Part shown: piece after piece, positions 1-33,779 of the stretch
How the letters are laid out: each line of letters opens with the position of its first letter
Position numbering within the stretch: the first letter of the stretch is position 1
Assembly (NCBI RefSeq): GCF_016862895.1
Contig: NZ_BONV01000062.1
Span: 1-33,779 of the forward strand
Direction: 5' to 3'
Length of the DNA: 33,779 nucleotides
From: Planotetraspora kaengkrachanensis
Lineage (GTDB): Bacteria; Actinomycetota; Actinomycetes; Streptosporangiales; Streptosporangiaceae
Notes under the pieces: generated by a model
Told to the model about the DNA's origin: nothing
Databases searched by the model: none
What the model saw: the letters and a program-made list of their open reading frames with translations, nothing else
Translations under genes and position numbers: made by a program

Positions 1-618
1 GGCGGTTTTGGCGCGGATCATGGCCACGGGGCGCAGGGTGCGTCCGACCACCCACCACGTCGCCCACGCGGCCAGCCCGATCCCGGCCAGGACCGCTGAG
101 CCGATCAGGAATTCGAGCGTGTGGGACGCGAGGAGCGGCGGCTGGGCCGTCCCTGCGTAGACGAAATGTTGCCGTCCCTGCCAGAGAACCCGCGTCTCCA
201 GCGGCGGGACCCGGATGGCGGTAAGGACGACGCACTCGTCACCCGGAGGGCACTCGGTCCGGTGGGCGACCCGGTCGTCGATCGGGGGCTGCAGGGAGCT
301 CAGTCGCGGCCGGCCCGCCGCGGCCGGGCTCGCGGACACGACCGTGCCCCGTTCGTCGACGAGTTGCAGGAGGTCGATCTTGGACTTCTTGGCGCCGTGC
401 CCGGGGCTGAGGGTCGCGGGAGGCGCGGAGCCGAGTCCCATGGACCCGATCACCTCGGCGGCGACCGCCTCGGTCTCCTTGAAGATGTTGTTCTCGATCC
501 GCTCTCGGATGGCCAGATCGATGCCGCCTCCGATGATCAGGAAGGCGAGCAGGGAGACGATCCCGGAGACCAGGGTGAAACGCGCCTGGATCGAGCGGCG
601 GCACAGCCTCTGGTACAC
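1..618 (-). CDS. Sensor histidine kinase, N-terminal part (runs off the left edge)
   Basis: This is the amino end of a membrane-bound two-component sensor kinase; the catalytic part lies outside the window. The visible 206 codons give a first membrane segment (about residues 14-33), an extracytoplasmic domain, a second membrane segment (about 169-190) and the beginning of a HAMP linker (RTLRPV). The outside domain holds two cysteines spaced C-x5-C followed by V (near 123 and 129), the same spacing as in the kinase at 31653-33089, so the two look like paralogues. I chose GTG at 618 because AGGAG lies five bases upstream; an in-frame ATG at 654 has no good ribosome site. Ligand and response regulator are unknown. 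Confidence 0.8.
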   Translation of the reverse strand, partial: MYQRLCRRSIQARFTLVSGIVSLLAFLIIGGGIDLAIRERIENNIFKETEAVAAEVIGSMGLGSAPPATLSPGHGAKKSKIDLLQLVDERGTVVSASPAAAGRPRLSSLQPPIDDRVAHRTECPPGDECVVLTAIRVPPLETRVLWQGRQHFVYAGTAQPPLLASHTLEFLIGSAVLAGIGLAAWATWWVVGRTLRPVAMIRAKTA

Positions 619-826
619 CCTGTCTCCTGTCGTGGTCGATGAATCCGGTCGCATAGAGAAGAACGACCGGAGGCACCCGGGTTCATGGCGAACTTGATGC
701 CCACGCCCGGAAACCATGCACAAAAACCACGAACGCATGACTAGCGCATTACTTAAAACGCGCAAATCATGGGAAATCGCTCAAATTTGATCTATCGACG
801 AGGGAGCTCGCGCTCTCCGCCCGGCC
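619..826. other. Intergenic region with AT-rich patch, probable promoter of the kinase
   Basis: About 200 bases separate the stop of the FAD/NAD(P)-binding gene from the kinase start; both genes run on the minus strand. The stretch around 715-800 is clearly richer in A and T than its surroundings, which in this genome suggests a promoter region for the kinase. I see no clear hairpin terminator or operator in it. Confidence 0.4.
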
Positions 827-2278
827 TCACGCCTGCGAGGGGATGCCCTGCCTCCGCGGCCGGCCTGTCCCGTGGACCGGCGGGTACGACCGGGACCCGC
901 TCCTCACGGCCGCCACGAGGCGCGCGGCCAGCCCGGCGGCCTGCGCGCGGATCTCCGGGATGGCCGTGGTCTCGTACCGCGTGCCCCGCAATGTCGGCCC
1001 CAGAGTGAAGATCCTCTCGCTGGGCCGTCCCCAGACGTCGAGCACGGCGCCGCCGTCGTCGGCGTCCAGGCCGAGGCCCAGCGCGTCGGGACGGCCGAGC
1101 CCGGCGGCGAAGAATCCGGAAAGGAAGGGATCGCGGGACACGTCGGACGCCGGGCCGGTGCCGTTGACCACCCAGCCGACGCGGAGGTCGCGAGGCGTTC
1201 CCTCCTCGTCCACGTGGGCGACCACGCCGTCCTCGGCGGCCGTGGTCCCGGTGAGCCGGCCGCGTACGACCTCGAGGCGTCCTTCCGCCCGCAGCAGGGA
1301 GACGCGAGAGGCCGTCGAGGGAGGGATCCGGTGCCGGTGGACCTCCCAGTAGCGGGCGACCAGGCCGAGGAAGCGGCGGCGGTCGTCGAGGGAGAGCCGG
1401 CCCCACAGTGCGGGGACGTGCGGGCGCAGGCCGTCCATCACCGAATGCCATTCGCCGTCCCCTGCCGTGACGGCGGTTCGCACGGCACGCAGCAGGTCGG
1501 TGAGTCGCGTCGCGTCGTCGGGAATCGGCACCGGGGCCGGTGGTCCGGCGGGACATCGGTGCGCGCGGGGAAGCAGGCCGTGCCTGGACAGCGCGTACAC
1601 CGTTGTGCCCGGACGCCCCCGGGTCACGGTTATCGCCACATCGATCATGGTCAGCCCGGTGCCCACGACCAGAACGGAGCTCCCGTCACCGATGTGGGCG
1701 ATCGCGCCCGGCGCCCAGGGGTCGCCGACGTAACGCCCCGCGACGTCCTCTGTCACCTGCGGCAGGCGCGCGGGCCTGGTGTTGCCGAGGGCGAGGACGA
1801 CGGCGTCGGCGTCGATCCTGCCGCCACCGGACAGGTGGACCACGGGCCTGCCGGGCAGCGACCGCGAGACGGAGGAGACCTCCCCGGTCACACGTGTCAC
1901 CACGGCGTCGGGGGAGGCGTCGTTCTCGGCGGCGGACAGCACGTCGCGCAGGTAGCGCCCGTAGACGGCGCGCGGCAGGAAGTCGGATCCCGCGGCGTCG
2001 AGGCCGCTCGCCCGCGCCCACCTCAGGAGGTGGCCGGGATCGTCGGCGATCGCGCTCATCTTGTCGGCGCAGGCGTTGAGGAGGTGATCCGGGTCTTCGG
2101 TCGCGTAGGCCTGTCCCATGCCATGGCGTCCGTACCGGTCGACCAGGACGACCCGCAGCGCCGTGCGGGAATCGGCCGCATGACGGAGCAGGTGCACTGC
2201 CGTGAGGGTGCCGCTCGCGCCGCCACCCACGATCGCCACCACGGGGAGACGGCCTTGCTGAGCTGAGGAATCGACCAC
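827..2278 (-). CDS. FAD/NAD(P)-binding protein (PF13454-like)
   Basis: A 483-residue flavoprotein of the FAD-NAD(P)-binding type, related to YdhS-like proteins whose substrate is usually unknown. The N-terminal Rossmann motif VAIVGGGASG (about residues 15-24) binds the FAD dinucleotide. Further on come a second glycine-rich nucleotide motif (VLVVGTGLTMID) and a C-terminal NGTGP block typical of the family. The reading frame stays open upstream to 2431, but that part lies in the 53-bp repeat array and looks non-coding. I therefore set the start at GTG 2278, about 14 residues before the Rossmann fold. There is no strong ribosome site at this GTG, so the start is uncertain and the mRNA may be leaderless. 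It is the nearest gene to the left arm of array A. Confidence 0.82.
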   Translation of the reverse strand: MVDSSAQQGRLPVVAIVGGGASGTLTAVHLLRHAADSRTALRVVLVDRYGRHGMGQAYATEDPDHLLNACADKMSAIADDPGHLLRWARASGLDAAGSDFLPRAVYGRYLRDVLSAAENDASPDAVVTRVTGEVSSVSRSLPGRPVVHLSGGGRIDADAVVLALGNTRPARLPQVTEDVAGRYVGDPWAPGAIAHIGDGSSVLVVGTGLTMIDVAITVTRGRPGTTVYALSRHGLLPRAHRCPAGPPAPVPIPDDATRLTDLLRAVRTAVTAGDGEWHSVMDGLRPHVPALWGRLSLDDRRRFLGLVARYWEVHRHRIPPSTASRVSLLRAEGRLEVVRGRLTGTTAAEDGVVAHVDEEGTPRDLRVGWVVNGTGPASDVSRDPFLSGFFAAGLGRPDALGLGLDADDGGAVLDVWGRPSERIFTLGPTLRGTRYETTAIPEIRAQAAGLAARLVAAVRSGSRSYPPVHGTGRPRRQGIPSQA

Positions 2279-2366
2279 CCGCCAACAGTAACCCGTAATC
2301 CCTATGGGTTGAATAGGTAATGACCCAGGTCGAGGAAAGCTTTGAGAACCCACCAGCCCCCTCCGC

Positions 2367-2538
2367 GTGATCATGCACAAGCTCGGCGGCGTGCGGGACG
2401 ACCCGGGCGAACCCCGATCGTGATCATGCACAGGTTCGGCGGCGTGTGGGTTGACCTGGGCGTACGCCGTTCGTGATCATGCGCGAATTCGTCGTGGCGC
2501 GGGCTGAGCTGGAAGTTCTCACTCGGTGATCATGCGTT
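2367..2538 (+). repeat. 53-bp repeat array A, forward arm (4 units)
   Basis: Four copies of the core GTGATCATGC start at 2367, 2420, 2473 and 2526, exactly 53 bases apart each time. Units 1 and 2 carry the full 5' block GTGATCATGCACARGYTCG, then GGCGGCGTG, and a second conserved block (GACCYGGGC) near unit position 34. Unit 3 is diverged after the first ten bases and only the core of unit 4 remains. A 53-base period cannot keep a reading frame, so this is not a protein repeat. It lies between the start of the FAD/NAD(P) gene (minus) and the SHOCT gene (plus). Confidence 0.9.
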
Positions 2539-2696
2539 CGCTGGCGTTTCTTCTCGTACGGCCGCGCGCCCCGTCGCACGGGGGAAGCGGCGTGGGGACG
2601 GGTGGTTGCCAGCCGTCCAGATTGCCCTGATGGGTATCCATACCTAGGAGATCGCCTGGTGGGGTTGCATGGTGAGGGTCGCTTGGGCGCCGTCTT
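2539..2696. other. Unique spacer between the arms of array A
   Basis: About 158 bases without the repeat core separate the two facing arms. No supported gene lies here. A small perfect dyad GGTATCCATACC is present at 2633-2644. If the locus were transcribed, this segment would form the loop of a large foldback. Confidence 0.5.
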
Positions 2697-2892
2697 GCTG
2701 CATGATCACGGACGGCGAAGGTGCGGGTCGGGCCACAAGCCGTCGAACTTGTGCATGATCACGAACGGCGTACGCCCAGGTCAACCCGCACGCCGCCGAA
2801 CCTGTGCATGATCACGCCGGGGGGCAGGGGCATGATCACGATCAGGGTTCGTCCGGGTCGTCCCGCACGCCGCCGAGCTTGTGCATGATCAC
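2697..2892 (-). repeat. 53-bp repeat array A, reverse arm (5 cores, 24-bp insertion)
   Basis: The same unit occurs in reverse orientation, with core ends (CATGATCAC on the plus strand) at 2709, 2762, 2815, 2839 and 2892. Spacings are 53, 53, 24 and 53. The 24-base step is an extra 15 bases plus a duplicated 9-base core. Read on the minus strand, unit 2840-2892 matches forward unit 2367-2419 at 51 of 53 bases. Unit 2763-2815 matches forward unit 2420-2472 at 52 of 53. The innermost pair (2710-2762 against 2473-2525) matches at only about 33 of 53. The arms are therefore nested mirror partners. Confidence 0.9.
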
Positions 2893-3083
2893 CCTCCCTC
2901 CCCCTCCCTACTCCACCCATCCCGTCTTCATGCGTCTCTTCTCTGGGGGGATGGTGGCAATGCGGCACCCAGGTAATGGCACACCCAGGCAAAACGCACC
3001 CTGGCGGGCGCCGGGCGTTCGGCCGAATATGAATGCACGGGCATCGGCGTTAGGCGCCGAGCGTCGATCGGGGAGACAGCCAG

Positions 3084-3335
3084 ATGTATGTGTACGGAAT
3101 CGCGACGAGCCAGGAGGAAGCCCTCTTCCTTCTCCTCACTGTCCTGTTCTGGGTGGCGATCTTCGGCGGCGTCGGGGCCGCGCTGCGTTCCAAGGCCAGG
3201 GACCGCCGGTCGAGGACACCCGAGGACGTCCTCTTCCAGAGGTTCGTCGCCGGAGAGATCGACGACGACGAGTACCGCCACGATCGTGAAGCCCTCCGCC
3301 GCGTGCCCCACCTGTGCGGACGCGACGGCTCGTGA
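3084..3335 (+). CDS. Small membrane protein with SHOCT-like C-terminus
   Basis: An 83-residue protein with one hydrophobic segment (about residues 13-35) followed by a basic stretch and a SHOCT-like motif (about 46-71: PEDVLFQRFVAGEIDDDEY). SHOCT is a short C-terminal oligomerisation-type domain common on small actinobacterial membrane proteins; its exact role is unknown. The ATG is preceded by GGGGAG at a normal distance, which supports the start. Its stop lies 13 bases before the stop of the convergent HD-domain gene. It is the first gene to the right of array A. Confidence 0.75.
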   Translation: MYVYGIATSQEEALFLLLTVLFWVAIFGGVGAALRSKARDRRSRTPEDVLFQRFVAGEIDDDEYRHDREALRRVPHLCGRDGS

Positions 3336-3348
3336 GCTCCCTCCGCCG

Positions 3349-3996
3349 TCACTCGGGCCAGGGCGAGTTCTGGATGACCTCGACGAAGTCGCCACGGGTG
3401 AACCCGGGAACGAAATGCTGGAGCACGTCGGCCTTCACGTTCCCGAAGGTGGTCTCCGGCCGCGCGGCAATGCCCTCGGTGAAGGCCTCGAGGATGCGCT
3501 TCTTGAACTGCGGCCGCGGGTGCAGCGCGACGATCTCCGCCCGGCTCTCCTCGGAGATGTCCTCGTAACCGATCCCCAGTACGTCGTACTCCACGCCGGC
3601 GGTGACCAGGGCGACCTCCGGCTCCATGAACTCCGGGATGCCGGGCGTCGTGTGCAGCGCGATCGACGTCCACACCCGCCGGATGCTGTCCTCGGGAACG
3701 CCCCGGCTCTGCAGGAAGCGGCGGGCCTCGTCGGCGCCGTCGACCTCGAAACGGCGGCCGCTGCCGCGGAACTCCTCGCCGAGACCCAGGTCGTGGAACA
3801 TCGCGCCGATGTAGAGAAGTTCCGGATCGAAGCTCAGTCCCCGGTTGCGCCCCTGCAGACTGCCGAACCAGTAGACGCGGCGGGAATGGTGGTAGATCAG
3901 GTCGCCGGCGGCGCCGCGGACGAACTCGGTCGCCTCGGCGGCGAGCCTGGTGTCCGGGACGGCCACTCCTGCCGCGGGATGCTCCATGACCTTCAT
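3349..3996 (-). CDS. HD-domain protein, cyanamide hydratase-like
   Basis: A 215-residue protein of the HD superfamily of metal-dependent hydrolases. The metal-binding histidines and the HD pair are visible: HHSRR at about residues 36-40 and MFHDLG with H68-D69. The segment between them (WFGSLQGR) resembles the cyanamide hydratase-like subgroup, but the substrate cannot be deduced. AGGAG lies eight bases before the chosen ATG at 3996; ATG 3984 is a weaker alternative. It is transcribed divergently from a GlxA-family regulator 162 bases away, so that regulator probably controls it. Confidence 0.8.
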   Translation of the reverse strand: MKVMEHPAAGVAVPDTRLAAEATEFVRGAAGDLIYHHSRRVYWFGSLQGRNRGLSFDPELLYIGAMFHDLGLGEEFRGSGRRFEVDGADEARRFLQSRGVPEDSIRRVWTSIALHTTPGIPEFMEPEVALVTAGVEYDVLGIGYEDISEESRAEIVALHPRPQFKKRILEAFTEGIAARPETTFGNVKADVLQHFVPGFTRGDFVEVIQNSPWPE

Positions 3997-4158
3997 GGTC
4001 GAGACTCCTGTTCTGGAGGGGGAGGCCGGTCCGGCCTCGGTCCGTGCTTCCACCCTGCCGACCGGGGGAAGCCCCCGGCCATGTCTTCCGGGACCTAAAC
4101 CCCACACATGAGGACATGACCCCATCGCGGTCCCACAGGCCCGCCGTACGCTGGGAAA

Positions 4159-5151
4159 ATGCCCTACCGAAACGGCGAGTGCCGGCCGCACCGAGTGATC
4201 GTCTTCGCGTTCGACGGGGTGCGGCTGATGGACGTGGCCGCCCCGCTCGAGGTCTTCGCCACCGCTTCCGGCGACTCCGGCGCGTACACCGTCGAGGTCT
4301 GCACACCTGACGGTCGCGCCGTCACCACCTCCACCGGCCTGCGCATCTCGGCCGACGTGCCGTACGCAGATGTGGATCATGTGGACACGCTCGTGGTGCC
4401 AGGCCCCGCCGATCTCGGCACGATCGAGGCGTGCCCCGGCCTCGTCGAACAGGTGAGGTTGCTGGCGGCGCGGGCTCGGCGGGTGGCGGCGGTCTGCACG
4501 GGGGCGTTCGTCCTCGGGGCGGCCGGACTCCTCAGAGGACGCCGCGCGACGACGCACTGGGAGCACGCCGCGGACCTCGCCCGGCGCCATCCGGACACCA
4601 GCGTCACCCCCGACGCCATCTACGTGCAGGACGGGCCGATCCTCACCTCGGCGGGTGTCACCGCCGGCATCGACGTGTGCCTGGCCCTGGTGGAGCAGGA
4701 CCAGGGGCCGGACGCGGCCCGGACGGTCGCCCGCGACCTGGTCGTCTTCCTGCAACGGCCGGGCGGCCAGTCGCAGTTCTCAGTGGCGTCCCGCACGTCC
4801 GCGTCGGGCCACCCGGTCCTGCGCCCGCTGCTCGACGCCATCGCGGCCGACCCCGCGGGCGACCACAGCCCGCGCGTCCTGGCCAAGAACGCCGGTGTAA
4901 GCCCCCGTCATCTGTCCCGGCTCTTCCGGGAGCAGGCGGACACGACTCCTGCGGCCTACGTGGAGACCATGCGCCTGGAGGCCGCCCGGATCATGCTGGA
5001 ACGCGGCGTCAGCGTGACCGCGGCGGCGCGGCGCAGCGGGCTGGGCAGCGACGAGACCCTGCGGCGGGTCTTCGCCCGCCACCTGAGGACCACCCCGTCG
5101 GCGTACGCCGCCCGGTTCCGCACCACGGGTACGGCGCACGCCGGGCTGTGA
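4159..5151 (+). CDS. GlxA-family AraC-type transcriptional regulator
   Basis: A 330-residue regulator with an N-terminal DJ-1/PfpI (class I glutamine amidotransferase-like) sensor domain (about residues 10-190) and a C-terminal AraC double helix-turn-helix (about 225-325). The sensor keeps the nucleophile-elbow cysteine in AAVCTGAF (C113), though family members are usually not catalytic. A TACGCT -10-like hexamer lies at 4147-4152, seven bases before the ATG. There is no ribosome site, so the mRNA may be leaderless. It is divergent from the HD-domain gene, its likely target. Confidence 0.88.
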   Translation: MPYRNGECRPHRVIVFAFDGVRLMDVAAPLEVFATASGDSGAYTVEVCTPDGRAVTTSTGLRISADVPYADVDHVDTLVVPGPADLGTIEACPGLVEQVRLLAARARRVAAVCTGAFVLGAAGLLRGRRATTHWEHAADLARRHPDTSVTPDAIYVQDGPILTSAGVTAGIDVCLALVEQDQGPDAARTVARDLVVFLQRPGGQSQFSVASRTSASGHPVLRPLLDAIAADPAGDHSPRVLAKNAGVSPRHLSRLFREQADTTPAAYVETMRLEAARIMLERGVSVTAAARRSGLGSDETLRRVFARHLRTTPSAYAARFRTTGTAHAGL

Positions 5152-5170
5152 CCGGGGTGGTCACCGCCCG
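5142..5170. terminator. Bidirectional hairpin between convergent genes
   Basis: The sequence CGGGC-T-GTGACC-GGGGT-GGTCAC-C-GCCCG forms an eleven-pair stem with one mismatch and a five-base loop. It overlaps the stop codons of the GlxA regulator (plus) and the glycosyltransferase (minus). No U-tract follows, as is common in actinomycetes. Confidence 0.55.
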
Positions 5171-6702
5171 GGCGGGCCCGCCGACTCGCTGACGAACAGG
5201 CGGATGACGTACCCGTGGACGCGTGTTCGGGACGCCTGGTGATAGTCGTCGCGCAGCGACCGCAACTTGGCGAGATCCTGCGGGGTGGTCAGGCGGGCGT
5301 CCTTGATGCGGGAGCGCTGGATCGCCCACACCCGCGGCACGTCGCGGAGCGCGGCCGCGATCCTGTTCGCCGGGATCTCCTCGGAGATCAGAGCGCCCGC
5401 CTGGGCGGCGGTCCGGGTCAGGGCTACCTCACGGACCGCCGCGAAGTCCTCCGGGTAGGCGTCGGCGACGATGCGGCGCCCCACCGGCAGGAACAGCACG
5501 GCGTCACCCGGCCGGGCGCCCTCCATGATGACGCGCGCCGCGCCCGCCGGGTCGTCGTTGCGGCTGGTGATCCGGCGGACGTCGGCCTGGGACGGCAGAG
5601 CCAGGACGGCGGTGGCGCCCAGCAGCGCGCACGCGACGACGACGCCGGGACCGCGCCGTCCGCTCAGTCGTCCGCTCAGCGGTTCTGTCAGCGCTACTGT
5701 CAGCCGCCCGGCGGCCGCCAGCCCCGCGCCGACCAGCCACGCCAGCCCGATGACGGCGTAGAGGATGTAACGATCCTGGTAGAAGGGCTTGAGCTGGGAG
5801 ACGGCCAGCAGCGCCGCCGGTGGGAGTACGGCCATGGGAGCCGCCACGGCGAGCAGCGGGAGGCGCGGAGCCGCCGGCGAGGCGTCGTCGGCCGGACGGC
5901 CCGGCAGGAACGCGAGCACGACCAGCCCGGCGGTGACCGCGAGCAGCACACCTGTCCCGGCCAGACGGGTCACCAACTCGCCCACGGCCTCCCAGCCGGG
6001 TCTCGTGAGCCAGCCGACCTGTCCCTGCTGCGTGCTGCTCACCCACACGAGGGGGGCGACGGGAACGAGGCCGGCGGCGCAGGCCGGAACCCACCGGACA
6101 AGCGCCGTCCGGCCGGCCCGGCTCACGAGAAGCGTCACGGCGTGTGCGAGCAGAGCGAAGACGGCGAAGACGTTGAGCAGGCACCCGACGGAGACCGCCG
6201 CGCCGTACAGCACCCACCAGCGACGACGCCGGGGTTCGGACACCGCCCGGGCCAGGGACAGGGTGGCGAGCACCACGGCCGCGGTGACCAGCGCGTACGA
6301 CCGTCCCTCCTGGGCGTAGTAGCTCACCACCGGGGTCGTCGCGTAGGCCAGGCCGGCGAGCAGGCCCGTCCAGGACGACGCCGTGTGCGCCGCGACGGCG
6401 GCCACGCCGGCTGCGGCGACGCACGTGGCCAGCACCGACGGCAGGCGCAGCACGACCTCGCCGGGATCGGGACCGCTCACCAGGGCGAGGAGCGGATGGA
6501 GCATCAGGTAGTAGAGGCCGTGGACCGCGTCGACCTCGCCGAGCGTGTTCCACAGAGCCGGAAGCGAGCGGCGCGCGACGGTGAACGACGTCGCCTCGTC
6601 ATGCCACATCGATCCGCGGTCGACTCCCCAGAAGCCCGCGACCAGCGCCACGACCGCCGGTACGACCACGGCGGGGCGGCCGCGCAACGTGCCGATGCTC
6701 AT
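5161..6702 (-). CDS. GT39-like polytopic membrane glycosyltransferase
   Basis: A 513-residue integral membrane protein of the dolichyl-phosphate-mannose mannosyltransferase/ArnT superfamily (GT-C fold). The acidic pair in the first extracytoplasmic loop, WHDEATSF (D35-E36), is the hallmark catalytic/metal-binding motif. About ten hydrophobic helices follow, then a soluble C-terminal region from about residue 395. Acceptor and donor lipids are not predictable. The frame is open further upstream, but ATG 6702 is preceded by GGGGGA at five bases. It is convergent with the GlxA gene and divergent from the DUF427 gene. Confidence 0.82.
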   Translation of the reverse strand: MSIGTLRGRPAVVVPAVVALVAGFWGVDRGSMWHDEATSFTVARRSLPALWNTLGEVDAVHGLYYLMLHPLLALVSGPDPGEVVLRLPSVLATCVAAAGVAAVAAHTASSWTGLLAGLAYATTPVVSYYAQEGRSYALVTAAVVLATLSLARAVSEPRRRRWWVLYGAAVSVGCLLNVFAVFALLAHAVTLLVSRAGRTALVRWVPACAAGLVPVAPLVWVSSTQQGQVGWLTRPGWEAVGELVTRLAGTGVLLAVTAGLVVLAFLPGRPADDASPAAPRLPLLAVAAPMAVLPPAALLAVSQLKPFYQDRYILYAVIGLAWLVGAGLAAAGRLTVALTEPLSGRLSGRRGPGVVVACALLGATAVLALPSQADVRRITSRNDDPAGAARVIMEGARPGDAVLFLPVGRRIVADAYPEDFAAVREVALTRTAAQAGALISEEIPANRIAAALRDVPRVWAIQRSRIKDARLTTPQDLAKLRSLRDDYHQASRTRVHGYVIRLFVSESAGPPGR

Positions 6703-7033
6703 GAATCCCCCGTTTCGGACCCGGCTCCCGGCGCGGACTCCGCCGAAGGACCGCTGCCGCGGCCCGTCCGGCTCGCCCCCGGCGGACGCCCCTCTCCTGT
6801 GGCGTTGTCGTCCGCTTTCCCGTGTCAGCTTCCCCGCCGGCCGACGGATCGACCTCATGGACAGGTCTTTGTGTTCGACGCGGTGAGGTCCCCGCCGGTT
6901 CGGGGGAGGGGGAATGAACCGCTTCGTCTCACATGCCGGATCGGCCGCGGTGATCTCGGCCTCCGGTGGGAACACCCCGCGCACGCGGCGTGCTGCAACT
7001 CAGGAGACGATGCCTGCACGAGGAGCACCAGCC
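6703..7033. other. Divergent intergenic region, no gene seen
   Basis: This 331-base stretch separates the minus-strand glycosyltransferase from the plus-strand DUF427 gene. Frames extend into it from both sides but have no ribosome site and no recognisable domain. It presumably holds the two promoters; I cannot point to convincing boxes. Confidence 0.4.
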
Positions 7034-7417
7034 ATGACCGCCAGAGAAGTGAAGATCCCCGGCGCCGATCATCCGATCACGATCGAGCCGAGCACCGACG
7101 AGATCGTCGTCACCGTTGCGGGGAAGGTCGTCGCCTCCACACGCGACGCGCTGGTCCTGCGGGAGGCCGACTATCCGCCGGTGAACTACATCCCGGTCAA
7201 GGACGTCGATTTCGGCCTGCTGGAGCGTACGGACCAGGCGACCTACTGCCCGTACAAGGGGTGGGCCGGCTACTACAGCATCCCCGCCGGCGGCGGCAGC
7301 TCGGTCGACGCCGTTTGGCGTTACGACGAGCCGTACGACGCCGTGGCCGCGATCAAGGACCACGTCGCGTTTTATCCTGACCGGGTCGACTCGATCACGG
7401 TCCGGCCCACGGCCTGA
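7034..7417 (+). CDS. DUF427 domain protein
   Basis: A 127-residue protein matching the DUF427 family over its whole length. The visible landmarks are the block PPVNYIPVKDVD (about residues 51-62), the TYCPYKGWAGYY block and the WRYDEPYD block. Function is unknown; structures of the family show a compact beta fold. AGGAG lies eight bases before ATG 7034, and this start leaves the family's usual length. A strong bidirectional terminator follows. Confidence 0.85.
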   Translation: MTAREVKIPGADHPITIEPSTDEIVVTVAGKVVASTRDALVLREADYPPVNYIPVKDVDFGLLERTDQATYCPYKGWAGYYSIPAGGGSSVDAVWRYDEPYDAVAAIKDHVAFYPDRVDSITVRPTA

Positions 7418-7430
7418 CCCGGCTCGTCGG

Positions 7431-7458
7431 AAGGGGCGCGGCGAACGCCGCGCCCCTT
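7431..7458. terminator. Strong bidirectional terminator hairpin
   Basis: AAGGGGCGCGGCG and CGCCGCGCCCCTT form a perfect 13-base stem with an AA loop (in practice the top pairs open). It lies between the DUF427 stop and the sigma factor stop, so it can serve both convergent genes. Confidence 0.8.
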
Positions 7459-7477
7459 TCCGTGTGCCCGGGGCCGT

Positions 7478-8359
7478 TCAGTGGACTCCGGTGAGCTTGT
7501 CGGGATTGGTGATGGTGTAGATGCCGCGGATCCGGTCGCCTTCCTGCGCCAGGTCGACGACGATGACGGCGAAGGGCGAGCCCTCCACGAACACCACCGC
7601 CGAGAGGTCGCCGTTGACCGGCTGGAAGCGGATGTCCAGCCCCTCCAGCGGCCTGGCGGTCCGGGCGACGAGCAGCCGGGCGACCCTGTCGCGGCCGTGG
7701 ATCGGGCGCGGTCCCGCCGCGGTCGCCTTGCCGCCCCCGTCGGTCCACAGGGTCACCTCGGGGGCGAGGATCTCCAGCAGGGAGTCGAGGTCGCCGCCGA
7801 ACGCCGCGGCCACGAACCGCTCGGTCACCTGGCGTTGCGTCCGCCGGTCGACCTCGTAACGGGGCCGCCGCGCCTGCACGTGCTCCCGGGCCCGGTGGGC
7901 GAGCTGGCGGATCGCCGAGGGACTGCGGCCGAGCGTCTCCGCGATCTCCGTGTGCGCGTAGCCGAACACCTCGTGCAGGACGAAGACCGCGCGTTCCAGC
8001 GGCGTGAGCGTCTCCAGCACCACCAGCAGCGCCATCGACACCGACTCCGACCGCACCGCCTCGTCGGCGGTGTCGCCGGAGGTCAGGAGTGGTTCCGGCA
8101 ACCACGGGCCCACGTACGTCTCACGGCTGCGGCTGAGCGCGGTCTGCCGGGCCAGGGCCTGGTTGACCGCGATCCGCACGAGATAGGCGCGGGGGTGCCC
8201 GATGTCCTCCTGGTTCCGCGACGCCCACGACAACCAGGTCTCCTGAAGCACGTCCTCGGTGTCGGCGACGCTGCCGAGCATGTTGTAGACGATGGAGAAC
8301 AGCAGCTCACGATGGTCGGCGAACACGCGTGTCACACCGTCGGCCGAGATCCCGGGCAT
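7478..8359 (-). CDS. sigJ: ECF41-family RNA polymerase sigma factor (SigJ type)
   Basis: A 293-residue extracytoplasmic-function sigma factor with sigma region 2 (about residues 12-75), region 4 (about 105-160) and a fused SnoaL/NTF2-like C-terminal domain (about 170-293). The C-terminal domain carries the two ECF41 signature motifs, DGGGK (207-211) and NPDKL (285-289). In this family the extension replaces a separate anti-sigma factor and modulates activity. A GGAGAGGAGG ribosome site precedes ATG 8359. The gene is divergent from a detoxification-type operon. Both start regions carry a TGTCACA box, the known -35 element of ECF41 promoters, which suggests autoregulation and control of the neighbours. 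Confidence 0.9.
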   Translation of the reverse strand: MPGISADGVTRVFADHRELLFSIVYNMLGSVADTEDVLQETWLSWASRNQEDIGHPRAYLVRIAVNQALARQTALSRSRETYVGPWLPEPLLTSGDTADEAVRSESVSMALLVVLETLTPLERAVFVLHEVFGYAHTEIAETLGRSPSAIRQLAHRAREHVQARRPRYEVDRRTQRQVTERFVAAAFGGDLDSLLEILAPEVTLWTDGGGKATAAGPRPIHGRDRVARLLVARTARPLEGLDIRFQPVNGDLSAVVFVEGSPFAVIVVDLAQEGDRIRGIYTITNPDKLTGVH

Positions 8360-8392
8360 CGCGGGCCTCCTCTCCTGCGCGGATGCCTCCCA

Positions 8393-8421
8393 AGAGTGGT
8401 CCGCGCCCGTCCGATGTGACA
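8393..8421 (-). promoter_or_regulatory. Candidate ECF41 promoter for the sigma gene
   Basis: On the minus strand TGTCACA (8421-8415) is followed, after 16 bases, by CACTCT (8398-8393), 56 bases upstream of the sigma start. TGTCACA is the reported -35 box of ECF41/SigJ promoters; the reported -10 is CGTC-like, which is not exactly present. The same arrangement occurs on the other strand. Confidence 0.55.
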
Positions 8422-8463
8422 TCCGCCCGCGAATTGTGACTCGGATCTCACCCTCGACTCCGA

Positions 8464-8492
8464 TGTCACACTCCGGCGGCCCACAGCTCTCT
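8464..8492 (+). promoter_or_regulatory. Candidate ECF41 promoter for the dehalogenase operon
   Basis: TGTCACA (8464-8470), then 16 bases, then CTCTCT (8487-8492), about 60 bases before the first gene of the divergent operon. Box, spacing and downstream hexamer pattern (CWCTCT) are the same as in the opposite-strand site at 8393-8421. Confidence 0.55.
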
Positions 8493-8553
8493 CAGGATGC
8501 GACCCGCCCGCCGCGGACGATGCGGCGGGCCGACCAGGAGAGCGAGACGCATC

Positions 8554-9546
8554 GTGACTGTGAACACTCCGGAGGGCCGTGCCGCCGCTTCCTCGGCGCC
8601 GCCGCGGAGTATGGAGGTGCTGCGGACGCCGGACACGCGGTTCGGGGGGCTGCCCGGCTACGCGTTCGAGCCGCACTACGTCGAGATCGACGCGGGCGAC
8701 GGCGCCGGAACCCGGCTGCGCGTGCACTATCTGGACGAACGTCCGGACGACACGGCGGAGGCCTCGGGAGAGACGATCCTGTTGTTGCACGGAGAGCCGA
8801 CCTGGAGTTATCTCTACCGGAACGTCATACCGCCGCTCGTGGCGGCGGGACACCGCTGCGTCGCCCCCGACCTCGTGGGGTTCGGCCGTTCCGACAAGCC
8901 GGCGTCTCCCTTCGCGTACACCTACCAGAGCCACGTTGACTGGCTGCGGGAGACCATGTTCGGCCGGCTCGACCTGCGGGACGTGACCATGGTGTGCCAC
9001 GACTGGGGCGGCCTGCTCGGGCTGCGACTGCTGGCCGAGCACCCGGACCGGTTCCGCCGCGTGGTGGCGACCAACACCGTCCTGCACACGGGCGACCAGG
9101 GGGACATGGGCCCCTTCTACACGCAGTGGCTGCAGTTCAGCCAGCGTGCCCACCCGTTCGAGCCCGGAGCGGTCGTCGAAAGGGGCACGGCAACCGATCT
9201 CGACCCGGCGGTGCGCGCCGCCTACGACGCGCCGTTCCCCGACGAGGCCCACCTCCAGGGCGTACGCCGGTTCCCCCTCCTCATCCCCATCTCGCCCGAC
9301 GACGAGGCCGCCCCGGCGAACCGCAAGGCGTGGGAGGTGCTGGAGACCCTGCGGATCCCGTTCCTGTGCGCGTTCAGCGACCGGGACCACGTGCTCGGCG
9401 ACGCGCACACGCCGATGCGCGAGCGCATCCCCGGCGCCCAGGGGCAGCCGCACACCACCATCACGAATGCCGGCCACTTCGTGCAGGAAGACCGGGGCCC
9501 CCGGCTCGCGGCGGTCATCGACGACTTCGTCCGCACCGCCCGTTGA
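8554..9546 (+). CDS. Haloalkane dehalogenase-like alpha/beta hydrolase
   Basis: About 330 residues, alpha/beta-hydrolase fold, closest in pattern to subfamily I haloalkane dehalogenases, which release halide from halogenated alkanes through an aspartate nucleophile. Visible landmarks are the oxyanion and halide-binding HGEPTWSYLYR (about 79-89), the nucleophile elbow VCHDWGG (D150) and the catalytic histidine in NAGHFVQED (H308). The start is uncertain. GTG 8554 has AGGAG 13 bases upstream, which is long. ATG 8611 begins MEVLRTPD, close to how family members usually start. First gene of a four-gene run opposite the ECF41 sigma factor. Real substrate unknown. Confidence 0.82.
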   Translation: MTVNTPEGRAAASSAPPRSMEVLRTPDTRFGGLPGYAFEPHYVEIDAGDGAGTRLRVHYLDERPDDTAEASGETILLLHGEPTWSYLYRNVIPPLVAAGHRCVAPDLVGFGRSDKPASPFAYTYQSHVDWLRETMFGRLDLRDVTMVCHDWGGLLGLRLLAEHPDRFRRVVATNTVLHTGDQGDMGPFYTQWLQFSQRAHPFEPGAVVERGTATDLDPAVRAAYDAPFPDEAHLQGVRRFPLLIPISPDDEAAPANRKAWEVLETLRIPFLCAFSDRDHVLGDAHTPMRERIPGAQGQPHTTITNAGHFVQEDRGPRLAAVIDDFVRTAR

Positions 9547-9574
9547 GCCGGCACCGAGCGAAGGGAGCATCGAC

Positions 9575-10480
9575 ATGACCGTTCTCGTCACCGGAGCCAC
9601 CGGGACCGTGGGCGCCCACGTCGTCCGTCATCTGCTGCGGGCGGGCAGAAAGGTGCGGGCGCTGACCCGCGACCCCGCCTCCGCCCACCTGCCGGAGGGC
9701 GTGGAGGTGATCGCCGGCGACCTCACCGACGCCGCCACGCTGGCGCCCGCCTTCGACGGCGTCACCGCCGCTCATCTGATCAATTTCGGCAGGGGATACC
9801 GGCCCCTGGGAAACGGGCAGGAGATCGTCGACCTCGCGCTGCGGGCCGGAGTGCGCGCCGTCACCGTCCTCGGCGGCTGGGAGACGGGCAGCCTGGAGCC
9901 TGCCGTACAGGCCGGCGACCTGAGATGGACCCTCCTGCGGCCGGTGGAGTTCATGGCCAACACACTGGCCGACTGGGGCGAGTCGCTGCGGACCACCGGC
10001 GTCGTCCGCGAGCCGTACGGCGACAGGAAGAGCCCTCCGATCCACGAGTCCGACATCGGCGCGGTGGCCGCGGCCGTGCTCACGCAGGACGGCCACGCGG
10101 GGCAGGACTACCACCTCACCGGGCCGGAGGTGGTGACTCCCCGCGACAAGGTCCGCATGCTCGCCGAGGCGACCGGCCATGACCTGCGATTCGAGGAGCT
10201 CACGCCCGGCCGGACGCGGCAGGAGTGGGTCACCGATGGCGGCCGGCCTGAACGGCTCCTCTTCCAGGCGTTCCCTCCCGGGCTGGGTGACGCGGAGCTC
10301 GTGGAGATGCTCCTGCGGCTGTACGGCACGCCCAACGAACTCGGCGCCACCGTCACCGACGCCGTGGAGAAGGTCACCGGCCGGCCGGCGCGCACGTTCG
10401 CCGAGTGGGCGGCCGAGCACGCCGGCGCGTTCCGGCCGCGATCCGCGGAACGACCCGAAGCAGATCGGAAGGTCTCATGA
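9575..10480 (+). CDS. NmrA-like NAD(P)-binding protein (atypical SDR)
   Basis: A 301-residue Rossmann-fold protein of the NmrA/atypical short-chain dehydrogenase group. The N-terminus MTVLVTGATGTVG (residues 1-13) has the GxxGxxG nucleotide motif. No Tyr-x3-Lys active site is evident, as in NmrA-like sensors and epimerase-like members. GGGAG precedes ATG 9575. It follows the hydrolase by 28 bases and overlaps the next gene by four bases (ATGA), indicating one transcript. ECF41 sigma factors are typically encoded beside carboxymuconolactone decarboxylases, oxidoreductases or epimerases; this is the epimerase/oxidoreductase member here. Confidence 0.82.
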   Translation: MTVLVTGATGTVGAHVVRHLLRAGRKVRALTRDPASAHLPEGVEVIAGDLTDAATLAPAFDGVTAAHLINFGRGYRPLGNGQEIVDLALRAGVRAVTVLGGWETGSLEPAVQAGDLRWTLLRPVEFMANTLADWGESLRTTGVVREPYGDRKSPPIHESDIGAVAAAVLTQDGHAGQDYHLTGPEVVTPRDKVRMLAEATGHDLRFEELTPGRTRQEWVTDGGRPERLLFQAFPPGLGDAELVEMLLRLYGTPNELGATVTDAVEKVTGRPARTFAEWAAEHAGAFRPRSAERPEADRKVS

Positions 10481-11064
10481 GCACCTCATCGAAGCCCGTC
10501 CCGGGCCAGGCGCACCGCTACGCGCCGGGTGACCTGGTCGCGCGTCGCGAGCTGACGTCGATCCGGGCGGAGCGGGTGCTCCTGCCCGACCCCGGCTCCC
10601 TCGTCCACCTGCAGTTCCGGCGCTACGCCGGATGCCCAATCTGCAACGTCCACCTGCGGTCCGTGGCCCGGCGCCACGACGAGATCGCCGCCGCGGGAAT
10701 CCGCGAGATCGCGGTGTTCCACTCTCCTGCGGAGGACATGCTGCCCCACCAGGGCGAGCTCCCCTTCGCCGCCGTCGCGGACCCGGACAGGCAGCTGTAC
10801 GCCGAGTTCGGCGTGGAGGCGTCCCCCCGGGCCGTGCTGCATCCGCGGGCCTGGACGGCCCCGCTGAGGCCGCAGACCTACTCCGTCGTCATCCGGGGCA
10901 TACGCGCCGGGGGGACGCCGTTCTCGACCGGGGGCCAGACCGTCCTCGGCCTGCCGGCGGACTTCCTCATCGCTCCTGACGGAAGGGTGCTGGCCGCCAA
11001 GTACGGCGGGCACGCGGGTGACCAGTGGTCGGTCGACGAACTGCTGCGCCTGGCCGGGCGGTAG
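10477..11064 (+). CDS. Peroxiredoxin-like (AhpC/TSA family) protein
   Basis: A 195-residue thioredoxin-fold protein of the peroxiredoxin-like/AhpC-TSA group. The redox motif is CPIC (C53, C56) in YAGCPICNVH, and the C-terminal half has the typical FLIAPDGRV strand turn. It probably reduces a peroxide or another oxidised substrate in the cytoplasm; no signal peptide is seen. The start overlaps the upstream stop (ATGA), and GAAGG lies just before it, so translation is likely coupled. Member of the ECF41-linked operon. Confidence 0.82.
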   Translation: MSTSSKPVPGQAHRYAPGDLVARRELTSIRAERVLLPDPGSLVHLQFRRYAGCPICNVHLRSVARRHDEIAAAGIREIAVFHSPAEDMLPHQGELPFAAVADPDRQLYAEFGVEASPRAVLHPRAWTAPLRPQTYSVVIRGIRAGGTPFSTGGQTVLGLPADFLIAPDGRVLAAKYGGHAGDQWSVDELLRLAGR

Positions 11065-11168
11065 CGCCGACCGTGGGCGGCCGGGATGATCGCCGAGTGG
11101 CCGGGCGTTGCCCGGCACAGGGACCCGGGCGTGCCCGCGCCGGGACCTGCCACGCGAACGGAGCGACC

Positions 11169-11594
11169 GTGACACACGACGACGAACTCTTCCTCCGCCG
11201 GGCCATCGAGCTCGCCGCCATGTCACGGGCGTCGGGAGACGCGCCGTTCGGGTCGCTGCTGGTCGGCCCGGACGGCGCGGTCCTCGCAGAAGACCACAAC
11301 ACGGTCCTCACCGACCGCGACATCTCCGCTCACCCCGAGCTCAAGCTGGCCAGGTGGGCGGCCAGGGAGCTGAACCCCGACGTCGCGTCGGCCACCACCA
11401 TGTACACGAGCTGCGAGCCGTGCGGCATGTGCGCGGGCGCCATCGAACGGTCCGGTCTCGGCCGCGTCGTGTTCGCGTTGTCCAACGAGCAGCTCACCGG
11501 CCTCAAGCCGCCGGCGGCCGGCACCGGCGTGCGCCAGGACGGTCCCGCGCTCTACGACGAGGCGCGGGTCCCCGTGGAGGGCTACTACCTCTGA
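11169..11594 (+). CDS. Zinc-dependent nucleoside/cytidine deaminase family protein
   Basis: A 141-residue protein of the CMP/dCMP deaminase superfamily. The zinc and proton-shuttle motif is H55-P56-E57 (HPE rather than the common HAE). The second zinc motif is PCGMC, with C85 and C88. Superfamily members deaminate cytosine, guanine or tRNA adenosine; the target here is not determined. GTG 11169 has GGAG just upstream. It follows the peroxiredoxin gene by 104 bases and may belong to the same transcript, though the gap could hold its own promoter. Confidence 0.82.
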   Translation: MTHDDELFLRRAIELAAMSRASGDAPFGSLLVGPDGAVLAEDHNTVLTDRDISAHPELKLARWAARELNPDVASATTMYTSCEPCGMCAGAIERSGLGRVVFALSNEQLTGLKPPAAGTGVRQDGPALYDEARVPVEGYYL

Positions 11595-11606
11595 GCCGCG
11601 GTCTGC

Positions 11607-11628
11607 GGGCTCACCCGGCGGTGAGCCC
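11607..11628. terminator. Hairpin at the convergent deaminase/EEP ends
   Basis: GGGCTCACC-CGGC-GGTGAGCCC is a perfect nine-base stem with a four-base loop. It starts 12 bases after the deaminase stop and overlaps the stop codon of the opposite-strand EEP gene. Confidence 0.6.
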
Positions 11629-12615
11629 CAGCTCCGCGAAGACGGCCCGGTGGTCGGTGTCGGGTACGGCCTGGACGCTGAACGCCCGGACGGTCACGCC
11701 GGGGCCGGCGAGGACGTGGTCGAGCGTCACGGGCGGGATGCCGAAGCCGTTGAAGTGCCACGGGCGGTACGGCCACGTGGTGGAGAGGCCGTCGCCCGTG
11801 GCGTCGGCGGCGTCCGAGTACCCCTCGTCCAGCAGACGGCGGACCCGAGCGTGGTCGAGGGTGGCGTTGAAGTCACCGGCCAGCACGCGTCTCGATCCTG
11901 CGGGTGCGGCCAGCGCCGCGAGGCCGTCCGCCCAGCACTGGTACCTGTTCTGGTAGCGCGGTGCGCAGGGGTGCACGGACACGATCTCGACGGGCCTGCC
12001 GTCAGGTGCCGCCAGGGTGGCCCGCGCCTGGCCGAAGCCGCCGATGTCGATCGCCTGCCCAGGCGTCAGGGGGAACCGGGCGTAGATGCCGGACCCGCCG
12101 GTGCCGGGGCGCGAGCGGACCACCTTGTACGGCAGAAGCGCTCCCAGCCCCGCTTCGTCCAGTCCCTCGGCGGCCTCGGGGGTCAGCTCCTGCAGGGTCA
12201 GCACGTCGGGACGGAGTCTCCGTACGAGATCGACGAGTGCGGGCGGAGGCGCCGCTCCGATCATCAGGTTCGAGGACAGGATCCGCAACGACGGCCCGCC
12301 GTCGTCCACGTCCGTCACGGTCGCCCGCGGCAGGACGCAGGCGGAGAGCATGGCGGTGACCAGAAGACTCGCCGCCAGAGCCTTCCACCTGCGCGAGACC
12401 AGGGCGACGATCGGGGCGACGACCGAGAGCATCGCGACGTAGGGCGTGAACCCCACCAGCTGCACCCAGCGGAAGTGCACGTCGGCCGGGACCAGCCGGA
12501 GCACGGCCCAGATCGCGAACGGCGCCGCCGTTAGCCACACGAGCACGCTCACCCACCGTCTCCGGTGAGTCTCGGGAGCGACCGGCGGGCCCTCCTCCTG
12601 CGCGATCGTCGTCAC
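11611..12615 (-). CDS. Membrane-anchored endonuclease/exonuclease/phosphatase family protein
   Basis: A 334-residue protein with three N-terminal membrane segments (about residues 22-40, 50-72 and 78-94) and a C-terminal EEP (DNase I-like) domain from about 108. Catalytic landmarks are SSNLM, LQE (141-143), GDFN (247-250), TLDH (298-300) and DTDH (319-322), so the metal and histidine sites look complete. The domain is expected outside the membrane; the family hydrolyses phosphodiesters in nucleic acids, sphingolipids or inositol phosphates, so the substrate is open. GTG 12615 has GGAGG seven bases upstream. It follows the HxlR gene on the same strand by 52 bases. Confidence 0.82.
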   Translation of the reverse strand: MTTIAQEEGPPVAPETHRRRWVSVLVWLTAAPFAIWAVLRLVPADVHFRWVQLVGFTPYVAMLSVVAPIVALVSRRWKALAASLLVTAMLSACVLPRATVTDVDDGGPSLRILSSNLMIGAAPPPALVDLVRRLRPDVLTLQELTPEAAEGLDEAGLGALLPYKVVRSRPGTGGSGIYARFPLTPGQAIDIGGFGQARATLAAPDGRPVEIVSVHPCAPRYQNRYQCWADGLAALAAPAGSRRVLAGDFNATLDHARVRRLLDEGYSDAADATGDGLSTTWPYRPWHFNGFGIPPVTLDHVLAGPGVTVRAFSVQAVPDTDHRAVFAELGLTAG

Positions 12616-12667
12616 CCGGGCCCTCCGTCGGCTCGATCATGCTCGGCGGGGGCAATCCTAGGGCGGT

Positions 12668-13063
12668 TCAGGTAGCGGGGACCTCGCGGTCGTGACGCTC
12701 GCGGGCGGCCCGGATGTCGTCGCGGTGGGCGGTGGCCCATTCGTCCAGCGCGGTGAGCGGGCCGAGCAACGTCCGGCCGAGCTCGGTGAGCTCGTAGTCG
12801 ACGCGCGGCGGCACGCTCGCGTGCACCGTCCTGCTGACCAGCCCGTCGCGGGCGAGCGCGCGCAGCGTGTGCGTGAGCATGCGCTGGCTGATGCCCTCGA
12901 TGGCGCGGTGCAGCTCGCTGAAGCGGTGCGTGCGCCGCCCGAGCAGCACCACGATGAGCACACTCCACTTGTCGCCGACCCGGTCGAGCACGTCGCGGAT
13001 GGGACAGTCGTCCGTGATCTGGAAGCCGGCGGGCCCAGGCACATCCGTGTGCGTGACAGACAT
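12668..13063 (-). CDS. HxlR-family winged-helix transcriptional regulator
   Basis: A 131-residue MarR-like HxlR regulator. The family pattern DDCPIRDVLDRVGDKWSVL (about residues 18-36) includes the conserved N-terminal cysteine (C20) that in several members senses thiol-oxidising electrophiles. AAGGAGG precedes ATG 13063. It is divergent from a small Cys-tailed peptide and a DsbA-family oxidoreductase. The 75-base gap contains strong dyads, so it likely represses both directions and responds to redox or quinone-like stress. That response is inferred from the family and the neighbour. Confidence 0.87.
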   Translation of the reverse strand: MSVTHTDVPGPAGFQITDDCPIRDVLDRVGDKWSVLIVVLLGRRTHRFSELHRAIEGISQRMLTHTLRALARDGLVSRTVHASVPPRVDYELTELGRTLLGPLTALDEWATAHRDDIRAARERHDREVPAT

Positions 13064-13087
13064 GGAAGTGCCTCCTTATGGTCGCCG

Positions 13088-13126
13088 TTATTGTGACTCA
13101 TGATGGTGTTACACACAATAAGTAAC
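13088..13126. promoter_or_regulatory. Candidate HxlR operator in the divergent gap
   Basis: TTATTGTG (13088-13095) and CACAATAA (13114-13121) are perfect eight-base inverted arms with an 18-base spacer. Inside this lies a second dyad, GTTAC (13108-13112) with GTAAC (13122-13126). They fill the short AT-rich gap between the regulator and the peptide start, where an HxlR dimer would be expected to bind. Confidence 0.55.
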
Positions 13127-13138
13127 CAGGAGGGCTTG

Positions 13139-13306
13139 ATGAGCGCATCCGCGTCGCCCGAGACTCAGCGGCCGGACGCCGTGACCGCGGAGACCGACCC
13201 TGAGACGCAGGGCGGGACGCCGTCGATCAGGCGGCCGGTCGTTCCGGGTCTGGTGGTGCTGGGCGCCGAGGGCGCCGAGGCGTGCTCGGACGGGAGCTGC
13301 TGGTGA
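13139..13306 (+). CDS. 55-residue peptide with Cys-tail (CSDGSCW)
   Basis: A small ORF with a strong AGGAGG ribosome site before ATG 13139, encoding 55 residues. It has a hydrophilic, Glu/Thr-rich N-terminal part, a short hydrophobic PVVPGLVVLGAEG stretch, and a C-terminus EACSDGSCW with two cysteines spaced C-x4-C. I do not recognise a named family. Its stop overlaps an in-frame GTG of the next gene (GTGA), and it stands directly before a DsbA-like oxidoreductase, so the two are almost certainly co-transcribed. It could be a redox partner or metal-binding peptide, or a leader-type precursor peptide. No modification enzymes are adjacent, which weighs against a RiPP. Confidence 0.65.
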   Translation: MSASASPETQRPDAVTAETDPETQGGTPSIRRPVVPGLVVLGAEGAEACSDGSCW

Positions 13307-13320
13307 GCGAGGAGAAATCT

Positions 13321-13971
13321 GTGCGGGTCGAAGTGTGGTCCGATGTCGTGTGCCCGTGGTGCTACATCGGCAAGCGGCGGCTGGAGCGGGCGCTCGAGGG
13401 GTTCGAGCACGCCGGCGAGGTCGAGGTGGAGTGGCGCAGCTTCCAGCTTGATCCCTCGCATCCGAAGGGCGTCAGGCAGCCGGTGTACGAGGCCCTGGCC
13501 CAGAAGCTCGGCGGTTCCACGGCGCAGGTCCGCGCGATGACCGACCGGGTGAAGGCGCTGGCCGCGGACGAGGGGCTCGAGTACGACTTCGAGCACTCCA
13601 TCTCGGTCAACACGTTCGACGCCCACCGCCTGACCCATCTGGCCAAGGCGCACGGTCTGGGCGGGGAGACGCACGAGCGGCTCATGCGGGCCCAGCTCAT
13701 CGAGGGCGAGACGCTCGACGACGTGGACACGCTCGTCCGGCTCGGCGCCGACGTGGGCGTCCCCGCCGACGAGGCCCGGCGGGTACTCGAAGGGGACGAC
13801 TACACCCGTGAGGTCGAGGAGGACATCCGCGAGGCCCAGATGCTCGGCGCGACCGGAGTGCCGTTCTTCGTGCTCGACCGCACGTACGGCGTCTCGGGCG
13901 CGCAGCCGGTCGAGATGTTCCTGTCGGCGCTCCGCACGGCGTACGAGCACGTGGACACCCCGGCCCGCTGA
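13321..13971 (+). CDS. DsbA-family oxidoreductase, FrnE-like
   Basis: A 216-residue DsbA-fold protein of the FrnE type, cytoplasmic (no signal peptide). The active site CPWC sits at C11-C14 in VWSDVVCPWCYIGKRR. The cis-proline loop is in TGVPFFV, and an inserted helical domain lies between them. The family catalyses dithiol-disulfide exchange. I prefer GTG 13321, with AGGAG six bases upstream and the usual family N-terminus, over GTG 13303, which overlaps the upstream stop. Together with the peptide gene it forms a unit probably controlled by the divergent HxlR regulator. Confidence 0.87.
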   Translation: MRVEVWSDVVCPWCYIGKRRLERALEGFEHAGEVEVEWRSFQLDPSHPKGVRQPVYEALAQKLGGSTAQVRAMTDRVKALAADEGLEYDFEHSISVNTFDAHRLTHLAKAHGLGGETHERLMRAQLIEGETLDDVDTLVRLGADVGVPADEARRVLEGDDYTREVEEDIREAQMLGATGVPFFVLDRTYGVSGAQPVEMFLSALRTAYEHVDTPAR

Positions 13972-13991
13972 CGACGTCCGGGGCTGGGCGA

Positions 13992-14028
13992 GCCGGCGCG
14001 GCGGCCGTACGAGGTCGCCCGCGCCGGC
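13992..14028. terminator. Hairpin between convergent DsbA and SUFU genes
   Basis: GCCGGCGCG (13992-14000) and CGCGCCGGC (14020-14028) are perfect nine-base arms with a 19-base loop. The position between two convergent stops fits a terminator, though the large loop makes it weaker than others here. Confidence 0.4.
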
Positions 14029-14039
14029 GTCCGGGACTC

Positions 14040-15086
14040 TCAGCCGATCACCTCGACCACGTTCCCCTCCTGGTCGCGGATCTGCGACCTGACGATCTCC
14101 ACAACGACGCCCGGCGCGGTGCGGAGCACGTGGACCCCGGCCGTCGGGTGCAGCACCGCCGTCAGTTCGGACAGGACCTCCGGCGGGATCTCGACCTCGA
14201 CGTACCCGTCACCGGACTCCGTGACGGTGACGTGGTCGCCGGGGCGCAGTCGCACACCACCGCCGGGCGCGTCGATCGACAGACCGCGCCCGTACGGCAG
14301 GCGGCCGGCCAGCGCTCGTGCGATGCGCTCGGCCGCGTTCGCGCCGAAGGTCAGCACCATCTTCTCCGGTCGGCCGTCGGTCTTCCAGCGCGCATCCTGG
14401 ACGTACAGGCCGCCCGTCGACGAACCGTCGCGCCGCGCGCCGTCTTCGATCGCGGCCGCGAGGTCAGGATCGTCGATCACGCTGTCCCGTGCCAGGTCCG
14501 TGACCAGCAGCGGCAGCCGGGTGCGCAGGACGCCGAGCAGGCCGAGGGCGTCCCAGCGTCCGATCGCCTCGTATTCGCCGAGGGTGAGCCCGACGACCTG
14601 CAGGAAGCACAACCGCCCGTGAGGTGTGTCGATCGTGCCGAGTTCGGGATCCTCGGCGAAGGCGGCGGCCCGGATCGCCGTCTCGGGGTTCTCCTGCGAG
14701 ATCGGACCGTTCAGATCGATATGGTGGCCGGGCGCGAACGGGTTGGCGGAGGAGAAGACGTAGCGGCCGAGGTTCTGCAGGAAGCTCGCCGCCCACATCG
14801 GCGGTTCGGCCTCATCGGGGCCGCGGGCGACGCGGAAGGTGAACTCGAACCCCCATCCGGACTCCTCGGCGATCTCCGACTCCTTGTCGTACAGCTCGGA
14901 CATGCCGTAGCTGACGAAATGCCAGTGGTCATCACGCGGGTAGACGCTGATCCCGTCCAGCGGGTCGGGGCCGCCGAGGCTCCATTTGAGAAGCGTTCCG
15001 TAGTGTCTGGGGGCCACCCCGGGATAGAGCCGCGCCGCTGCGGCGTCGATGGCGTCCCATCCGGCGGCGATCGTGTTGTCGACCAT
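14040..15086 (-). CDS. Suppressor-of-fused (SUFU) domain protein
   Basis: A 348-residue protein matching the bacterial SUFU family. Landmarks are PRHYGTLLKWSLGG (about 27-40), DHWHFVSYGMSELYDK (about 53-68) and GWGFEFTFR (about 78-86). In bacteria SUFU proteins are commonly proposed as immunity proteins of polymorphic toxin systems, but many stand alone. No toxin gene is next to this one. ATG 15086 has no obvious ribosome site, so the start is uncertain. It lies 65 bases downstream of the FAD monooxygenase on the same strand and may be read from its promoter. Confidence 0.8.
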   Translation of the reverse strand: MVDNTIAAGWDAIDAAAARLYPGVAPRHYGTLLKWSLGGPDPLDGISVYPRDDHWHFVSYGMSELYDKESEIAEESGWGFEFTFRVARGPDEAEPPMWAASFLQNLGRYVFSSANPFAPGHHIDLNGPISQENPETAIRAAAFAEDPELGTIDTPHGRLCFLQVVGLTLGEYEAIGRWDALGLLGVLRTRLPLLVTDLARDSVIDDPDLAAAIEDGARRDGSSTGGLYVQDARWKTDGRPEKMVLTFGANAAERIARALAGRLPYGRGLSIDAPGGGVRLRPGDHVTVTESGDGYVEVEIPPEVLSELTAVLHPTAGVHVLRTAPGVVVEIVRSQIRDQEGNVVEVIG

Positions 15087-15151
15087 GAGGCGCGACTCTA
15101 TTCGAGCTTCGCGGGCGGTGGATTCGGCGCGGTACGACCGGGTGTGGCCGG

Positions 15152-16345
15152 TCAGTAGTCCCTGATGGTGATGGCGGTCGCGGCCTTGCGGATCGGCTCG
15201 GTGACCCGCTTGATCATGCGCTCCTTTCCCGGGAGGTGCGGCATGAGCCGCAACATCCCCATCTGGAACCGGATCTGGCCCGCCGACTTCAGCACCATCC
15301 CCTTGAGGTTGCCTTCGGCGAGCTTCTGGTTCTCCTCGACGAAGGGCCGCATGTCGTTCTCGTAGGCGGCGAACCCGGCCGTGTGGTCTCCGGCCGCGGC
15401 CGCCAGGGAGCCGGCCAGGACGTAGGCGCCGACCAGGCTCAGGCTCGTGCCCTGGCCGGACGCGGGGGAGGGCCCGTAGGCGGCGTCGCCGACGAGGACC
15501 ACCCGGCCCGACGACCACCGGTCCATGCGCACCTGGCTGATCGAGTCGAAGTAGAAGTCCGGCGCGTCCCACATGGAGTCGAGCAGGCGGGGGACGTCCC
15601 AGCCCTGGTCGGCGAAGGTCCTGGCCAGGAGCTTCTTCTGCCCGTCCACGTCCTTGCGGTCATAGGGGTCGGCCGGAGAGGTGAACAGGAACATCGCCTT
15701 GGCGTCGGCGCTCTGCCGGGTGCTGTACATCCCCGCGCTCCGGCCCGGCGCCGGGTGCATCATCTCGGTGCGGTCGAGCCCGAGGTGGTTCGGGACCGTG
15801 AAGATCGAGATGTGGTGGCCGAGGTCGTGGACGAACCCGGACTCCTCGCCGAAGGCCAGCGCCCGTACGTTGGAGTGCACGCCGTCGGCGCCCACGACGA
15901 GGTCGAAGGTCCGGTCGGGGCCGTTCTCGAACGTGACGCGGACGCCGTCGGCCGTCTCGTCGAGCGCCGTGATGGAGTCGTCGAAGATGTACTCCACGTC
16001 GTTTTTGGTCGCCTCGTAGAGGATCGCGCCGAGGTCGCCGCGCATGATCTCGACGTCGTCGCCCTCGCGCCCGCCGAACAGTTGGGCGCTCATCGTCGCC
16101 ATCTGCCTGCCCTTCGCGTCGACGAAGCGCGCGACCTGCATGTCCGTGCTGTGCCGCCGCACCTCTTCGAGTAATCCCATGCGCTCGACGACCTCTAGAG
16201 CGGCGCCCCGGATGTCGATCTTGTAGCCGCCCGTCCTCAGCGAGGGCGCGCGCTCCACCACCGTGGGGCTGAAGCCGTGCTTGCGAAGCCAGTAGGCGAG
16301 GGCGGGGCCGGCGACGCTCGCGCCAGAGATCAGAACGTTTGTCAT
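15152..16345 (-). CDS. FAD-dependent monooxygenase (PHBH fold)
   Basis: A 397-residue class A flavin monooxygenase related to aromatic hydroxylases and TetX-like drug-inactivating enzymes. It has the N-terminal FAD motif ISGASVAGPALAYWL (about residues 6-20), the middle motif VVGADGVHSNVR that contacts FAD and NADPH, and the VVLVGDAAYGPSPASGQG motif near residue 280. The substrate is unknown. It is divergent from a TetR regulator, and the intergenic operator dyads reach its start codon. Drug- or xenobiotic-inducible expression is therefore plausible. Confidence 0.87.
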   Translation of the reverse strand: MTNVLISGASVAGPALAYWLRKHGFSPTVVERAPSLRTGGYKIDIRGAALEVVERMGLLEEVRRHSTDMQVARFVDAKGRQMATMSAQLFGGREGDDVEIMRGDLGAILYEATKNDVEYIFDDSITALDETADGVRVTFENGPDRTFDLVVGADGVHSNVRALAFGEESGFVHDLGHHISIFTVPNHLGLDRTEMMHPAPGRSAGMYSTRQSADAKAMFLFTSPADPYDRKDVDGQKKLLARTFADQGWDVPRLLDSMWDAPDFYFDSISQVRMDRWSSGRVVLVGDAAYGPSPASGQGTSLSLVGAYVLAGSLAAAAGDHTAGFAAYENDMRPFVEENQKLAEGNLKGMVLKSAGQIRFQMGMLRLMPHLPGKERMIKRVTEPIRKAATAITIRDY

Positions 16346-16365
16346 GTCTCCGACTGTACAAACGT
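16335..16365. promoter_or_regulatory. Secondary TetR half-site pair
   Basis: ACGTTTGT (16335-16342, ending one base before the monooxygenase ATG read on the minus strand) and ACAAACGT (16358-16365) are perfect inverted octamers with a 15-base spacer. They share the ACAAAYGT half-site with the main dyad at 16384-16404. Confidence 0.45.
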
Positions 16366-16383
16366 CTCAGAAATCTGTCTAGT

Positions 16384-16404
16384 ACAAATGTGCAAGACAT
16401 TTGT
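16384..16404. promoter_or_regulatory. TetR operator and promoter
   Basis: ACAAATGT-N5-ACATTTGT is a perfect 21-base dyad. It overlaps an AAGACA -35 candidate (16394-16399), which is 17 bases from TAGGCT (16417-16422). That -10 box ends seven bases before the TetR ATG, so the TetR mRNA may be leaderless. Binding here would repress both divergent genes. Confidence 0.7.
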
Positions 16405-16429
16405 TCAAACGCGCGCTAGGCTGTGGGCC

Positions 16430-17011
16430 ATGGGAAATCGGGAAGATCTGCTCGCGGGGGCCCGCCGCTGCCTGATGGAGAAGGGGTACGCGGGCACCAC
16501 CGCCCGCGACATCGCGGCGGCCTCCGGCACGAGCCTCGCGTCGATCGGCTATCACTTCGGGTCCACGAAGGCGCTGCTGAACGCGGCCCTCTACGAGGCG
16601 CTGGAGGAATGGGGGAGCGAACTCGAACGCGCCCTCGCCGGAGGACCGTCGTCGTCGGGCCTGACGCCCGCGCAGAGGTTCGAGGAGGCGTGGGCGCGGA
16701 TCATCGAGTCCTTCGCCAGGAACAGACCTCTGTGGGCCATCCAGTTCGAGCTCATCGCCCAGATGGACCGCATGCCCGAGTTGAGAGAGTCCTTCGCGGC
16801 GGCGAACCGCCAGGCCCGGCTGGGCCTGGCGGCGCTCTTCGACGGACTGGACCCGGTCGCGGACGAGAAGAAGGCGATGGTCGTCGGCGCGTTCCACCAG
16901 GCGCTGCTCGGCGGGATGGCGGCCCAATGGCTTGTCGACCCCGAGGGCGCTCCCTCGGCTGAGGATCTTGCCGAGGCGCTGCGCACGATCACCGCCGGCC
17001 TCACGGACTGA
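16430..17011 (+). CDS. TetR-family transcriptional regulator
   Basis: A 193-residue TetR repressor. The N-terminal helix-turn-helix is clear: KGYAGTTARDIAAASG and SLASIGYHFGSTKALL (about residues 18-53). The rest is an all-helical ligand domain with no recognised subfamily. It most likely controls the divergent FAD monooxygenase through the ACAAAYGT dyads between them. No ribosome site is present; the promoter geometry suggests a leaderless transcript. Its stop is 12 bases before the first unit of repeat array B. Confidence 0.88.
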   Translation: MGNREDLLAGARRCLMEKGYAGTTARDIAAASGTSLASIGYHFGSTKALLNAALYEALEEWGSELERALAGGPSSSGLTPAQRFEEAWARIIESFARNRPLWAIQFELIAQMDRMPELRESFAAANRQARLGLAALFDGLDPVADEKKAMVVGAFHQALLGGMAAQWLVDPEGAPSAEDLAEALRTITAGLTD

Positions 17012-17023
17012 CGCCCTCGTGGG

Positions 17024-17195
17024 GTGATCATGCACAGGTTCGTGAACGCGCCCGCCGACCTGCGCCGACACCTCGCGTGATCATGCACGGGTTCGTGAAC
17101 GGGTCCGCCGACCTGCGCCGACACCTCGCGTGATCATGCACAGGTTCGGCGATGCATGCTCTGACCTGCGCCTGCGATCTCCGTGATCATGCATG
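17024..17195 (+). repeat. 53-bp repeat array B, forward arm (4 units)
   Basis: Cores GTGATCATGCA start at 17024, 17077, 17130 and 17183, each exactly 53 bases apart. Units 1 and 2 agree at 50 of 53 bases. The first three share the block GTGATCATGCACRGGTTCG and the second block (YGACCTGCGC) with the units of array A. The array begins 12 bases after the TetR stop. Confidence 0.9.
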
Positions 17196-17276
17196 GAGGT
17201 CGGTCCGATTTCCCGTTCGCGCGCCCCTGCGGCCGCCTGGGTGATGTTGTCGTGGTTCGCGATGACGCTCTCATTG
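17196..17276. other. Unique spacer between the arms of array B
   Basis: About 80 bases without repeat cores lie between the forward and reverse arms. No gene is supported here. As in array A, this separates units of opposite orientation. Confidence 0.5.
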
Positions 17277-17391
17277 CCAGATCACGAATGGCATCGCCGC
17301 AGATGGGAGGGTGTTTCTCCGAAAGTGTGCATGATCACGAACGGAGAAACGCCTGATGGCGGCCGTTCCGTGCGAAGGTGTGCATGATCAC
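17277..17391 (-). repeat. 53-bp repeat array B, reverse arm (2 clear units, 1 degenerate)
   Basis: Reverse cores end at 17338 and 17391 (CATGATCAC on the plus strand), 53 bases apart. A degenerate core, CCAGATCAC, ends at 17285, again exactly 53 bases away. Beside the cores the reverse units keep TTCG at the expected position but otherwise do not match the forward arm, unlike the mirror pairs of array A. Confidence 0.85.
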
Positions 17392-17409
17392 GCACGGAGG
17401 AGGGGCAGG

Positions 17410-17907
17410 TGGCGGCGGCCTGCGCTGATCGACCGCGTCCGCGAGTTCGGCGTGCCCGCGACCTACGACGCGGACACCGAGGAATGCGCGCCCGGCCCCG
17501 ACCCCGGATACGGCGGCCGGCACCTGTCCGCCGACGCCGAGGGCCTGACCATCTACTACGGCAGGAACGGCAAGGGCTACCTGATCGCGTCCAGCCAGGG
17601 CGACGACACCTTCGCCGTCTACGGCAGGGGCGGCGGGAACCGCTTCATCGGGTCGTTCCAGGTCGGCGACCACGGCGGCGTCGACGGCGTGCAGGCGAGC
17701 GATGGGGCGATGGTGGTCAACGTGCCGCTCGGCCGCGACTTCCCCAAGGGCCTGTTCGTCACGCACGACGGCGCCAACACCCCCGTCGCGCTCGACCCGG
17801 ACGGTGAGATCCGCGAGAACACCGACTTCAAGTACGTCAAGTGGGACGACATCGCGCGCCCTCTCGGCCTGGAGGTCGACACCAGGAGCGGAGATCCTCG
17901 CGGCTGA
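17410..17907 (+). pseudogene. 5'-truncated phytase (C-terminal third only)
   Basis: About 165 codons match the C-terminal blades of beta-propeller 3-phytases. Landmarks are DRVREFGVPATYD, SADAEGLTIYYG, GYLIASSQGDDTFAVY, the DHGGVDGVQ turn, FPKGLFVTHDG and NTDFKYVKWDDIARPLGL near the end. These enzymes release phosphate from phytate outside the cell and are normally around 400 residues with a signal peptide. Here the first roughly 250 residues, including the signal peptide, are missing. Homology begins about 20 bases after the last repeat core of array B. No credible start or ribosome site exists, so I call it a remnant. Confidence 0.75.
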
Positions 17908-17912
17908 CGGCC

Positions 17913-19016
17913 CTACGGGTGGGCGGCGGCCTGTCTCGGGCCGGTGAGGGGGCCGTACCTTTCGTTGAGCACTCCCATGGCGGCCCCGGCGGCGATGACG
18001 TCGACCCCGAGGGCGGGCGTCGTGACGTCGGCGGTCAGCCAGTCGACGCGCGGCACCTCGGTGCGGACCGCGTCCTGGGCCGCGCCGAGATAGGCGTCGG
18101 CGTGGGGGAGCAGGTCCGCGCCGGCGAGGACGACGTGGTCGACGTCGATCGCCTGCAGCAGGTTGACGACGCCGACGGCCAGGACGCGCGCGGCGGCGGC
18201 GACGTCTCCCCGCGCACGGGCCTGGTCGTGCACGATCTCCAGGCACCCGTTCCTGCCGCACACGCATCGCGGGCCGTCGAGCTGGACCACCATGTGGCCG
18301 AACTCGCCGGCGTTCGTGTGCGCGCCGCGGTAGGCGCTGCCGCCGAGCCACAGCCCGGCGCCGATGCCGGACTCGACCATGATCAGTACGGCGTCGCGGA
18401 ACTTGGGGCCGCGGCGCCACGCCTCGGCCACGACGCCCGCGGTCACGTCCTTGTCGAGCAGCACGGGGAGGCCGAGGCGCTCCGCGGCCAGGTCGCGGAG
18501 CGGGACGTCGTGCCAGTGCCGCAGCCGGTGCGCGTCGCGGACGACGCCCTCCGCGTGGTCGAGCGGGCCGACCATGCCGATCCCGACCCCGACGAGCCGC
18601 TCGGCCTTGCACCCGCCCGCGAGAGCGGCCACGCCGTCCGCGAGGTCGTCGAGCAGCCGCACGGGAGTGAAGTCGCCGGGCAGGGGGGTGACGACCGACT
18701 GCCGCACCTCGCCTGCGAGGTCGCACAGGACCAGCCGGAGCGTACGGCGGGCGACGTGCGCCCCGATGGCGTAGCGGCTGTCCGGGACCAGGCGGTAGAC
18801 GCTCGTCGGCTTGCCCACGCCGTGCCGCCGCACCCCGTCCGGCTCCACGAGGCCGGCCGCCAGGAGGCGCGCGATCACCTTGGAGACCGCCTGCGGCGTC
18901 AGGCCGGTGCCCGCGGCGATGGTCGCGCGGTCGAAAACGTCGGTGCGGCGGGCGATCGCGACCACCAGCGCGTCGTTGTAGTCGCGCAGGTAGTCCAGAT
19001 CGGCGGCCTTGTCCAC
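17913..19016 (-). CDS. ROK-family transcriptional regulator
   Basis: A 367-residue ROK protein with an N-terminal winged helix (about residues 12-70: GLTPQAVSKVIARLLAAGLV) and a sugar-kinase-like ROK domain. The zinc-binding motif CVCGRNGCLE (251-260) and the preceding EFGH (about 238-241) are intact. Such regulators repress transport or sugar genes and release DNA on binding a sugar-type ligand. GTG 19016 is the start. The gene is divergent from an MFS exporter, with a GCAAC-AGC-GTTGC dyad in the 119-base gap. Confidence 0.88.
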   Translation of the reverse strand: MDKAADLDYLRDYNDALVVAIARRTDVFDRATIAAGTGLTPQAVSKVIARLLAAGLVEPDGVRRHGVGKPTSVYRLVPDSRYAIGAHVARRTLRLVLCDLAGEVRQSVVTPLPGDFTPVRLLDDLADGVAALAGGCKAERLVGVGIGMVGPLDHAEGVVRDAHRLRHWHDVPLRDLAAERLGLPVLLDKDVTAGVVAEAWRRGPKFRDAVLIMVESGIGAGLWLGGSAYRGAHTNAGEFGHMVVQLDGPRCVCGRNGCLEIVHDQARARGDVAAAARVLAVGVVNLLQAIDVDHVVLAGADLLPHADAYLGAAQDAVRTEVPRVDWLTADVTTPALGVDVIAAGAAMGVLNERYGPLTGPRQAAAHP

Positions 19017-19032
19017 CCCGCCAGCGTATTAC

Positions 19033-19051
19033 GCAACAGCGTTGCTATTCT
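19033..19051. promoter_or_regulatory. ROK operator candidate and MFS -10 box
   Basis: GCAAC-AGC-GTTGC (19033-19045) is a perfect 13-base dyad directly followed by TATTCT (19046-19051), a good -10 box for the plus-strand MFS gene. Binding would block that promoter and sit just upstream of the regulator's own start. Confidence 0.6.
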
Positions 19052-19135
19052 AGAGACCGCACTGACCTCGAGTTCCTCAGCCGCCTCTCTCCGACGCAAG
19101 GCCGGCAGTGCTTTCTACGATCACGAAGGTTTCGC

Positions 19136-20368
19136 ATGAGCCCCCTCACCCCGGCGCAGCGCTGGTCTGCGCTCCTCGCGCTCGCCCTTGGCGGCTTCGC
19201 CATCGGCCTGACGGAGTTCGTCGCCATGGGTCTGCTGCCGGACATCGCGCGTAGCCTGCTGCCGACGCTCTACGCGCGGTCCACCTCCGAGGCCGTGGCG
19301 CAGGCCGGTTGGATGATCAGCGTGTACGCCCTGGGCGTCGTCGTCGGCGCACCGCTGTTCGCCGCGCTCACCGCGCGGGTGCCGCGCAAGAAGATCCTGC
19401 TCGGGCTCCTTGCCCTCTTCATCGTGGGCACCGCGGCCTCGGCGGCGGCCCCCACGTTCGGGCTCGTCCTGGTCGCCAGGTTCGTGGCCGCGCTGCCGCA
19501 CGGCGCCTACTTCGGAGCCGCGGGACTGGTCGCCGCCTCGATCATGGGTCCGGGCAGCCACGGCAAGGGCTTCGCCGTCTCGCTCGGCGGCCTGACCGTG
19601 GCCAACGTCATCGGCGTGCCGGTGATCACGCATGTCGGCCAGTCGTCCGGATGGCGGGTCGCCTACCTCATCATCGCGATCATCTTCGCCCTGACGCTGT
19701 TCGCCGTGCTGGCGACGGTGCCGGCGATCGCCGCCCACCCGAACGGATCAGCACGCAGCGAACTGCGCGCCTTCCGCGCGCCGCAGGTGTGGCTCGTCGC
19801 GGGCATCGCGTCGATCGGCTTCGGCGGATTCTTCGCCATCGACAGTTACATCGCCCCGGTGACCACTCACGTCGCCGGACTGCCGGCCTCGACGGTCCCC
19901 TGGGTCCTCGTCGCCGTCGGCCTCGGGATGACGATCGGAAACGCCGCAGGCGGCTGGGCCTCGGACCGCGACCTGCGGCGGTCCATGCTCTCCGGGTTCC
20001 CGGTCTTCATCGCCTCTATGGTCGTCTTCGCGCTCGTGTCCCGCTGGACGGCCGGGCTGTACGTCGGAGCCTTCCTGGTCGGAGCGGCGAGCCTGTTCCT
20101 TGGCCCGGCGTTGCAGTCCCGGCTGATCCAGGTCGCCCCCGGCGCGCAGATGATGGGGGCGGCCGTCAACCAGTCCGCGATGAACGTCGCGAACAGCCTC
20201 GGCGCGCTGCTGGGCGGCGTGGTGATCGCGGGAGGGCTCGGCTACGTCGCCCCCACCTGGGTCGGGGTGGGTCTCGGCCTCATCGGGTTCGCACTCGCGG
20301 GCATCAGCTACGCGCTCGAGTCCCCCCGGAGGCGTAGCGCGCAGGCGCCGCTCCCAGAGTCGGCGTAA
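19136..20368 (+). CDS. MFS transporter, DHA1 family
   Basis: A 410-residue, twelve-helix major facilitator exporter of the DHA1 drug:H+ antiporter group, close in pattern to AraJ/CmlR-like permeases. Landmarks are the helix 1 motif GGFAIGLTEFVAMGLLP, the loop 2-3 motif (ARVPRKKILL) and the GAYFGAA segment. Substrate unknown: drug or sugar efflux are both common. AAGG lies before ATG 19136. The divergent ROK regulator and its dyad suggest sugar- or metabolite-responsive control. A strong terminator follows. Confidence 0.86.
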   Translation: MSPLTPAQRWSALLALALGGFAIGLTEFVAMGLLPDIARSLLPTLYARSTSEAVAQAGWMISVYALGVVVGAPLFAALTARVPRKKILLGLLALFIVGTAASAAAPTFGLVLVARFVAALPHGAYFGAAGLVAASIMGPGSHGKGFAVSLGGLTVANVIGVPVITHVGQSSGWRVAYLIIAIIFALTLFAVLATVPAIAAHPNGSARSELRAFRAPQVWLVAGIASIGFGGFFAIDSYIAPVTTHVAGLPASTVPWVLVAVGLGMTIGNAAGGWASDRDLRRSMLSGFPVFIASMVVFALVSRWTAGLYVGAFLVGAASLFLGPALQSRLIQVAPGAQMMGAAVNQSAMNVANSLGALLGGVVIAGGLGYVAPTWVGVGLGLIGFALAGISYALESPRRRSAQAPLPESA

Positions 20369-20379
20369 GTACGGCGATC

Positions 20380-20408
20380 GCCGGTCCCGGGGAGTGCCCG
20401 GGACCGGC
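20380..20408. terminator. Strong bidirectional terminator hairpin
   Basis: GCCGGTCCCGGG and CCCGGGACCGGC form a perfect 12-base stem with a five-base loop, between the convergent stops of the MFS and TauE genes. Confidence 0.8.
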
Positions 20409-20447
20409 CAGACCCGAGCATGCGCTCGAGGCCGTGCGGCGGACCGA

Positions 20448-21386
20448 TCAGGCGGTCGAGGCCTCTCCGGCCGCACGGCGACCCAGTTCCGCCTCCACCG
20501 CCTCGACCGACTCCGTGGCCTTGTCGCGGTGGTACTCCCGCCAGGAGTAGGCGATGGCGGCGGCCCAGACGACGGCGATGCCGATGTAGGCGGCGGCCTG
20601 CACGTTCCCTGGGGCGTCGACCAGGTCGCTGCGCAGCAGCGTGCGGACGTTGGTCAGGATGATGACGCCGCCCACCGCGGACCCGAGGATGCGGGGCGGG
20701 ATGTGGCGGACCATCCAGGCCGCGATGGGGGCGGCGATGACGCCGCCGAGCAGGAGGACTCCGACCCAGGCGAAGTCGATGTTCTCCGAGCCGATGCCGA
20801 CGAAGAACCCGACGCTCGCGGCGATGGCGACGAGGAACTCACTGGCGTCGATCGATCCGATCACCTTGCGCGGGGCGAGCCGTCCGCTGGCCAGGATGGC
20901 CGGAGTGCCGACCGGGCCCCAACCGCCGCCGCCGGTGGCGTCGATGAATCCGGCGACCAGTCCGAGGGGTGCGAGGAAGCGCCTGCGCAGCGGCTTGCCC
21001 AGGTTCCCGCGCGGCAGGCCGAACGTGGTGAACCGGATGAGGACGTACAGGCCGAGCGTGAGCAGGATGATCGACATGACCGGCGCCGCCACCTCGGTGG
21101 ACAGGCTGGACAGGAACGTCGCGCCGGCGAACGCGCCGGCGGCGCCCGGCACGCCGATCCTGGCGACGACCTTCCAGTCGATGTTGCCGAAACGCCAGTG
21201 CGAGACGCCTGAGGCGAGGGTGGTGCCGATCTCCGCCAGGTGGACGGTGGCCGAGGCCGCGGCCGCGTTGGTGCCGATCGCGAGCAGGAGAGTGGTCGAG
21301 GTGACTCCGTACGCCATGCCGAGGGCGCCGTCGACCAGCTGGGCGGCGAAACCCACCAGTCCGAGCAGTATGAGCGAACGCACCAC
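20448..21386 (-). CDS. TauE/SafE-family sulfite exporter-like permease
   Basis: A 312-residue membrane protein with about eight helices and the two repeated TauE/SafE halves. The first half contains QLVDGALGMAYG and ASATVHLAEIGTT; the second contains GFIDATGGGGWGPVGTP and SIDASEFLVAI. The family exports sulfite, sulfoacetate or related anions. GTG 21386 follows AAGGGG. The upstream region holds a TCCTACT/AGTAGGA dyad, possibly an operator. No sulfur-assimilation genes are adjacent, so the substrate is only a family inference. Confidence 0.85.
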   Translation of the reverse strand: MVRSLILLGLVGFAAQLVDGALGMAYGVTSTTLLLAIGTNAAAASATVHLAEIGTTLASGVSHWRFGNIDWKVVARIGVPGAAGAFAGATFLSSLSTEVAAPVMSIILLTLGLYVLIRFTTFGLPRGNLGKPLRRRFLAPLGLVAGFIDATGGGGWGPVGTPAILASGRLAPRKVIGSIDASEFLVAIAASVGFFVGIGSENIDFAWVGVLLLGGVIAAPIAAWMVRHIPPRILGSAVGGVIILTNVRTLLRSDLVDAPGNVQAAAYIGIAVVWAAAIAYSWREYHRDKATESVEAVEAELGRRAAGEASTA

Positions 21387-21393
21387 GTCCCCT

Positions 21394-21421
21394 TCCTACT
21401 ATCTCAATCGTTGAAGTAGGA
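21394..21421. promoter_or_regulatory. Inverted repeat upstream of the TauE permease
   Basis: TCCTACT (21394-21400) and AGTAGGA (21415-21421) are perfect seven-base arms with a 14-base spacer. They lie just upstream of the TauE ribosome site, in an AT-rich promoter region. This could be an operator or a 5'-UTR hairpin; the regulator is unknown. Confidence 0.45.
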
Positions 21422-21636
21422 ATTATCGTGAATTACACAATTCGTATCCGTCAAGTCACGTTTCGGATTCGTCGGAGAAGGCCTGGTCAGGCCGGATGAG
21501 CCGGTGACGGGCCAGCGTTCCCCGTTGAGGCGGCTTCACACAGGGGGTCTCTCGCGGGCCGTGATCGCGCGGCGGGTCTTCATCGGCCGCAGGGCGGCCC
21601 CGGCCGTTTCGCCGCCGGCCGGGGACGCCCCGTGGT

Positions 21637-22890
21637 TCAGCACTGACCGTCGGCGAGCACCCAGTAGTCCGGGCCGGTCTGCTTCAGGGCGTGGACGGTG
21701 AACGTGTTCCACAGGCCCATGGCGTCGTTGGAGCCGTCGGCGAAGGTGTAGCCGCCGGACTGGTGGGCGCGGCCGGCGGTGGTGTGGGCGTAGTTGCTGG
21801 CCCTGACGCAGACAGCGGGCCCGGTCGGTGTCGGCGTCGGCGTGGGGGTGGGCGTGGGGGTGGCCGGCGGCGTCGGGGTGGGCGTGGAGGTGGGCGGGGT
21901 CGTGCCGTCGAGGCCGAAGAAACGGGCGTCGTGGTAGGCCGAGCAGATGGTGTCGAGGAAGTACGCCGCCGTGGTCCCGCACTGGTCGGCGGCGCCGCCC
22001 GGGTCGATCGGCAGGCCGTGACCCATTCCGGCGATCTCGTACAGCCGTACGGCGTCGTCGCCGTACACCTTCAGTGAGGTGCCGCCGGTCAGCGACTGGG
22101 TGGACGTGGGGGTCTGCGAGACGCCCCGCACGTTCGTCCACTGGTCACGCAACTGCGTGCCGTTGGCGGGGGTGACCGTGTAGTCGGCCTGGCCCTGCCA
22201 GATGGCGACGCGCGGGTACGGCCCGGAGTAGCCGGCGTACGCCCCTCGGACCAGGTCGCCCCACTGCTGCGGGGTCTTGCTGGTGGCGCTGTACTGGCAG
22301 CCGGACGCCTGCAGCAGGCTTGCCGCGCAGCGGTAGGCCAGCCCGGCGCCGATCGAGCCGCCGGCGAAGACGTCCGGATAGGTGGCCAGCATGACCGCGG
22401 TCATCGCCCCGCCGGCCGACAGGCCGCTGACGAAGATCCGTGAGGGGTCGCTTCCGTACTCGGCGACCGCGTGGGCGACCATGGAGCGGATGGAGGCGGC
22501 CTCGCCCTGGCCGCGGGTGGTGTCGCCGGTCTCGAACCAGTTGAAGCAACTCGACGCGTTGTTGGCGCTGCTCGTCTGCGGCACGACGAGGGCGAAGCCC
22601 CACTGGTCGGCGTACTTGCGCCAGCCCGAGTTGGCGAAGTACCCGGCGGCGTTCTGGGTGCACCCGTGCAGGAGCACCACGAGCGGGCGGCCGCTCGACA
22701 GGCCGTCGGGGCGGTAGCCGTACATCGTGAGGTTGCCGGGGTTGCTGCCGAAGGAGGTGACCTGAACCAGCGACGCCGCCCGCGCGGGGGCCGCGTTCAG
22801 GGCCGTGCCGAGCAGGCCGGACAGTGCGAGGAGGACGGCGAGCAGTGTGAGGACCGCTCGTGACGGTCGCGCCGGGAGGGGTGTGGCCAT
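21637..22890 (-). CDS. Secreted PHB-depolymerase-family esterase with C-terminal accessory domain
   Basis: A 417-residue secreted carboxylesterase. Order: signal peptide (1-38, ending APARA-AS), alpha/beta-hydrolase catalytic domain (about 40-328), Thr/Pro linker (about 330-358), and a C-terminal domain of about 58 residues (CVRASNYAHTTAGRAH...). The catalytic set is visible: HGC oxyanion (75-77), GLSAGG with S158, D236 and H291. Family members hydrolyse polyhydroxybutyrate, acetylxylan or feruloyl esters. The small C-terminal domain recurs on bacterial esterases, and its role is not settled. AAGGAG precedes ATG 22890. Divergent from the DMT transporter. Confidence 0.87.
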   Translation of the reverse strand: MATPLPARPSRAVLTLLAVLLALSGLLGTALNAAPARAASLVQVTSFGSNPGNLTMYGYRPDGLSSGRPLVVLLHGCTQNAAGYFANSGWRKYADQWGFALVVPQTSSANNASSCFNWFETGDTTRGQGEAASIRSMVAHAVAEYGSDPSRIFVSGLSAGGAMTAVMLATYPDVFAGGSIGAGLAYRCAASLLQASGCQYSATSKTPQQWGDLVRGAYAGYSGPYPRVAIWQGQADYTVTPANGTQLRDQWTNVRGVSQTPTSTQSLTGGTSLKVYGDDAVRLYEIAGMGHGLPIDPGGAADQCGTTAAYFLDTICSAYHDARFFGLDGTTPPTSTPTPTPPATPTPTPTPTPTPTGPAVCVRASNYAHTTAGRAHQSGGYTFADGSNDAMGLWNTFTVHALKQTGPDYWVLADGQC

Positions 22891-23148
22891 GGGGGGCTCC
22901 TTGTGACCTGGATCACTGGTCCTTTCCGCGCACGGTAGAGCTCTGGACACGTCTCCGACATGTTCGCGAAACACACTTTTCGCTTCGATGTCATGGTCCT
23001 GGCGGTACGTCTGGCTCGCTGTGAATGGGACAACATGACGCTTTCGTGAACTCCGCATGGGGATGGCCACGGGAACGTGGGGGTACGCGCTCCAACACTG
23101 CGGGCCGGTCGCATCCATCGTGTGGGACCGGCGACGACGAAGGTTTCC

Positions 23149-24036
23149 ATGATCAGTACAGTGCTCATCGGTCTCGCGGCGGCCTGCCTGCTCGGGCTGG
23201 GCTTCGTGGCGCAGCAGCACGCCGCCTACACCGAGCCGCTCGGCGAGATGCTGCGGGTGCACCTGATCCTCGACCTCGTCCGCAAGCCGCTGTGGTTGTG
23301 CGGAGTCGCCGCGATGGTGGGCGGCCAGATCCTCGGCGCGGTGGTCCTGCAGCGGGCCGACATCGCGCGGGTGGAGCCGCTCCTGGCGACCAACCTCATC
23401 TTCGCGCTCGGAGCCGCGGCCATCGTCTACAAGGAGCGGCTGGGCTGGGTGGAGTGGCTGGGCGCGGTGCTGGTCAGCGGCGGGGTCGCCGTCTTCCTGG
23501 CGTTCGGGCAGCCGCACGGCGGCGAAGCGCCAGGGCCGGGATCCCCGGTCTGGCTCTCCGTCCTCGGCGTCCTGATGGCGGCGGCGGCTCTGGTCATGGC
23601 CGCGCTCCGGCTCGACCTGCAGACCAAGGCGATGTTGCTGGCCGCCTCGGCGGGGATGTTGTACGGCCTCCAGGACGCTCTCACCCGGGACTCGCTGCTC
23701 ACCCTCGCGCGGGGAGCGGACGCCCTGGCGGCGACGTGGCAGCCGTACATGGTCGCCGTGGTCGCCGTCGTCGGCATCCTGCTCAACCAGAGCGCGTTCG
23801 ACGCCGCGCCGCTGCGGATCTCCCTGCCGGCGACGACCGCCGCGGAACCGATCACCGGGATCGTGCTCGGGGTCGCGATCTTCAGTGAGCACCTCCGCGT
23901 CGACCCGGGCGCGGTGGCGGGTGAGGTCCTCGGCCTGATCGCCCTCGTCGCGGGCATCGTCATCCTCGGCCGATCGCCGTTCCTCGCCAAGTCGGACCGG
24001 AACCGGGAGGAGAGCCCCGATCCCGAATGCCGGTGA
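23149..24036 (+). CDS. DMT-superfamily (EamA-like) transporter
   Basis: A 295-residue membrane protein of about nine to ten helices with the drug/metabolite transporter pattern of two repeated halves. Examples are PLLATNLIFALGAAAIVYKERLGWVEWLGA in the first half and ITGIVLGVAIFSEHLRVDPGA in the second. The substrate is unknown. ATG 23149 has GAAGG five bases upstream; the frame is open further upstream to 23077 but without a ribosome site. It is convergent with the catalase gene. Confidence 0.83.
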   Translation: MISTVLIGLAAACLLGLGFVAQQHAAYTEPLGEMLRVHLILDLVRKPLWLCGVAAMVGGQILGAVVLQRADIARVEPLLATNLIFALGAAAIVYKERLGWVEWLGAVLVSGGVAVFLAFGQPHGGEAPGPGSPVWLSVLGVLMAAAALVMAALRLDLQTKAMLLAASAGMLYGLQDALTRDSLLTLARGADALAATWQPYMVAVVAVVGILLNQSAFDAAPLRISLPATTAAEPITGIVLGVAIFSEHLRVDPGAVAGEVLGLIALVAGIVILGRSPFLAKSDRNREESPDPECR

Positions 24037-24056
24037 CCGCCGTCCCCGGCCCGGTG

Positions 24057-26099
24057 TCAGGCGGCGACCGCGTCCACGTCCCTGTCGAAGACGCGGTGCT
24101 CGGCGATCACCGCCGCGAACGCCGCGGCGAACTCGTCGCCCGTCGTCTCCGGCCCGATGACGCCCTGGCGGCCGGGCAGGGCGGCGGCCTCCAGCAAGGC
24201 CTCGCCGTCCGGCAGGGCGCCGATCGCCTTGCCGTGCTTGAAGGCCTCGCGGACGAAGTGCACCGCGTGGCCGTTCTCGCTCAACTCCCCGCCGTCGGCG
24301 AGCAGGACGGCGTCGTACAGCACGGAGGACACCGCGCTGAGTTGCCTGTCCACGGCTAGCGAGCCGACCTGTCCCTCATGGGAGGTGACGATCTCGCAGA
24401 TCGCCCCCTTCTCCTGCAGCGCCGCCATGACCTGGCCGGCCCGGTTCAGGTCGGCGCCGCCCGCGACCAGGAAGGCGATCTTCCTGGTCGCGATCGAGTC
24501 CCGCGGGGAGTTGGCCTGGCTGAGCGCCGGGGACGTCCTGCCGTGGTTGGGCGTCGTGGCGCCGGGGGAGGGCATGCCCAGCCCGGCGGCGACCTGCGCG
24601 GCCAGACCGGCGTCGACGTTGGCCAGCCGCTGGACGACCTGCTCCTTGATGTACCTGCGCTCCACGTGCCCGAGTTCGAAAAGGAAGGCCTCGACGATGT
24701 GCCGCTTCTCCCAGGCGGACATGCTGTTCCAGAAGAGGGTCGCCTGGCTGTAGTGATCCTCGAAGCTGGGGCTGCGTTTGCGGATCTTGTTGCCGTCGAC
24801 GCGCTCCTGGTAGTGCCGGAAGACGCCCTCCATGTCGCCGCTCAGCACTCCGGACATCGGGCAGCCGCCGCTGATGGAGTTCGGCGCGTAGCTGGTCCTG
24901 CCCCGGTGGATGATCCGCTGGTTGTAGCCGTCCCGCTGGTCGTTGTGCACGGGGGCGATCGGCCGGTTGACCGGGATCTGCGCGAAGTTCGGCCCGCCCA
25001 GGCGGATGAGCTGGGTGTCCAGGTAGGAGAAGTTCCTGGCCTGAAGCAGCGGGTCGTTGGTGAAGTCGATCCCCGGCACGACGTTGGCCGTGTGGAAGGC
25101 CACCTGCTCGGTCTCGGCGAAGAAGTTGTCCGGGTTCCGGTCGAGGACCATCCGGCCGACCACGCGGACCGGGACGACCTCCTCAGGGATGATCTTCGTG
25201 GCGTCGAGCAGATCGAAGTCGAAACTGTGCTCGTCCGCCTCGGGCACGAGTTGCAGGCCGAGCTCCCATTCCGGGAACGCGCCGCGCTCGATGGACTCCC
25301 AGAGGTCCCTGCGGTTGAAGTCGGGGTCGTTGCCCTGGATGCGCAGCACCTCGTCCCAGACGAGGGAGTGGGTGCCGAGGACGGGGCGCCAGTGGAACTT
25401 GACGAACGTGCCCCGCCCTTCCGCGTTGACCAGGCGGAACGTGTGGACGCCGAACCCCTGCATCATGCGGAAGCTGCGGGGGATCGCCCGGTCGGACATC
25501 AGCCACATGACCATGTGCATGATCTCCGGCTGGAGCTGCACGAAGTCCCAGAACGTGTCGTGCGCCGACTGGGCCTGCGGGATCTCGTTGTGCGGCTCGG
25601 GCTTGACCGCGTGGACGAAGTCGGGGAACTTGACGCCGTCCTGGATGAAGAAGACCGGCATGTTGTTGCCGACCAGGTCGTAGTTTCCCTGGCGGGTGTA
25701 GAACTTCGTGGCGAACCCGCGTACGTCCCGTACGGTGTCGGCCGAGCCGCGCGACCCGGCCACCGTGGAGAAGCGCACGAAGACCGGCGTGCGCGCCGAG
25801 GTGTCGCACAGGAAGTCGGCGACGGTGAACTCGGCGAGCGACTCGTAGAGGTGGAAGTACCCGTACGCGCCGGCGCCCCGCGCGTGGACGACGCGTTCCG
25901 GGATGCGCTCGTGGTCGAACCGGGTGATCTTCTCGCGGAAGTGGAAGTCCTCGAGCAGCGTCGGGCCGCGTTCGCCCGCCGCCAGCGAGTTGTCGGTGTC
26001 GTCGACCCGCACGCCCTGGTCGGTGGTGAGACGGCTGCCCTCGGAACCGACCCGGTAGGCGTCGAGTTGCCGCTGCTTGTCGTCATTTCCTTCGGCCAC
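24057..26099 (-). CDS. katE: Large-subunit (clade 2, HPII-type) catalase
   Basis: A 680-residue monofunctional heme catalase, which converts hydrogen peroxide to water and oxygen. The distal histidine H72 (RVVHARGAGAYG), the distal asparagine N145 (VGNNMPVFF) and the proximal heme-ligand tyrosine Y359 (RNFSYLDTQ) are all present. From about residue 520 a DJ-1/class I amidotransferase-like domain follows (KIAFLVAGGADLN), which marks the large KatE clade. GTG 26099 has AGGGGG at five bases. Divergent from a Ser/Thr kinase gene. The protein is expected to be cytoplasmic and tetrameric. Confidence 0.93.
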   Translation of the reverse strand: MAEGNDDKQRQLDAYRVGSEGSRLTTDQGVRVDDTDNSLAAGERGPTLLEDFHFREKITRFDHERIPERVVHARGAGAYGYFHLYESLAEFTVADFLCDTSARTPVFVRFSTVAGSRGSADTVRDVRGFATKFYTRQGNYDLVGNNMPVFFIQDGVKFPDFVHAVKPEPHNEIPQAQSAHDTFWDFVQLQPEIMHMVMWLMSDRAIPRSFRMMQGFGVHTFRLVNAEGRGTFVKFHWRPVLGTHSLVWDEVLRIQGNDPDFNRRDLWESIERGAFPEWELGLQLVPEADEHSFDFDLLDATKIIPEEVVPVRVVGRMVLDRNPDNFFAETEQVAFHTANVVPGIDFTNDPLLQARNFSYLDTQLIRLGGPNFAQIPVNRPIAPVHNDQRDGYNQRIIHRGRTSYAPNSISGGCPMSGVLSGDMEGVFRHYQERVDGNKIRKRSPSFEDHYSQATLFWNSMSAWEKRHIVEAFLFELGHVERRYIKEQVVQRLANVDAGLAAQVAAGLGMPSPGATTPNHGRTSPALSQANSPRDSIATRKIAFLVAGGADLNRAGQVMAALQEKGAICEIVTSHEGQVGSLAVDRQLSAVSSVLYDAVLLADGGELSENGHAVHFVREAFKHGKAIGALPDGEALLEAAALPGRQGVIGPETTGDEFAAAFAAVIAEHRVFDRDVDAVAA

Positions 26100-26247
26100 G
26101 GGATCCCCCTCAGGAATCGTGCGTACGAGGGCACCCGTACCCGGCGCGGCGTCGGCGCACGGCGGGGCGCGGTCCATGGCGGGGTAATTTGGGCGCCGGG
26201 ACCATGAGCGGGGAATGTGCAGGCGAAGCCGGGGTAGCAGGCCGTTC

Positions 26248-27621
26248 ATGGCCGAATCACAGTCCGGTGGACGACTGGTGGCGGGGCGGTACCGGCTGAT
26301 CGAACCGCTGGGCAGCGGCGGCATGGGGACGGTGTGGCGGGCCGCCGACCGCGTACTCGGGCGGGAGGTCGCGGTCAAGGAACTGCGCGGCCCCGCCGAG
26401 CTCGCCGGACCCGAGCGGGAGGCGTTCACCCTGCGGACCTTCCGCGAGGCCAGGGCCGCGGGCCGCCTGAACCATCCCGGCGTCGTGGCCGTCTACGACA
26501 TCTTCGAGTATGGCGGCCATCCATGGATCGTCATGCAGCTGGTGCGGTCGCGCACGCTCGGGTCCCTCGTCCAGGAAGAGGGTCCGCTGCCGCCCCGCCG
26601 GGTGGCCGGGATCGGCGTGCAGATCCTCGCCGGCCTCCGGGCCGCGCACGCGGCGGGAGTACTCCACCGTGACGTCAAGCCGGACAACGTGCTGATCACC
26701 GATGAGGGCCGTGCCGTACTGACGGACTTCGGCATCGCGACGCTGGAGGACGACTCGCCCGTGACCCGCACGGGCACGCTGATCGGAACGCCCGCGTTCA
26801 TCGCCCCCGAACGGGCCGCCGGCGGAAGCGCCGAACGGGCCTCGGATCTGTGGTCGCTCGGCGTGACGATGTTCCTCGCGGTGGAGGGGCGGTCTCCCTT
26901 CCAGCGCGGCCACGCGCTCGCGACGCTCGCCGCCGTGGTGTACGACCAGCACGGGCCTCTGGTCCGGGCAGGGCCGCTGGCCCCCGTCATCGACGGGTTG
27001 CTCGCCAAGGACCCGGCAGGTCGCCTGGACGGAGCCGAGGCGGACTCGTGGCTGCGGGCGATCGCGGAGAGCGAGTCCCCCGAGCGCTCGTCCGTGCCGG
27101 TGCCGCCCGTCCCCGTTGGCGCGACCATTCCCGTCCCGGCGCCACCGCCCGTGCGGCGGAGCGGGCGATGGAACCTCGCGGCGGCGACGGGAGCTCTGGT
27201 CGTGCTCGTCGGGTCGGCGGCCGGCGGCATGGCCTATCTCACCGCCCGGCCGGATCCGGGCGGGACGGTCCCCGGCGTGAGCACGCCCACGGTCACCGTC
27301 TTCACCACCCGCACGACACCACCGGTGTCCGAGGACGAGCCGCCCCCGGCCGTACGGCCACCTGAGTATTCGGCTGAAGAGCCCGGCCGTCAGCGCCCGG
27401 CGCGCCCGCACAAGAAGAAGGACAAGCCGGGGAAGGGGAACTCCGGCGAGGGCGGCCCTGAGGAAAGTCCGCAGCCGACGCCCACCGAGGAGCAGACGAG
27501 TGAGCCCCCGGCCGACGGCCCCAGCCAGACGCCCCAGGGCGGTCAGGAGTCGCCAGGACCCGGCGTCGAACAGGCCGGCAGACAGACCGGCCGGAAGTCA
27601 GGCGGTCCGGCGGGTGCCTGA
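26248..27621 (+). CDS. Hanks-type serine/threonine protein kinase with one membrane segment
   Basis: A 457-residue receptor-type kinase. The kinase domain spans about residues 14-275, with the glycine loop GSGGMG, lysine K44 (VAVKEL), HRDVKPDN (140-147) and DFG (160-162). All catalytic residues are present, and a GTLIGTPAFIAPE activation segment follows. One membrane helix lies at about 309-332. The outer tail is rich in Pro, Thr, Glu and Lys with no PASTA or other known sensor domain. ATG 26248 is chosen over ATG 26215 because the latter has an over-close ribosome site; both are plausible. Targets are unknown. Confidence 0.87.
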   Translation: MAESQSGGRLVAGRYRLIEPLGSGGMGTVWRAADRVLGREVAVKELRGPAELAGPEREAFTLRTFREARAAGRLNHPGVVAVYDIFEYGGHPWIVMQLVRSRTLGSLVQEEGPLPPRRVAGIGVQILAGLRAAHAAGVLHRDVKPDNVLITDEGRAVLTDFGIATLEDDSPVTRTGTLIGTPAFIAPERAAGGSAERASDLWSLGVTMFLAVEGRSPFQRGHALATLAAVVYDQHGPLVRAGPLAPVIDGLLAKDPAGRLDGAEADSWLRAIAESESPERSSVPVPPVPVGATIPVPAPPPVRRSGRWNLAAATGALVVLVGSAAGGMAYLTARPDPGGTVPGVSTPTVTVFTTRTTPPVSEDEPPPAVRPPEYSAEEPGRQRPARPHKKKDKPGKGNSGEGGPEESPQPTPTEEQTSEPPADGPSQTPQGGQESPGPGVEQAGRQTGRKSGGPAGA

Positions 27622-27798
27622 AGGTGGACCGGGTTCAAGGCCCGGGGGAGCGAGGCCGGGGGTTGAGCGGGGCGGTGAGGCCTCGGACCGAGCGAGGGGG
27701 TCTGTCACCTCGCGTGGTCCGGGGGACGGACGGCGAGCGGCGGTGTGATCGGCCCCCGTCGCGCGTGTTCCGGGAAGAGGGCAGGCGCGGGCTCCGGC

Positions 27799-28149
27799 TC
27801 ACTCCCCGTCGAGCCGGACGGCCTGCCCGATGTAGTCGCGCAGGGCGTCCGCGTTGAGGGCGTCCGCTTTCTTGATCTTGACGTGCCGGGTGGTCTTCCC
27901 TGAGCCCTCAAGCAGGCCGAACTCGTCTGTGAACTCCGCGCCCCTCGCGAAGGCGAAGGTGATGTGCGTCTTGCTGGGGCTGATGATCGCCAGGAGTTTC
28001 CTTCCCTGCCACGCGGGGGAACCCCGGCTGATCACCTCCTCCGCGCCGGGGGCGTTCTCCTTCATGAGCTCGCGCAGCGTGCCGACGATGCTCTGGTGCT
28101 CAGGAAGGACCTTGGTTCTGACGAATTCGTCGACGGCTTCGTTGGGCAT
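27799..28149 (-). CDS. DUF1801 (YdhG-like) domain protein
   Basis: A 116-residue protein of the DUF1801 family, a small alpha/beta fold of unknown function. The pattern VDEFVRTKVLPEHQSIVGTLRELM (residues 5-28) begins the domain, and the GRKLLAIISPSKTHITFAF block is typical of its middle. GGAGGT lies six bases before ATG 28149. It is convergent with the Ser/Thr kinase gene; the 177-base gap between them shows no clear hairpin. Confidence 0.83.
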   Translation of the reverse strand: MPNEAVDEFVRTKVLPEHQSIVGTLRELMKENAPGAEEVISRGSPAWQGRKLLAIISPSKTHITFAFARGAEFTDEFGLLEGSGKTTRHVKIKKADALNADALRDYIGQAVRLDGE

Positions 28150-28248
28150 GGGCGGGACCTCCGTTGCTTGCCGTTGGAAGTCACTTGATCATGACGAAGG
28201 GAGGTCGCGCAACGCGTTCGCCGGGTCACGGAGACCGAGCCGAGAAAT

Positions 28249-28428
28249 CTACAGCGTAAAGGCGGTCGCGTCGGTCGCCTGCGCCTTTCCTCGTGCCGCC
28301 ACGGCGCTCATCGTCGGATCGAGGTCGACGTGCGGTTCCACCAGTGGGAAGACGACGTGCCAGAGGAGCAGCGCCGTGAGCGTCGTCGCCCCGGCGTCAG
28401 CCGCTCGTGCGCTTCCAGCGCACCACGG
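28249..28428 (-). pseudogene. Possible gene remnant in a 325-base gap
   Basis: The gap 28150-28474 has no intact gene. On the minus strand the frame 28428-28249 is open for about 59 codons, ends in TAG and has strongly G/C wobble positions. It would encode a hydrophobic stretch (TLTALLLWHVVFPLVEP) followed by a polar tail. There is no start or ribosome site. It could be the C-terminal relic of a membrane protein or simply chance in GC-rich DNA. Confidence 0.25.
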
Positions 28429-28474
28429 TCAGCGAGGACGCGGCGGGCTGCGCGCCCTGAGCCGCGACGGGCCG

Positions 28475-30202
28475 TCACGCGGGGTGGTCCCCTTCCTGGG
28501 CGGGAACGGCCCCGTCGTCCGGCAGGGCCGGGGCGGGAACGGCCCCGTCGCCGTCGCCGTCACCGGCGGGCAGGGCCGGAGCGGACACGGGGAGGGTGAA
28601 GCGGATGCACGTGCCGTCGGTGTGGCCGGTGTCGATCCAGATCCGGCCGCCGTGGAACTCGACGATCTTCTTGCAGAGCGCGAGGCCGATCCCGGTGCCC
28701 TCGTAGGCCTCGCGAGTGTGGAGGCGCTGGAAGATGACGAAGACCTTCTCGGTGAACCCCGCGCCGATGCCGATGCCGTTGTCGGTGACGCTCAGCTGCC
28801 ACTGACCCGATTCCGGCTCCGGGGCGCAGTCGACACGGACGACCGGTGGGCGGTCGGCGTGGCGGAACTTCACGGAGTTGCCGACGAGGTTCTGCCACAA
28901 CATGGTCAGGAGGTTCGGATCGCCGACGACCTCGGGCAGGTGCCGCGGGCGTTCGATCCTGCCGTCCGACTCCTCGATCCGCCCCGCCAGGTTCGCCAGT
29001 GCGGCGTCCAGGGCGTCGTCGAGGGCGACGCGCACACGGGCGTCGTTGACCCGGCCGACACGGGAGAAGGCGAGCAGGTCGTTGATCAGGAACTGCATGC
29101 GCTTGGCGCCGTCGACGGCGAAGGAGATGTAGGTCAGGCCCCGCTCGTCGAGCTTGTCGGCGTAGCGCCGTTCAAGCATCTGGCAGAAGGAGGCGACCTT
29201 GCGCAGCGGTTCCTGCAGATCATGGGAGGCCACGTAGGCGAACTGCTCAAGTTCGGCGTTGGAACGGCGTAGTTCCACGGTCTGGGCGTCCAGATGGGCC
29301 GTCTGTTCGGTCAGGACGGCCCGCTGCTCCTGCGAATCGTTCAGCGCCTCGACGATCCGCCCGCGCATCGCCTCTACGTCGTGGGCCACGTCACGTAGGT
29401 CGGCGGGGCCCTGGGCGGGGATGTGGTGGCCGAAGTCGCCCCACGCCACCCGCCGGGACGCGGCGCGCAGGGCGCGCAGGGGCCGTCCGACCGCGAGGTG
29501 GAACAGGACGGCGAACGCCAGGCCGGTCAGGACGAACAGGATCAGCATCGCGGTGAACGCCCAGTCGCGCAGGGTGCGCATCCGTACGAGGTCGTCCCGG
29601 GAGTCCGCCCGGGCCCGGTCCAGGTGGTCGTTCTGTGTCTGGAACAGGGCGCGGATGCGGTCGAAGGCGCGTTTCCCCGCGTCCAGCTGAGCCTCGTCGG
29701 GGGTGGCGCCGGACTGCACGGCGGCGATGTTGGGCGTCGCGTACGAGCGGCGCCATTGCGCCCCCGCCTCACGTATGGCGGCGACGTCCGCGGCCAGGTC
29801 CGGCAGATCGCCGACCAGCGCGGTGATCTGCGCGGCCTCGGTCTGTTCTGTGGCCACGCCGGCGGTGTAGGGCTCGAGGAAGGCCGGGGCGCCGGTGAGC
29901 AGATAGCCGCGCACGCCGGTCTCCTGGTCGATCAGCGCGCTCTGCAGCCGCGCCGCCGAGGTGCGGGCGGGTGCGATGCGGTCCACCAGCCGGTCCGAGA
30001 CCTCGGCGGTGCTGTTGAGCAACCAGGCGCCGATCCCGGCGCAGATCAGCACGAGGACGGTCATGACGCTCAGCAGAACGTAGACCTGTGCCTGCGTGGT
30101 GAGCCGGTGCCGGCCCCGCCCGAGATCGCCGGGAGGGATTCGCACCGACTCCGTGCTCTCCGGCGGTCGGATGTCGGGGCTCCCGTGCATGAGGGCCAAC
30201 AT
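28475..30202 (-). CDS. CHASE3-type sensor histidine kinase
   Basis: About 575 residues. Order: membrane helix (about 40-62), CHASE3 extracytoplasmic sensor (about 63-213, with the family motif DQETGVRGYLLTG), second helix (about 214-238), HAMP (about 239-290), coiled coil, and HisKA with phosphoacceptor H327 (YVASHDLQEPLRKV). The HATPase domain follows (NLVGNSVKF, DNGIGI, GTGIGLALCKKI) and ends in an Ala/Pro/Asp-rich tail. No response regulator is adjacent, so it is an orphan here. The start is uncertain: ATG 30202 or ATG 30190, neither with a strong ribosome site. Divergent from the AhpD-like gene. Confidence 0.85.
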   Translation of the reverse strand: MLALMHGSPDIRPPESTESVRIPPGDLGRGRHRLTTQAQVYVLLSVMTVLVLICAGIGAWLLNSTAEVSDRLVDRIAPARTSAARLQSALIDQETGVRGYLLTGAPAFLEPYTAGVATEQTEAAQITALVGDLPDLAADVAAIREAGAQWRRSYATPNIAAVQSGATPDEAQLDAGKRAFDRIRALFQTQNDHLDRARADSRDDLVRMRTLRDWAFTAMLILFVLTGLAFAVLFHLAVGRPLRALRAASRRVAWGDFGHHIPAQGPADLRDVAHDVEAMRGRIVEALNDSQEQRAVLTEQTAHLDAQTVELRRSNAELEQFAYVASHDLQEPLRKVASFCQMLERRYADKLDERGLTYISFAVDGAKRMQFLINDLLAFSRVGRVNDARVRVALDDALDAALANLAGRIEESDGRIERPRHLPEVVGDPNLLTMLWQNLVGNSVKFRHADRPPVVRVDCAPEPESGQWQLSVTDNGIGIGAGFTEKVFVIFQRLHTREAYEGTGIGLALCKKIVEFHGGRIWIDTGHTDGTCIRFTLPVSAPALPAGDGDGDGAVPAPALPDDGAVPAQEGDHPA

Positions 30203-30316
30203 AGCCGCCCGCCGAGGTCCCTCGACCCGGGACGCCCGCCGAGGGTTGACCGCGCAGCGATGATCGCGCAGGCTGCCCCCTGGACCACCCGCTCCCGCAC
30301 CTTTGAAGGAGTTCTC

Positions 30317-30868
30317 ATGGCGCACATCCCTTTGGGGGACGACCTCCCCGGAATCACCGGCCTCTTCCGCTACCGTCCGGAGACCGCCCGCCCGCTGAGC
30401 GAGCTGGCCGAGGTGTTGTTGCGCGGCGAGAGCTCGTTGTCCCGAGGGGAGCGGGAGCTGATCGCGGCGTATGTGTCGGCGCAGAACGACTGCCGGTACT
30501 GCTACTCCTCACACGCCGCGTTCGCCGCCGCCCAGTTGCCGGAGGGGACGGGGCCCGTCGAGGACGTCTGCGCCGATCCGTCCTCCGCGTCGATCTCGGC
30601 CAAGATGAAGGCGCTGCTCGAGATCGCCGCCGCCGTACGGGAGGGCGGGAGGTCCGTCACGGACGAGCACGTGGCCGCCGCCCGCGCGGAAGGGGCCACC
30701 GACGTCGAGATCCATGACGTGGTGCTCATCTCGGCCGCGTTCTGCATGTTCAACCGCTACGTGGACGGCCTGGGCGCGTTCACCCCGGACGATCCGGCGG
30801 CGTACAAGGCCATGGCCGACCGCGTCGTCCGGTTCGGCTACGCGAGCTCGCTGACCGGTCCCCGGTAG
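30317..30868 (+). CDS. AhpD-like carboxymuconolactone decarboxylase-family peroxidase
   Basis: A 183-residue protein of the alkylhydroperoxidase AhpD/CMD family. The redox motif C59-x2-C62-x3-H66 in NDCRYCYSSHAAF is complete, and the GERELIAAYVSAQN helix before it is typical of the peroxidase-related enzyme subgroup. It probably reduces organic peroxides using a lipoyl or thiol donor. GAAGGAG lies six bases before ATG 30317. It starts 114 bases from the divergent CHASE3 kinase. Proteins of this family are frequent partners of ECF41 sigma factors, though the sigma gene here lies 22 kb away. Confidence 0.87.
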   Translation: MAHIPLGDDLPGITGLFRYRPETARPLSELAEVLLRGESSLSRGERELIAAYVSAQNDCRYCYSSHAAFAAAQLPEGTGPVEDVCADPSSASISAKMKALLEIAAAVREGGRSVTDEHVAAARAEGATDVEIHDVVLISAAFCMFNRYVDGLGAFTPDDPAAYKAMADRVVRFGYASSLTGPR

Positions 30869-30897
30869 CCTGACGCGCCCCCGGGGCGGAGGTCAGG
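30869..30897. terminator. Hairpin between AhpD-like and NUDIX-like genes
   Basis: CCTGAC (30869-30874) pairs with GTCAGG (30892-30897), and inside them CGCCC (30876-30880) pairs with GGGCG (30884-30888). It lies between two convergent stops and overlaps the end of the NUDIX-like gene. Confidence 0.5.
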
Positions 30898-31429
30898 ACA
30901 GGCGGCCGACGTGCGCCAGGGCCTGCTTCAGCAGGACGCCCTGCCCGCCGGCCATCTCCTGCTGCACGATCGGCGACGAGGCCTCCTCAGGGGTGAACCA
31001 GACCAGGTCGAGCGCGTCCTGCCGGGGACGGCAGTCGCCCGCGACCGGTACGACGTACGCGAGCGACACGGCGTGCTGCCGGGGGTCGTGGTACGGCGTC
31101 ACGCCCTGGGTCGGGAAGTACTCCGCGATGGTGAACGGCTGAGGCGAGGCGGGGACGCGAGGCAGGGCCGTCGGGCCGAGATCCTTCTCCAGGTGCCGCA
31201 TGAGCGCGTCGCGCACGCGCTCATGGTGGAGGACGCGGCCGGACACGAGCGCACGGCTGACCGTGCCGTCCGAGCCGATGCGGAGCAGCAGGCCGACATG
31301 GGTGACCACTCCCGTGTCGTCGACCCGCACGGGCACCGCGTCGACGTAGAGGATCGGCATCCGCGCACGGGTCGACTCGAGCTCTTCTGGGCTGAGCCAG
31401 CCCGGCGTGGTTTCGGTCATTTCGGTCAT
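30893..31429 (-). CDS. NUDIX hydrolase-family protein (DUF4916-like)
   Basis: A 178-residue protein with the pattern of the DUF4916 branch of NUDIX-fold proteins: GWLSPEELESTRARMPILYVDAVPVR at the start and HAVSLAYVVPV plus LVWFTPEEA near the end. A canonical GX5EX7REUXEEXGU box is not obvious, so catalytic activity is doubtful. The start is taken at the first of two closely spaced ATGs (31429 and 31420); neither has a clear ribosome site. Confidence 0.75.
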   Translation of the reverse strand: MTEMTETTPGWLSPEELESTRARMPILYVDAVPVRVDDTGVVTHVGLLLRIGSDGTVSRALVSGRVLHHERVRDALMRHLEKDLGPTALPRVPASPQPFTIAEYFPTQGVTPYHDPRQHAVSLAYVVPVAGDCRPRQDALDLVWFTPEEASSPIVQQEMAGGQGVLLKQALAHVGRLS

Positions 31430-31593
31430 TGATCGATGGTACCCGGCCACCCGTCCTTGACTCGTGGATTGCCGGATCACGCGGCGGGCGTGGTGTTCCC
31501 CCTGCTCGCGTGGTGAAGCCTTTGAAGGCGGCGGCCGGGGATGGCGGCTGGCGGTAACGACATCGGGGCCCCGCAGGGTGGATCGTGGAACCC

Positions 31594-31612
31594 GGATACG
31601 GAATCCGTGTCC
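31594..31612. promoter_or_regulatory. 19-bp dyad upstream of the histidine kinase
   Basis: GGATACGGA-A-TCCGTGTCC is an inverted repeat with eight of nine arm bases paired. It lies about 40 bases upstream of the kinase start, next to an AT-rich GTATACAGTATCC stretch (31615-31627). It may be the response-regulator binding site or part of the promoter. Confidence 0.45.
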
Positions 31613-31652
31613 TCGTATACAGTATCCATTTGGAGTATGCAGGGAGGACATC

Positions 31653-33089
31653 GTGACCTGCATGTCCAGAACGACCGGCCGGTTACGGAGGTTGGCGCGG
31701 CACCTGCGTCCGCAGTCGATCCGCGGCCGTCTCACCGTTTTGGTCACGCTCCTGGCGATCCTGCTCCTCCTCCCCACGGGTGCGGCGGAGGGAGCCGTGG
31801 GCCGCCAGGCGCTGGGCGACGCCCTGTGGCTGGAGGCCAGGGAACAGGCGAACCTCACGGCCGCGGCGGACCGGCTCAACGAGCTGCGCGACCCGCTCGT
31901 GCCGCGCGTCGCCGGGGTCGACCTCGTCCAGGTCGTCGCGCCTGGCCACCGCGTCGTCGACGCGTCGAGGGACGCGTTGGGGATGCCGCCCCTCACGTCG
32001 GCGTGGCCGGCACCGGGAGACCCGGAGGAGGACGTGCAGACCTGCACGACACACCTCGGATGCGTCCGGCTCGCCGCGTTGCGGATCAAGGGCACCGCGA
32101 ACTCGCCGGTGGTCTACGCGGGGCGGCTCGCCGCCGGCCTGACCTCGACGGGGATCTTCGCCCGGCTCTTCGGCGTGCAGGACGGATTGCTGGTCCTCCT
32201 GGCCGCCCTGGCGACCTGGAAGATCACCGGCCGGACGCTGAAGCCGGTGAACGCCATCCGCGACGACCTCGACGCCATCAACGGCGACGACCCGAGCGCC
32301 CGGGTGCCAGAACTGCCGGGCAGGGACGAGATCGCCCGCCTCGCCAGGACCGTCAACGCCACGCTTGGCCGGATAGAGGAGGCCACACTGCAAAGGGACG
32401 CCGTCCTCGCGCGGCAGCGGCAGTTCGTCGCCGACGCCTCACACGAGCTGCGCACGCCCCTCGCGGGTCTGCGCGCCGAGCTGGAGATGGGGCAGCTGCA
32501 TCCGGAGGACACAGATCTGAACGAGCTGGTCGACGGCGCCCTGGGGGACGTGGACCGGCTGGAGGCGATCATCACCGACCTGCTCCTCCTGGCCCGGGTG
32601 GGAACCGCCGGGGTCGCCGACAGGACGCCGATGAACCTGTGTGACCTGGTTCAGGCCGAGGTGTCCCAGCGGCTCGACCGGCTGCCGGTCCGGGTGCGGA
32701 CCGGCTCGTCCGTGCCCGTCACCTGCGTGCGCGTCCAGATCGCCCGGCTGCTCAGGAACCTGCTCGACAACGCCCAGCGGCACTCCAGGAGCCTCATCCA
32801 GGTCGGCGTCCGGCGCGACGGGCCGTTCGCCGAGCTGACCGTGGACGACGACGGACCCGGCATCCCCGAGCCCGACAGGGAGCGCGTCTTCGAGCGGTTC
32901 ACCCGGCTGGACACGGCCCGCAGCCGCGGCCACGGCGGCACCGGCCTGGGGCTGGCGATCGCCCTAGAGATCGCGCGTGCCCACCGGGGCACCCTGGAGG
33001 CGGGGGAGTCGCCGAGCGGCGGCGCGCGCTTCCTGCTCCGGCTCCCGCTGGACGGCTCGCTCGGGTACGACGGCGACCACCTGACCTAG
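31653..33089 (+). CDS. Sensor histidine kinase with extracytoplasmic C-x5-C motif
   Basis: A 478-residue membrane kinase. Order: helix (about 27-45), extracytoplasmic domain (about 46-172), helix (about 178-190), HAMP (RTLKPVNAIRDDLD), HisKA with phosphoacceptor H264 (DASHELRTPLAG), and HATPase (NLLDNAQRHS, DDDGPGIP, GTGLGLAIALEIA). The outer domain contains C131 and C137, spaced C-x5-C and followed by V, as in the truncated kinase at the left edge. GTG 31653 has GGGAGG five bases upstream, better than ATG 31662. No response-regulator gene is visible next to it. The shared cysteines suggest disulfide or metal sensing, but this is inference. Confidence 0.87.
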   Translation: MTCMSRTTGRLRRLARHLRPQSIRGRLTVLVTLLAILLLLPTGAAEGAVGRQALGDALWLEAREQANLTAAADRLNELRDPLVPRVAGVDLVQVVAPGHRVVDASRDALGMPPLTSAWPAPGDPEEDVQTCTTHLGCVRLAALRIKGTANSPVVYAGRLAAGLTSTGIFARLFGVQDGLLVLLAALATWKITGRTLKPVNAIRDDLDAINGDDPSARVPELPGRDEIARLARTVNATLGRIEEATLQRDAVLARQRQFVADASHELRTPLAGLRAELEMGQLHPEDTDLNELVDGALGDVDRLEAIITDLLLLARVGTAGVADRTPMNLCDLVQAEVSQRLDRLPVRVRTGSSVPVTCVRVQIARLLRNLLDNAQRHSRSLIQVGVRRDGPFAELTVDDDGPGIPEPDRERVFERFTRLDTARSRGHGGTGLGLAIALEIARAHRGTLEAGESPSGGARFLLRLPLDGSLGYDGDHLT

Positions 33090-33228
33090 TCCAGAATGTG
33101 CCGGTGTGCCCTATTTCGACGAGCCCTCCGTCCGTGTCGGCTAGAAACTCCTTTCGAAATCTGTAGCCAGACGGTTACTCTCTGTGAGATGATTCGTTCA
33201 GAGTTTCGATTCGGCGAAGGGGGTCGGC

Positions 33229-33779
33229 GTGGCAGGCGCACGAGGGCCGCATCCTTCGTCTTCTTCTGGTGCAGGCGACCTGCCGTGCGGTCCCGAATGG
33301 TGGGCCGAGGTGACCGCCCAGGCGAGGTCGTCCGACGGCAGTTCGGCGTTGAGCTTTCCGGCGTCGAGCTTTCCGCCGGTGACCGACCAGTGGCCGGATT
33401 CGGCCTCTCGTGGCCTGTCGTTCGGGAGCCCGCCACGTCCCGGCCCGGCAGAGTCGGGGGCGCCGGTGGTGGAGTTCCCCGGTTCGGGTTGCGCTGTTCC
33501 TCCGGATTCGGTTTCCTCGGTGCCGGACCCGTCCGCCTCGAGTTCGCCGAGTTTCACCCCGCCGTCCTCGTCCTCGTCCTGGCCGTCCTCGTCCTGGCCG
33601 TCCTCGTCGTCTCCGTCGGGCGAGCGGTGTGCGGCTGAGGGGTGTGCGGCTGAGGGGTGTGCGGCTGGGGGGTGTGCGGCCGGCGGGTCTGTATGGCCGG
33701 ATGATCTGGTGGTCAGGGTTGTCGAGGTGGCGTCGGCCTTGGCGCTGGCCGAGTTCCCTGCCTCGCCGTCCATGTGCTT
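33229..33779 (+). CDS. N-terminal part of a Ser/Pro-rich protein, possibly DUF222/HNH type (runs off the right edge)
   Basis: From GTG 33229, with AAGGGGG just upstream, a frame stays open for 183 codons to the window end. The product begins MAGARGPHPSSSSG, then is Ser/Pro/Gly-rich. It carries four tandem CAAEG/CAAGG pentapeptides near residues 135-155, then a helical start (WPDDLVVRVVEVASALALAEF). Low-complexity N-termini followed by a Leu/Ala helix are common in actinobacterial DUF222-HNH endonucleases, but the diagnostic part is outside the window. An opposite-strand frame (33773-33198, Asp/Glu-rich) shares the same wobble position and cannot be excluded by codon use. Confidence 0.5.
   Translation, partial: MAGARGPHPSSSSGAGDLPCGPEWWAEVTAQARSSDGSSALSFPASSFPPVTDQWPDSASRGLSFGSPPRPGPAESGAPVVEFPGSGCAVPPDSVSSVPDPSASSSPSFTPPSSSSSWPSSSWPSSSSPSGERCAAEGCAAEGCAAGGCAAGGSVWPDDLVVRVVEVASALALAEFPASPSMC
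33634..33682 (+). repeat. 15-bp tandem repeat (four copies) inside the last CDS
   Basis: TGTGCGGCTGAGGGG and variants are repeated in tandem about four times, encoding CAAEG, CAAEG, CAAGG and CAAGG in the plus frame. The period is a multiple of three, so copy-number changes keep the frame. Confidence 0.7.

Follow-up and report, generated by a model that had tools for sequence, protein, structure and literature searches.

The window analysed here, a 33,779-nucleotide stretch of Planotetraspora kaengkrachanensis DNA, carries two arrays of 53-bp units. They belong to what seems to be a previously undescribed family of actinobacterial repeats, patchy in its distribution, in which the end word is nearly invariant, the dialect varies by species and the geometry of the arrays is rigid. 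We tentatively read these arrays, with a probability of roughly 0.4, as tagged, bidirectional gene-end transcription terminators or roadblocks recognized by a putative sequence-specific factor. The near-invariant core, the species-wide dialect and the fixed step are most simply explained by a reader that recognizes a specific sequence. If such a factor does read the arrays, the bacteria that carry them would end or insulate genes through sequence recognition. Gene ending in high-GC bacteria is poorly understood, and the dialects would offer a direct route to the putative factor.

Array A consists of a forward arm (2366–2540) followed by a reversed one (2658–2893). The forward arm (plus strand) holds three full 53-bp units starting at 2366, 2419 and 2472 (2366–2524) and a degenerate innermost unit with only its core left (2525–2540), its four cores lying at 2367, 2420, 2473 and 2526. 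Beyond the centre (2541–2657), the reverse arm (minus strand) runs from a degenerate inner unit (2658–2710) through two full units (2711–2763 and 2764–2816; together with the inner unit, 2658–2816) to a 24-bp mini-unit with an extra core (2817–2840) and the outermost unit (2841–2893). Its cores are at 2698, 2751, 2804, 2828 (the mini-unit) and 2881, and its units end at 2710, 2763, 2816 and 2893, with the mini-unit between the last two. The initial annotation had described nested mirror pairs on facing 53-base ladders. This holds for the forward arm; in the reverse arm the mini-unit, which had been missed, interrupts the regular 53-bp spacing. The reported identities were reproduced: the outermost pair agrees at 50 of 53 bases when framed from the base before GTGATC and at the annotated 51 of 53 if the frame starts one base later, the next pair agrees at 52 of 53, and units 1 and 2 of the forward arm (F1/F2) at 44 of 53. 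Nesting is confined to these two outer pairs and does not extend to the inner units (F3 vs R2, 34/53; F4 vs R1, 17/53).

Array A is far from chance. With up to three mismatches allowed, the 19-mer singled out in the annotation was found 11 times in the window, where 0.01 occurrences would be expected; 6 of the matches fall in array A and 5 in array B. The predicted RNA fold of 2360–2900 has a z of −19.3, with 0 of 100 shuffles as stable. The array occupies a divergent gap between the gene for a FAD-NAD(P)-binding protein (827–2242, minus strand) and a small gene call (3084–3335, plus strand) that has no Pfam match. Lying between divergent genes, the window's own case is not typical of arrays. 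Extra cores at 18–35 bp spacing, as at 2817–2840, are also seen in several other arrays, often at the outer ends of arms; they were not counted systematically, and suggest a second mode of array growth.

A genome-wide search with spacing analysis, as proposed in the annotation, found many arrays in the genome of the window (G000; 8.77 Mb, 96 contigs) and in its relatives, and the 53-bp step is general. The outcome that would have refuted the annotation, a single strain-specific inverted duplication with no further arrays, was therefore not the one found. The 13-mer GTGATCATGCACA occurs 400 times in G000 (203 forward, 197 reverse; reversed control, 0), 33, 140, 463 and 497 times in four genomes of the same genus, and 0 or 1 times in the remaining 26 genomes. 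Five species were compared: G000, a further Planotetraspora genome (G001), P. phitsanulokensis (G002), P. mira (G003) and P. silvatica (G004). They hold 540, 716, 185, 664 and 653 copies, respectively, of the looser pattern TGATCATGC-N5-TTCG, and the two sets of counts together indicate that G001 uses another spelling and that P. phitsanulokensis is depleted. Of the exact 13-mer cores listed for G000, 51 fall on contig C1 (606 kb), and contig C2 has just 2; density may be uneven. The consensus of 135 full G000 units is CGTGATCATGCACAGGTTCG, about 12 variable bases, C(C/T)GACCTGCGC and a variable tail, and the shared near-invariant core is the ten-letter word GTGATCATGC.

Same-strand neighbouring cores (range 40–66 bp) are exactly 53 bp apart in 614 of 648 cases, with 23 at 52 bp and 7 at 54 bp; the figure is 216 of 227 when only contigs and the window, and not loci selected for spacing, are counted. 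Two or more full units are present in 156 distinct arrays. Both arms contain full units in 79 of these, and all 79 begin with the forward arm; 77 of the 156 (42 of the 79) came from loci chosen by a pattern demanding a 52–54 bp step, and one set of sampled stretches was chosen for holding cores. Of the neighbouring cores on opposite strands no more than 400 bp apart, 82 are ordered forward-to-reverse (peaks at 24 bp, n = 17, and 77 bp, n = 7) and 6 reverse-to-forward. Exceptions to this order, all outside the 79, include G004:C2:346755, where a single reverse core comes ahead of three forward ones, and the clusters at G000:C1:299164 and G002 30621. Single-arm arrays also retain the 53-bp step, so hairpin pairing is not the sole reason for the spacing. 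A hairpin inside the unit was rejected as well: no column pair stands out in the 135 units (top Watson–Crick z of 3.3 among 1275 pairs), and G001 has a similar motif 2 despite its different dialect. A coding repeat was dismissed because 53 is not divisible by three and most arrays lie between called genes, and a known RNA family because Rfam models gave 0 matches in the window at the gathering threshold.

Between P. mira and P. silvatica, 3 of 710 core positions changed, compared with 200 of 1207 variable positions, in 71 aligned units for which intact cores were required in P. mira (2 units were rejected, 5 were dropped for gaps, and 10 of the 71 were kept with an internal gap). Judged from these alignments, the core GTGATCATGC is strongly constrained. 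The letters after the core differ between species in the manner of a dialect, as the counted units indicate: column 13 is C in 56/61 units of G000, 19/20 of G002, 59/61 of G003 and 61/63 of G004, and G in 34/35 of G001. G001 shares arrays with the other species at syntenic loci, and unit-level orthology is convincing for few full units. In one syntenic array, the G001 units at 269120 and 269173 are 73–88% identical in variable columns yet differ in dialect. Other G001 syntenic unit pairs, at an identity of 0.67, fall within the background tail (99th percentile, 0.70), and in a counter-case (G001 94361 and G003 98936; identity 0.67) both species have G at column 13. The dialect pattern would fit a changing recognition factor better than replacement of whole arrays, although the evidence for change in place is thin, coming from two units.

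These data bear on whether the arrays could be functionless products of neutral inverted and tandem duplication. Arrays do expand and contract between species, and in array A part of an arm seems to have been duplicated as its mirror image. Against this, the core is about 40-fold less changed than the variable columns of the same units, the 53-bp step persists even though unrelated units agree at only about 44% of their variable columns, and the dialect is species-wide. Core constraint and dialect speak strongly against a neutral origin, which we regard as extremely improbable.

Placement was scored for 151 of 167 arrays, 16 being dropped for having no flanking gene or a gene inside. Genes were called with a home-made codon model (here as for the neighbours of array A and for the compact pairs described below), and the background set was made up of 573 intergenic gaps, each 150 bp or longer, array-bearing gaps included. 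Arrays lie between convergent genes in 57 of 151 cases (38%) compared with 82 of 573 background gaps (14%), between divergent genes in 11 (7%) compared with 188 (33%), and between co-directional genes in 83 compared with 303; arrays of the five species were counted separately here, as in the array-order, mirror-similarity and permutation counts, and orthologous arrays are therefore not independent in these counts. Flanking genes end next to arrays, with 55% of 197 3′ ends within −5 to 25 bp of the array and 9.5% of 105 5′ ends, and the stop codon of some genes is a TGA inside the first array core. The best 40-nt hairpin at gene ends with arrays has a median of −13.8 kcal/mol in G000 (n = 19) and −14.3 kcal/mol in G003 (n = 15), compared with −21.0 (n = 70) and −23.2 kcal/mol (n = 40) at array-free convergent ends. 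Random stretches (−17.0 and −16.2) also form stronger hairpins than array-bearing gene ends, so the missing hairpin may only reflect the make-up of the arrays or the space they fill. As far as gene calls and predicted folds go, placement and missing ordinary hairpins point to transcription ends.

From here we infer a factor, a termination function and a mechanism of conversion. The putative factor would read the tag GTGATCATGC together with the species dialect after it, and the factor-bound array, with its central hairpin, would stop or block RNA polymerase coming from either side. The site of action would be gene 3′ ends, above all between convergent genes. The forward-then-reverse order would offer the same site face to polymerase arriving from either side, and the 53-bp step, about five helical turns, would keep successive sites in register on the DNA. 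As the arms are inverted repeats, foldback or gene conversion may occasionally homogenise mirror partners, and this would account for the near-identical outer pairs of array A. Counting against termination are the divergent position of array A, the weak tie between arm orientation and the adjacent transcript (of the single arms flanked by co-directional genes, 29 point along transcription and 18 against it), and the loss or shortening of many arrays in P. phitsanulokensis.

The enrichment between convergent genes would also suit sites bound by a nucleoid protein, a topoisomerase or a chromosome-organising protein, placed at convergent ends where positive supercoiling builds up. The 53-bp step of single-arm arrays and a bipartite unit that lacks convincing internal base-pair covariation fit such sites too. 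Proteins of these kinds are usually conserved, however, and the repeat is patchy and much reduced in P. phitsanulokensis, which makes this reading an unlikely one.

The initial annotation held that similarity follows the mirror axis and not adjacency, which is true of the outer pairs of array A and fails as a general rule. Mean variable-column identity is 0.501 for same-arm neighbours, 0.481 for mirror partners, 0.444 for non-partners and 0.439 between different arrays. Permuting partners within the 79 two-armed arrays gives 0.456 (sd 0.0057), with 0 of 2000 permutations reaching the observed 0.481, and the excess persists when array A is removed. Mirror partners are homogenised beyond chance, but modestly, and array A is an extreme case. 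At six loci, mirror partners were compared with orthologues. At G000:C1 loci 28555 and 100205, the best mirror pairs (0.91 and 0.85) exceed the best matches in relatives (0.52–0.67), and the G003 copy of locus 100205 behaves likewise (0.76, compared with 0.52–0.61 to relatives). At a third locus the G003 mirror pair reaches 0.94, compared with 0.88 to G004; elsewhere, orthologues are equally or more alike than mirror partners (the central pair of locus 126025 was excluded since it overlaps itself). That G000 mirror partners exceed orthologues at two of six loci supports recurrent conversion of a foldback type. Homogenisation along the mirror axis thus recurs, one process among others. Of the two options offered in the annotation, inverted duplication of an arm and foldback homogenisation, the second gains from the small mirror excess and these two loci, and loses from the other loci, at most of which orthologues match as well or better.

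Many arrays are old, to judge from shared loci. The segment common to G000:C1 and G003:C1 contains 12 G000 arrays with a 53-bp step, and at every one of these loci P. mira has an array too. P. phitsanulokensis mostly has shorter arrays at shared loci, with three cases of no array, and at one locus an eight-core, 404-bp G000 array corresponds to a single near-perfect 55-bp hairpin. Site A differs. Comparison with sister species, which the annotation had recommended, found the site array-free in G002, G003 and G004, each of which aligns on both sides of it. The G001 alignment is confined to the left side, and one exact core was seen in the 20 kb fetched there. Array A may therefore be fairly recent. 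Between the flanks lie 50 bp in G003, 127 bp in G004 and 1.87 kb in G002. This last stretch includes a minus-strand gene with amine-oxidase/FAD domains (L198:6753-8348, from G002:C43), a gene absent between the matching flanks of site A in G000, G003 and G004.

Array B (17023–17392) is of the same kind as array A, with three full units and a degenerate fourth in the forward arm (17023–17194, plus strand) and two units in the reverse arm (17287–17392, minus strand). Its arms are dissimilar (variable-column identity, 0.24). Site B has no array in G002, G003 or G004, which align on either side of it; G001 aligns to the left of the site only, and the 20 kb retrieved from it contains one core at most. 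Directly after array B comes a 5′-truncated phytase remnant (17416–17907, plus strand) that matches only positions 246–363 of 375 in the Phytase profile. In G002, G003 and G004 the site holds a longer gene, whose 3′ part matches the remnant and which continues upstream; by our own count on the sequences, array B occupies the place of the first ~0.84 kb of the phytase gene. The array at G003:C1:60118, common to G004, similarly occupies the place of a called gene in G000 (65386–66129). The distance between its flanks is 944 bp in G000, 903 bp in G002 and 760 bp in G001, compared with about 460 bp in G003, and its first core provides the stop codon of the preceding gene. In these alignments, two lineage-specific arrays (B and G003:C1:60118) thus coincide with missing gene sequence. 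Such replacements would fit arrays that were end-joining scars, in which broken chromosome ends, carrying or being given arms of inward-pointing 53-bp units, fused into a forward-then-reverse order, much as in telomere fusions. The units of the new arrays already differ from each other, however, and so were not freshly made from one template; we consider this origin very unlikely.

The main rival to a gene-end terminator is a selfish, REP-like element moved by a putative enzyme. Insertion after genes would be tolerated, the enzyme would need the core, and the dialect would track the enzyme. We rate this as possible, though on the doubtful side. Consistent with it, array A aligns with the array at G000:C42:75380-75797 over 412 bp including the centre, at 69%, which suggests block copying at some point; arrays A, B and G003:C1:60118 are lineage-specific; the distribution across the class is patchy; and divergent gaps are avoided. 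A search for shared centres among 45 array centres (60–400 bp) gave only orthologue-like matches (by contigs, synteny unchecked) or short or partial ones, and the idea of common centres was set aside; the match between array A and C42 came from separate alignments. Against a REP-like element, the Y1_Tnp domain (PF01797) has 0 matches in 15 of the 17 tag-bearing genomes tested, i.e. G000 and 14 of the 16 others (one genome tested, G223, has a single tag pair). Matches were found in G001 (four, including two short pieces and one that carries stops) and G103 (one). Mobilisation by a RAYT was rejected for G000, G002, G003 and G004, which have no such gene. The 12 arrays kept at the same P. mira loci also argue against it, and copying of new elements less easily explains two orthologous units that differ in dialect. 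Array A has no match in plasmids or phages, and the tagged hairpin none in viral contigs, in collections that may omit records close to the genome of the window; a phage or plasmid origin was rejected on these grounds. The Y1_Tnp genes or pieces lie at G001:C42, C12 and C55 and at G103:C221, and their fetched flanks hold no exact tag.

REP elements, and BIMEs among them, are short tagged palindromes of high copy number that form inverted pairs. The Planotetraspora repeat resembles REP/BIME/REPIN in all of these respects and in its intergenic position near gene ends, and thus shares the REP/REPIN trait of being palindromic, intergenic and high in copy number. It differs in running forward-then-reverse at a 53-bp step and in the lack of a Y1/RAYT gene in those 15 of 17 tag-bearing genomes. 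The DNA uptake sequences of Neisseriaceae consist of a near-invariant word of about 10 bp, with dialects, and their inverted pairs serve as terminators. The likeness extends to hairpin pairs at gene ends; here, the word sits in arrays of 53-bp units and the hosts are actinobacteria. MIRU and VNTR loci of mycobacteria are intergenic tandem units of about 53 bp and are likewise actinobacterial, but the present arrays have mirror arms and a constrained core, with a variable remainder common to many loci. Sal boxes are eukaryotic arrays of terminator-protein sites behind ribosomal RNA genes. The proposed logic of repeated, oriented protein sites just behind genes is similar, and the analogy is one of function only. 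The tag of the Planotetraspora repeat is GTGATCATGC and not GTAG or CGTC, the two tags named in the title of PMC3733652, whose text has 0 occurrences of five actinobacterial terms. A 12-mer of the repeat forms part of one ArgR-type site listed in a table of PMC5839063. Among the literature matches listed, by titles and the starts of abstracts, no paper deals with the Planotetraspora 53-bp repeat.

Beyond the genus, 150 genomes of the family were surveyed. Three genomes of genus g60 hold 108, 96 and 2 core copies and two of g58 hold 34 and 5, in other dialects and mainly as compact inverted pairs in the fetched loci; G074 of g69 has 7 copies, some at 53-bp steps. Among 394 genomes of the class, the inverted-pair pattern was found in 14, one-hit genomes being at the level of the reversed control (5 genomes, one hit each). 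Seven of the 14 lie outside the family, with 3 to 44 sites each, and their stems differ by genome. By this pattern search, tag-bearing compact hairpins occur, patchily, in other actinobacterial families. The 22 fetched loci contain 21 compact pairs: 10 lie between convergent genes, 8 between co-directional genes (a single locus supplies 5 of these) and 0 between divergent genes, with 2 located within a called gene and 1 undecided. At 5 of 7 loci tried, a pair folds into a largely uninterrupted stem of some 22 or more base pairs, and several of the compact forms outside the genus are long hairpins within 20 bp of a called gene end. On predicted structure, the compact forms look like bidirectional terminators. 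At locus L319, from another family, three forward cores stand at 45-bp steps. This is not a whole number of helical turns, and so counts against a terminator that depends on helical register.

Two further observations concern individual loci. The two compact tag pairs inside a called gene at L291 (G104:C1:47000-50500) possibly reflect a wrong gene call. In the window itself, 33569–33680 carries two short tandem arrays with 15-bp units, CGTCCTCGTCCTGGC and GAGGGGTGTGCGGCT.
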